From: Jaapia argillacea MUCL 33604
Taxonomy: Eukaryota > Basidiomycota > Agaricomycetes > Jaapiales > Jaapiaceae
Assembly: GCA_000697665.1 (NCBI GenBank)
Contig: KL197710.1
Coordinates: 834,090 to 898,089, forward strand
Length of the DNA: 64,000 bases
Direction: 5' to 3'
Shown: one piece after another, positions 1-64,000 of the stretch
Position numbering within the stretch: the stretch's first letter is position 1
Layout: each line of letters starts with the position of its first letter
Notes under the pieces: model-generated
The model's input: only the letters and a program-made list of their open reading frames with translations
The model's database searches: none
Told to the model about the DNA's origin: nothing
Made by a program: the position numbers and the translations under genes

Positions 1-392
1 AGAGTAACTCTGGGGAAGCCATTATGAACGCCGATTCTCATGAATACTTTGCTGAGAACAACCCTGTTCAGTCTTAAGCGAGATTCTGTAGGGATTGGAT
101 GCAATCATACCAACTGCGAATCTTGGATTCTGCCAGAAATTCTGAAGTCTCTATTCATGTATTTATTCGGTTTTAATGTTTTCGAATTCAAGGGGCTGTG
201 ATTTCAGATACTTGGTCTCTATGGTATTCCCGACTGCGAAGAAACGAGTCTGTCACCTCACGATCTCCCCCTTACAGTTTCCACAAGTGCGAATACCTCG
301 CCATTTCTGCGTAAAGAACTCCGTCCACACTCATGACACAAAGGCACGTAGGTCGCCACTACTTGATACATGATTGGAAACACGACATCTGC
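1..392. other. Left edge, no gene recognised
   Basis: Only short open frames occur here and none resembles a known protein. The stretch lies just beyond the stop codon of the minus-strand phosphodiesterase, so it probably holds its 3' untranslated region and possibly the edge of a gene outside the window. Confidence 0.4.
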
Positions 393-3300
393 CTACTGCA
401 CGGAACCGTACCCTGCTGGACAGTTCTGTCTCGCAAGTGGCGCAGAACCACTACGAATGTAGCAAATCTTGGCAGTGGCACAAGTTCCAGTGCACGGTGG
501 GGTAAGTACGGAGCCCTTGCCTTGGTAGGTGTTGAAAGTCTGAGAGAACGTTGATCAGTGCAGAGCTGGCGGTGTCACGGATGCCAGAACTTACTGTCAC
601 GAGCGAGGGATCCGCTTCCATGACTGCAACGGAATTCTGAGACTCTAACACAAGGATATGCGCAACTTCAACGTACCTTCGGTGACCTTGTGCCAGAAAG
701 TCGCATTCAAAGGGTCGTTGGGTCCCCATGTAAAGTTAGCGCCATAGGCTTGACGAGTGTTGTACTCGTAGGAATATGTGGGACCGTATTGGAGTTGCGA
801 ATCAAGAGCGGGGAAGGTATTGACCTCGCTTCGCCAACTAATGTGGGATCGATGAACACAGCCTGACAAGGGCATTCCAGATATTCGAAACTCACGTGTG
901 CGCATCTACAATATCAAATGTCTGGTGGAAATGTCGGTCGATGAATATCAAGACACCACTGGCAATGCCTGAACTCACCGCAGAATCAACTTCATAGACG
1001 CGGAACCCGGAGTTGAGGTTGGTCAGTGGAGTGATCGAGGGACCGATCTGGATTGGCAACCGTAGTGGTTAGGGTCAGGCCACGCGAAAAAGGGATCACT
1101 AACCCAGGACACCGCCTGAGCAGTTTGCGCGCTCATATTGGTGCCGTTGTTAGCGTAGAAAATCTGGCATGAAGTTTTCTTATCGAGCTGAAAATGAGGA
1201 AGAGAAGCAATGAGCTTACGGATAGCTGATCTTCGTGAGTGTGTCCGAAGAAGATATCTGTAGGCGATGGGTTGATTATGGTCAAAGCAACGAAAAGCGA
1301 CAAACTAACTGGCGATGACGTGGGGTGAAAAGCGGTCAACGCTGAAAAAAATACATTCCAGCTTAGTTGATGTTGGATATAACGACAAGAAATGCAGACA
1401 TTTGATAGACTGAGAAGAAACACTGTGTCAGATGGGGGCGAACATGGAGGACCCGATCACATACACAGGTTCGAGGGGTTGGCCATTGGGTTGGTCCCAT
1501 CCCAACCACTCAGGACGTGACCTACGATCCAGACTGAACGGGGCAAGTTAATGTTTCGGCAAGGATTTTCATAGTATTGCGCTCACCGCGATCCCCAGCA
1601 TCCTCGGCATCTTGGAGTTCGTCTGTCAAGAATCTCAGCATTCCAGATGTGTCTGGGTAAGTCAGGTTGATGTAATTGAAGTAGTTGGCACTAGCCGAAC
1701 ACGAGGCCGTCAACATCCACATCGTAATTAGAGGATAAGTATCGCATACCGATACCCTGCACATGAAGTTTCAGCCGAATGGATAGAGCAACCGAACATT
1801 AGCACTTACACAAGTCAGTATTGAGCGTAATGACCCTAAGACCGTCCTGGCGCTTCACCATGTAAGCCGCATAATGCGCTCGAGCGAGCTCGACCGCGGC
1901 TTCGGGAAGCCAATCCTCATGCTGCCAGAGATAGGCTACATGGTCGTAGTTCCTAATTCGCCACTTCAGTTCAAGTGCCTTCTGTATGCGGAAGGAAACA
2001 TACCAGCTGAATTGACTGGCCAAGTAGCCCCCGATGCTGTAAGGTGCATCTTGTGCCCTGAATATAGCTATTAGCAAGGTCATTCTCAGGTCATAAGAGT
2101 GAGACGTACTGATTGTAGCTGTCGTGATTCCCAAGCGCAGGGTAAACGGGACCAGAGCCGAGCAATCGTTTGAATAAGTCATAGATGAGAGTCTGAGGGC
2201 AAATCAGATTGATCAGATATCCAGATATTTCTCCTCGTTTCGGGAGATCGTACCTCCGCATACATGATATAGTCTCTGTGGTAAGTTGTTCAGTATCCTG
2301 AATGAAGCGTCTCCGATCGTATTGCACACACCTAGAAAGCTGGTTATCAGGGTCGTGGCTAACCAGATCGCCAGTATACACTGTCCATGCAAAACCGGTA
2401 TCTTGAGTCCCAGTGAGAGGAGGAATAGACTCCAGGGCAGATGTCAACAAAGAGAATGGGGTATCGCTGTCAGAAAAATAAATCCCACAGACAATTCCAC
2501 TAACGGTTCTGACTACACATACCACAAATACGCGCCATATCGAGGGGCAGGCGCCAGAGTGCGGTTGGGGCTTGCGGTGTTCACATTGTTTTCACGGCAG
2601 CACAACCCAGACGTGCAGTTCGACTCGGATCCGGTTGCATACCTGGGATCGAGATGGGCATCTGAGAGATGCAAGACCTTAAGTCGAGTTCCACTAGGTG
2701 TTTTGGGAGGCGGGAGGGGGTTGGGCTTCGGCTTTGCGAACCAACTTGTCAAATTCAAGGGAGAAGTGGGAGGGACGGGACAAAGTGAGAGGAAGTTTTG
2801 GCAAAGAGACTACCTCGCGAACTCAGCAACGAACCAAACGTTTGAATGGAACAATGGTCTTACCTGTCCATCATATCCACCAACATCGGCGTTCGCGATC
2901 ACCTGAGTGATAACGGGACCAAGAGCCAATGGTCCGTAGGATGTCTCGCAAGTCTTGCTATAGTTAAAGTACTCGCACAGTGCGACAACCAATGCGGGTC
3001 CTTGATCGGGAGTAGTAAGGGCAACAAATTTGCCAACTTCCAATGCAGCTTGGCAACGAGCGCATGTACTGTTCCCAAAGATTGGGTTCGTGGCGATGGA
3101 CTGTACCTGGGCTATAGCGTGGGCCAAGACGAGCGATGGAGACGCAGGGGGTGGAAGAGGGTGCGGGTCGACCGTGTTATTCTGGACAGGAAGTTTTAAT
3201 TAGGGCGAGATGGACAACAAGATGATGGCACGAACCAATGGAATAGTATCAGGATCTGTTAGCGCCAAGGGGTAGGTTTTTTGCTAAAGCGGTCTCAGTA

Positions 3301-3526
3301 GGTTCATGCAATCGCTAGCGAAGAGGCTTACAGTGACTGGATCAGAAATGACTGGTTGAACTTGAGACACTGTTGCAGTCGGATTGTTGTAATAATTGGT
3401 ATAGAGTGATGTAGGGAAAGCACCCTGCGCTGTGAAAGTTCCAGGTTGAATACCTGCACTGGAAGAAGCACCAGAAGCTATGGCGGCGGACACCATCGCC
3501 AGAAGAGTCAACTTGCGACCGAACAT
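393..3526 (-). CDS. Acid sphingomyelinase-like secreted phosphodiesterase
   Basis: Predicted secreted enzyme that hydrolyses sphingomyelin or a related phosphodiester. The N-terminus MFGRKLTLLAMVSAA looks like a signal peptide. A cysteine-rich saposin-B-like segment follows (STCARCQAALEV near 3065), as in acid sphingomyelinases. The calcineurin-like metallophosphatase core shows its motifs in order: SDAHLDPRY (near 2650), YTGDLVSHD (near 2370), ALGNHDSY (near 2130) and FFGHTHEDQL (near 1250). These supply the DxH, GD, GNHD and GHxH metal ligands. The C-terminus is cysteine-rich, with PPCTGTCATAKI near 490. The frame is broken by many short introns, at least eight, so internal joins are approximate. 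The stop is the TAG complement at 393-395. Substrate is inferred from domain order; other phosphodiesters are possible. Confidence 0.88.
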
Positions 3527-4692
3527 GGTGGCGTCGTAGCTTCTTCCAAGGACTCAAGGCTTCACAGTGAGTCTTTTCAAGAGGCAAACAGCAGAGGTAT
3601 GGGAGAATCCCTGAAGTGGGTATCTACCGATTTACGGCATTTGCTCCATGCGCTCCTTTACGCACGGGTATGGTGGCATATATGCTCGCACAGCGAGAAA
3701 TGGAATGTTTGAACGTGCGTCGTACAGCCATCAGGAAGGACTCTCGAAATAGACTTGAAAGTTCACGAGAGGGCAGGGAAGCTGCGAGTTCACGTGCCAC
3801 AAGGCATAGCAATGGTTCTTTCGATCTCGTTGACAGCCCAAGCCATATGAGACGTTGGACTTGTAGAACATTCATCAATATCCAGATAGATAAGCAAAGG
3901 AGCAAGGAGCAAATGGGAGAAAGTAAGAGACTGAGGCCTGAGGACAACAACGGACATCGGGAGCGAAACACCGCCACCGCCACAGAACAAATAAAGAAAA
4001 AGAACGCGTCCAGCGTGACAGGCTCTAGACATGGTCTGCGACGTCATTGACAGTCCAAGCCCAGACCAGAGCCGTCATCGACAAAACCTGCTACAAAAAC
4101 CCAGCGTGAAAGAATGGCAATGAGGAGAACCTCCCCTTGCTTTTCATTGTCTTCGTGTACTTGGAATACTGTTTGCCGTCGTCTAAACGCAACCGCTCAA
4201 TCTGAATTTGCCAACTTTGCTTCGGACATTCGCGCCGCACAGGCGTCAAACTTTCAATCCCGAGGCATCAGGAGTCAGTTCATTATTGGATGTCAAGCAT
4301 ATACAAGCATACAACATAGACAAGTCCTCGAAAGCATTGGATAACTACATGATAACTCGGTCGAAGAAGAAGCAATGGATATCAGGATATATCTACAAAC
4401 TCGTAAGTGGGAGGTAAAATCATACTAGGATATACAGCGTTCTCTGATTCGTATGGTGTATTAATCTGAAGGTCAAAATATGGCAAAAGTGTCGCAGGCG
4501 CGGCATTGCGGCCCAATCGCCCCGGTGTGGTGAGGGAGGTAGGGAGGGAGGGGTGCATCGGCGCCGATGTCGACTTGGGCATGATGTGGCCACCCATAGA
4601 TATAACAATGCCCAGGCTTGGAGCATTTTGAAGGGCCTTCCTCTTCAAGCCATCTCCGTCAGCTCCCTCGCACTCCCCTCCAGCACCGACTT
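3527..4692. other. Intergenic stretch, nothing recognised
   Basis: This contains the promoter side of the sphingomyelinase-like gene and several short overlapping open frames on both strands. None shows a domain, a plausible intron chain or a familiar motif. A minus-strand open frame at 4382-4648 is proline-rich and could be an exon of the short ORF upstream, but no good splice pair joins them. Confidence 0.35.
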
Positions 4693-4950
4693 CTAATTTT
4701 TGCGCCGATCTTCGTCAAGTATCTGCTTTCGACGCCCTGCCTTCTCTCTCGACTTCTCCTCTGCCGCTCGTCGAGAATCCATCCACAATTTCAAGGTGTA
4801 CTCGTGCAGCGACTGCGAGTACATCATGAGGAGTGCCTCGGTCGATTTTGCAGCATGGTGCTTCTCGATCTCCTCCTTCCTTGTCGAGGGATGGCTAACG
4901 TTGGCTTGGGTCGAGGCATGGGCAGGTACGGATGTAGTAGTCGCCATCAT
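4693..4950 (-). CDS. Small charged hypothetical protein
   Basis: An 85-residue single-exon frame beginning MMATTTSVPAHAST and ending in a strongly basic and acidic helix (REKAGRRKQILDEDRRKN). The second half has the heptad-like spacing of a coiled coil. I do not recognise the family. Evidence that it is real is weak: a plausible start, the skewed charged composition and its position in an otherwise empty interval. The overlapping plus-strand frames in the same interval look less protein-like. Confidence 0.3.
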   Translation of the reverse strand: MMATTTSVPAHASTQANVSHPSTRKEEIEKHHAAKSTEALLMMYSQSLHEYTLKLWMDSRRAAEEKSREKAGRRKQILDEDRRKN

Positions 4951-6234
4951 GATGGGTGGGATGATTCTAACGTGGGTGGCCGATGGTATGGGCGGTAGGT
5001 GATAGTGGTTGCGATCGTCGAATGGCCAACAAACAGGCGAAGGTGGGTATCAATGTGGTCCGCAACCTTCCAGGATACGAGGCCTAAATACCCCAGATCT
5101 GTACTCAGCACCCGAGTCTTCGGATTGTAAGCCGCACGGACTGGTTTTGCGCTCCACCCAGAATGGTGGCCACCACTCCGACGGCTTGCACGGCCCAAAG
5201 GACTTCTTTCGACTCCCCTCCAATGGGGATCGGTTTGGTACGTCACTTCTATCCTCACGTGGTGGGGCAACGGGCCTTTTTGTTGTTACCCTCTTTTTCA
5301 TCCCGCCTTCCACTTCGTCGCCTATCGTTTTACTCTCATTCTTCGTTCATATGTGGGGTGCTGCTTTCATGTTTCTCTGTTGTCGCCGAGATGTCGTGCT
5401 CTGCCATGTGCGGAGCTTTATGTTGAACGGACGTGGCCCTGCAATACAGCTCCACTTTGGCACTCAGATGATGCATTCCTGGCGGTGGGAATTGATGCGC
5501 GCCAAGATGAATCGGTTTTATATTGTTCAAGAACCTTAGCTTTGTCTCTGGAGATGCCAATTTGGGGACGTTTCGCAGCTCATTAGCATCGATTGTTGGA
5601 GCCCGGTGTGCTCAATGCGACCGTCAATTCGAACCCCATTCTCTGTCAATCACTTCCCACCCTGTTTCCATACTTCTCTTGTGACCCTTCATGGGCCGAC
5701 GACAACTGATATTGTGGCATAGCTTATCCACGTCCCCCTCCCGTTCTGTGTGATCCTCAGCGTCGGCGATGTACTCGGATATTCGCCCGACGGTGTAATC
5801 AATCGATGGATGCCAGCACCACTCTACAAGCCTCTCACGGCGGCGTGCGACCGCTTCCATAGGGATCTGTGCGCGCTCATCACCAGCGTTGAAACGTGCT
5901 TGTTATCATATATCAGCATCGCCGCTATCTCGTTGCGAAGCACCCCCAAATTTTTTGGGAGCAGGAGTGCGATGCACCACAGCTTTGCTTCTTTCATACA
6001 TCCTGAAGTATATGTGACACAAGAACACGGAGAAGACATATCATCTGAATCAAAAGGCCCCCCTTCCAGCAGGTCCGCAAAGGTTAAGGTTTAAACTACT
6101 CGGTGGTATGATAAAAAGGTTCGAAAGCAGCGTCAGAAGATCAAAGGAATACAACATTGTTCGTTATACTAAATTGTCACCGTAAAAATGGAAGGGAAGA
6201 AAGCCGTTATCCCGTATCTATCAGCATGAGTCTA
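4951..6234. other. Intergenic stretch, no supported gene
   Basis: Open frames of 70-176 codons occur on both strands, for example 5009-5539 plus and 5624-5860 minus. They overlap one another, lack recognisable domains and carry no clear splice signals. I see no RNA gene. The right end is the 3' flank of the CSC1-type channel gene. Confidence 0.35.
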
Positions 6235-9200
6235 TCATCCTCCAGAATGTCGTCCTCCCCTGGAAGCTGACGGAGGTCGTTGCATAACATCGTCTGTGGC
6301 CTTGACGTCTAGCGTAACTTTCAAGTCGTGGTATCGTTGGAGGTCGTAAGCTTCCGAACGCGCAATCCCTGAGGAGTCGTTCGGTAGCCAGATTATGGGT
6401 TCTGGAGCGGTTAGTTCTGGTGCATACAAGATGCCCGTCATCTCTTCAGCATGGTCTGCGAATGGGAGTGGAGGTAGATGAGGGGGGGCATCTGGGTGAG
6501 TTCGTGCCGCTCGTTCCGTCGCGGTGAGGTCATCAAGCGTCTCCGTTGCTGACAGATGAAGTTAGAAAGGCGTGTCAAATGCACCCGGGAAGCACTTACG
6601 CAGAGGAATGGGACCCCGTTGCTTGGATGGGGGAGGCATAACGGCGAGGGTCATGGACATCATTTCCAGCACAGACGCGAAGGAACCGCGCATTCTTGTG
6701 GCCGTGGGTCGGTTAGACGAGCTCACCAAACTGGTGCTCTCCTCATCCACATCTCGGCCTCTTGCGGGCCGCGCAGCATTTTTGAATGCATCCAAGGAGT
6801 TCCGGGCAATTCCACTGAGAGCAGTCACTCCCGGCTCTCGGGTCTTCCACCTTGTATATCCTTCCACGATGGCGATGATCAAGAAGGCGCCGCCAACGAG
6901 GACGCCACCCTCGGGCCAAAGCCTCCGAGTCAATAGAATAAGGCCAAGGAGAAGGGGTTGGAACGCGAGCAGAGTGCCGAAGCGGCGGAGAAGCCAGATC
7001 TGAATCAGGCCGCCCGTTTGGGAGAGCGTGCGACCATACACATATCCCACCAGGTAGCGATGAGCTAGAAGGACAGTAAGTTTACGTGGGTGCCACAAAC
7101 CAGAAATGGGGTTCAAATACTTACCAATGAGGGTGAGGAGCAGGAGAATTACGACAGCCGGTCCAATTAATGGAAAGATGAGAGAAAATGTCGAGGCGAA
7201 CACGATGGCCAACACGCAGCATCCGGTAGCGTAAGATGCATCGTATGTTCTTGGGTAGACCGCTGCGCGAAAATAGTCAGTCAAGCCCAAGCTGATCAAA
7301 GATAACGTCAAACCTACCACGGAACCTTTGCCGAGGTGTGACCGCTGTCCTTTCGGCCTTGTGCACCCGGCGTAAACGAAAGGGTTGGAGCATCATGAGT
7401 GCCGGTGAGATAATCGCGACGTTCAGTATGATCACCAATGCCAAGGCGCTCATATATATTGAACCATCCGCTACCGTCTTCGTCTCGCCACTACCTGCGT
7501 TGAACGAGTCCATCGCAAAAAGTAGGGAACCTACGACAATAATCCATATGGCACAAACGATCGTCAGGACATAGAACGTTGTCTTGAAAGTCGTCAACTG
7601 AAGGGAAGATATTGAAACGCATCCGCTCATTCTGGCCGAGACTATACTGTCGTCAGCAAAAACCCAACCAAGAGATTCGGCAGGACTCACAATGTACGAT
7701 TGCCAAGGCTGAAGTGATAAACAGTGCTGCAGCGACGGCAGGTGCCAGGCCGACAGCGAGTCCCGTTATCCAGTTGTTGTCCGTTGCAAAATGCCGCAAG
7801 AAAGGTAGATAGTGGCTGACGTTCGGCGCGTTGCCCAATGCGAGACCAGCAACAGCAGTGACTAGTGTGGGATCAGTCAGGGTGCTTAATCAAAGAGAGG
7901 GAAAGGACTTACGACCAGCAGCGAGGGCAATGGCAACCATGACGATCACAACCCAATGAATCACCTTTCCCCCAAGTCCAACCTGACCTTGCAATTCATC
8001 CCACCTAATATCTTCCTTCGCTCTACCTTCAATCAACCTAACACCAGGAATAAACCTCAACCCTTTCCCAATCATAAGCCACCCCCTCATCCTAGCTCCA
8101 TCCGCGATATCATTATACGCATTCCGTTGCGCATCCCCAATTTCTTGGTTGATAGCCTTAAGTTGGGTCCGCCACCGATTGATATCGGCGTATACAGCGC
8201 CAAGATCATCATGGTCCAATCCAGAAATCGGACGGACGAAAGGACCTTGGGATTGGAGGCGGAGATGAGGAGGTGCGACGGGTGGTTCGTCGAGACCACC
8301 GGAAGGTTGACTTCTCATACGAAGTGGGAATGTTTCGCGACGGTCGGAAGGGGGAGTATCAGTAACTCTGGGAGGCCTTGGTATCACAGGAGGGATCATC
8401 TCGTCACCCCATTGGCCGCCTTGAGGGTGATAAGGCATAGTAGTCGAGCCTTCGGGAGATGGGTCAAACGATTGCGGGGCTTCGTGCATAAGGTCCACCC
8501 AATCATGGTCATAACCATCCGACATCCTCTCCCCTTCCTGCGTATGCGTCTCTGCTTCCTGTGTATGTGTCTCTGCATACCCATACCGACTTTGACTGTG
8601 CCCATCATCCGAAAACATTTGCGTTCTCCCATCATCCGACAACACCAAACCTCTTCCATCATCAGTCATCATACCCCTCCCATCATCCGACATCATCTGG
8701 CCCTCGGGATACCCCTGGTAAAACGAAGACGAAGGAACACCACCTCCATGATTCGGTCCAAAGAAACTCGGATCCGGGATCTCATGAATAGGCGAACTAG
8801 GCGTACTCTCCACCCTCCTCAACGTCCCCGTCTTATCCAACTTCATCTGATTCCCAATTGGCAACTTCCCATACGCGACCGAGTTCCTATTGATCTCTTG
8901 AAATCGGCTACCCACCACTCGTTGATGGACAGAATCGGATAAACTGGGGTATTCTTGGGATGAAGGGTCGTCGAAACGACTGCCACTGATACCTCGGATG
9001 TTTCCTAGTTTGTAGTATTGGGATGGGGCGACGAAGGAGGTTGGTGTAAGGGATGAGGAGCCGTAAGCTGGGTTCCTAGTTCTGTTCTTCCTCCGCGTCT
9101 ATGAAATACATGTGGTTAATGAAGATCGCACCGAGGAAATGGTATGATCGACTTACCGAGGCGCTAGCAAGTGGACGTGGTCGGCTGATCTGTAACCTCG

Positions 9201-11064
9201 GCTCGGGCACCTCCTCGTCTTTCATCAACAAGTCCGCAACCGAAGGGTCCGGAGTGCTCAACCTGAAAGACGAGATATACTTTGTCTCGGCCACCTCCAA
9301 ATTTTCCAATATCTCATCCCTCTCTTCAATGAGGAGCGCGAGCCTCTGGGTATCGCTAACACTCAAGGTCAACCATCGTACGAGGAACAAAAGACATGAC
9401 CGTACCCAATGGAGAACAAACTCTGGATGTCAACCTCCAAATTACTTTCCTCGACAGTATTAACCCTCGTCTCACTCTCATTCCTCCTCAACCCCTGCCC
9501 TCTCCTCCTCCCAGTCGCAATCCCCAAACCAGTCCCATTCCCATTCCCATTCCCCCCAGCCCCATTCGCAGTATCCAAAGTCGAACTCAACCCATTCTTA
9601 ATAACAAAATCCTTCACCCTCTTCTCTCCCCACCCAACAAACCCAGGCGCCTCTCCAACACTCAACCAACCCATCTCCAACCCTCCACACCTAACCTCAA
9701 TCCATCTTTTCCTAAAAGCTACAAGTCGGTTGAACTCCTTGATGATTTTGTACAAGGCTGGTAGGACGGCCAATACGAGGAGTAGAGCGGTTAATATAAT
9801 GATGCGAATGCGAATGCTGTTTTCGGTTGGAGTGGCTCGACGAGATATATGTGAAGCGAGGAAAGAGGTAGTTGATACAGAAGGCGTTTGTTGTTCGTTA
9901 TCAAATTGCTGGAGAAGTCGTAAGAGGCTGAGATCTTGTAATGTGGAGTAGACACCTAAGAACTGGGCTTGGGCAGCGGAGTGGGCGAGGCAAGGGGTGT
10001 TGACCATGTATAAGGGTAGAGCTCCGGCGAGACCGATGATCATCCAACCGAATACTATGAGAAAGGCGATCCATAGTGTTCGTTGACTGAGTTGTTCGTC
10101 TGAAGGGAACAGTTGGGCGTCCGTTACTGGTGATCTACCAGCATCCGAGACGTCTTTTGGGACAGACGGTACGAGGGGGACGTGGGGGAATAAGAAAGCC
10201 CAAAAGCGATTTCCGAGCGGTCTTGGACGAAGACTTGAAGGGATGTCAGAACGATTGTGAAGTCCCGACAGGGTGGAGACTCACCCTTGCTGAGGGAACC
10301 ACTCTCGCAGAGCATATACTTGTCTAAACCGAGGACGAAGGATCGCAAATAACAACTTGATAACCAATCAGAGGCTGAGCCCGCGAGGCGGTGAAAAACA
10401 CGCTACTCACCCAAAGCAATAAACCAACAGCGCTGGGCAAAATCAGAGTCTCAATCAACCCGCCCGCCCATGCGTCTATACCACCACCAATACATATAGG
10501 TTGCGATTGTGCCGCAATTTGTGCTGAAGGAGAGGCTTGAGATATTACGGATGTTACAACATGATTGGAGTAGGACGTAATGGTCGTTGAAGGTTCGGTG
10601 ATGGTAGTGATCGGGGTGGAAGTCGTGAATGTTGTCAGAGAGCTGTGAGGCAAAGCTGAAGCAGGGAATGACGAAGGAGTACTCGAGACAGCGCTCATGC
10701 GTGGAGAAGAGGATCCCCCGGCGGTGTTTCCAGACGAGGTTGGTGTCGCAGGTGCGGCGGTGGGGGAAGAACCTGAGGACGGTGACGAGGTTGATATGGG
10801 GATTGTGGAGGAACCGCTAAGCCAGAAAGAGGAGCCATTTTCAGTGTAAAGGGTAGCCCCAGCGCTTGTATAGAAAGTTGAACCGTTGACTATGGTATAA
10901 GTGTCGTCGAGTCGCTTGATATGTGGCAAGTGAGAATAGGCCGGATACATGGACCCTGGCGTGTGGTGAGTATATGCAGTCAGAGTCAGTAAGGGTATCA
11001 GAGGAGCGTTGAAGTCGTCAAGAGTAGCGTAAGGGTCGTCGTCATACAGCCCATCCACTGCCAT
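6235..11064 (-). CDS. CSC1/DUF221 stress-gated cation channel
   Basis: Multi-pass membrane protein of the CSC1/TMEM63 (DUF221, Phm7/Rsn1) family, which forms osmotically or mechanically gated calcium-permeable channels. The first exon (to about 10340) encodes a Ser/Thr-rich segment, then a first membrane span (LIETLILPSAVGLLLWV). Further spans lie near 10030 and 9830. The cytosolic RNA-binding-like loop follows, with FVIKNGLSS near 9600 and LALLIEERDEI near 9340. The 7-TM core shows the family signatures IRWDEL (near 8000), LAHRYLVGYVYGRTLSQTGG (near 7040) and WPEGG. The tail has the usual PEPIIWLPNDSSGIA and SEAYDLQRYHDLKVTLDV motifs just before the stop at 6235. Introns are short. The ATG at 11062-11064 is chosen because the frame upstream is not convincing, and a further 5' exon cannot be excluded. 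Confidence 0.9.
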
Positions 11065-11454
11065 CAACTTTTCTCAACGTTGCCTCGCTTATTTCCACGT
11101 GGCGCACCGTTCCTGGTAAATGCTTCCGTCTCGATCGCTCAAGTTCTCGGGGCCTTCGCAAAGGGGCGTGTATGTACTTTGCGAGTCGCTGGTGTCGGTG
11201 GAGGAGAAGATGTAGAAGAAAATATTTCAAGCACACGGAGACACTCGGTCACCCGTCCTCTAATTTGGAATAATTGCCCAGTAACCAAGGATACAAACTC
11301 GAAAGAACCTCCCGACCATTCCCTCCTCACCACGGAATCATTCCAAGAGATATGGACTAGCCTGGGGATAGCAGGGAGATTAATTCCATGTGCTCACTGA
11401 AATAGAACCAGAATTCTCACCAAGTCAAAAATGAACCCGTCAGACCTTAACTTC
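11065..11454. other. Upstream region of the channel gene
   Basis: Short minus-strand frames (for example 11042-11236 and 11139-11333) overlap the likely 5' leader of the CSC1-type gene. None carries a clear signal peptide or joins the first exon with a good splice pair. Nothing else is visible. Confidence 0.3.
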
Positions 11455-11655
11455 TTATTGCGATGGGCGGGGGTCGATGAATTCGCCACTACCACGCTCT
11501 TTCATCACAAATAGCCCATGGTTCGAAACCCAAGGAGCCGCGTCGTTTTGGGTAGATTGTGATTCAAGTGCTTTGGAGCTGGCGTCGGATTTGGGGTCGG
11601 TTGGGTGTGTTTCGGCGTCCCCAGCTGAGAAGGCTTTACTTGAGACGCACCCCAT
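11455..11655 (-). CDS. Small protein with N-myristoylation/palmitoylation motif
   Basis: A 66-residue frame starting MGCVSSKAF. Gly2, Cys3 and Ser6 match the pattern of an N-myristoylated and S-palmitoylated protein, which would anchor it to membranes. The rest is hydrophilic and Ser/Asp/Lys-rich, with no domain I recognise. It ends IDPRPSQ at a TAA. It stands alone between the CSC1-type gene and SLY1. The acylation motif is seen in the sequence; the gene itself is inferred and could be a chance frame or the first exon of something longer. Confidence 0.45.
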   Translation of the reverse strand: MGCVSSKAFSAGDAETHPTDPKSDASSKALESQSTQNDAAPWVSNHGLFVMKERGSGEFIDPRPSQ

Positions 11656-12143
11656 CTCGCGGCTGAAGATAGTGAACCATGTATTGGTAAAGGGCGAAGG
11701 GCAAGAGGGGACGAGTACTCACTACACGGTGGTTGTTACTGGGGGTTCAGAGAGGTTGACTTTCAACGCCTATCTCCTTATAAGAATGCGATCCTGCAGC
11801 TACTTCAGGTTAGCTTGGCGCCTAGTGATATCTGTGTTGGTAGGTCTTGGTCTCGACTCGACGCAGGTCAGGGAAAAGATGAACTGCACAACTGTATGTC
11901 ATCTTGAAATTCGACTGCGGCTCCCTCTGTCCTCTGATTGGTTTGGCACAGAGGGCATTGAATCCGAAAAGCCCGTAACATAAACGAGAAGGAGAAAGAT
12001 GGTCTGGATTCTGGAAGTCGTCAAGGGCGTAGGAGAGACGGATGACCAAATGGGGCGATAAGAAATCCACGTGGCGGCGCAGTGTCGAGGACGTGTTCGA
12101 CTCTGCGCTCACCGTCCGACGCGACTTTGAGCAATCGCCCTCA
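11656..12143. other. Region between the small acyl-motif ORF and SLY1
   Basis: Open frames on both strands (11477-11983 plus, 11822-12163 minus) show no domain. The interval probably carries the divergent upstream regions of the MGCVSSK ORF and SLY1. Confidence 0.3.
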
Positions 12144-14807
12144 ATGGCGAGTACGTCCCTCAAACACGCAAGTCTCCTCCTCGCTCCTCCTCCTCGCCGC
12201 TAACAACATCTTGTCAACAGGTCGTCGCCGCACCCAGCACCCTCCAACAATCCCAAACAGCTGCCCTCCTCACCCTCCTCAACTTAAACAACCCAAGCGA
12301 TGCCTCAACTGTCAATCCAATATCTAGTGGTGCTTCTGCAAAAGGAGCCTCACAATTGAAGGTCCCTGCTGCTACTGGCCCACCGGTTTGGAAAGTGCTC
12401 GTGTTGGATCAACAGACAAAGGATGTACTTGCGACTGTATTGAGAGTTCAGGATCTCCGAGATGTTGGAGTCACTCTACATGTGTACGTTCTCTATTCCC
12501 TTCACAACGACCGTCCAAACTGAATCCCTTTCGTTTACTTGTAGGCAACTCCACTCCGTCCGACCACCCCTACCAGACGTTCCAGCTGTCTACTTCGTCT
12601 CACCCACTTTGGCCAACATCAGACGAATATCAGAAGACCTAGAAAAGAACCTCTACGAGTCTTTCCATCTGAATTTCGTCGAGCCCCTTCCTCGTGCTTT
12701 ACTTGAAGAGCTGGCCGGTTCGGTTGCGAAAGATGATACGGGGGAGTTGGTGGAGCAAGTGAGTTTTGATATGTTTCTTTGGTGGTACTGACATCCTCAT
12801 GATTTGTATTTCTGTAGGTATTGGACCAGTATCTTTCGTTCATCGCACCTTCCCCATCGCTCTTTTCCCTCCTCCCCATTCCTCCTCCTGTCCCTTCAAC
12901 TTCGACCTCCACTCCAACTCAGCCTTCACCGCCATCCCCAACAAGCTTGACCACCTACTCCATCCTCAACTCCCCACTCTCATCAGAACAACAAATCGAA
13001 GACGAGATTGAACGAATAGCAAATGGGTTGTTTAGCGTTGTCGTGACCATGGGTAAGCCACACACCCACCGTCCCCCCCATATTTTGGCATGAATTGAGA
13101 ATGGCCTCTTGTAAAGGTCACGTACCCATTATCCGCGCGCCGAAAGGCAACGCTGCAGAGATGGTAGCAAAGAAACTCGAAACCAAGGTCCGAGATGCTA
13201 TCATCTCATCCTCCCGTTCACATGGAAGTTCAACATCCCTATTCGCTCAAGATTCTACAGGATTATCAAACCTCCAACGCCCCCGTTCGTAACCCCCCTC
13301 TTCCCTCCTCCATCTCCTAACCAACCCCCCTAGTGCTTCTAATCATGGACCGCAACGTCGACTTGACCTCCATGCTCTCTCACGGGTGGACCTACCAAGC
13401 TCTCGTCTCCGACTGTCTCGAAATGAAACTAAATCGAGTGATAGTCCCTTCCTCACCTCCTTCAAACCCTCTCCAACCCCAACAAAAGAAATCATACGAT
13501 TTAGATTCCAAAGATTTCTTTTGGGCAAAGAACGCTGCCAACCCTTTCCCCCAAGTTGCAGAAGATATCGATACGGAGTTGAACAAGTATAAACAGGACG
13601 CGGCGGATATTACGAGGAGTACGGGTGTTAGCGACGTTAATGATATCGCACAAATGTGAGTACCCATTTCCTCATTTATCTTATTCCTTGGTTTTGACAC
13701 TAATTGGAATGGTGGGTATATAGTGATTTGTCTGCTAACTCTCAACATTTGAAAACGGCCATTACGGCTTTACCGGAGTTGACTGCGAGAAAGGCGATCT
13801 TGGATACTCATATGAATATTGCTACTGCTCTTTTGGAACAGATCAAGAAAAGAGGGTTGGATGAGTTGTTTAGTACTGAAGAGGCTATTGGTAAACAGGT
13901 GAGCATTCACTCCCTTCGCCTTCTCGCTCTTGGCCTTCCTTAACTCCACCTCCCCACTCTCGTCAAAGACCGTCCAATCCATCCTAGAATTAATCCGATC
14001 CAACAAACCCGAATCAACACCCCTCGACAAACTCCGTCTCGTCCTAGTCTACTACCTCTCCTCCCCAGACAACGCAATCTCCAAAGAAGACATTGCAGAA
14101 TTAGAAAAGGAGCTGAAAGCAGCAGGTGTGAATGTTGAGGCGTTTGGGTATGTTAGGAGGACGAGGGAGATTTCTAGGATGAGTATGGCTTCGAGCGTCG
14201 TTGGGGGGAGTTCTACGCCTGTTTTGGGAGGGGCGGGACAGGGAGGGGAGTTGTTTAGAGGGTTTAGTGCTCTTGGGAATAGAGTAAGCCTTTTTCCTCG
14301 CCCCCCTCCCCTCTCTTGTTCGTGTTTTGAGTGGGAAGGTTTGATGCTGATTGTTGGGTTTCTTTGTAGCTTACGGATCGATTGGCCGGTGGGGGTTTGG
14401 AGAACCTCATTTCGGGAGTGAAGAATTTCCTGCCTACCAACAAACTATTGCCCATTACGAGGTTGACGGAAGCGCTTATGGACTCTTCTTCCGCTTCCAA
14501 CGCCTCTCTCCAAGAAACTGACGACTACGTCTTCCTCGACCCTCGTGCACAGCGCACCACCAACTCTGGTCTTGGTATCGGGGGTGTAGGAGGTGCCGGC
14601 GGGGGTGGAGGAGCTGGACGACCAAGGCGAATGGCTTTCAATGAAGGGATGGTTTTCGTCGTGGGTGGTGCTGGATATGTCGAGTACGGGAATTTAGAGG
14701 AGTGGGCTAGGAAAACTGGAAGGAGGGTGACGTATGGTGGTACTGAGATTCTTGACCCTGGAGGTTTCGTGGATGTTTTGCAGTCCCTTGGGAGTGCTAG
14801 TTCGTAG
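12144..14807 (+). CDS. SLY1: SLY1, Sec1/Munc18-family vesicle fusion protein
   Basis: SM-family protein that binds the syntaxin Sed5 and promotes SNARE pairing in ER-Golgi traffic. The family signatures are in order: [17 protein letters not shown] (near 12390), [13 protein letters not shown] (near 12565), [11 protein letters not shown] (near 12825), [20 protein letters not shown] (near 13125), [20 protein letters not shown] (near 13340), [20 protein letters not shown] (near 13755), and a C-terminal [15 protein letters not shown] with YGGTEILDP before the TAG. About eight short introns join cleanly, for example CAT-GT|G-CAA. The first intron is odd. The reading frame that encodes the expected N-terminal [12 protein letters not shown] is open but has no ATG, and the only nearby ATG (12144) joins it in frame only by a GC-AG intron (12147-12220). 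The start is therefore uncertain. Confidence 0.93.
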
Positions 14808-14992
14808 AATGTTCTGCGTTTTTGTTGATGTGGGCGGACAATGGATACCATATTTACTAACGCATGATCGATGAGTGGGGAATACAGGTACAGTTTCATT
14901 AAATATATTGGATATCGATACAAATGTTTGTGGAGGATCTGCGAATTCTGCTGGGTCGAAAGTTGACATTTGACGGTGACAGAAGACAACTT

Positions 14993-16289
14993 TTACTTCT
15001 TCCTCCCCTGTTGCATTGCGAGAATCTGGACCAGACGAATGCTAGAGTGAGGAAAGTCAGAATGATGGCAATGAAGCGAATACGGTCGAACTTACAATAT
15101 ATTGATCATGTCCAATTCCAGGCTGATTGACTCCCTCAACGTATCACGGGGGATGACACCCTGTTCAGCAAGTCGAGCGTGTTTCAGAATCTTCTGTGTA
15201 CTGTGGAAAGGTGTGGATGTCAGAAGATTGGCCCACTGCAGAGGTAATGAGGACTAACTCGTAGAGCACGAATCCACCAAAAACTGCGAGACCACCATAG
15301 AGAGAAATAGCTTCCGCGATAGCTAGCCCTCGCATACCAAGAGGGAGGGCCATGGGAGCCAATGAACTGAGGGCCACAACGGTAACTCCAGCAAGAAGAG
15401 GACCGCCCATATAAAGATAAGTGTCGTTCTTCGCTGTTGCGCCAACGTAGCTCAGACTACCCACGACACCACAAGTGTAGAGGGCCGCGCGTGACAGGAT
15501 TGCAGGGCTCAGGAAGAAGAGAGGGCTGAGAGTTGCCGCTTGGCACGCATTGAAACCCTGTTGTATGTGGAAATGAGAAACTTAGAACAAAGTCGATGTG
15601 AGTAAGCTTACCAGCCAGAACGCATGCTTGAGGACTGTGTTCTCTGGTGGGGTATAATAAACACCCATCATAGTCCCAATACTTCCAACCAGACTAACAC
15701 CAAGGACAACCCCTGCATATCCCCGTCGGTAATAATTGGTAGACAGACCGAGGGAAAGGACTCACAAGGATTGGTTGCCATTATTCGGAAAGCAACCCCG
15801 GACTTAAACAAGGAACGGGCAGCCAAAGCAGTTAGTACAAGCCCTCCACCAGTGTACTTGAAGCTGTCATGAAGATACGATTGCTCTGATGCCGACAAGG
15901 AGTCCCTGGTTTCGCGATTGAAGAATGCATTGACAGCAATCACAGTTCCAGCGACGGTCGCCTGGAGCGAGGGAATGAGCGTCATTGAGTGGGCTGAACA
16001 GTAGGAGACTCACAGCTGTGATTGCATATCGCTTCCAAGCGTCCTGCTGAGTCGGTCTGGCAATAACAGGAGAGGCATCAGTCAGGAATGTGCGGCCGGG
16101 TCTGGCTAGCCACGGCGACGAGAAAGCTGGCTGGCGTTTTCCCAAAGCCTCCCGAAGAATATTGCTTGTGGTTCCGCGGGAACTGAAAGATCGGACGAAG
16201 CACGCTTGGGATGTCAAGGGCTGGGCTAGTCTTGCACTGGCAACTGGGCGAACAACAGAGAACAACCCAAACCGTAACATGGCTGGCAA
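14993..16289 (-). CDS. GHITM/TMBIM5-type mitochondrial inner-membrane protein
   Basis: Bax-inhibitor-1 superfamily protein of the mitochondrial GHITM (MICS1, TMBIM5) branch, linked in animals to cristae structure and proton/calcium exchange. The N-terminus is Arg- and Ser-rich and looks like a mitochondrial targeting sequence (LRFGLFSVVRPVASARLAQ). The following segments carry several hydrophobic spans: ATVAGTVIAVNAFFNRETR, FKYTGGGLVLTALAARSLFK, MGGPLLAGVTVVALSSLAPM and EAISLYGGLAVFGGFVLY. It closes with the typical YSTQKILKHARL-type region, an ISLELDMINIFIRLVQIL helix and a basic tail QQGRKK. Introns are short, with the last donor at ATATT|gtaagt. It lies convergent to SLY1, 185 bp away. Family assignment rests on order and motif feel; the precise biochemical role is inferred from relatives. 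Confidence 0.85.
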
Positions 16290-16473
16290 AGAAAACGAGA
16301 GAGAAGGGAATAGAGGCGCAGATACCTGAGGTAGAGTTTATGAGCAAGCTTACTCTCGGAGGGGACGCAGGTGTTCGGCATGCGATTACGTCATTCGTCT
16401 GGAAACTTCACCCAAACTCGCAATAAAAATACAATAAATAAGAAACACCGTGTCCATGGGTAGCACGCAACGA

Positions 16474-18725
16474 CTAACTCTCCCGGATAGCAGGTATCCG
16501 CGTTGCATCTATCACAGCTACAGAGCGCGACTCCAACGCCAAAGCTATTCGACTCGTCTTCCCAACCTGCTGCCAATCAATCTCATACACACCCGGCTTC
16601 TCCGATCCAGCATACCAAGACCACTTCTTAACGACCTCCTGAGTGTGAACAGGTGTCAGCACAGCTGGTTTGGCAGCCTGAAGTTGCGACTAACCTTCAC
16701 ATCGTATACGTGTAGCCAGCCGTCGCCACTACCAGTAGCTAGCCATCTACCGTTCGGACTGAACGTCAAGGCGTACACCGGTCGTTTGTGATCCTGGAAG
16801 ATTTTCAAACAATCGCCTGTGACTGAGTCCCATAGTCGGGCGGTGCCGTCAAATCCAGACCTAAAGTGATAGTTTAAAAACGTGGGGGCAGATAGAAGGA
16901 GTCACATTGAACGAACGTTGCAAGAAGTTCATTTTGTCCCTTTGCTGTGACAGGACACCAACCAATACTGCTGACAGCATTCTTGTGGCCCTTGAGGACA
17001 ACAACCTCCGAGGAACTCAGAAGTCCCGGTATATCTTCAGGAGAAGGGTTTGTGATGTTCTCCACGTTCCATATCCGTGCCGTTCTATCGTCTGAGCATG
17101 AAGCCAATCGGGTTCTTGAGGGGTTGCATTTGATTTGGTTTATCTCATTCGCGTGCCCGCTATGACAACTAGCATATCAGGAGAAGGCAACGTTTCGGCA
17201 GGAGTGACACTCACGTGAACGTACGTATCGGCTTGGGGTCCGTCAAGGTTAGGACATGAATCAGCTTATCTGCGCCACAACTTGCGAACGTCGTTTCATC
17301 CAGCCAGTCGATATCCAAACAGCAATCTGTCAGAAAGTTTCGGTTATGAGCGATTCCTTCCGTCTAATCTTAGAGTTACTTGGGCCAGATTGATCACCTA
17401 GATGACATCGGTACTGTCTATGCAGTTTCTTCTGGACGATATCCCACACGCAAGTTGTACCATCAAGACTTGCTGTAAGCAACCATCGACCGGACTTGGA
17501 GAAGCGTGTCGCGAAGATCGGACCCTGTTGTGCAGAATTGAACAAGTCCTCAATTAAGGGGCAGAAGTGGAGCCGTACCTTGTGCTTCTGGTCAAAGTAA
17601 TGAAGAGCACCAGATCTATGGCAGACCCGTAATATCGCGTCGTAAGAACCGATGGCCAGAAGAGTCCCATCACAATTCCAGTCAAGCGAAGTTAAATCGG
17701 CTTCACCAGGCTTCGCAAAATATGCAAGCTTCCGCGGAGGCTCTGTACAAGGCGGTGCATGTCCATCCTCAGGAGTGATAGGAACATCCCAATAGTGCAC
17801 GATTGCGTCTTTGGACCTGGAATAAAAGTGTGGCGTCAATGCCCGTAAACAAGTTTGTAGTTGTTTTGCATTGTATTCACCCTGTGGCAAGTAATTCGGG
17901 TGTCACTGGATTCCATGAGCAGACGAACACCTGTTGCCGGGCGTTAGGAATGAAAACTGATCCACAGGATGATGGAGATACTCACTTCAGTTTCATGAGC
18001 TACCAGCATTTGTATTGCTTCAGGATCTGTTGTCTCATCGGCGGGTCCGGGTAGACGTCTGCCCTTGGGTTTCTTGGTGGGGTCAGCGGTAGTGACAGGG
18101 TCGGAGGGGGGCTGGGGTGGTTTCTCTGTCGCTTTCGGAGCTAACAAATGATCAGAAGAACTCTGGAAACTCCGGCTCCCGGGAACGTACCTTCAACCGA
18201 GTCCTCTACTTCAATCTTCTCGGGCTCGGGCTCCGTTCTGGGTCTCTTCTCGGTATGCCCGTTTGTTTCAGATACGCTTTCAGCTTTCCTCTTCTGCCCC
18301 ACATCCACAGGAGGGTCGTTGTTTTGAGAAATGACTTCATCAACCGGATATGAGGGTTTGGGAGGCGGCTGCAACGAAGGATCCAGGGTACAGACGTGGG
18401 GTTCAAGCAATGAGAATCCGTTGCGGCAGTTCATAGTCATGGCATCTCCTTTCCAGTGAGCTTCAACTTCGATATAAAGCAAGGCTTTGCTGAGTAATTC
18501 TATCAGTTCACCACGGGGGATGTGTCGATGGAAGTGGGAAGATTGGTCCAGGTGACCCTCGGTGCGTACAGCGAAAGCAGAATGGTGAAAGCCTGTAAGT
18601 TATGCGAGGTTATAGACGGTTCAAGAAGCACGGTAGAGGGGTCGGTTACCGGAGTCCTGCAGGTAGGAATGGATCAAGCAGTTGACTTCGTCCGCGGTAA
18701 TTGTTATTGGGTTGATGAGTGCCAT
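16474..18725 (-). CDS. TBL1-type LisH-WD40 corepressor subunit
   Basis: Nuclear LisH plus WD40 protein of the TBL1/TBL1XR1 (yeast Sif2) type, a scaffold of SMRT/NCoR- or Set3-like histone deacetylase complexes. The N-terminus MALINPITITADEVNCLIHS opens a LisH motif that continues across an intron into SFHFHRHIPRGELIEL-like sequence, then LLYIEVEAHWKGD. A charged linker (KRKAESVSETNG, KRPRTEPEPEK) looks like a nuclear localisation segment. The WD40 propeller follows, with repeats recognisable at GRWLLTASLDGTTCVWD (near 17470), LDWNCDGTLLAIGSYD (near 17660), MASCSDDRTARIWNVE (near 17090) and a last repeat ending DWQQVGKTSRIALALE before the TGA. The ATG at 18723-18725 is chosen because the LisH motif starts immediately after it. 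Confidence 0.9.
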
Positions 18726-19496
18726 ACCAGAGGGCTGACAGAAAGGGACGAGGGAGTTGGGAAGCAGAATACCACAGCCCAGCAGATACAGGTCTGTTGA
18801 CGACTTGAAAAGTTGTTGCCACAATTTCGCGCAAACAAAGGCGGACTTTGAAATAGAGAAATTGTGGCACAAGCTCGTCCCCAGCTCGTCGACTCCATCG
18901 ACCATATTTGCGTCTCAATCGCTCTCACTCCATAACCTCTTGTCGAAGTGACAATGTCTCAAGCGACTTCACACAGTAATAAGCATTTTCTATGATATTC
19001 GCAGGATCTCGTCTCCCCTCTTGGCAGCATTCTCTGTCCCGTTCGGACCGTTCCGTTGCGGACATGTCATGATCAACGATTCTTACCTCTGCATTTTTCT
19101 TCTGATATGACCCTATAGCTAATAGCTGCTGCAAAATTCTACCGCATATCTTGCACGAATGCCATGCGTTTGAATGTCTTCCAGACATCACCAACCCACT
19201 GGCACCTGTTGTGCAAAGGGATGTTTCGACAAACAACGCCTGCGGATGGAGTCTCGAGAACCCCGCAACTCTAACCTTTTCTGAAGCACGGAGAGGCTAT
19301 GATTCCTGTCCTCCAAGCGATCTCAACGTGGTCACTCGTTCAAGTTGAGGGGACGATTGTGGTGAGACGCCACCGCTACCAAGAAAGGAATATCAATCGG
19401 CCCGACATTCCTCCGATCGAACGCCAGATACGATGCCAGGATGTTTTGTCATCGAGCTCACAAGTCTCCATCTCACTGTCGTCTACTTTCGCAGCA
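18726..19496. promoter_or_regulatory. Shared upstream region of the TBL1-type and DCAF11-type genes
   Basis: The two WD40 genes diverge from this 771-bp interval. It holds a perfect 12-bp inverted repeat (18817-18828 and 18858-18869). Overlapping short frames on both strands mirror one another because of that repeat and are not taken as genes. An in-frame extension of the DCAF11-type gene to 19299 is possible but has low protein character. Confidence 0.4.
18817..18869. repeat. Perfect 12-bp inverted repeat
   Basis: The arm TGCCACAATTTC at 18817-18828 is matched by its exact reverse complement GAAATTGTGGCA at 18858-18869, with a 29-bp spacer. It lies about 95 bp upstream of the TBL1-type start codon. 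Confidence 0.7.
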
Positions 19497-22023
19497 ATGC
19501 AGGCCGACTGGGATCTCGACATGGTAGACGACGACGACGCATATGAAGGTCCTGATGGTTTTGACGAAGAGGATATCGAGGTAGACCTCGACACAGAAGA
19601 CCTGGTCGAGGAAGCTGCCGAGTTAGAGGCCGAGCGTAATGAGACTCTGGAGACTATCCTCGGGGGTAAGGATGCTATATTGCTCCCAGAATTCACAGTA
19701 AAATCTAAAACGTTCTTTCGAATACCAGCGTTTGGTCGTTCGGAGAATGCTAACAACACTGGGCCTGTGAACACTGGCACTCGACCAGCGACCACTGCAA
19801 TCACTGGTATCAATATCCGAGATTTGGTACGGATACTAGGTATCGGATCGGGTGGTTTTGGGCGGGGCCGGCCAGACGACGACGATGAAGATGAAGAAGA
19901 CGATGACGATACTACTGGCTACCCCCCGTTCTCTACCGCATCTCAGAGTTGGATGCCCGAGGTCAAGGAGCCACAGAAGGAAGGTGTCGAACTCCTGATG
20001 AGTGGTGATTTTGGACGGGTTCAGAACAAGATCTTGTCTCGGTCGAAAGGACTGAACGTCGCTAAACAATTGGCAAGCAGATCCATGAGCGTCCGGAGGC
20101 CCTACCGAGAAGACATTGCAGCTGTGAGTATACCCGATAACCACGTTAAACACCCCTGAATTATGTCCATTACTCCAGGACCTCATTCCGAACACCAATG
20201 GCACAGCCGTTGCCACATACGAGCACAATGCGTACTCAGGACAGTTCTCCACTGGTACGCACTAACGTTCGCTTCGTTGAAGGGAGCGTTATCGATCGCC
20301 TCTCCTTCATCTGATAGATTCCTCCTTCTACTACACTTGTGTACAAGGTAAGCTACTCTGCGTGTGGATAAAAACAAGGTCATAACCCGGCCCCGCAGAC
20401 TTTTCCTTGCATGTCTACGATATGACAGCCGCACGAACACCTTTTGAACCTAAAAAAGGCCCGCAAACTATCCGAGGGTTCGGACGTCGTTATCGGGGGC
20501 TTCAAGAACCACACGAAACCACGATGAAAGTCCTCAACACCATCCAGGGTCATCCTGGCCGGTGGACCATCACCGACTCCCATTTGAGTCCCGATAACGA
20601 GCGGTAAGCACCCAGATTTATTTGCCTTGATAACCCTAGATCTGATGCACCTGATACCTGAAGGATGATATACGCTTCGATTGTAAGTTTCTCTCCCCAA
20701 TACTAGAGTGCTCCTGTATACTCATAGGAATTAGTCCCCAGTAGTGTACATGACCAGTGTACACGAGCCCTCTCCAAATCAGGTTCCTTTACGGTTCAGC
20801 GACCCCCCTCGTCGGACGACGCAAATGTGGGGGTTGGATGAAGATAGGTTTGGGATATGGAGTTGTAGGTTCTCTGCTGATGGAAATGAGGTGGTCGCCG
20901 GTGGAGACGGCTATATCTTTGGTGCGTTCACAGGTGGTTGCTGTTACTATACGTGTTCAACAAGTATTTTGTTATGTAGTCTACGACCTCCTAGCCAACA
21001 GGAGGTCCGTCAAGATTACAGCACATGAAGACGACGTCAACAGTTGCTGCTGGGCCGATACCGCCTCTGGAAACGTACTTATCAGCGCCTCTGACGATAG
21101 CTTTATCAAAGTTTGGGATCGTCGGTCATTAGGTTCCTCGCAGAGGCCTTCTGGTGTGCTTGTCGGTCATACGGAAGGTATCACCAACGTCTCGGCCAAA
21201 GGTGATGGGCGATACATTATCTCGAATGGAAAGGATCAGGCGTTGCGACTGTGGGACCTGCGGAAGATGCTCAGTAGTGGGAAGGTCGACACTGGGAACT
21301 ATGGGATTCATAACTATGATTATCGGTTGGTCCTTCGTGTTATCTCCCAATGTCTTCTCGATCTGATCCAGATATTGATATAGATATGGACGATACCCCC
21401 GACCTCGATACATGGCCCATCCTCAGGATTGTAGCGTTATGACCTACCGGGGTCACGCAGTCCTCAAAACGTTGATTCGATGTCACTTTAGCCCTGCGGA
21501 GACCACTGGAGGACAATACGTGTACTCCGGTTCTGCTGATGGAAGGATTCATGTGGGTGGCCTTCACCCCTTCGGCTCGGACAGAATCCTAATAAAGCTG
21601 TGTTAGATCTGGTCTCTGGATGGGAGGGTATTACAAGTTCTTGACAGGCAGCATACTCTGCCATTGACCTTCGACCCTTCGGCTGCGGAGTACAGTCCTG
21701 GGAGTGGCCGTGGCGAGGTTGTTTGTGTGCGCGATGTCAGTTGGCACTCGAAGGTTCGTCTCAGTTCCTGATTTCCCTTGATTGGCATGGTTATTTGAAT
21801 TACTCATGGACGTCTACAGGAACCCGTATTGATGAGCGTCGGCTGGAATGATGGTAGGGGAAGCGTTGTCGCCCGTCACGAATGGAAGGGGTTGTCAAAG
21901 ATGGGTGGTAGCCTAGAAGACTGGACTGAGAAAGCTAAGGCTGAGCGTGCTGAGCGTGCGAGGAGGAGAGCCAACCGGCTTGTTCCTGGTGCTTTCGAGT
22001 TGGAGGAAGAGGAGGAGGATTAG
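19497..22023 (+). CDS. DCAF11/WDR23-type WD40 protein
   Basis: WD40 substrate receptor of the DCAF11 (WDR23)/LEC14B family, which recruits targets to CUL4-DDB1 ubiquitin ligases. The start MQADWDLDMVDDDDAYEG opens a strongly acidic N-terminus, then NIRDLVRILGIGSGG and a second acidic run. The region VQNKILSRSKGLNVAKQLAS precedes the propeller, as in the family. Propeller segments include TAVATYEHNAYSGQFSTDS, FGIWSCRFSADGNEVVAGG, VNSCCWADTASGNVLISASD, NVSAKGDGRYIISNGKDQAL and QYVYSGSADGRIHIW. The DxR-type WD repeats (KVWDRR, RLWDLRK) that bind DDB1 are visible. The C-terminus is basic then acidic (RARRRANRLVPGAFELEEEE). About ten short introns interrupt it. The ATG at 19497 is preferred because the upstream in-frame sequence has no family likeness. 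Confidence 0.9.
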
Positions 22024-22223
22024 ATCCTTGTATCGATTTCTGCCCTCTGTAGAAGATCACGTTTCTTGTTTGTATGTTTGTATTTTTTGACTTGTAATAT
22101 AGCGGACGGTTTGGATCGCAGTAGCCAGGTTAGGGTCCCGCAGTCAGCTTAGGCCATAATCATGATACTGCGCCCAGGCAGTGCTGCAAAGGCGCCCACT
22201 GCCTTTCCTCCTTCCCTTCACCC

Positions 22224-23201
22224 ATGAACATGATGATTCTCAACGAGAAAGCTCCTGATGCCCATGGGTTCCCCCCGGGGTACTTTATCATTCGGTCTGT
22301 TGGCTCAGACCGATTGCTTGATGTCGACCAAAGCGGAGTCGAGGATGGGACCGAGCTTATCCTCTATGTTGACAAGGAGAAACTGCTGGTAGACTGTATG
22401 TCGTCTCACAATCTGCTGTGTGTTTGGTAGGCTGATCGGAGCAATCTAGATTTGCGTCGGCCAGAGTCAGATAATCAGGTATGCACCAGCCATATCACTG
22501 TATCGGTGATTCGAATCTATCACTGACCCCGCTCCTCAGGTGTTCTTCATAGACGATACAGGTGCATTCTGTTCCAGATCGTCTGGGCATGCCATTGATG
22601 TCGAAGGTGATATACGGTTGGCTTCTCTCAGTAACGTGCCATTAACCAACATCGTCGATTAGATGAGCGGCTCGTTCTCCGACACAGACGCCCAGTGACC
22701 GAGCCTTACCCAAATCCTATCTCCCATCCTCTCCCCAAGTTCTCATATTCAGAAACGACTGGAGAGATAACCGTCACGTTCGAAACCGACCCAGCTTATC
22801 CTCCTCCCGGGCAAGAATCCACAGCCTGGACGAAGAAACGCTACGTTCTCTCTTCAATCCCTTTACGGAGGCCGAGGTCCCTGATGGACAATGCCTCCAA
22901 CTTCCTATCGAATGCCATCGCCACGCCACTCTCCTTCCTCGGTTCGCCAACTAGGCCCAAGGCGACACCAGAAGATGTCTTCGACGCTGACATTGATCTG
23001 AACGAGCATGAGATAGTTGAGCAGGATCGAGGAGAAGAAGGGGAGGTGGATGATTCCCCTAACGGGACGAGACGAGTCAGGGTACTGGCTGTGGACAAGG
23101 GTGATGATGCTGAACTGGGAGATAAGGCGAGGCAGAGAAGGAGGTGGCAGATTGTTCCTTTGAGGACAACTGCGGCGCCGAGGAGGGGATCTGGTGCCTA
23201 A
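22224..23201 (+). CDS. Beta-trefoil (ricin-B/CBM13-like) protein, function unknown
   Basis: A three-exon gene. The N-terminal half reads like a beta-trefoil lectin fold: GYFIIRSVGSDRLLDVDQSG, DGTELILYVDKEK, then DNQVFFIDDTGAFCSRSSGH and ERLVLRHRRPVTEPYPN. These fit the repeats of a QxW/ricin-type domain without its usual QxW box. The second half is a Pro/Asp/Glu-rich tail (RPRSLMDNASNFLSNAIATP, DIDLNEHEIVEQDRGEEGEV) ending in a basic patch. No signal peptide or membrane span is seen, so an intracellular protein is likely. I know this arrangement as a recurrent uncharacterised basidiomycete family; ligand and role are not known to me. Confidence 0.75.
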
Positions 23202-23589
23202 TGGCGTGTGTTCATATTCAAACTGTTGTATAAGTAACTTGTACTGGTCTTGTGGTAGTTGGTATGTTGTACTCCGAACCGTGATGTAAAATAGTATGTA
23301 GTATTCAACGCGATCAAGCTTCACCTCTGGCTCACGAGATGGTGGCGTGGGCTCCGTCTACACAAGTTCGTTTCTACCTCAGCACCTGATTCCCCACCGC
23401 TCACTAGCACTACCCACAGTCAATCTTCTCAATCTCTCAGGCTCATGAACTGGCGAAGACTTTCAGCATTGTTTCCGGCAATTTCGGCCGTCGGGCCGTT
23501 ATCTGAGTGTGGATGGAGTGGACTCACTCCAGTCGAGATTGTCGTTTGGCCGTCTTCCGTTCAACTTCGTACTCGCCAGGCAATACAAC
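23202..23589. other. Intergenic region before the agmatinase-family gene
   Basis: Nothing is recognisable beyond the 3' flank of the beta-trefoil gene and the likely promoter of the next. An in-frame upstream ATG at 23509 would add 27 residues ahead of the signal peptide and is not preferred. Confidence 0.4.
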
Positions 23590-25217
23590 ATGAAGTGGTT
23601 CATCCTCGCAGTCATTCTTAGTTACATAGTCTCACCCAGCTACGCTGAAGAAGCCCAAATCCCCCTCGGCGACATCCCCCAACCCAAAATCTCTCAGAAC
23701 GCCTGGACAGAAAAATACGGTCCTCAAATCGACCTACCCTTCACCGGCCCTTTAGCTTTCTCCCACCTGCCTTATTCCCGTTGTCTTGAAGATGACACTG
23801 CTGAGTTCGACATTGCCATCCTCGGCATGCCATTCGACACAGCTGTGACTTATCGTCCAGGTGCTCGGTTTGGTCCATATGCTATTCGGTCTGGTAGTAG
23901 GAGACAAAGAGCGGAGAGGGGTTATAGTATGGCATGGGGGAATAATCCATATAGGCAGGGTTCTAGGATTATCGATTGTGGTGATGTACGAATTTCGTGT
24001 GTATTAGATTCAGAGTTATGAATGATTCTGTTTGGATGGTTTGTAGGTGCCTATTAGCCCGTTTGATAATGCGCTGGCTGTGGATCAGATGGAGACAGCG
24101 TATACGACTCTACTCGAGAGGTCCATCTCAAGTGGCGAAGCTTCGACCGCATTCCTTGGGAAGGATGGAAAAGAACACCCCAGGATTATCACGTCAGTAT
24201 TGAGGCAAGCATTGGAAGGGGTAGCAGCTGATGGTCCTTGCTTATAAAGGTTAGGAGGAGATCATACGATCGTCCTTCCCATCCTACGCTCCCTTAACAA
24301 AATCTACGGCCAACCTATTGCTTGCATCCATTTTGATTCCCACCTCGATACATGGCCAAGCTACAAAGGACAAACGCCGACCCCGCAATCCCGTATTACC
24401 CATGGCACATTCTTTTTCGTCGCTAGTCAAGAGGGATTGTTGTCTAACCAGAGTATCCACGCTGGGATACGGACGAAGCTGAACGTAGGTCGTGATTTGT
24501 TTCTGGGAAGGCCCTGTTGATGCAATTTTGATTTCTCAGGGACTTGAAGACCTTGAGAATGATGAGAGTGTCGGGTTCTCGCTCATTACTACAGATGATC
24601 TGGATGACCATGGAGTTCCCGAAATCATCAAGCGCATTAGGGATCGCGTGGGCGATGCACCGGTCTATCTCAGGTCAGCAAAGTTAGTCTGGTTCTTCGG
24701 TATCCCTGACAAACTCTATGCAGTCTCGACATCGATGTCATTGGTGAGTGTGATCACTGTTAACGAACATCTTGAAAGCGTGTTGATCGCCACCGCAGAC
24801 CCTGGTTTGGCTCCTGGAAGTAAGTATTTTGTCACATCGCGCCATTATGCATGTTCCTAAGAACGTTTATGGATTTTAGCCGGAACTCCCGAAGCGGGAG
24901 GATGGACGACGAGAGAAGTCAAGCGTATCATTCGGGGCTTAGCTGGACTCAACTTCGTGTACGTAGTATCCTGTCAACTCTACGACCTTCTGACTCTGTT
25001 CCAGCGGTGCCGATATCGTTGAGGTTGCTCCCGCTTATGATCATGGTGCGTAACACATGTGTTATCCTCTCTTGTCCGACTAAACCGTCGCAAAATTATA
25101 GCGGAGATCACAGGCATTGTAGCAGCAGACCTGGTTCACGATTTCCTTTCCATGTTCTTGACCCACGAACCTCCCAAGGCGCCAAGCTGGTCAGGCCCGC
25201 TGAAAGATGAACTGTGA
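23590..25217 (+). CDS. Agmatinase-family ureohydrolase with signal peptide and C-terminal KDEL
   Basis: Manganese ureohydrolase of the arginase/agmatinase superfamily, hydrolysing a guanidino compound to urea and an amine. The manganese ligands are visible: LGGDHTIVLP (near 24250), HFDSHLDTW (near 24335) and SLDIDVIDP joined to GLAPGTGTPE across two introns (near 24675-24890). The region ILGMPFDTAVTYRPGARFGP near 23820 is typical of agmatinases. The start MKWFILAVILSYIVSPSYA is a clean signal peptide, so the ATG at 23590 is chosen over 23509. The last codons read GPLKDEL then TGA, a canonical ER-retrieval signal. Together these predict an ER-lumenal or secretory enzyme, unlike the usual cytosolic or mitochondrial location. 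Substrate (agmatine or guanidinobutyrate) cannot be settled from sequence. Confidence 0.92.
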
Positions 25218-25485
25218 CAACTCGGAACCGACCTCCAAATAAATTGGGGGCAAAAGACTCCCATTGTCACCCATCGTGTTCGGCGGGTTCTGGCGGTGTT
25301 CAGGTGTCAAATCGATGGGTAAATAGGGTCCATGGTCGTCAACAAGCGGGGTCGATAAAATACAAGTGTGGTTTGAAACAATAAACGAAGAGCGATCGCG
25401 GATCCATGACAAGTCGTCAAATGTAGTAGTCCAATGTAAGGCGCCAAAAGAATATACATTTCAAAAGGTACTTAGAGATAATAAG

Positions 25486-27468
25486 TTAACGCTTTCGATC
25501 CCAACCGCCAGACGGTTGTGGCCTCCCTACATCCTCATACCCCGGTGGACTATCTTCGTATTGGACGGGTGAGGCGACCGTCCGTCGGGGAGATCGAGGT
25601 CCCTTGATTGGACTCGTCGGCCCGCTTTGTCCTGCAACGTTCGTGTTGATTGGAACTGGAGCTGGTGTCGTATGTGCGGATGTCCCGGGGTGGGAGTAAT
25701 ATGGTTGTTGTTCGCCCGAGTAGGGCAGATATGCAGCTGCAGCGTCCTGATTCGACTGCCCGTAACCCTGAACATAGCTTGGTTGTTGATCGTGCAATGC
25801 AGGGACGACGTTGGCACCGTAACCACCTCCACCTAACGTATAACTGCGCTCAAGTTGTTGTGAAGGCGGGGAATGAGGCGGTGAGTAATAAGTGTTGGCT
25901 GCGTGGGGATTGTAGAGTGACGTAGGTGCAGGACTGTGAGGAGGAGGAGAGCGCGATGGGGCAGAAGCTAGCATTGCGGTCGCATTGTAAGTGTCCGGAT
26001 TGTAGGAGGGTTCTTGGTGACGAGCCGCGTATGGGTCATAGAAGGTGCTCTCAGCTTGAACCTGTGATGCCGCGGAATGGTCTGAAAACGAGATAATGAG
26101 CAAAGGGAGGAAAACGTAACGCCGAGCAGAGAAGCTCACAGCTAGTGCCACCGGCAGTGTGACCAAACGCACGCTCAGGATATTGCTCCTGTGGCGGGTA
26201 TTGACGACCAGGCGCGAGATACTGATTCAGCGGTTGGGTGTTGGGCATCGGGGGAGAAGCGGCATTGGTGTATGTGGAAGGAGTATATCCAGTCGTAGCC
26301 TGGGTAGCGCCAGATCCCTGACGTCTCGGTTGGGGAGGGTACGATTGACTGGGCTGTTGGTTTCTCGTGGGAGAGTAATACTCATCAACTGCGCGAGATC
26401 CCTGAGGTCCCTGGGCATAACCACCAGCGTACTCGTTTCGGCTAGGTTGGCGATTAGGTTGGCGTCCATAAGCCCCAGCGCCCACCACTCCAGGTCCGGA
26501 TACACCAGTCCTATTGGACTCCACGTCGGTGTCACGGTACGGCTGGTGAGGATATTGATCTTCAAGGTAAACGTGGTCGCCATCTACAACAGCTTTCAAG
26601 GGCTGGGAGGGGTCATTCTCTTGATGGAACTCGTGGAAAGCGGGTAGACCTCCCTCTCCTTGTGCTTGGCGGGCTTTCCTATCAGCCTCCGCCTTGACGG
26701 CTTCCAATCGGAGCTCCTCGTCGTACCTATTGGCAGGAGGAACTGCGCCCGCAGCGGGGGGATTCCACCGATTATCATCCTTCTTTTCCCATGTGCTGCG
26801 TGGCCTCCTGCTGATGCAACACTTCCCTATTCCAAAGAAGCATCCGCTGAAGAATAGGAGAATCCATGCGGCGAGCGTGAGCCATATACCCAAACCCATA
26901 GTGGCTGAGCCACCCTGCACACTGTTCATACGAGATTTGGCGACAAAGAATAGGATGAGGTCGAATATGAAGGCGATTAGTGCGATGGATGCAGCGAATC
27001 CAGAGATGCAGGTGCTGAAGCACGTCATGGACATCTCACGGACATGGGCGAGGAGACCGAAGAGGGAGGAAATAGCTGCGAGGATAAGGGCGACGACGTG
27101 AAGGACGAGTGCATAAGTTAGCCATTTGACTACAACGACTGGAATTTGGACCGGAAGATTATTTCCAAGTAGCTGGTTCACATCTGCCAACGAATGAGAA
27201 TTGATGAGACAGAGATTGGAGGAGAAAAAGGGGACGCACTTAATTCGTAGCCAACTGAAGGCTTGGAACAGGTGGTACCGTTGCTTAGCTCCAGACAATA
27301 CCCCAGGGTACCAAAAGTAATCGATCCGTTAAGACCTTCTACCGACAGCGAAGCCTTCAAAAAGAAAATGGTTTTGAAGTATGGGACGGAGAACGATACA
27401 ACAGCAAGGAGAATAGTTGCGATTAGAGTGACCAGAAAGCCAGGGGTAGCAGGGCGGATGATTCCCAT
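25486..27468 (-). CDS. palI: PalI/Rim9-type pH-response membrane protein
   Basis: SUR7/PalI-family four-span plasma-membrane protein that supports the pH sensor PalH/Rim21 in ambient-alkalinity signalling. The N-terminus MGIIRPATPGFLVTLIATIL begins the first span. An extracellular loop carries GYCLELSNGTTCSKPSVGYE with the conserved GYC and paired cysteine and two N-glycosylation sites. Three more spans follow (LVLHVVALILAAISSLFGLL, FAASIALIAFIFDLILFF, WLTLAAWILLFFSGCFFGIG), then the CC and basic cytosolic boundary. The long cytosolic tail is Gln/Pro/Tyr-rich and ends near DSPPGYEDV, which contains a PPxY motif of the kind bound by Rsp5/NEDD4-type WW domains. Introns are short. Its 5' end, about 35 codons plus the upstream region, is copied twice in the adjacent tandem array. 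Confidence 0.9.
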
Positions 27469-28332
27469 GACTTTGTAAAAATTGGAGGGCGCTAGTCAAT
27501 AGCAAGATGAAGGGAAAGAGAGGAGTGTATCGCAGCCTCGCAGGAGGACGAGGATATTACAAGACCGTGTGGATGATCGTGGTCCGCGGTCGCTGGCAGT
27601 GCAGTGCAAAGCGGTGTGTGGAGACGGCGGCTACGCAGAAGCAGCCATAACCGATTTGTCTCGAACAGCCTTTTACGGCCGTTTTGCGAAGTCCCTCCTG
27701 CTCCATATCTTTGCCAGAAACTACTTGGTTGACTGCTTATGGCTTGTGATACTCCGTCATATGTCTCGGTCGACACTCATAGGGCCCCAATTCACTCGTG
27801 TTTATTATCATTCCACCGATTATTCAAAAGAAAAGGAAAACATGCCACGCCTGTTCCTCCTGTGCTGTACCCATCTCGTGGTTCTCCATAATATCGTCTG
27901 ATAGACATTCGAGGATGTGAGGCTGCCCCGAACCTCCTGGGAACAGGCTGGCGTCCCAATCCTGACTATTGCTTAAACCTGCTTTCCTTCTAATGCCTTT
28001 GACTTAGAAACGAGACACACGCTCCCGACCAGCAACAGTCGTTCTGTGTAATGGGACATCTGACGTCGTATAGGTATCGTCGTCTCTCGACAGCACCATC
28101 CAGCGTTGCGTAATTGGTGCGCAGCTGACTCTACGCTGATGGCTTCTCAGACCGGCAGTTACTAAACATATCCCCACTGCCTCGAATTCGAGTGACCATA
28201 CCTCTGGTGTCTATCGCACGTAACGCGGGGAATAGTCACCGTGACTGCATCTTGGGCTGACTCAACCTGAGAGCAGGTGTCTGATAAGTACGTGGTAGCC
28301 GCCTCTCCAATGTGATTGACACAAGGAAAGAT

Positions 28333-29153
28333 ATGGATACAGGAAAATCCCCTCGACATCTGCATCCACTCCAAGTCAAACCCACGTCTGGAGAGCCCTA
28401 CCTCCGCCTGCCAAGCCCTCATGGAAACATAATAATCACTCCACCTCGGCCAACGGATGTCGAAGCCATTGTTGAATCCTTGAGCGATTCACGAGTCTGG
28501 CCCAAGCTCGCGAGCGTTCCGCATCCGTACTTGCCGAGACACGCCCAATGGTGGCTCGGAGAAGCCAAAGAGACGTCCGACAACGTCTTACGAGAGCTCG
28601 AAGAAGGGTTTCAAAATAGGGGTGGCACCGAATTGCCGTTCGTTGGAGGTTGCCCCGTGCATAGTTTGAGGGAGGTGAAAGAAGACGGGGAAGAGGTATT
28701 TATCGGTGATTGTAGCATTGTCAGGGGGGATGATATGGAGCTAGGTGAGGAGGCGGCCAAGGTGAACGCGGAGAAGCCAGTTGGAGATCCTGAGATCATA
28801 TGGGCCATCGGAGGTAAGTACAATCAGAGCGGATCCGGTTGAAGGTCAATCAATGACACCGTTTGACAATTGTTGCAGATTACCTCGCGCCCAGCCATCA
28901 TGGCAAAGGAATTATGACTGCAGCTGTGCACACCATAATTCATGATTGGGCCGTTCCAAGGATGAACACACATCGGATCCGAGTGTCGACTTGCAAGGGG
29001 AACACTGGAAGTGTCAGAGTGTTCGAGAAGAACGGGTTCCGGTTGATCGAAACGAAGGAAGACTTCTTGACCATAACGGCGGAGGGGAGAGAGGGGGGTC
29101 CTCCGATGAGTTTGCACGACTTGGAATGGCGTAGGGAGAAAATTTTGGACTGA
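28333..29153 (+). CDS. GNAT N-acetyltransferase, copy A
   Basis: Acetyl-CoA-dependent N-acetyltransferase of the GNAT fold, acceptor unknown. Exon 1 (28333-28813) encodes YLRLPSPHGNIIITPPRPTD, the usual first strand of RimJ/RimL-like members, and GDPEIIWAIGG. Exon 2 (28879-29153) begins DYLAPSHHGKGIMTAAV, in which HHGKGIM fits the acetyl-CoA pyrophosphate-binding loop (Q/R-x-x-G-x-G/A), followed by VRVFEKNGFRLIETKEDF, the typical motif B end of GNATs. It diverges from the intact palI gene. The MDTG start at 28333 is used because it is the start shared by all three copies; an ATG seven codons upstream is also in frame. Confidence 0.88.
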
Positions 29154-29191
29154 TGGGAAGAGATATGTAGCGCATACCCCATTGGAGAAAA

Positions 29192-29290
29192 TGATTTTGA
29201 AGTATGGGACGGAGAATGATACAACAGCAAGAAGATAGTTGCGATTAGAGTGACCAGAAAGCCAGGGGTAGTAGGGCGGATGGTTCCCAT
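29192..29290 (-). pseudogene. palI 5' fragment in unit B
   Basis: A copy of the first codons of palI, starting MGTIRPTTPGFLVTLIATIF and then thrown out of frame by one missing base (AGCAAGAAGATAG where palI has AGCAAGGAGAATAG, plus strand, near 29230). It ends after about 33 codons where the GNAT-A 3' flank begins. The palI leader upstream of the ATG is retained, so its promoter may be too. Confidence 0.85.
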
Positions 29291-30104
29291 GACTTTGTAA
29301 AAATTGGAGGGCTCTAGTCAATAGCAAGATGAAGGGAAAGAGAGGAGTGTGTCGCAGGAGGAATGCAAAGCAAGACGGTACGTGGAGACGGCGGCTACGC
29401 GGGAGCTCTATCTCGAACAGCCTTTTGCGGCCGTTTTGCGAGATCCCTCCTGCTCCGTGTCTTTGCCGGAAACTACTTCGTTGAGTGCTTGCGGCTATGT
29501 CTTGGTCGACACTCATAGGGGACCCCAATTCTTTTCATTCCGCGGATTATTCGATTATTCGAAACGAATATTATAAAGATGCGTCACGTATGTACCTCCG
29601 AATCCTGTACCACATCTCTTGGTTCTCCAGAATATATTTGAAAGATATTCGAGGATGTGAGGTTGCCCTGAACCTCATGGGGACATGCTGGCGTCCCCAT
29701 CTCGGATAGTCTCCTTGCTTGGAACTGGTCTCCTTTCAATGCCTTTCCGACGATCTGGTTGACTTAGAAACGAGACACATGGTCGCAACCACCAACAGTC
29801 GTTCAGTGCGATGAGACATCTGGATAGGTATCGTCGTCCTCGACAGCACTCTCCAGACTTGTATGATTGGGCGTAGCTGACTCAACGCTGATGGCTTCTC
29901 AGGTCCGGATACTAAACATATCCTCACTGCCTCAAAAGGTCGTTCTCCACGGAATTCGAGTGACCCCGTACCTCTCGGTGTGTCGCACGTACACGGGGAA
30001 TAGTAACCGTGACTCCAACTTGGGGTGACTCAATCGGAGAGCAGCTGTCTATAAGAACGCAGTAGCTTTCTCTCTAATGTGATGACACAACGAAAAGATA
30101 CAAC

Positions 30105-30920
30105 ATGGACACAGGAACATCCACTCAACATCTGCGTCCACTCCAAGTCAACCCTACGTCTGGAGAGCCCTACCTCCGCCTGCCAAGCCCTCATACAAAC
30201 ATTATAATCACTCCGCCACGGCCAACGGATGTCGAATCCATGGTTGAACAACTGAGCGATTCACGAGTCTGGCCCAAACTCGCGAGCGTTCCACATCCGT
30301 ACTTGCCGAGACACGCCGAAGTGTGGGTCGGAAGAGTCAAGGAGGCGTCCGACAATATTTTGCGAGAGCTCGAAGAAGGGTTTCAAAATAGAGGTGGCAC
30401 GGCATTGCCGTTCGTTGGAGGCTGCCCCGTGCATAGTTTGAGGGAGGTGAAAGAAGACGGGGAAGAGGTATTTATCGGTGATTGTAGCATCGTCAGGGGC
30501 AGGCATCTAGAGATAGGTGAGGAGGCGGCCAAGGTGAACGCGGAGAAGCAAGTTGGAGATCCGGAAATTATATGGGCCATCGGAGGTCAGTCAGAGCGGT
30601 TCCATTTGAAGGTCAATTAATGACATCGTTTGACAATTGTTGCAGATTACCTCGCGCCCAGTCACCATGGCAAGGGAATTATGACTGCGGCTGTGCGTAC
30701 CATAATTCAGGATTGGGCCATTCCAAGGATGAACGTACATCGGATCCGGGTGTCAACTTGTAAGGGGAACATTGGAAGCGTCAGAGTGTTCGAGAAGAAC
30801 GGGTTCCGGTTAATCGAAACCAAGGAAGATTTCTTGACCATAACGGCGGAGGGGAGAGAGGGGGGTCCTCCGATAAGTTTGCACAGCTTGGAATGGTGTA
30901 GGGAGAAGATTTTGGACTGA
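30105..30920 (+). CDS. GNAT N-acetyltransferase, copy B
   Basis: Second copy of the acetyltransferase. The open frames and the intron (GGAG|gtcagt to gcag|ATTACC, about 65 nt) are intact. The acetyl-CoA loop SHHGKGIMTAAV is unchanged. Against copy A the second exon differs by about eight residues over 91, mostly conservative (Val/Ile, Thr/Val, His/Gln) with one Arg to Cys near the end. It starts MDTGTSTQHLRPLQ. It is probably still functional on sequence grounds; acceptor unknown. Confidence 0.86.
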
Positions 30921-30959
30921 TTTTAGGAGGAAGAGATATGTAGCGCATACCTTGATATA

Positions 30960-31068
30960 GAAAATGGTTTTGAAGTATGGGACGGAGAACGATACGACAG
31001 CAAGGAGAATAGTTGCGATTGGAGTGACCAGAAAGCCAGGGGTGCATAGCAGGGCGGATGATTCCCAT
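30960..31068 (-). pseudogene. palI 5' fragment in unit C
   Basis: A second copy of the palI start, MGIIRPAM followed by a frameshift from four extra bases (GGGGTGCATAGCAGG where palI has GGGGTAGCAGG, plus strand, near 31043). The lesion differs from that in unit B, so the two fragments decayed independently. It terminates in the GNAT-B 3' flank. Confidence 0.85.
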
Positions 31069-31852
31069 GACTTTGTAAAAGTTGGAGGGCGCTAGTCAAT
31101 AGCAAGTTGAAGGGAAAGAGAGGAGTGTGTCGCAGGAGGATATTACGGGACCGTGTGGATGATCTGGGTCCGTGGTCGCTGGCGGGGCAGGGCAAAGCGG
31201 TGTGTGGACGGTGGCTACGCAGAAGCAGCCATAACCGATTTATCTCGAACCGCCTTTTACGGCCGTTTTGCGGGATCCCTCCTGCTCCATGTCTTTGCCA
31301 GAAACTGCTTTGTTGAGTTCTTACGGCTTGTGATACTCCATCATATGTCTCGGTCGCCACTCATAGGGGACCCCAATGCTTTCTTGTTTGTTTTTATTCC
31401 GCGGATTATTCGATTATTCGAAAAGAAGAAAGACGTGCCCACGCCTGCACCTCCTGTACCACTCTTGGTTCTCCAGAATATCGTTGAGAGATATTCGAGG
31501 ATGTGAGGTTGCCCCGAACCTCATTGGAACAGGCTGGCGTCCCCATCTGGACGGTCTCCTTGCTTGAAGCTGGTGCCCTTCTAACGTCTTTCCGACGATC
31601 TGGTTGATCTGGAAACGGTCCCGACCACCAACTGTCGTTGAGTGCGATGAGACATCTGGATAGGTACATATCGTCGTCCGATAGCTTCTCACGTCTGGCA
31701 GATACTAAACATATCCTCACTGCGTCGAATACCTCCGTCTATCGCACGTAACACCTGGAATAGTAACCATGATGGGATGACTCAATCTGAGAGCAAGTGT
31801 CTGATAAGAACGCGGTAGCTTCGTCTCCAATGTGATCGACGCAAGGAAGGAT

Positions 31853-32659
31853 ATGGATACAGGAACATCTCCTCGACATCTGCATCCACTCCAAGTCAAC
31901 CCCACATCTGGAGAACCCTACCTCCGCCTGCCAAGCCCTCATACAAACATCATAATCACTCCACCACGCCCAACGGATGTCGAAGCCATGGTTGAACTCA
32001 TGGGCGATTCACGAGTCTGGCTCCAACTCGCGAGCGTTCCACATCCGTACTTGTCGAGACACGCTGAGGTGTGGCTCGGAGGAGTCAAGGAGACGTCCGA
32101 CAGCGTCCTACGAGAGCTCGAAGAAGGGTTTCAAAATGGGGGTGGCACGGAATTGCCGTTCGTTGGAGGTTGCCCCGTGCGTAGTTTGAGGGAGGTGAAA
32201 GAAGATGGGGAAGAGGTATTTATCGGTGATTGTACCATCATCAGGGGCAGGGATGTAGAGATAGGTGCGGAGGCGGCCAAGGCGAGCGCGGAGAAGCAAG
32301 TTGGAGATCCGGAAATAATATGGGCCATCGGAGGTCAGTACAGTCAGAGCGGTTCCATTTGAATGTCGATCGATGACACTATGGTTGCAGATTACCTCGC
32401 GTCCAGTCATCATGGCAAAGGAATTATGACTGTAGCTGTGCGCACCATGATTCAGGATTGGGCCATTCCGAGGATGAACGCACATCGGATCCGGGTGTCG
32501 ATTTGCAAGGGGAACATTGGAAGTGTCAGGGTGTTCGAGAAGAACGGGTTCCAGTTGATCGGAACCAAGAAAGATTGCTTGACCTTAACGGCGGAGGGGA
32601 GAGAGGGAGGTCCTCCGATAAGTTTGGATGACTTGGAATGGTGTAGGGAGAACGTGTAG
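31853..32659 (+). CDS. GNAT N-acetyltransferase, copy C
   Basis: Third copy, the most divergent of the three. Exon 1 starts MDTGTSPRHLHPLQ, and exon 2 begins DYLASSHHGKGIMTVAV after a shorter intron. The C-terminus is altered: it ends WCRENV then TAG, where copies A and B end REKILD. The acetyl-CoA loop and the FEKNGF motif are kept. Its 3' flank is not the palI junction, so this copy probably sits in the original downstream context. Confidence 0.86.
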
Positions 32660-33092
32660 GGTTGATTTTCGAGGAATACCCTGCAGATACGAGTTCCTTG
32701 GTGGTAAAGATGTGGATATGGATCAACCACCTGATCCTCCCGGAAATAACAGGAGATCAATGATTTCTATGGCCTCGGTATAATCTCGACGGCTGCTAGA
32801 CGAGAATATCTGCAACGTTTCAACCGCGAGCAGATGTATTTGAGGAATCCAGGCATGGTGACCGGGGGATAAGATAGATTGGAGGGTGGCGTGAGAGACC
32901 AGCCTTCCGCATCGATAAGGCCCAGCTGACTGATGATAACTCTGAAGTAAAGTTTTCACAACAAGTCTTGCGGCCCCGTTGCTTGTACGACTCACCCCTC
33001 TCCCAACTCCCTTAAGAGCGATATCCTGAGTGGCATCGCTCTGATCCCCCAACAACTTGTTGCATAGTGTACCCCTGTAAAAGCTAGACATC
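32660..33092. promoter_or_regulatory. Upstream region of the EF2 gene
   Basis: A 433-bp interval between the last GNAT copy and the EF2 start. An opposite-strand open frame (32723-33154) spans it and runs over the EF2 start, but has no family likeness. It probably contains the strong EF2 promoter and leader. I cannot point to a clear TATA box. Confidence 0.4.
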
Positions 33093-36000
33093 ATGGTGTA
33101 AGTCCCATCTTGCGAGATCAGGGGTGTCATACTGATGTGTTTTTTTCTCTGCAATGTAGCAACTTCACGATAGGTTAGTATCTTGCAGTTGGATCAGAAA
33201 GATCGCCTGGTTGACCATTGATATGCTCGATGTTCAGAACAAATCCGGGCCCTTATGGACAAGCCCACCAACATCCGTAACATGAGTGTTATCGCTCATG
33301 GTAAGCCTTACTGTTTGGAGTTTTGTGCGGTCTTTCTCATCGCACAAAAACCCTTGTAGTGGATCATGGAAAGTCCACCTTGACCGACTCCCTTGTCTCC
33401 AAGGCCGGCATTATCGCCGCAAAAAATGCTGGTGATGTACGGTTTACGGATACAAGAGACGACGAAAAGGAACGTGGTATTACGATTAAATCAACAGCCA
33501 TCTCCATGTACTTCGAGGTGTCCAAGGAAGATCTTTCCGCCGTGAAGCAGAAAACTGACGGTACTTTTTCCGCCTACCCCATTCACAAGATTTGATGACT
33601 GACCACTTTCACTCCTTACACAGGAACTGACTTCTTGATCAACTTGATTGATTCACCGGGACATGTCGATTTCTCTTCAGAAGTCACAGCTGCTCTCCGT
33701 GTCACCGATGGTGCTCTCGTCGTTGTCGACACCATTGAGGGCGTCTGCGTGCAGACCGAGACTGTCCTCCGACAAGCTCTGACTGAGCGTATCAAGCCCG
33801 TCCTCGTTATCAACAAGGTCGATCGTGCTCTTCTTGAGCTCCAGGTTGAAAAGGAGGAGCTTTTCCAAAACTTCCGTCGTGTCATCGAAAACGTTAACGT
33901 CATCATTTCCACCTACAACGACCCCGTCCTCGGCGACGTTCAGGTTTACCCTGATATCGGTACCGTCGCTTTCGGATCCGGTCTTCACGGCTGGGCGTTC
34001 ACTCTTCGTCAATTCGCCAATCGTTACGCAAAGAAATTCGGTGTTGACAAGGAGAAAATGATGGCCAGGTTATGGGGTGACAACTTCTTCAACCCCAAGA
34101 CCAAGAAGTGGGCAAAGACATCGGAGGGTGGTGGTGAGCGTGCTTTTAACATGTTCGTCCTCGACCCCATCTACAAGGTCTTCGACGCCGTTATGAACTT
34201 CAAGAAGGACGCCATCGGTCCCATGCTCGAGAAGCTCGACGTCAAGCTTGCCTCTGAAGAGCGGGAGCTCGAGGGCAAGGCGCTTCTCAAGGTTATCATG
34301 CGTAAATTCCTGCCTGCCGGTGACTCCCTCTTGGAGATGATAGTCATCAGCCTTCCTTCTCCCGCCACTGCCCAGCGCTATCGTGTCGAGACTCTCTACG
34401 AGGGTCCCATGGATGACGAGTCCGCCATTGGTGTCCGTGATTGTGATCCCAAGGGTCCTCTCATGCTTTACATCTCCAAGATGGTGCCCACTTCCGATAA
34501 GGGTCGTTTCTACGCCTTCGGTCGTGTCTTCTCAGGTACCGTCCGCGCTGGTCCCAAGATCCGTATCCAAGGCCCCAACTACGTTCCCGGAAAGAAGGAC
34601 GATTTGTTCATCAAGTCTGTCCAGCGTACCGTGTTGATGATGGGTCGTTATGTTGAGCCTATCGAGGATTGCCCTTGCGGTAACATCGTCGGTTTGGTTG
34701 GTATCGATCAGTTCTTGCTCAAGAGCGGCACCCTCACCACCTCGGAAACTGCCCACAACATGAAAGTCATGAAGTTCTCCGTATCCCCCGTCGTGCGAGT
34801 CTCCGTCGAAGTCAAGAACGCCTCCGATTTGCCCAAACTCGTTGAAGGTCTTAAGCGTCTGTCCAAGTCGGATCCTTGTGTCCAGACATCAGTGTCAGAA
34901 ACCGGTGAACATATCGTCGCTGGTGCTGGTGAGCTTCACTTGGAAATTTGCTTGAAGGTGTGTCTCGTTGTTTCGCCGGAGTTTCAGGAAACTGACCCAT
35001 TCATCCAGGATCTCCAAGAGGATCACGCTGGTGTTCCCCTCAAGATCTCCGACCCCGTCGTCGGTTACCGAGAGACCGTCAAGGCCGAGTCATCCATTGT
35101 TGCATTGGCGAAGTCCCAGAACAAGCACAATCGTCTCTTCGTCAAGGCTCTGCCCATCGATGAAGAACTCACCAAGGCCATCGAGAGCGGCAAAGTCAGC
35201 GCCCGTGACGATTTCAAGGCCCGCGCTCGTATCCTCGCTGACGAGTTCGGTTGGGATGTTACTGATGCCAGGAAGATCTGGTGTTTCGGTCCCGAAACAA
35301 CTGGCCCTAACTTGTTGGTCGATGTCACCAAGGGTGTGCAGTACCTCAACGAAATCAAAGATTCATGTATCGCAGGTTTCCAATGGGCGACCAAGGAAGG
35401 TGTGTGTGCTGAAGAGAACATGCGTGGTGTCCGCTTCAACGTGCTCGATGTCGTGGTATGTGCCTCCACCGATCGTTTTGGACTGTTGCTTAATGGGTCT
35501 ACCCCTGCAGTTGCACACTGATGCTATCCATCGTGGTGGAGGGCAAATCATCCCCACAACGCGTCGTGTCTGTTACGCCGCAGCCTTGTTGGCTACCCCC
35601 GGTCTCCAGGAACCCGTTTACCTTGGTACGTTCACTGCTATCACCTTCTACTCACATATTCTCATCCCTATCCGCAGTTGAAATTCAGTGCCCGGAGAAC
35701 GCCATTGGTGGCATCTACTCATGCCTTAACAAGCGTCGTGGACAGGTCTTCAGCGAAGAGCAGAGGCCCGGAACACCGATGTTCACTGTCAAAGCTTACC
35801 TGCCTGTCATGGAGTCTTTCGGTTTCAATGGTGACCTTCGTTCGGCGACTGGTGGACAGGCGTTCCCCCAGAGCGTGTTTGACCATTGGGAGTTGATGAA
35901 CGGATGTGCGTTTTTAATTCCTTGTATCGATGGAGATCTCGGTTGACCGTTGTTGTCCATAGCTCCTCTCGATAAGGGTAGTAAGATCGAGGAACTCGTC

Positions 36001-36128
36001 AGGAGTATCCGAGTAAGGAAGGGTCTCAAGGTGCGCCTCATCATTCTCATCTCGGCTTAAGATTCTCATGTCTCTTCTCCATCTAGCCTGAAATCCCTGC
36101 TCTTGATACCTACTACGACAAGTTGTAA
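33093..36128 (+). CDS. EF2: Translation elongation factor 2
   Basis: GTPase that translocates the ribosome. Two tiny 5' exons (ATG-GT and CAACTTCACGATAG) give [20 protein letters not shown]. The G-domain motifs are AHVDHGKST (G1), ERGITIKST (G2), [11 protein letters not shown] (G3) and NKVD (G4). Domain IV carries [13 protein letters not shown], whose His is the diphthamide site. The end is [11 protein letters not shown]. Codon choice is strongly biased to C-ending codons, as expected for a very highly expressed gene. One intron (34958-35008) is exactly 51 nt and has no stop, so translation can read through it; it is recognised because [16 protein letters not shown] is otherwise continuous. 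RLSKSDPCV, the region of the lysine methylated by Efm3 in yeast, is present. Confidence 0.98.
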
Positions 36129-36412
36129 ACATTTCCCTATTTTGGGGTCTGTTGTACCTGTGCCAACATCGTTCACGAGCGTCGTCTGTTGTTTTGTTGT
36201 GGCAGTTACTTGAACACGAATTTGTTGTACTTTTCACGCACTCACGATGATATTTGTTTTCACTATCGTTCACACTGGTGGTCCAAGCATAACCCAAACT
36301 CTTGTCGTGTTCGGAATGATTCATAACTTATTCGGTACCGGCTCACGAAGGGTACTTATAATGGGAAGCACCGTAGACTCAGTTCAAACATTCACTACAA
36401 TCTTCCACCAAG

Positions 36413-37614
36413 ATGATGGCCACGGATCACGATCTCCAACTCGATACGGCCTCAGGTGTACGGGCCTATCTTGAAGGTACCCCATTCGCCAGCGATAGTG
36501 TCACGCCGTTGGTAGGAGGGTATGGTAACTTCACGTATCGACTCTGGTTAAAGAGCCCATACGAAAATCGAAAGACAGTGGTGGTGAAGTACGGGAGGTC
36601 ATTGGTGCTCACCAGAGTCAATGCTAGCCCACTTCCTTTGGCAATCGAACGTCAGGTAAGCAAGAGGAGTTTGTGGTGTGTCGTCAGCAGGTGGCTAAGG
36701 GAGAAATCTTGTAGAACTTTGAGGTAGAAGCCTTGCGGCGTGTCAGCGAGTGGCTGCCAGCCCAATCGGTAGTGCAAGTTCCACGAATCTATCTCTTCGA
36801 CAAGGAGAATCATTTCATCATTATGGAGGACTGCGGAGGGGACGTAGTGACTCTGAAGAAACTGACGATGGAAACTCCTCCTCGGCCAGTCGTAGCAGAA
36901 GCAATCGGAAAAGCTCTTGGAGAATTCCTTGCTAGGCTTCACGACTGGGGAACTGTTAGCAAGGATCTCCTTGACTACTTCGATGCCCACGAGCAGGGGA
37001 AACAGATATCTGCGTTCCTCACATATGGCCGGTTGGTGACCACTATAACCGGCCAAGATAGTTTGCCAATGTTACCGAACGGCACCCTCTCTGCATCCGA
37101 AGGCAATGTGGGCGTCGTAACAAAGCTGGCGGAAGAGAGGACTCGCATTATCTTGTCCTCGCACGAGACATTCACGATGGGAGACTTCTGGACGGGAAAT
37201 ATTCTTGTAAGACTGGGAGGGGAAGGGGATGCTCAATATCTTGAGCAGCTGTACGTCGTGGATTGGGAGCTAGCGAAGCCGGGCCTTGCGGGATTCGACG
37301 TCGGTCAGTTCTGCGCGGAGATGCACCTCCTCCGACGATTCAATGACTCGGACGCGGCGCAAGATGCTGCATCGCGTACATTGTCCGCCTTCTTGTCGGC
37401 CTACCACAGCGTTCGTCCGACAGACGTCGACCTGGCTCGAACTGCCATCATCCACGCCGGTGCTCACCTTGTGGCATGGACTCCTCGCATCCCGTGGGGT
37501 GATGAGCCAAGGACAAGGGAAGTAGTTGCGGAGGGACTCGAGTTGTTGTTGGACGGGTACCAAGGCCCGGAGAGCTCGCTCAAAGGGTCGATACTAGGAG
37601 GCTTGCTCCAGTAG
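36413..37614 (+). CDS. APH-fold phosphotransferase
   Basis: Small-molecule kinase-like protein of the aminoglycoside phosphotransferase/choline kinase superfamily, two exons. The glycine-rich loop region reads LVGGYGNFTYRLWLKS, then TVVVKYG with the ATP-binding Lys. HFIIMEDCGGD is the hinge-like region. The catalytic segment is FTMGDFWTGNILV, and the metal-binding segment is LYVVDWELAKPGLAGFDVGQF. The usual catalytic motif is HGDxxxxN; here Met replaces the His while the Asp and Asn remain. Fungal relatives include methylthioribose-kinase-like proteins, but the substrate cannot be called. Either of two adjacent ATGs could serve as start. Confidence 0.85.
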
Positions 37615-37812
37615 TTGTAACGTATTCCTGGAACGAGCTAGACGTCGAGTAACATAATGCAGAGGGAGATTTGTCATGAGTCATTGCTGCAAACTGAGAC
37701 ATCGAAGCGAAGGACAAGGGTCAATACAGGGTCACCGACGCGTCAAACTGCTCTTGTTTTCCAAGTCGAGAGGGCATCATCGGAAGGTGCAGAAACACGA
37801 CTGTCCGACATC

Positions 37813-40800
37813 ATGTCGACACCAACACCCCTCAAATTGCCTGCAGACCTCTCATACCCTATCAAAATTGTCTCGCTTGATGCTGCCCCGTCTACTTCCG
37901 TCGAACGAGGCTCTCGCTTGTTGAGCTATTCCTTCATCCATACCTCGCCAGATCCTCGTGTCAAGCCCGAAACACGCTACGGTACTTGGGATTCCACCCT
38001 TGAAGGAACTATCGATAGCTGGGACATCAAGCCAGGTCAAATTATCACGATCCACAGAGCAAGGGAGTCCCCTGTCGTTTCGGTGCAGGAACCTTGTAAG
38101 CATGGCATCCAGGTTGGAGGGATGTGTGGGATATGCGGGAAGGATATGACCAAGTACGTTTGCTCCTTCACTTGAGGATCCAGTGACTTAAGGTATCCTA
38201 GCCATGATTATACGGGCTATTCAGATGCGTCCCGTGCCAACATACAAATGACCCATTCAGCTCATGGTCCAACTGTATCACTGGAAGAAGCACAAAGGAT
38301 TGAACAGGAAACTGCGGACCACTTGCTCAATGCGCGTAAATTGTCGTTGATTGTCGACTTGGATCAAACTATCGTGCACGCCACGGTTGATCCCACGGTC
38401 GGTGAATGGATCACGGAGGGGGAAGCTTGGGAGAAACGACGGGCAAAGAAGCGCCTCCCAAAGCCCTCATCTTCCGGGCCAAAAGCATCCACCTCAACAT
38501 CATCACTCAAAGTCGATGAGCCCAGTGGCAGCGCTGAGTCGGATTCAGAAGATGAGGTCAATCCGAACTGGGAGGCTCTCAAAGACGTCAAGAAGTTCAG
38601 ATTAGCTCCAGAGGTGTTCGGTGCACCTTCTGGTCGAGGTTCTCCGAAAGGGAAGGCCAAGAGCATCGAAAGTGAGGGCTGTCTCTATTACATCAAACCT
38701 CGGTAAGTTAATTTCAACTCTGAACCCCGCGAACCCTGACCCCCCACAGTCCCGGCTTGCCAGAATTTTTGCAGACGGTGTCATCCATGTATGAAATGCA
38801 TGTCTACACCATGGGTACCCGTGCGTATGCGGAAGAGGTCTGCGCTGCAATCGATCCGGAGCGTAAGTATTTCGGAGGCCGCATTCTCAGCAGAGATGAG
38901 AGTGGCAGTGAGTTGTTCTCTCCCTCATTCCTTTACGACCAAACTGACACCCACACCCTATGTGAGGTCTCACGCAAAAGAGCCTGCAGCGCCTATTCCC
39001 ATGTGATACATCGATGGTAGTCATCATCGACGACCGTGCAGATGTATGGGAGTGGAGTCCAAACCTCGTGAAAGTTATTCCCTGTCAGTGCTCATTCGTT
39101 TTCGCGTTTTCGCTTTTAGCTGACCGACATATAGATGACTTCTTCGTCGGCATTGGAGACATCAACTCCTCGTTTCTCCCGAAACTCAATCCAATTGCGT
39201 CGGCCGTCCCTACAAGACCTCCGGTGGTCGATACCCGAAAGGCTGCGCCGGGTACCATAGCCCTTCCCATGCCTGAATCTTCTTCTACCTCCACCCCCTC
39301 AATACAATCCGCGGAAATTGAAGAACCAGACGAGCTCACGAAGAAGGCAATGCTTGCACAAACATCCTTAGTTCTCGAGGCGCAACTGGAAGAGCGCCCT
39401 TTGGCTAAGAAGCAAGAGCAGCTTACAGTCGCTGAGGAGGCGGAGGAAGATCGGGAGGAGGCCGAGAAAGCTAAAGTTGACGCTGACGCGAAAGATACGG
39501 AGAAGCCCCAAGATTCAGCACCAGCACCTGTCGTTGGCGAAAAGACGGACGAACATCAGAAGAAGCATCACCATCACCGTAAAGCACTACTGAAGAAGGA
39601 TGACGGTGAATTAGTTCGGGTGAAATATGTGTGTATCAATACTTTTCTGCTCTGCCGGTGGTGATTGAGGACTCCCGTAGTTTCTTCACAAGGTGCACGA
39701 GGCTTTCTATACGGCATATGACTCGAGGAGACCTGCCAACAAGTCTTCAAAACGAGCGCGGCGGCAGTCCACGGCTCCGCCACCGTACGATGTCACGGTA
39801 AGGTCCTCGGAACTTCATGGGTACTTGGCTAATAATCGTCTTCAGATGATTATCTCTCAGCTTAGGATGGAGACTCTCCAGGGTGTTCACATCCTATTCT
39901 CCAGTGTCATTCCCCTTGATACTAAAGCAGAGGGCACAGAGATCTGGCGAACTGCTCACATGTTTGGGGCGAAGTGCTATACTGAGTTATCGAGCCGAAT
40001 TACACATGTAGTTGCTGCCAAGGTACTTGTCTCCAACAGTCGGCTGAATTCCCACTGATGATGTCCTTATCGCACAGCGAGGCACAGTGAAAGTGGACGC
40101 CGCCCGGAAACGTGGAGGGATCAAGATTGTCTGGCTCTCCTGGTTTACAGACACCATAGCGCTATGGCAGCGTCAAGACGAGACACCCTATCTCCTCGAT
40201 GACCCGTTAGTCCTGCCTGAGCCCAGCTCCAGTCCGATACTGGATTCGAACCAGATCTCATCTGATGTAGAACCCGACACAGACGATTGGGACGAGTCCG
40301 TCAGTCCGGCAAACGAACCGGGCTCACTCACATTGGATGACGTGGATTGGGATGCGATTCGAGATGAAGTGGACGCTGCTATGGAAGAGAGCGATGGGGA
40401 TGAAGATGGGGGTGAGAGTGCGAACGTTTCGGATGATGGCGATGTGTCCGTTACAGATGAATCTGTTGGCGTTGCAAGGTTCGTTCAAATTTACTTGGGC
40501 TGTACTAGCGACCTTCGGAACTCATACTGCTCATGTGCTCCCTTGGCAGTAACCATTCTACTCCAAGATTGAAACGTAAACGATTACGTAGCTTAACACC
40601 CTCTGAAGTGCTTGGGATCAACGGAACCACACCCTCTCCCGATCGAGATAATCTGAGATCACCGCTGGCGAAGCGGAAGAAGATCGCAGCTGAGAGGACA
40701 GGATCGTCGAGACTAAAACTTGCCATCAACGCGGAAGAACTACAGGAAGTGAAGGTTGACGACGAGGAGGACAAGTCGTCGAATGGTAGTGGGAGAATTG

Positions 40801-40910
40801 CTTCAGTATCGTCGAAGGGGGGCGACGAAGAGGGCAGTGATGAGGAAGAAGGCGAAGTGGACGTTGAGGACGACTTCTTACTGAGGGAGTTGGGGGATGA
40901 GTGGGGATAG
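37813..40910 (+). CDS. FCP1: RNA polymerase II CTD phosphatase FCP1
   Basis: Nuclear phosphatase that removes phosphate from the C-terminal domain of RNA polymerase II, recycling the enzyme. After an N-terminal biotinyl-like segment and a CKHGIQVGGMCGICG cysteine cluster, the FCP homology domain shows the catalytic LSLIVDLDQTIVHAT (DxDxT). Then come YYIKPRPGLPEFLQ, MHVYTMGTRAYAEEVC and VVIIDDRADVWEWSPNLVKV. A charged linker (KKHHHHRKALLKK) is followed by a BRCT domain: LQGVHILFSSVIPLDTK, ITHVVAAKRGTVKV and GIKIVWLSWFTDTIALWQRQ. The tail is acidic with basic patches and ends LLRELGDEWG. About nine short introns. The ATG at 37813 is preferred; an upstream ATG at 37657 is in frame but not family-like. 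Confidence 0.95.
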
Positions 40911-41042
40911 CGTGTACGATTTGACCGTTGCTTGCTTTCGTCGATTTGCTGTATCTTGCATAATTTAACGTCAGACCATCGTCCCATCCCTACACTCGTC
41001 GCATACAATATTAGCAAGTTCATTTACTTCCATCTCAGATAC

Positions 41043-41952
41043 TCAGTTCGGCAACTTTCCGCCCTCCAATTCCTCACGATACAACTTCCACAGGTCCCCG
41101 ACTGCTCCACCAGTCCACTCACGGAAGATATCATCAGTGTACTCTGTATCTTTCATGGCCTCGTTCAGCGCTCGAACTGTCCCCGCGCCGTTTTTGACTT
41201 CGATCCAATCGAGGAAATAGGCTGTATCTTGATATCCGGCATCCCACTTATCTCCACTTGGGTTGCGCTTCCAATGGGGTGGGCTCAGTCCTGCGTGCAG
41301 GCGAACCCAATCTATATCAAGATGAGTATCAAGAATCATGCATGAGTCGTGCCAGAACTCAATCAAGTGCATCTCAATGAAGAGATAGAGATCAGGCATA
41401 ATGATGGAGAGGGAACCGAGAATGGAGGGTGAAGAAACGGAGATGAAAGAACGAGTTGGGGAGGATGGGGGGACCAACCTGCCATGCCCTCGATCAAGCC
41501 ACCCGGACATTTCCCTTTCCCGTTGTATTGGTAGCAATGTACCATTTCGTGTGTTATCACGCCTGTAATCTCGTCCTTGGCTCGTGAAGCGGAATTTTCA
41601 ATGTGTTGCAGCGAGAAATGGATTTCTTTGTGGGTGAGGGACCCATGGGTATAGGCCACACCATCCATAGGACGAAGAACGAGGAGGATCGACTGGACAC
41701 TGATGAACGAACATTTGAGCTGGACCTCCACGAGTAGGTGGGAGAAGAGACGTACTTTCTTGGCACGGTTGCTTCGGTGTACAGCCAGCTACATACCGTA
41801 GTTACCGCAGTTCTGAGCACAGACGGAGCGTCGATGTGCTTGAAGAACAGCTTAGCACCGGGGTGCTCCAAGTCCTCTACTCTGAGGTCAAACTTTGGTA
41901 TAGGCCATGTAGGCGGAGCTGGTTTATTAGGAGGAAGAGGTGGTGGTGGCAT
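41043..41952 (-). CDS. Basic secretory protein-type metallopeptidase
   Basis: Member of the plant basic secretory protein/peptidase family (DUF-type PF04450). The zinc site ITHEMVHCYQYNGKGKCPGG then LIEGMADWVRL matches HExxH followed downstream by a Gly-rich turn and Glu. Flanking family motifs are LVLRPMDGVAYTHG, KEIHFSLQHIEN and DWIEVKNGAGTVRALNEAM. The gene starts MPPPPLPPNKPAPPTWPIPK with no signal peptide, unlike secreted plant members, so a cytosolic location is likely. An intron between roughly 41730 and 41790 has no clean splice pair by eye, and a second follows GLIEGMA. It lies tail to tail with FCP1. Proteolytic activity is inferred. Confidence 0.85.
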
Positions 41953-42207
41953 GGAGATCGATTGATAAATTGGAATAACAGCAGCTACTTTTGTGAACGC
42001 AGTTCCATCGTTTGAACCTCGGAATTATCAAAAGATGGTGGACATATCAACATTAGCTGAGCATACACTGGAGATGCAGGGGATCCAAAGTGGGTATCAC
42101 GGGTGACGAACGACAAAGCGAGAAAGCGACAATATGGGTACAACCTGAGTACGACAGTACTGATCGTCCTGGTAAAAATAAAAACGGATTCACGAGGCAT
42201 TCCCCTT

Positions 42208-42975
42208 TCACGGATGATGGATACCGGCAGCAGCCTCAACTCTCTTCACCTCCTCCAACAATGCATCTCGACCCTCCTCCAACCACCGACAATACTCGAC
42301 CGCCCTAAACAATACCCCACTCTTCCCCTGGCTTCGACCCTTGCTCCTACTGCCACTCCCTTTGGGTCTTCCCCGAGTAGGCATGCCAACTCCTGGCGGA
42401 GTACCCGCAGGGGCTAGTAGTGTGATGAGCTGAGCGTAACCGTCACGAATGGCGTTGCGACGTTTTTGCTCGGACATGATGTGGTTAAGCCTCTTTTGGG
42501 GGGAGGTCAAGAGGGGCTTGGGGCGCCCACTTTCGGGGTCTATCGGCGGTGGGGAGGGCTCGGGTTTGGACATGGGAGGGGCATGCATATTTGAGAGGGG
42601 CTGCGGGTGCGCATATGGATGTGTGGTATGTGGATAATGCATATCCATGTCCTCGAAGCCATCTGCTCTGGAAGACCGAGTTCCCGGCCTGTTTGATGCG
42701 GATGGTTCGGGAATAGGAGATAGGTGTGGTGGCGGGTATGGTGGGAGGAGGTTTGATGAACCCTCTCCATGGTTGTCTGCAAGGGCAGACTCGTTCTCCA
42801 ACTCCCAGGTGAAGTTGTCGAGAAAGCCAAAGAGATCTGTGGTCTCTGAGGGAGAAAAAAGGTCTGCGGACGATGGCAAGGGCGGTGGTGGGGGAAAGAG
42901 ATTCTGAAGTGCCGGGTCAAAGCCAAAATCGAATTCTGAAAACGGGACTGGAGGTTGTGTCGGTGGTGAGTTCAT
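42208..42975 (-). CDS. bHLH transcription factor
   Basis: A single-exon 255-residue basic helix-loop-helix regulator. The N-terminal two thirds are Pro/Ser-rich with an acidic aromatic FSEFDFGFDPALQNLF segment that could activate. The basic region and helix 1 read KRLNHIMSEQKRRNAIRDGY. The loop is long and basic (PTRGRPKGSGSRSKGRSQGK), and helix 2 is VLFRAVEYCRWLEEGRDALL. The basic region suits E-box binding. The closest type I recognise is the fungal INO4/Mlx-like group, but the target genes are unknown. It diverges from a Zn2Cys6 gene 214 bp away. Confidence 0.92.
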   Translation of the reverse strand: MNSPPTQPPVPFSEFDFGFDPALQNLFPPPPPLPSSADLFSPSETTDLFGFLDNFTWELENESALADNHGEGSSNLLPPYPPPHLSPIPEPSASNRPGTRSSRADGFEDMDMHYPHTTHPYAHPQPLSNMHAPPMSKPEPSPPPIDPESGRPKPLLTSPQKRLNHIMSEQKRRNAIRDGYAQLITLLAPAGTPPGVGMPTRGRPKGSGSRSKGRSQGKSGVLFRAVEYCRWLEEGRDALLEEVKRVEAAAGIHHP

Positions 42976-43189
42976 GGTGGTTGGAGGAAAACATGGGGGA
43001 GGTCCGGTTATGCACTAGGAGCCGGTGAGCCGGAGGCCTCGGGATTGTCCGAGTGACTTGTGACCCGTGACATTGACCGGAATGGGACCGAATAAATGGA
43101 CGGCTCAAATGTGCATGCACCGCCCGGACTGCCAATAACGAATACCGCGCACATCTCTTCCCCGAACTACACGGTCTCTCTCCGTATCC

Positions 43190-44011
43190 ATGTCGGGCCT
43201 CAGCGACGCTTCCGGCCAAGACGCCGCTGTTCCGTCGATCGACACCCAACAACTCCAGGATCCAAATGGCAATCCTCAGCAATCCCTCCAGAACGTCGCT
43301 CCTCCAACCCCCGCTGCCAGCGAATCCGGGCGTAAAGGTCTGTAGACACCTTTAGCGCCGCCCTCCTTGGTTATTTCCGGAGGCTCATCACCGTGATCCC
43401 GTTCCCAGCCAAAGCTCCGTCTGTACGGCGAGCATGTCTAGCCTGTCATCAGGGTAAAACCAGGTGCAGCGAGGTCCTACCATGTCAGGTTCGTGCTTAT
43501 CTTCTCTGCTGTACCCTCCGTCACGACCTCTGAGCGTTGGCGCCTCTCCAGAGCTGTCTGAAACGCGGTCTCGGTGCAACGTGTGCTTACCCAGATCCTG
43601 ATCACCAGGATCATGGTCAAGGTCAAGGTGCGTGTTTTCTGGTTATGTTTTTACTATTATCTCATCTGCAACGTGTTTCACCGCCTTTCAGCCCCGCCAG
43701 TTGCGTTTGCACCTATGGGCTACCCCCCAATGCATCCTCCGACCTTTGCACAACAACAGTACTACGACTACAACGGAGCCTTGACTGGCGCATCCACATC
43801 GACCTTCCGACCAAACAAGCGCCCACGACCGCTGACGGAAGAAGAAACTGCCGCCATCACTCGCAACTTCAGCCGAGGTGACTTTTACGTCGGCAACAGC
43901 GCACCAGTCAGGATTGATCCTCGGCTGCCTGTTCGTCTTACGTTGGGAGAAGGTGACCACGTTCATTTCACCGTTGGGGAGTCGATGGTGTACAATGGTG
44001 CCGGGATGTGA
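43190..44011 (+). CDS. Zn(II)2Cys6 DNA-binding protein
   Basis: A short fungal binuclear-cluster regulator. Exons join to give RRACLACHQGKTRCSEVLPC then QSCLKRGLGATCAYPDP, a complete C6 cluster (CxxC, then four further Cys). Upstream is a Gln/Pro-rich leader from MSGLSDASGQDAA. Downstream is RPNKRPRPLTEEETAAITRN and a short beta-rich C-terminus ending VYNGAGM. It lacks the large fungal-specific middle homology domain, so it is unusually small for the class. Introns are short (for example after SGRK). Role unknown. Confidence 0.85.
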
Positions 44012-44639
44012 TGTGGTACCTTTGATCCTCTCTCTTCCCTTTCCTGTTCTGCTGTATTTTTGGCTCTCGTTTCTTGCTCGTTACCTTGTACTTCCTAGGC
44101 ATGGCTATCTCTCTGGTCTGCGTGGCTTGTCAATGAGTCCTTACCATCTGCTTCTCTTCTCTATAAGTTCCTTACGCGCTTCGTTGACTAATGTAGGGTT
44201 GTTTGATATGTCACCTATGCAATTCACTAGACTTTTAGCTTCCCCAGACGTCGGGATTTTTGGTTGGCTGTTTCCCCAAGGAGAGGCTTCCCAGTCCTTG
44301 TCATGGTAATACCGGTACCTCGGGCACTATTGGCATTCGTCCTTGCTCGATTCTCAAACCAACTGCGCTAGTCGATAATATAGGGGACGGTACGTTTCTT
44401 TTTTGCTGTGTGACTGTGGCTTTCGTCGTCTCATGCTAATGTTGTTTTGTGGGGAATTAGAACTGTTTTCGGTATGTATGTTCTCGCTATCCCTAAGCTA
44501 CTCAAATTGTCGATCTACAACGTTCGAAGTGGGCATGTCTGAGCGTAAATATAATCTTCAGCAGTTCGGGTTCCTCAAAGGGTTGCTTGCAACTGACTTT
44601 CGTAGACGACGAACGGTGTCAAGGTAAGCTGTCAGTTTC
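44012..44639. other. 3' flank of the Zn2Cys6 gene, no gene seen
   Basis: Several short open frames (for example 44403-44627) have no domain. Base composition is still like the neighbouring unique sequence, with normal CpG, up to about 44640 where the CpG-poor relic begins. Confidence 0.3.
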
Positions 44640-46110
44640 TATGTAAATTATGCAAGCACAGGCTGCTAACCTTCCCTGCCCCTCCCACCCTTGGCATGGA
44701 TCAGGAAACTCGATGCACAAATTCAGCTCTTGCTGAGGACCACTGGTATTTGGATGAAGTTTGTGCCAGTTGATCTCCAACTTGAAGTCTGGAGACATAC
44801 TTATCTGTCTGGGGATTTTGTCTCTTCTGTTCTTCTGGTTGTTCCTTGGCAAAATGTTACTCACCAGACTCTTGATTTGCTATCCACCCCTCCTGAAGCT
44901 TCAGTCCTGGCAGTCAATGATATTGGGTATGTGAATATATGAACCAATTCTTCAAGCTTGTCTGATCTTGCTGATTTCACCTCAGTCACATGGGCAAATC
45001 TCTTCCAGCATAGCACCAGGTGGGAGAGAAACTGCTGCATCTCTGATGGGTTTCACTGTCAGTAACCCCAAGTAGTGTTGTGGTTCAACTTCCTGACAAA
45101 CCCAGGTGACACTCACCCTTGGATTTCCAACTGATGATGGCATTGATCCAGATATTTTCAAGTCGCTCTTTTCTGATTGCCATCTTGGAGCTCCTGATCA
45201 CTCTACCATGCCTGGTGCCTTCTACTAGCTCCCTTGACAATTCATGCACCTCCAACTCTAGAGCTCTGATTCAATAGTGGCTTGTTAATATAATTCATGC
45301 CCTATATGCAGGTATGTTCTTCCCTTCCAACAGATGACCTCCTGCTTGAAACTCCATTTCTGACCCTCAGGTAGACTCATTGTCATCTTGACTTTGTCTC
45401 CTATTGATGGAGGCAATACCAAAATTTCAGGAAATCTGGGAACTGTCATGTGACCATACCTGATACTCTTGATGATGGCCAACTATCATGAACCTCTTAT
45501 TTCTGACTGTGGTCATCCATTTTACCCTTGTGATTGACATTGACTGGAAGTTGGCAATTCCTGTCCATACTCTGGCAACTTAAGTTGCTTTGACTCCTAT
45601 CAAATCTCATGCTTCCCTGGCCACATACAAGCCCTGTCATCATCAGCTACTCTTGCAATCTGGTTGTCTTCTGGTTCTGTCTTGTCAAATATTCAGCCGG
45701 GTCCCAATATATTTGCCATCCAGGTATGTGAACTGGGAACTCTGACTTGTCACCTGGGTCACCTTACTCTGGTCTTTGCTTTCTGAGATCATTACCTGCT
45801 GCTGTGGCCTGCTCTTGCCAATCTGGTTCTGCCTCCCCCCTCACCTATGTAAGGTAGCCTCACTGCTATTTCTAGCACCTTCAAATTCAATTGTGTGTGT
45901 GATTTCTTGTTTCTCCCCACAAGACAACTGATTTGGTGGGTGGAACAATGTTATTCTGAACACTCAGTAGAAGAGCCTTAGTATGTAGTTTGAGGTGAAA
46001 AGAGATTAGCATGTGCACATGAATAGGGTGGAGCAAAAATTTTGATGACAGTGTTCACTTGTCCTGAGGTTACCTCATTTGTCTACTGCATAGTCCCTTT
46101 CCCCCCCCCT
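44640..46110. mobile_element. CpG-depleted repeat relic next to a tRNA gene
   Basis: About 1.47 kb with only about three CpG dinucleotides (near 44710, 45163 and 45698), while flanking sequence has them every 10-20 bases. TG and CA are correspondingly frequent. All frames are broken by stops, although patches such as WMKFVPVDLQLEVWRHTYLS still look protein-like. This is the signature of a cytosine-methylated transposable element that has decayed by C-to-T change. No terminal repeats or target duplication could be seen, so the element class is not assigned. Confidence 0.65.
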
Positions 46111-46120
46111 TTTACTACAT

Positions 46121-46202
46121 GGTGAGATGGCCGAGCGGTCCAAGGCGCCAGACTAAGGATCTGGTCTCTTCGGGGGCGTGGGTTCGAATCCCACTCTCAT
46201 CA
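46121..46202 (+). tRNA. tRNA-Leu (anticodon AAG)
   Basis: A full cloverleaf of 82 nt. The acceptor stem GGTGAGA pairs with TCTCATC and is followed by discriminator A. The anticodon arm CCAGA-CTAAGGA-TCTGG gives anticodon AAG, reading CUU and CUC. The long variable arm (TCTCTTCGGGGGC) and A73 are typical of leucine tRNA. The T arm GTGGGTTCGAATCCCAC is perfect. No intron. A short TTTT tract lies just downstream. Confidence 0.97.
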
Positions 46203-46615
46203 GTGTTTTGCTGCACTTGGTTTGAGCCCGAGAGGTCTAGGTAATCGAAAGATATCAAGCCTAGACTGGTGCAGAGTGAGTATTGGCTTTTGGGGTCGAG
46301 GATTTGATTCAATGGATCTTCCAACTTGATGAAACCATCCTAGATGTCCTTGCCTCCATCCTCCTGTTTTTTCAGATTTTTCTAACCCGAGGAACGAGTG
46401 TCGGGCGCTGACCGAGGCAGCGAGGGATTGTGGTGCAACTGTGGCGCGTGGTGGCGCGTGGTGACAACGTGTGACCCTGTCAATGTTACGTTGCCGTCAC
46501 GTCTTACTCGTGGGGATTGACTTTGGTTTTCTTGCCTCCACTCTGCGATTTGGTATCAAGTTGTTACTTCAAGCACCCCGCCTCCAGATACACATTACTA
46601 TGTGCTAGGATCTCC
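46203..46615. other. Spacer between tRNA-Leu and the RAD5 3' end
   Basis: Just downstream of the tRNA a TTTT tract could end RNA polymerase III transcription. A small direct duplication of GTGGCGCGTG occurs near 46445. No gene is seen. Confidence 0.4.
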
Positions 46616-49600
46616 TCAATCATCCCCGAACATGATCTTCAAATTCTCCACGCTCTCCGAATCTGCGCCACTCTTCCCTCTAAAGGCCTCCTTGACGATC
46701 GCGGTCTTGCGTTTCTGGATTTGAAGAATGCGACCTTCGATCGTGTTCTCTACCTGTCCGGTTTTTAGTCATCGGTGAAACAAAGTGGAATAGCAGGATC
46801 GTACAATAAAATGCTTGACATAAACCGTCTTTTCCTGGCCAATTCGATGTACACGATCGATGGCTAGGATTTCCTTGGTTGAGAATTTACTAGATGCCAC
46901 AAAGCCGATACATACCTTGATTCTCGATTGCGGCGTTCCACCAGCAGTCCATCTAAAATGAGCACGTCAAGTACAGTCAAATGGAACGACAATATCCTCA
47001 CCATGAAAACATGATTCGCCGTCGTGAGCTAAACACCGAATGAGATTCGTGGCATCGTTTAAAAATGACAACTTACGTTCAATCCGACTCCCCCAGCCTT
47101 GAGTGAGACAATCAGTACTTTTGGCTTCCTTGACGGGGCCTTGAACTCGGTGACCGCTTCGCTCCTCTTCTTCACGTTCATGGAACCGTCGAAACGAAAC
47201 CACATGAGTTGTTCTCGTTGAAGGACAACCTCGATGAGGTCAAGAAAACTCGTGAATTGAGAAAATACCACTGCTCTGAAGCAAGGGTCCTGGTCTCGTA
47301 GCCGACCTAAACAGCATTCGGGGTCAGGGGTTGGGTAAGCGCGAAACAAATATCACTGACGGAGGTGCTGCAGCAAAGCTTCTAGCTTGGTCGATGAACG
47401 GAAGTCGTTCCGTCGTAGTGTCACCTGCGGCGCTGAGCTTTGTTGTGAAGATTCTGGATCGGCGCGGCTAGGAACGACCTCGAGAAGTTCACTTTCCTGA
47501 GGAAGAGTGTCATGATTACATAGAACGGAAAGGAGAAGGGATGACCAACCGAGACAGGTCCTTGTGAGCAGGTAGGACATCGACCTTCCGATCCGTTCTC
47601 TGCACAGTTGGCTAGAAATGCCACAATGCAATCTTTGCAGCTACGAAAACGGTAAAAAACTGCCGTATGTCAACAGTCGTGGCTCAAGACGAACCACTGA
47701 TGTAGGCACCGAGGAATTATCATGGGTGCATCCATCACGTCGAAACAAATGGGACATTCGCTATTGCTGTCGCCGAGATTCGTCAACACAGACTCGACGA
47801 ATTCACTACTGTTGTCCATTTCGTTGGTCTCCGAGAATTGCTGTATCAGAGCGTTGACATCCACACTGCCGTCACCTGCGGGGGTTTCATTCCTCTGAGT
47901 AGACAAAACGAGACCAGGGTGCAACACAGCGCGGCGAAGTCTACAGAATTCGTTTAGTGCGCGTCGCAACAGCGGACGATATCTTACCGCATGAGCATTG
48001 CTAGAATGTGGGTGTAGTTCCTGCTAACCAAGCCCTTCGCACTGAGCTGCTCGAAATTACGCTTGGCATCGTTGTATATGGAGTCGTATATCTTTCTTTC
48101 CAGAGGCGAGAACTCAAGCAGCTCCACGTCCACCTTGGGATTTTGTTAGGACTGAGTGTACTGTTGATTGGCACAAGGAACACAAACCTCCTTTTCTGGA
48201 AGCTCCACGATGCGCTTGCCATCGGTGTCCAAGAAGTTTTTCTCGCGACGCAAAAGGACGCTTTCTAAAATCACCTGAACAATTTCTATCGCCTTTGGGT
48301 CGCAATCTAGGAATGGAAGAGTGATGAATCTGCATGGATTTGTGATCAGTTCGCGCGACAAACAAGATCTCAGCACTCACGAGCGGAAGAAAGAGTAAGT
48401 TGACCATGGGGTGAAGCCCAAGAATTTCCTGTGGCCATAAATTAGTGAGCCCTAAATGACAACTACGGACTTGACGAACAGCAGTGAATACAGGTCTTCG
48501 AGTTTATTCACGATTGGTGTTCCTATACGGTAATATGTCAAAGGGCGATCAACAGTGGAGGAGGAGGAGGAGGAGGAGGAGGAGGAGGAGGAGAGGCATA
48601 TCTTACCAGTAACTGCCCACCGCCTCCGTGCTCGTAGTGCACAAACAGCACGAGCCGACTTGCTCTGCCTTGACTTGCAATGATGCGCTTCGTCTAGAAT
48701 GACTCGAAGCCATTCGACTGGGAACGTTGTCAAGAATCCTCGAGGTAGAAGACGCCAACTTACTCTCAAACAGAGGGGAACTGGATTTCTCCCCTTTCGC
48801 GTGTTCTGAAGCAAGCACCCCGTAGGACGTTACGACAACGTCGGTGGCATCTTTGCCCTCTAGAGCGGCTTCCAAGTCAAGCCGATTCTGCCCATGCCAG
48901 ACGAGGACTCTAAGTGTGCCAGGCTTGCTGGATCTTCCAAGCTCGTCAGACCATTGAGAAATCAATGACGTTGGAGCGACGATGAGAGTGGATTTGGGCG
49001 GAGCGGCGGCCTTGGCTACCTGTCGAGAAACGGTCCTGAAAGCCGCATCCAGCCTCAACTGCCGTCGCTTGTTCGGAAGATCCTCCTGAACCCGTCGCTC
49101 TGGCTCGGTTAAATCGGGTTCACGGTTTGTCTGAATTAGAGCCGACAACATTATTGTTTTACCCATTCCCACTAAGCTCGCCATCAATTGATGTATCGGC
49201 GAGGATAGGCGAGACTACTCACTTTCTATGAAAACATCAAGGCAAAAATGACGTTTGGTCAGCATCCCCTTGTACTCCGACGAAGGAAAGATATGTACCG
49301 TCACTTCACGATACCATCAGTCTTGTGCGTGCTACAAGGGAAAATCGAGAATCACGTACGCTAAGATTCCACCTCTGCACTTCCGTTCTGTGGTCGGAAA
49401 CTCCAGGCTTAATTCTCCCGAGAAGGGGCTGAAATAGAACGGTCTCTCATCTGCAGTCAAGTCTATCACACCGTCCTTGGGTTCACCAGGGAATGCATAC
49501 CTAGAATCCAAGTGGGAGGTCACGAAAAGGAAGCATTGGGAACGGACTTACTCGGACCACAGGGGATCCATGGACTTTGATTCTCGAGCCGAAATTGTGC

Positions 49601-51179
49601 CCATCTCCAAAGAATGCATCCATCTAGGGGAGGTAGATTAGCAGAAAGTTGTCGTGTCGTTAGCAATATCACTCACGCAAGAGCTTGCTTCTGATAGCCC
49701 CGTAACGTTAACGAAAATGTGTCTGCAGGCTCCATTTCCTCCATTTTCCGGTCATTTTCCTGTGCCCTGCGAAACTCGTCAGCATCTCAAGGGGGAAGTA
49801 CTTTCAAAGGTGGATATTACTTCTTGTAAATCAAGTTTAGTTGATTCTCAGACAACTCTTCCCCTTCGCCTTCCGCTTCTGCTTCCACTTCTTCGCCGTC
49901 ACCCCCCACTTCGGCTTTCACAGTGCTTTTCGACTTTTCTGGACGTTGTGCCAAATTCCTGATGTCATCGTCGCTCAAACGACTATCGAGATCTTTACCC
50001 GGACGGGATACACTCCCTCGAACGGGCTTGAGTCCGACCATGTCGAACAAACGAAGCAATGACGATTTGCGCTCACGCAAGATCTGTTCATCGAGCGTTT
50101 CTTGCCCTTCATTGAAAATCACCTTCGTCGGCTCTTCCGACGACGCAGCCCGAGGTTTGAACGCTGATGCTCGGATGTAGACGGACAAAGAGACGATGAG
50201 ATCAGCACCAGAGTGGAGAGTGGTGGGGCAATCTATCATCGTGCTTCCCTTGAAGTCGATGATTCCTAGAGCAACAGTTAGAGTATTCCCATGAGAGAGA
50301 GGGAAATCTACCTACCCATTTCGAGTAGCTTAGATACCCAGGAGGCAACTTCCTGAGGCAAACGGCCAAACTCTAAACGTTGCCTCAGGATAAGCTAAAC
50401 ACAATCCGAAGTGCGGAGTTTCACGTACCAAAACCACTCTTATTTGTCAACCGAACAACATCGTTCACCTTTTTCTTCGCCGCTTTAGCTGGTTGTGGTT
50501 TCAACATTGTTGTCAACGACATTTGCTTCTTCCTCTTGTCCTTTCCGTTCGCGCTTGTACCTTTGCCTTTCCCAGTGCTTTTGGTCGACCCGGATGGTTT
50601 GACAAAGGTAGACTTCTCTTCCATATCATCTCTCTCGACTCGGATTTCATCTCCGGACTTGACATAACCTTTTCCTCGCACTGTACTCCATGCGTTCCCG
50701 ACAAGGAAGGAACCGATATATGCTGACTCGAAAGGTGGATCCGCAGAAGATGAGGAAGCAGCAGCAGCAGGAGCCCGAGTAGGGGGTGGAGATAAGCGAC
50801 GCTTCTTGTTAGGAGGCCGGTCATCTTCTCCGGGTGGAGGAGGGGGTGAGGAGCTGGGGATCGAATCTGAGGAAATACTGGTGACGCTGGATGCTCTCGT
50901 CTCTTCCTCTAGGGGAAGAATGTCCATGTCACTGAGGGTATCGAAGTCCTCGGCAGGAACGGATGGAGTCTCGCTTTTGCGAGTGAGTGGGACTCGATCG
51001 ACGGTATGTATGTCTTCATCTTCGGAGTCACTCTGCGCAAAGAATAGTTGCTGCCGCGCTTGTCCTGCCCCAAGGTCGTCGTTATCGCGATCCCGCATTT
51101 CTGCCATTGTCACATCGTCTCCTGTAGGTTCTTCTTCGTCGGAATCCGCAAAGAACAACGACTTTTCAGGGGAATCCAT
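46616..51179 (-). CDS. RAD5: RAD5-type SNF2 helicase/ubiquitin ligase
   Basis: DNA-damage-tolerance enzyme of the Rad5/HLTF type, which polyubiquitinates PCNA and remodels stalled forks. The N-terminal HIRAN domain is visible at [20 protein letters not shown] (near 50720). The SNF2 motor shows GMGKTIML (motif I), [21 protein letters not shown] (motif II) and [20 protein letters not shown]3HC4 RING follows: [20 protein letters not shown] and GRCPTCSQ. The motor ends with [33 protein letters not shown] and [20 protein letters not shown]. The start [17 protein letters not shown] carries one of two FF-acidic motifs. There are many short introns; the one at 48523-48606 holds a GGA/TCC microsatellite. 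It shares a 170-bp upstream region with CCT7. Confidence 0.95.
48557..48593. repeat. (GGA)12 microsatellite inside a RAD5 intron
   Basis: About twelve GGA units on the plus strand (TCC on the coding strand). It lies within the 84-nt intron 48523-48606 that splits the codon for Gly in AVTGTPIVN. As coding sequence it would read as poly-Ser in the middle of the motor, which the flanking conserved residues rule out. Confidence 0.9.
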
Positions 51180-51349
51180 GACGGAGTGGAGGGTGTACAA
51201 CGGCGAACGCGTCAAGTCGCGTCTCCAATAATTCGAGAAGGTCCCACAAGTCATCACAACCGTAAACAGGATGGGACGCGTTTTTGGAAAGATCGAAGAC
51301 GGCAGAAATACTGATTGCCCTCGTACCCTCAAATCATTGAATCTCCAAA
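51180..51349. promoter_or_regulatory. Bidirectional promoter region RAD5/CCT7
   Basis: Only 170 bp separate the divergent start codons of RAD5 (51179, minus) and CCT7 (51350, plus), so the two genes must share or overlap promoter elements. I cannot identify individual factor sites. Confidence 0.6.
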
Positions 51350-53292
51350 ATGCAGCGAGGATTGCCCATGGTATCGTGAACCAGTCTGCGGATTCGAAAG
51401 AGACACTGATTGAGAAATTCTAGCAACCTACTGTTGTCCTCCTCAAAGAGGGAACAGACACATCTCAAGGAACTCCTCAGCTACTTTCCAATATTTCGGC
51501 ATGCCTAGCAGTCGCTGAAACACTTTCGAGCACCCTTGGCCCTAGAGGCATGGACAAGTTAATTGTGAACGAACGAGGAGAGGCCCAAATCACAAATGAC
51601 GGCGCGACGATCTTGAAATTACTTGATATCGTCCATCCCGCAGCCAAGACTCTTGTGGACATCGCTCGTGCCCAAGATGCTGAGGTGGGAGACGGCACAA
51701 CGAGCGTGGTGCTACTGGCTGCGCAGTTCCTTAAGGAAGTTCGTGGTTATATCGAGGAAGGGGTCAGCCCCCATATTATCGTGAAAGGCTTTCGTCGAGC
51801 GTCTCAGCTTGTACGTGCCTTTCCTCTCAGCTACTAACTGTTAAGCTAATCTCCAATTCTCTAGGCCATCGATCGAATCAAAGAGGTACAGACCGTTGTC
51901 GATAAGTCCGATCCTGAGTAAGTGCGACCTTACATCGATTAGAACTTACACTCATAGGTTACCACAGACGCTTCCGATCGCTGCTATTAAAATGTGCATC
52001 GACGTCGATGTCGTCGAAGCTAATTCACTCAGAAAAGCCCTTCTTCTCAAACATGGTCGTCGATGCGGTCCAGTGTCTGGATCAGGATGACCTGGATGAG
52101 TCTCTGATTGGTGTCAAAAAGGTGCCGGGAGGAGGGATGCAAGATTCTCTCCTGATCCGTGGAGTCTCGTTCAAGAAAACCTTCACCTATGCCGGAGCGG
52201 AACAGCAACCGAAGTCATTTACGAATCCCTTGATCCTTTGCCTTAACGTCGAACTGGAACTCAAAGCCGAGAAGGACAATGCCGAAGTTCGGGTCGATCA
52301 CGTTGCAGACTACCAAGCTATCGTCGATGCAGAATGGGAGATCATCTACCGAAAGTTGGATGCAATCGAGAAGACAGGTGCCAAAGTCGTCTTGAGCAAG
52401 CTTCCTATCGGTGATCTGGCTACCCAGTGGTTCGCCGACCGCGATATCTTCTGCGCAGGACGCGTAGCGGCTGGTGATTTACGAAGGGTTGTTGAGGCCG
52501 TCGGCGGGTCCATTCAATCGACGTGTTCAGATATCAAACGAGAATATCTTGGTACTTGCGGAACGTTCGACGAGAGGCAGATTGGCGGGGAGAGGTATAA
52601 CGTCTTCGAGGAATGCCCCAAGGCTAAGACATGCACCCTGGTACTTCGAGGAGGGGCCGAGCAGTTTATTGAGGAGGTGGAGCGGAGTCTACATGATGCG
52701 ATCATGGTTGTGAAACGGGCGGTGAAAAACTCGGAAGTTGTGGCTGGTGGTGGAGCAATTGAGGTTCGTCCTTCATTATCGGGGAGTGCATTCCATCTCA
52801 AATTTCACTTTCCAGATGGAACTTTCGGCGTACATTCGCAAATATGCGTTGTCTATCCCTGGCAAACTGCAACTCATCCTCTCTGCGTTCGCCAAAGCCC
52901 TCGAGATCATTCCTCGCCAAATATGCGACAATGCTGGTCTGGATTCCACTGACATCCTGAATAAACTCCGTATGAAGCACGCAACGGGGCAGAGGTGGTT
53001 CGGCGTGGATGTTGATGGTCCAGAGGGTGTCCGGGACAATATGGAGGCATTCGTATGGGAACCCAGCCTTGTCAAAGTTAACGCTATCAGCAGCGCAACG
53101 GAAGCCGCCTGCTTGATCCTGAGTGTTGATGAGACTGTCCGAAACCCTCAGAGCGAACAGGTGGGTCTTTCTGAACATCTGTATTGCCGTTGTCTAACTC
53201 GTCACATTTAGCCGTCACCTGGACCGAAAGCGCCGCCTGGCGCTGCACAGCGAGCGTTGAGGGGAAGAGGTCGAGGCATGCCCAGGCGGTGA
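51350..53292 (+). CDS. CCT7: Chaperonin TRiC/CCT subunit eta
   Basis: Cytosolic group II chaperonin subunit that folds actin, tubulin and WD40 proteins. The first exon is only seven codons (51350-51370). The rest follows the eta-subunit pattern closely: [58 protein letters not shown] and [17 protein letters not shown] with the ATP-hydrolysis Asp. Then come [53 protein letters not shown] and [18 protein letters not shown]. The end is [12 protein letters not shown] and a short Arg/Gly tail ([13 protein letters not shown]). The splice [15 protein letters not shown] restores frame across a short intron. Assignment to eta is certain on motif order. Confidence 0.97.
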
Positions 53293-53600
53293 ACCATGGG
53301 CGTTTCTGCTGTGATGTAGGGTACTACTTAACCATTGCCTACTGTATAGACAGCTTCGTCGATGATTGTGATTGAGGTGCTTCCGCCTCCGATGGACTTT
53401 TGTCTACTGCCAACCTAATGTTACCGGTCGCCAACTTGTCTGGGTATGCTGTGCTGTTGTCGACGACTTAGCCAATCAAGTTCCCTCTGGAATGTTCAAA
53501 TCTCGGAGCCGGGAGGGCCAGTCATCGCCAAGTTGCCCGGGAGCAAGTCAACGTCGAAGTTCTGAATAAATCTTGACGCTGGGAGAGTGCTGAGAGCCTC
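53293..53600. other. Intergenic CCT7-TatD gene
   Basis: CCT7 3' flank and the likely promoter of the TatD-type gene. Short open frames (53184-53375, 53372-53569) have no likeness to known proteins. Confidence 0.4.
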
Positions 53601-54987
53601 ATGATTCCTGTTATTTGCCCTATCCGATCAACTCTCAGGCTTGCTTCAGTTCGTTCTGCCAGCGCTCCTTGTACTCGTCTATTTGCTACCGTTGTTCCAT
53701 ACCATCCTCGCCGTCCAATGGGTAAAAAGAAGTCCTCGACTCCCTCTGAGGATCACCTGAAACTATCGAATCACCACAGCGCCTCCGAGTCCTCCACCCC
53801 CATTGTGGACACTCACACCCATCTGTCATCCACTTTCAATGCATATCGGAGCAGGTACAAGGAGGCCAAACACTCGACCTTGCTCGAGTTCATGAAAGCG
53901 ATGTACGAGGGCCACAAAGTCGAGGCGATTGTCGATGTCTGGTGCGAAGCTCCAGTGCAGAAGAAGGAGTGGAAAGCGCTCGCCGATTCAGCAATCACTG
54001 AAGAAGGGAGGAATAAAGACTGGGGAGGTATTCAGTATTGGTTCGTAATGGGTTAGTATCCGTTTGCTTTCCAATTTGAATGGAAGGCGTGTCGCTCATC
54101 TTCTGTTAGGTGTTCATCCGTAACGTCTTTCCGTGGTCCGGAGGATTCAAATAACCTGACATAGAACCTTACAGACACGAAGCCAAGCTCTACACCGATG
54201 CAGTGGAGAAAGATATGTACGTTATCCACACTCACCTGGAAGTGTCCATAAACGAACTCCTTCCTTTAACATAGCTTAGAGGCAATGGCGCACCCTCGCT
54301 GTGTCGGCTGGGGCGAAATCGGGCTGGATTACCACTATGACAACTCCCCTCGCGAAACCCAGCAAGAAGTGCTTACTAGACAACTTAGACAGGCTGTTCG
54401 ACTGGGAAAGCCCATCACAATACATACGAGAGAAGCAGAGGAAGATACAGAGAGGATTTTGAAAGCGGAAGTCCCTCGAGACCATAAAGTTAGTTCCTTA
54501 CGGACACTTCATGGACCTCGCCCCTTGCTCATGATTTCCGCCGAAAGATACACGTGCATTGCTTCACTGACTCGCCCGAGTTTGCGTTGCGACTGATGGA
54601 GCACTTTCCAAACCTCTACATTGGCATCACAGGTCAGCTGATATCCTTTCAATCTTCCGTCCTCGCTGATCATGACGGCTTGAAGGTGTCATAACATACA
54701 CCACAAATCTCAACACCGCGGAGCTGATACGACGCCTTGCCTCTTCCTCCTCTTCCCTACGGATTGTCCTGGAAACAGATGCCCCCTACATGATCCCATC
54801 CAATATCTACTCTTCCCTTCCCGCACTCGCCAAAAACGGTGGAGGGAGTCTGAGATTGCCTTTAAGTCATACTGCCATGATTCCTTGGACTGCAGAATTT
54901 GTGGCAGGGGTGGCCGGCGACGGATGGGACACCGAGAAAGTAATGCGCGATGCCAGAGCAAACGCAGGACTGGTTTACGGGGTGTAG
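53601..54987 (+). CDS. TatD-family metal-dependent deoxyribonuclease
   Basis: TatD-type hydrolase (TIM barrel), a metal-dependent DNA exonuclease linked to oxidative DNA repair and apoptotic DNA degradation. Metal ligands are seen in order: IVDTHTHLSS, VGWGEIGLDYHYDNSP (Glu), PITIHTREAEEDT, IHVHCFTDSPEFALRLM and LRIVLETDAPYMIPSN. An Arg/Ser-rich leader before MGKKKSSTPSEDH (TLRLASVRSASAPCTRLFAT) could direct the longer form to mitochondria, with internal Met giving a cytosolic or nuclear form; this is an inference. There are at least five short introns. The protein ends ARANAGLVYGV at 54987. Confidence 0.93.
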
Positions 54988-55250
54988 TCGACGGAGTTCT
55001 CCTTCAATGTATACGTAGAATCGTCTCAACAAACCCCATTTCTCCATAGACTCGATATGTACGAGCAACTTTACCAGAGTTACACGCCCGATCGATAATT
55101 ATCACACCGAAGCCTACAGTGCCCAGATACGACGATGGTAGTCCTGCCGACTATTTCTCAGTCCCCACTCGAGACGCGACAGGTATTCACAAAGAAGATA
55201 TAATAGGTGGGAAATATGGTATTCGAACATGAGGAAAACGGGTACGATAT

Positions 55251-56950
55251 TCAAGCCCATAGTTCCCGTAGAGCTTGTTCCTTCGCCAACTTCTTCTTGG
55301 TCTTAATCTTCGTCCTCCTCTCACCCTCTTTCATTCTCCTCACGCGATCCTGGACATCCAAGAACTTGCCCCCGACATCCTCGAACTGGATGAGAGGTCG
55401 ATATTTACCCCTGCCGCTCTTGGCTATGGTGATGTTGGTAGGGGTGGTCACCGACCAAGGGCGCGCGGCAATTGCACGAAGCACGTCCTACAGCAAGGGA
55501 TCATCAGCACTTTCCGGAGATAGAGGCGGGGGTGTAACGTACGATGGAAGAAACCTTAGGCTCATAGAATAGGACCTCATATCTCGCTCGCCAGTCCTGG
55601 GGCGTGGGTTCCCAAACGGCATCGTTGCCTTTCGCCACCTTATCTGTAATCCCGAGCAGAGCATTATCCGACTTTGCCTTCTCCTTGGTTTCCGCAAACC
55701 TCACAGCGTCGGCACGCGCGCGATCCAAGACACCAGGCAGGGTAGGTTCCTAAGACAATTCATTATCTCAGCGGAGGTAGGCCATAATACGTTCGGAGAC
55801 ATACCTCACCACCCTCTGACACGGTTTCCCAGAACATTCTTTGGTACTTGTCACGAGCTTCGTCGCCTTGGAGCTCGTCGACGACATCGGCTTGATCCAT
55901 GTCCACTCGATCGCCGACTAGAACAGGCGTTTCGACCATACCAAGAATCTTTTGCATACCCGCCAGGAATCCAGTTTGCAAAGGCAGCTCCTGAGTAGGA
56001 AACGTGAAAATTAGAATGTGACGGAAGACTACAACTTGATGGAAAGCGAGTCAGATGGGGTTGAAATCGATTTAACCATACCCCGCAGTGATGTAAGGCA
56101 CAACAGGGGTCGTTCATTTCGCGAATGAATGAAAATCTCATCAAGTAACTGGTGGGCGCATGAAGCATCGTCGTGGAAACGTGCTTACCTTCTACAACAG
56201 AGCCGAGAAGTCACCATGGCGGTCAGGATCAATCAAATCTTATGAAACGGCGGACCTCACCTATAGGAGAGAGGTGTTAGTATATATTTAGAATAGACGA
56301 CGGCAAGAAGAAGGTTCAGAAAGCCATGCATGTAAAATAGTTTTTAACCATGTATTTGGTCTTCAAGACTAATCGATTTGTACTCATCCCAGAAGCGCCC
56401 CGAATGGTGGCAACAAATAATGAACTGACGAAGACTAACCTTTTGCCAATGCGCTTCCAGACCCTTCAGCCTGAGGATAGCGTCGACACGCTTCAAGCTG
56501 AGTCCAAATTTCTGAGAGAGTGCGCGGACACTGTGCTTCTCGGGATCCTCCATGTGCATTTGGTACATTAGATTCCGCACCGCATCAGATATAGGAGGGA
56601 GAGGTTTGAAGGTGGGATTTTGAGGGAAGGGCTACAACTTCGAAGATCAGTGGGGCTCATTTGCCGAAGGGGGTGTGTGGATCGAGGAAGACGAACTCAA
56701 CTCCATCCTTACCAAGCCAAAGGCGAGCTCGATGAGGTTCCTTAAAATCCACGGCTATCTCATTGAGGAATTGTTGATAGGCTTCAAACGGTGGCAGGTG
56801 AACAGGGAAATCGGAGTCCCCAGTACCGTTGTCGGAATCCTGATCGTCCTCGGAAGTTTCTTGGTGCGACGAATACGCCATAGTCCGCGAGGACGAGGCT
56901 GCCCATGTTCGAGCAGCGCGCAGTGGGAAGACCCGCAAGTGGGAGAGCAT
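55251..56950 (-). CDS. Mitochondrial small-subunit ribosomal protein mS45 (Bot1/Mrps35 family)
   Basis: Fungal mitoribosomal protein of the Bot1p family (yeast Mrps35, mS45), needed for mitochondrial translation. The start MLSHLRVFPLRAARTWAASS is a typical mitochondrial leader, so the ATG at 56950 is used rather than an upstream in-frame Met. The family helix-turn region reads HSVRALSQKFGLSLKRVDAI then LRLKGLEAHWQK. Next come LQTGFLAGMQKILGMVE, YQRMFWETVSEGGEEP and RARYEVLFYEPK. The end is strongly basic (RRMKEGERRTKIKTKKKLAK), as expected for an rRNA-contacting tail. Introns are short. It diverges from the EEF2KMT gene 150 bp away. Confidence 0.88.
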
Positions 56951-57100
56951 GCTTCGTGGAAGGATGGTGAAAATTTCAATCCATTTCTGTTTGGTGGTCA
57001 CGTGTGATAGTTTAGGGCAGCCTCGCGTCGACTTCAAATCAGGCTGGTCCTGGATTTGCGCCCGCCGACACTTCATTAGTAGACAGGTTGGGCAGCAGTG

Positions 57101-58529
57101 ATGTCTCCGTCGCTGCGACTAGACTTATTCGACATCTTGCGTGGATACGCTGCTGTTGTACCTCCCAGGATCCTCCACTACCCCGATGACTTGCCTTGGG
57201 ATGAGATGCATCACTTCTTGCTTGATTACATCCTCCTAAACTCACATTTCAAGAAATATCCTCCATCGAGTGCATACCAGCATTCATTCTGGAAATGGGC
57301 CATCGCTCATTTGGAATCCACATCATCAACCGAGGCAGGCCATTCGTGTATGGAATTTGTGCAATTATTGGCTGACCCTCTGTTAGTCAGGATGATGAGA
57401 TTGACGCGCGTATCTATGAACACTACACATCGCTACTTCAATTCTCGTATGTTTCACAATTCTTAGATCTACGTTTCTCTGAAGAAATGTAGAAAACCCC
57501 AGGTGATTGGGACACTGGCGCCACCTCAATCATCCTTTGTGACACACTTTTGGTCAAATGAACTTGGTACTCCTGCGAATCCGATTGACATCTCCGTCTT
57601 GCAAACCACAACTCTACGCGAATCAGGTGCATTCACTGAGAATGGGACTACCGGGCTGCGGACGTGGCCGGCGAGCCTTGCTTTGGCCCAATTTCTCATC
57701 ATGCATTCAGGTAACCAAACTGGTCTCTGGGGATCACGAGATCTCACCACTCGTCCCGTCGTATTGCAGACATTGTTTGCGATCGACGAGTGCTTGAACT
57801 TGGGTCCGGAGCTGGACTCTTGGGAATCGTTGTCACTACTCTACAACAGTTGCAGCGGGGGAAAGGAATGATTACCACAGAGGATCCTGGGCTGTGGATG
57901 ACTGACGTACATTATGAAGTTCTCCGGCTCTGTCGCGAGAACATCGCATTGCCATGCAGTGAGTGGTAGTCGGATGTTTCTTATACACTTGACTAATTTT
58001 CTTCAGACAAGTCCCACTCGCATCCGAACACCCACCAAGAATATCTCGACTGGGCCAGCGCCCTCGACCTGGGTCAGTCTGCCTCGTTGACGTCCTTCCT
58101 TCAAAAGGTCGACGCGCAAGTTGTCCTGGGTGCTGATGTCGTGAGTTCAACCCTCATTCGATCATCTAAAACCTTAGAGCTCTTCAGGTGTACGATCCAA
58201 GTATTATACCCGCACTTCTTGAAGTGATACGCCTGGCATTATCAGCATATTCGGAGCAGCAGCAGCAGCAGCAAAAGGTTGCATACATGGCTTTGACCGT
58301 TAGAAACGAGGCGACATTTTCCTTATTCTTGACAGCTGCCGGTTAGTCCATCATCCACTCTTTTGTACATTCTATGGTTGAATTCTTTCCAGAACATGCG
58401 TTTGTAATTCGGCACCACCTCGTAACCTCGGACGGCAACTTTATGTTCGCTGCACCACCAGAGGGGACCGGCTCCCTCAAGGACACCATAGGAAGAATCA
58501 GAATACTTGAAATGCGGAAGAGAGAATAG
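57101..58529 (+). CDS. EFM3: eEF2 lysine methyltransferase (EFM3/EEF2KMT/FAM86 family)
   Basis: Seven-beta-strand SAM methyltransferase that methylates a lysine of elongation factor 2. The FAM86-type N-terminus has FKKYPPSSAYQHSFWKWAI. The substrate-side signature is GTTGLRTWPASLALAQFL. After an intron, the SAM motif I reads RRVLELGSGAGLLGIVVTTL (near 57815). DAQVVLGADVVYDPSIIPAL is the family motif after strand 4, and VAYMALTVRNEATFSLFLTA matches the human VRNPET segment. It ends EMRKRE. A short poly-Gln (QQQQQQ) precedes VAYMAL. Introns are short; the exon around 57500-57600 is the least certain. The EF2 gene itself lies 21 kb upstream in this window. Confidence 0.9.
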
Positions 58530-58626
58530 GATTATTGTGACTGTACGGTAGGATAGAACAATCAAAGGATAAAACATAGCCTTGAGACTCAAGATCCAAG
58601 ATGTCGAAAGGAACTACTACCACTCC

Positions 58627-60008
58627 TCAGTTACGAGAACTACTCGTCTTCACAGTTCCGCAGAAGGTGCAAGTCCAAAAGTCGTGTGGCATATCTGCTC
58701 CTCCGCACGCAGCGCATGTCCATCCCGATGATGGGCCTGGCTGACTCGGACGAATGCTGTCGCACGCCTCACATCGGAAGGCACCAGGCTCATTCAGCAG
58801 CGTACAAGTCGCGCAAGACCATCCCCCAGATGGATTTTGCGAAACTGGTCGAATTGCGTCACAAGCATCACATCGAGCAGCGTCAGGTTTGTTCGATAAT
58901 GTGCACGCCGGACATGACCATTCTTTCGATGACCCCGAGATCTTGGTGGCCATGACTGAGTTTGATGAGGGATTTGGACGTGGTCTACGTGATGGAGCCC
59001 CACCAGCCTGGGGAGGTCGAAGTGGTTTGGGCGACTTGTCATCGACCACGATTATATCTGAGTCACCATCCGAATCACCTGTCAAATCAATAACTTTGTC
59101 CTCGACGCTGTCTCTTGCGGCCTTGGCGGCTTCTTGTTGAGCTAACAAGCCGTAGCCGCAAGCTTTCTCGTCTCCGGCTCTCCGCTCCGCTGCCTACAAT
59201 ACAGAGAGCCTGAGCTTAACGATGACTGCAAAGATATCATTATAGACGAACGAACCTCAGCAGCAAGCTCCCGTGGTGTCATGTTTCGTCTTGGCGTTGA
59301 AGCTCCTCCAAGTCGACGACCGCCACTCATCAACTCCCCTAACTTCCGCCTCTTCTCCGCAGCCTCCAAAGCTTTCTGTCGAGCCATATGGGGTGGCAAG
59401 TCATGCGATATGCCAGCGCCTAGTCTTGTCCCTTTGGAATAGAAGCCCTCGCCTGAGTAACCTGAGCGCTTGAGGGCGTCGTGTTCATCTTCCAGTCCAG
59501 AGAGGAACTTGTAGAATTTCTCGTCGTGAGGGCCATGAACGTTGTGCGTCAGCTTAGGGTTGGAGGGGAGATAAGCGAGAAGTCAGTAGCACGAGCAAGG
59601 AGATCGTACCTCGTGCAACATGGTGTGAACGATATCCTCGATGTCATAAAACGTGTCAGGCGCCCATGCCGGACGCAACCTAAGGAGTATCTTCTCTCCT
59701 CCGTTTACATCTACCATTGCAAGATATAAGCTCGACAAGCCGCAGGAGGGATAGATCATAGATTCATACTAAGACCTAGAAACACCCAAAGTGCATCGAT
59801 GAGCAAGGACACCACGATGTCAGACAAGAAACATACCAATAAGATTGGGGCTTTCTGGAAAGAACTCAGCGAGAAGAGGCAAGTGCCATGAATGCTTCCT
59901 CATGATGGGCTTCACCAACGATGCGACCTTTTGAAGGAGTGGCAGCGCTTGATCGGCCTTCGGTCGATCTTTAAGGTGCGTGAACGATTGAACGAATATC
60001 TCAGACAT
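58627..60008 (-). CDS. WSS1: WSS1-type DNA-protein crosslink protease
   Basis: WLM metalloprotease (yeast Wss1, related to SPRTN) that degrades proteins crosslinked to DNA and works with SUMO. The start MSEIFVQSFTHLKDRPKADQ opens the WLM domain. The zinc site is LHELTHNVHGPHDEKFYKFL, with HExxH and the third His. A basic linker follows (KRRKLGELMSGGRRLGG), then two hydrophobic-acidic SUMO-binding-like motifs in one stretch, VIDLTGDSD and SDIIVVDD. Three RanBP2-type zinc fingers end the protein: WSCPACTLSNKPDAARCDAC, WSCATCTLLNEPGAFRCEAC and a variant WTCAACGGADMPHDFWTCTF. The last has one extra residue between its cysteine pairs. Introns are short. Stop at 58627-58629. Confidence 0.94.
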
Positions 60009-60860
60009 CGTATGAGGTGTTGAGAGTGTGTTGTGAAGGACAGGGCCCTGCACAGCAGTAGTTTATCGTACATCTGGGTGGCTTATTAAAGGGGGTGACG
60101 CGTGCCACAGACGCGCGACGCGTCCCGTTGCCATTCGGGACTTCACTTTCTGATTTGCCAAACTGATTTTCGTCATACAAAGTTGATTTGTGTTGGTTTG
60201 TGTTGATTGGTGGCTGATTTTGAGTGGGAAAATGCAAATCAACCAATCAGCCGACAAACTGGTTGGCGCTTCGCTGTACTTGTTAACTTTGATTGGGGCG
60301 TTATCCGGCGCGCCCCTTGCTTGCGATCTCTGCTATACTGTGCTGTCCTATCACCGAGAGACTACCTGCTTGATATCTCATCATCGCTGGCCGCTATCTT
60401 GTCTTCGATCGAGTTGGGAAGTCGTCTTCTCCGTTTATGGACGACATTTTGATTTGACGCCATTCAGTCGTCGGTCGCGACGTCCGCCGCTGATCGACAC
60501 TTTGAGTCTGTCCCCTCTGTTCCTGACCTCGGTGCTTGACCACATCTCTCGTGGCCCTTTCGAGACATCGCCATCGTTCGTTCGCACACCTCGTAGCCCC
60601 GCTAGCACCTTTCCATGCTGGTGCCCTCAGGCGGGCATGTGCTCATCAATCTCGGACCTGCCTTATGCCAGTCTGGGCACTCGATCCTTCATGTTTCATA
60701 CCCTCCACACATTAATCTCTCATTTTGCACGGAATATATATTTTTAATCCTCCTTTTGCCCCGAATCTTGATCCCAAACTTGCAAAATATGAGATTTGAC
60801 TTTGGCAATTGCAAGCGAAGCCGCCCTCCTTCTCGTCTAAACCTGCCAACCTATCCCTTC
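60009..60860. other. Upstream region between WSS1 and the transposon-like gene
   Basis: Contains the WSS1 promoter and the 5' flank of the transposon-like gene. Near 60208 and 60241 there are CCAAT-type boxes in opposite orientation (GATTGG and CCAATCAG), forming an imperfect inverted repeat. A 186-codon frame (60190-60747) has no domain and is not called. The left end of the element could not be located. Confidence 0.4.
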
Positions 60861-63642
60861 ATGTGGAACTGGCTCTCTGGCCTCTTCACCGGACACTCGG
60901 CGAAAAATGCCGCCGATTCCAGAGGCAGTCACCATCAACATACCCATCCCCGTAGGCACGAAGAGGATCGGCGAGCGTATGGCAAAGATTCTGGTCGATA
61001 CGAGGATTATCCACATTATGAGGAGGATTTTGACTATGACCGCTGTCGACGCAGTGACGAATACCGCTACAGACGGCCACGACGCGATTATAATGATCGC
61101 AGAGAATGCTGCCGCTATTACTCAAGGCCACGGGAAGATAGTTATAGCGAAGACGAAGGTAAGGTTTTCGTCACTTATCGTCACTTCGCCTCATCTTTTT
61201 GTACTTTCATGCAGACTACCAGGATCCCCAACGACCCCCACTTCGGGAAGACCGTCTCTCGCAACGGGACCCTCGTCGTACCAGTCACCAGGATCATGAT
61301 CACCATCCTCGAAGGTCTCGTCGAGGATCACATAGCCCAGCCCCTATTGCACGCACCACCGACGATCACACAACAGTGCCTGCCTCCGAATATCCCTCTT
61401 CAAGTCAGTATCAATGGCCGAATGGTGACATGAAGTTTGAATGTACGGTAAAAGAGGAGCCGGCAGGGTGGAATGACGAGGGTTGGGCCTTTTGGTCGTC
61501 GGGCGCACGTCGCAATTTGGACATTATCCCTCCCGATGCGAACAGTGTCAACAAGCGAATTTGCCGTGGTGTCTGGAGATGTGGATGTCGGAATCAGGAC
61601 GAGTATTGCCGTTTCGTTTGGCCAAAGACAAACATAAATGCCTTCAAGAAGCAAGCCAAGGAGATTTGTCCCATTTGCCATGAGACCCTCACTCTCATCC
61701 CTTGCGACGCATTCATGATTGCCTACGATTATGTTCGTCCCGATGGTGTCCGTCGTCTAGTCCGCCACCACCAGGGCATCCACAAACATCCAAAGCCACC
61801 AACAAAGACACTCTCCGCTGCGGAACGCGAAGCCCTCGATCATGCCGTACAACACAACCCCCAGGCGACTGCGTTACAGCATCGAGTAGGACCTGAACGG
61901 ACTCAAGTCCCCATCACCTCGATCAATCCAATACTTTCAGATCCTCGGAAGGCTCGTTACGAAGTGGACAAGAGCAAAGTCCGAGTCGGTCTATCGGATG
62001 CTCCATCGTCAGACAACAAACTATCTGTAACGAAGTTGATCGAGTTGCTCAAGAGTGTGAGCACGATCTCGGAGATACCTTGGGTGGTGGAGTCAGATAT
62101 TTTCAAGTGATCATATGTATCAATGCAGACTCCGTTCATGCGGGAAGAGCTCCTGGCCGACGCCGTGTCATCATGGGGACAAGAGCATACTTCGACAGAA
62201 ACATCTCGCCATGGAATCATCACGGATGGTAGCCATGACTTCTTCATGGACGGTGTTCTCCTTTCGTCCTTTGTCTACTCTACCATCCTTCTTCGCTGGG
62301 TTCCGGTTCTCTATACATGGATTGGGAACCTTGATGCCGAGCACCACATACCACATTTCTTACTCCTAATTACTGCGATCGCAGGCACGGTGGCTCCAGG
62401 AATTGAAGTCGGAGATTATATTCTTAGTAATGTGTGTCTCTCGCCCTGTACCATGACGGCAAACCTTATTCAGTTCGACAGATACTGAATTACTCCCAAG
62501 CCCAACGAAAGGGTTTCGTTGAAGCGTTCGTCAACTTCATGGTCTCACGAATTCCGGGATGGGCAAGCCTCAACAAGGATGCCCAAACTGCGCAGAGGAA
62601 GAGCATTTACAACCGAGCTGAGCAACTCATCAAAGGTTGCGAAGTCCCTGGAAGTGCTCTCTTATGCGAATCAAGGAACTCATCAAAGAAAGTTGCCTGC
62701 CGCTCTTCACCTTTCTCATTAGTGTCCTCGAAGGTCACAACACCAAACCCGAACAGTTTTTACAGGCTGCCGATCAAATCCATACTGGTTTCCCTGAGGT
62801 TAAAGGATGGCTTTCTTGGTGGCTCAATCCCTTGAATGGGGCCATGATATTCCCCGCCATTCATTCGATGCCAGCAGAACTTTGCTCACGTCTTCCTGAT
62901 TCAACCAACAGAGGAGAATCAAACCACTGGCTCTTGTACTGAGCATGTGGCCAGAAGCACTCACTATTGGAGGGCATTCGCCGTCTTTTTCTCTATGTTC
63001 AGGAAATCGAGACATTATACAAGAATGTTCGCAGTGAGTTCCATTTGCCATCTCTGTTCTCATATGAAACGAATGAAATATTTGCTACTAGATGGTGCTG
63101 TCCAACGTAAAGCAAGAGACGATAAACTTCCTGCTGTCCGAGGAATCCGCTGGCATCCCAACGACGGCCGTGCTCCCGACACTCGGACACTCCTCACTCT
63201 TGCAGATGAGGCTGAAGCAAAGTTGGCGCAGGGGACGAGCTCAACCTCTATTGAAGCCCGTCTCTCCGCATTGTCCGTGAAGATCTCTGGTACCACAGAA
63301 AAATCTCCCGACGATGACTTTCCACCCAAACCAGTGATGTTGAAGGGGAAAGGAAAGGGGAAAGGAAAAACCTCAGGAAAATTGAAAGTTACGAAGGCTG
63401 CTAGAAAGCAGAGCGGAGTCGCCTCATCCTCCACCGTACAGCTCCCGCCGATACTTCCTTCTGCTATTGGGTTGCAATCCTACACTTGGAGTCGCAACTC
63501 ATGTTTCATCGATTCAAGCCTCGAACTTCTCTATTGGGGCTTTTGTATGCTTGACTCAACATGCCGGCAGGGATTGATAGACTCAGCTCGCCAACAGGCT
63601 CCTCTCTCAGGTCTAAATGGAGTATTACGACACCTGGAGTGA
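60861..63642 (+). pseudogene. Decayed transposon-like gene: GCM1/WRKY zinc finger + DDE-like core + USP-like start
   Basis: The gene begins MWNWLSGLFTGHSAKN, then an Arg/Asp/His-rich segment and a good intron (gtaagg...catgcag, ending near 61212). A zinc-binding domain of the GCM1/WRKY superfamily follows: RICRGVWRCGCRNQDEYC, then ICPICHETLTLIPCDA and HHQGIHKHPKPP. Beyond an in-frame TGA (62108) lies a transposase-like core: HGIITDGSHDFF (first Asp region), ILNYSQAQRKGFVEAF, where relatives I recall have Asp in place of Asn, and FPEVKGWLSWWLNPLNGAMI. DSTNRGESNHWLLY ends at another in-frame TGA (62940). The tail has NDGRAPDTRTLL, a Lys/Gly tract and SYTWSRNSCFIDSSLELLYW, resembling the catalytic-Cys box of ubiquitin-specific proteases. 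Frame changes near 62490 and 62640 confirm decay. Class is assigned from motif memory, not a search. Confidence 0.75.
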
Positions 63643-63702
63643 CAACTTAGTGTTTCTTCTTGGAAAACCAAGGATAGCGCTACGCAACAATGGCAACTCC
63701 GT

Positions 63703-64000
63703 GCAGCCACCAGATGCTGTAGTGGAATTGCAATTATGCCAGCAAATGGCTAGGAGTGTATTGCAACAAACCCTAGCAAATCTATTGCAATAAGTCCCAG
63801 GTCCACAGGCAGCAGCATAGCTTGGCCAGCTAGGACCTGCTGGGACCTACTGGGACCATGTGGACCATGTGGACCTGATTCAGGGGATGTCCATATATAG
63901 CTAGCTACCTAAAATGGTAAATAGCTGAAAAAGCGGAATAAAAGAGTGGAATAAATCACTAAAAATCAGGAACAATCAGAATAAATTGCACTAGGGTAGG
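63703..64000. mobile_element. CpG-free repeat at the right edge, LTR-like
   Basis: From about 63703 to 63933 there is no CpG at all, an abrupt change from the sequence before it. It contains a TATA-like CCATATATAGCTAGC (near 63891), short degenerate repeats of GGACC(T/A) (63832-63875) and an A-rich stretch. These resemble a basidiomycete LTR or solo LTR entering from the right. No end or target duplication is visible inside the window. Confidence 0.5.

Follow-up and report, generated by a model that had tools for sequence, protein, structure and literature searches.

The feature at 60861..63642 of the window (the whole 64,000-nucleotide stretch of Jaapia argillacea contig KL197710.1 that was analysed) probably represents the 5' half of a MuDRF-type DNA transposon that has decayed, MuDRF being a Mutator branch with a GCM-bearing transposase. 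Comparison with two other copies in the same genome, C71 and C4 (named after their contigs), very strongly suggests that the element carries one multi-exon gene, predicted from the genomic sequence, which encodes in this order a GCM domain, a D-D-E core, a USP-like cysteine peptidase, a PHD finger and a C-terminal region. The copy in the window is a dead, interrupted pseudogene. The genome searched was that of Jaapia argillacea (43.7 Mb, 95 contigs), and the architecture is known from this one genome.

Layout and decay of the window copy

All parts of the window copy lie on the + strand. The 5' terminus of the transposon (GGGACTTCACTTTCTGATTTGCC...) occupies 60137..60236, and homology to C71 starts at 60136. 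The first coding exon (60861..61158) encodes an Arg/His/Asp-rich stretch beginning with MWNWLSG; the motif MWNWLSGLF starts with the ATG at 60861, and a GTAAGG donor is found at 61159. By eye, the counterpart of this exon in C4 has a similar MW-S-L start. The GCM DNA-binding domain (61412..61825, Pfam PF03615) contains the motifs RICRGVWRCGC (61556-61588) and HHQGIHKHPKPP (61766-61801). The D-D-E core is divided between two exons. The end of exon 2 (62216..62431) holds the first Asp region (IITDG), with the motif IITDGSHDFF at 62216-62245, and is kept in C4 and C71. The following exon (62482..63033) holds the second Asp region, the C-x2-H region, the W and the Glu, and includes the motifs ILNYSQAQRKGF (62482-62517) and GWLSWWL (62805-62825); the Glu of the window copy is that of RGES, within 62904-62939. 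A linker and the N-terminal part of the USP-like peptidase follow at 63092..63639, with the Cys box NSCFIDSSLELLYW at 63496-63537. Introns at 61159-61214, 62432-62481 and 63034-63091 were placed by eye from GT-AG borders and homology.

The motifs quoted in the earlier note were all found on this strand and in the order given, from 60861 to 63537. Its description of a conserved frame order is incorrect for the window copy: apart from the introns between the exons, in-frame TGA codons are present at 62108, just upstream of the IITDG region, and at 62940, and near 62647 the sequence is one base short compared with C71, which shifts the frame. In addition, the codon of the second catalytic Asp at 62488 reads AAT (Asn) in the window copy vs GAT (Asp) in C71. 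Another TGA, at 63640 in the peptidase, is common to the window copy and C71 (L005:7185). It may predate the separation of the two copies, or both may derive from an already damaged source.

The peptidase is interrupted by the end of a different, repeated transposable element (63706..64000, +). Homology between the window copy and C71 ends at 63708, where the repeated element starts, and 40 of the 42 matches of the window query (all except the window itself and C71) start at query position 3702 or later, with identities of 75-97%. Several of these matches form inverted pairs with a spacing of about 3 kb, such as C11:20290 and C11:23541. The ends of this second element are about 295 bp long and recur as inverted pairs.

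In the exon stretches compared, the window copy and C71 differ at 44/638, 56/638 and 80/636 sites at codon positions 1, 2 and 3, respectively, the middle exon being represented by its first 149 bases only and the third exon pair being cut one base unevenly. Transitions account for 145 of the 180 differences. These patterns indicate that the window copy was once constrained as a protein-coding sequence and has since decayed.

The transposon lies just upstream of a Wss1-like gene (window 58630-60008, - strand; Pfam WLM 101.6 bits in the spliced piece, RanBP zinc fingers), the ATG of which (60008) is 129 bp from the transposon 5' end.

Relatives in the genome and element ends

A query with the GCM exon matches at least three places in the genome: the window, C71 and C4. 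C71 is 90% identical to the window copy at the DNA level over 3.57 kb, while C4 shares 47% protein identity with it in the GCM exon. In the peptidase part, the window copy is 85% identical to C71 and 42-45% identical to C4 over two pieces.

The C4 element spans 7296 bp between terminal inverted repeats (TIRs). Their alignment score is 37, against a best of 24 among 724 controls, and the element is flanked on both sides by CAGTAAAGTG(G), a target duplication of 10-11 bp. A fuller copy with TIRs and a duplication in the range of 8-11 bp, which the earlier note had proposed looking for, exists in C4. From the GCM exon onward, the C4 gene has six short introns and encodes 1662 residues with one internal TGA; this protein was joined by eye and does not include the exon(s) before the GCM exon. 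In C71, four introns, placed by eye, are found at positions matching the first four of C4 and give 1271 codons with six internal stops, and the contig stops before any 3' terminus. None of the copies seen is intact, with stops in all three GCM-bearing copies.

Both C4 and C71 contain the same exon chain: GCM, D-D-E core with C-x2-H, USP-like peptidase and PHD finger. The D-D-E core and the peptidase are separated by a short intron (58-59 nt) and there is no intergenic space up to the PHD finger. In C4 the whole D-D-E/peptidase/PHD chain lies inside the TIRs. The fusion of a transposase with a peptidase, originally proposed from the window, is thus borne out by C4 and C71, but not by the window copy itself, which is dead and interrupted.

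A search with the PHD and C-terminal part of C4 uncovered an extra locus, C2:916811-917921, which lies on the same strand as the window copy, 19 kb downstream of it; weak matches were also obtained on C1 (E 0.013) and at C4:352750 (E 0.15). The C2 piece is 88% identical to the 3' part of C71 over 1320 columns. TTGCCATT, the sequence just before the 5' end of the window copy, recurs after terminus-like sequence that ends near C2:919241. It is the probable target-site duplication of the window copy: the match is exact over 8 bp, and an 8-mer was shared by 22 of 20000 random pairs. The TIR alignment of window and C2, taken alone, scores 25, which is not above 56 controls (best 26). The C2 piece probably represents the rest of the window copy, from which nested elements have separated it. 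The searched part of the interval between the halves did not yield about 1.16 kb of the peptidase region. Within this interval, C2:905406-916600 contains nested frames resembling non-LTR retrotransposons, with endonuclease, reverse transcriptase and RNase H recognised by eye. The two duplications, 8 bp in window/C2 and 10-11 bp in C4, are compatible with a 9-bp duplication plus mutation or chance matches.

By eye, subterminal CTGATTTG-like repeats are visible at the window 5' end. The element ends in general look rich in short repeats, with CTGATTTG/TTGATTTG at window 60137-60280 and GACTTG in C4. Such repeats are possible candidate binding sites for the GCM domain.

Single-protein searches of this genome with the peptidase and the DDE core, and a GCM family scan, yielded no further copies; the other GCM match in the genome scan, on C1, had 15.9 bits and was below the cut-off. 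No relatives were found in viral_contigs with the peptidase and GCM-DDE queries, or in genome_contigs (bacteria and archaea) with the GCM-DDE query.

GCM domain and D-D-E core

Animal GCM proteins are developmental regulators. In the window, the Pfam GCM profile scores 27.3 bits (cut-off 25), and on the cut-out domains of C4 and C71 it scores 32.1 and 25.8 bits. The C4 protein also matches mouse GCM1 (1odh) with an E-value of 5.8e-05. What had been described as a GCM1/WRKY-type finger is a GCM-type zinc domain, as claimed, but it matches GCM over nearly the whole profile and is not merely a WRKY-GCM1 finger. Pfam GCM was not listed for the whole-length C4 and C71 proteins, and in the genome scan the window locus alone was above the cut-off, the C4 and C71 loci being missed. 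Both omissions are attributed to search filters.

The D-D-E residues common to C4 and C71 are Asp270, Asp343 and Glu486 (A2 positions, C4). C393-x2-H396 and W453/W454 of C4, which are part of GCWIH and SWWL, are kept in C71 as well. The D-D-E spacings in C4 are 73 and 143, compared with 69 and 136 in Muta1. MULE transposases are characterised by a CH motif and a W between the second Asp and the Glu (excerpts of PMC5225508). Both features are present at this position in C4 and C71, and C4 also possesses the terminal inverted repeats of Mutator elements. The DDE-transposase-like core recognised in the window is supported by its relatives.

Pfam MULE gave no match in the window, C4 or C71, and the genome's three loci with a Pfam MULE match lie elsewhere than this element. 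In hhalign, the D-D-E part was aligned with two of these three MULEs with a score that 11 of 200 shuffles equalled, and the alignment was not at the catalytic residues. The lack of direct similarity to MULEs may be expected, because the MuDRF branch was linked to MuDR after four rounds of PSI-BLAST (excerpts of PMC3164196). Of the profile searches proposed earlier, the one for GCM exceeded its Pfam cut-off in the window and in the cut-out domains, and those for MULE and UCH returned no Pfam match. An assignment to the KDZ transposons (Kyakuja, Dileera, Zisupton) was weighed and set aside, as the GCM domain and the CWIH motif fit Mutator better.

USP-like peptidase

Between C4 and C71 the peptidase is 35% identical over approximately 340 residues. 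The residues kept include N8, S9, C10, H286, F287, Y298, Y300, D301 and D302, and a C-x4-C pair is kept between N-S-C and the His-box region. USPs have a Cys box followed by Y-x-L-x-G ... H-[YF] ... Y-x-[YF]-D-D, with the catalytic residues in the order Cys-His-Asp. The Cys box reads NSCYVDASLEL in C4 and NSCFINSSLEL in C71. These two copies also supply the His box and Asp-Asp that are absent from the interrupted window copy: YKLAGRVLY...GHF...YIYDD in C4 and YTLAGRVLY...NHF...YRYDD in C71.

When the C4/C71 alignment was compared by hhalign with the Cys boxes of three USPs of the same genome, none of 400 column shuffles reached the score. The likeness of the Cys box to that of USPs, on which the peptidase was first proposed, is consequently beyond chance. 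The His box was aligned in register with four USPs of the same genome, and 2 of 400 shuffles scored as high; an earlier run, trimmed differently, produced the same alignment. A profile HMM of four USPs of the same genome did not separate the His half from shuffles, with 2.1 bits for C4 (71 of 5000 shuffles as high) and -0.7 bits for C71 (1339 of 5000). Pfam UCH/USP had no match at E-values up to 10 in the window, C4 or C71, and for this reason the domain is called USP-like and is not filed as a USP. A phmmer search against the PDB found no peptidase.

AlphaFold was run on the His-half exon only and gave models of very low confidence, with a mean pLDDT of 31 for the exon alone and 34 with one homologue. 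The second of these low-confidence models was compared by Foldseek with 350,542 chains. USP entries took places 1, 2, 7, 9 and 17 among the best 50 of 243 matches, with all E-values at 0.94 or worse and TM-scores of the USP rows not exceeding 0.21. The first row is a chain from an entry titled STAT2-USP18-ISG15 complex, in which USP18 is named by the title alone. These rows weakly favour a USP-type fold for the modelled exon.

A true USP-type fold is quite probable, and the peptidase is likely to be a USP. Other classes of cysteine protease were rejected on the order of their catalytic residues. Ulp1 has the order His-Asp-Cys vs Cys-His-Asp here, and the OTU class was discarded on the same grounds. 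The VTD class was also rejected by catalytic order, as VTD proteases have Asp-x-His (excerpts of PMC9741609).

PHD finger and C-terminal region

The PHD finger and the C-terminal region lie outside the window. Pfam PHD (cut-off 24) gives 30.3 bits for the 3' half on C2 and is just below the cut-off in C4 (23.7 bits) and C71 (22.0 bits). Differences between C2 and C71 at codon positions 1, 2 and 3 number 7/78, 4/77 and 15/78 in the PHD exon and 12/162, 10/163 and 29/162 in the C-terminal exon, so that third positions diverge most in both. The C-terminal region has no Pfam match; its end is basic in both C4 and the C2 half.

Proposed function and alternative explanations

In the proposed mechanism, the GCM domain would bind the repeat-rich element ends, and the D-D-E core would cut and paste the element, generating duplications of 8-11 bp. 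The PHD finger would read histone marks on donor or target chromatin. The peptidase would free the transposase itself of ubiquitin or a ubiquitin-like modifier and thereby slow its degradation; alternatively, it would act in this way on nearby histones. Removal of ubiquitin by the peptidase during transposition is plausible, if somewhat short of probable. The architecture suggests that such transposons may protect themselves against the cell's ubiquitin system or interfere with it. The full proposal is more tentative: a lineage of basidiomycete GCM-type Mutator transposons would combine in its transposase a functional deubiquitinase of the USP class with a reader of histone marks, would deubiquitinate itself or histones while transposing, and would provide the first cut-and-paste transposase with its own USP-type enzyme.

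A different target is the alternative that survives best, although it is unlikely. The peptidase could have another ubiquitin-like protein (SUMO, NEDD8) as its substrate instead of ubiquitin, or it could be a processing protease similar to the plant Ulp1 domains. Such domains recur in plant MULEs and CACTAs (excerpts of PMC2528002), and the top Foldseek row is a chain of an entry whose title names ISG15, a ubiquitin-like protein. The Cys-His-Asp order and the USP-like boxes speak against this explanation. It is slightly less probable still that the domain has lost its catalytic activity and acts as a module for binding ubiquitin or proteins. Its sequence has diverged far from USPs, and both copies with the whole domain sit in genes with stops, but the Cys, the His and the Asp-Asp were kept despite an identity of 35%.

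The remaining alternatives concern the gene and not the activity of the peptidase. That a transposase and an unrelated downstream protein were wrongly joined from two neighbouring genes is very improbable. Being interrupted and frameshifted, the window copy cannot demonstrate a fusion by itself, and in C4 and C71 the exons were joined by eye from genomic sequence alone. However, in both C4 and C71 the D-D-E core leads through an intron of 58-59 nt into the peptidase and then the PHD finger with no intergenic space, and all parts are within the C4 TIRs; a peptidase belonging to a separate downstream gene, the outcome named in the earlier note as speaking against a fusion, is contradicted by this exon chain. 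Finally, a domesticated gene serving the host would fit the low copy number (at least three places match the GCM exon query), but the TIRs and target duplication of C4, the stops that all three GCM-bearing copies contain and the insertion nested in the window copy make this hardly credible. A decayed transposon encoding a transposase fused to a USP-like peptidase is the preferred explanation.

Comparison with known systems

The peptidase shares with USPs (peptidase family C19) the Cys box, the His-box region, a cysteine pair before the His box and the order Cys-His-Asp. It differs in that it is undetected by Pfam UCH, closes its Cys box with Glu where USPs usually have Gln, and is part of a transposase.

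Helitrons and Helentrons encode VTD and OTU deubiquitinase domains, which the authors suggest may protect transposition proteins from degradation (excerpts of PMC9741609). As here, a transposon protein carries a deubiquitinase-type cysteine protease, but these are rolling-circle elements and their proteases are VTD (with Asp-x-His) and OTU instead of USP-like (same source). Ulp1 domains are recurrent in plant MULEs and CACTAs, and the plant MULEs resemble the present element in combining a Mutator-type element with a protease domain for ubiquitin-like proteins. Ulp1 is not of the USP type, though, the Ulp1 of KI-MULE is in reverse orientation to the transposase, and the excerpted text mentions no GCM domain (PMC2528002). 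Rehavkus is related to MULEs, has a 9-bp duplication and bears a PHD finger in its transposase; it is found in arthropods and annelids, and the main text of the paper does not contain "gcm" or "protease" (PMC6446971).

In the literature, none of the titles and beginnings of abstracts among the matches listed describes a GCM or Mutator transposase with a USP-like domain, and an earlier description is possible. The terms protease, peptidase, GCM, PHD, ubiquitin and cysteine do not occur in the main text of PMC12730594. For the name MuDRF, no further relevant paper beyond PMC3164196 was found among the matches listed.

Unrelated transposons took up proteases of the ubiquitin system, namely Ulp1 (PMC2528002, in part) and VTD/OTU (PMC9741609, in part). 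This repeated uptake is a hint that transposition is held in check by ubiquitin or SUMO pathways of the host. With a USP-like enzyme joined in one protein to DNA-binding and DNA-cutting domains and a PHD finger, this idea would become testable.

Among the closest known systems is MuDRF, described in 2011 with GCM and DDE in one protein and 9-bp duplications, in Puccinia striiformis, Laccaria, Schizophyllum, Coprinopsis and Naegleria (excerpts of PMC3164196). The earlier note had stated that GCM1/WRKY zinc fingers are known in Mutator-like transposases. The likeness consists of a GCM DNA-binding domain and a DDE transposase in one protein and of Mutator-like target duplications. The excerpts name only GCM and DDE, with 9 bp, whereas here a USP-like peptidase, a PHD finger and a C-terminal region are also present and the duplications are 8 bp (window/C2) and 10-11 bp (C4). 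The peptidase and PHD parts appear to be new for transposases with GCM and DDE, and they extend the known architecture of GCM-bearing transposons.
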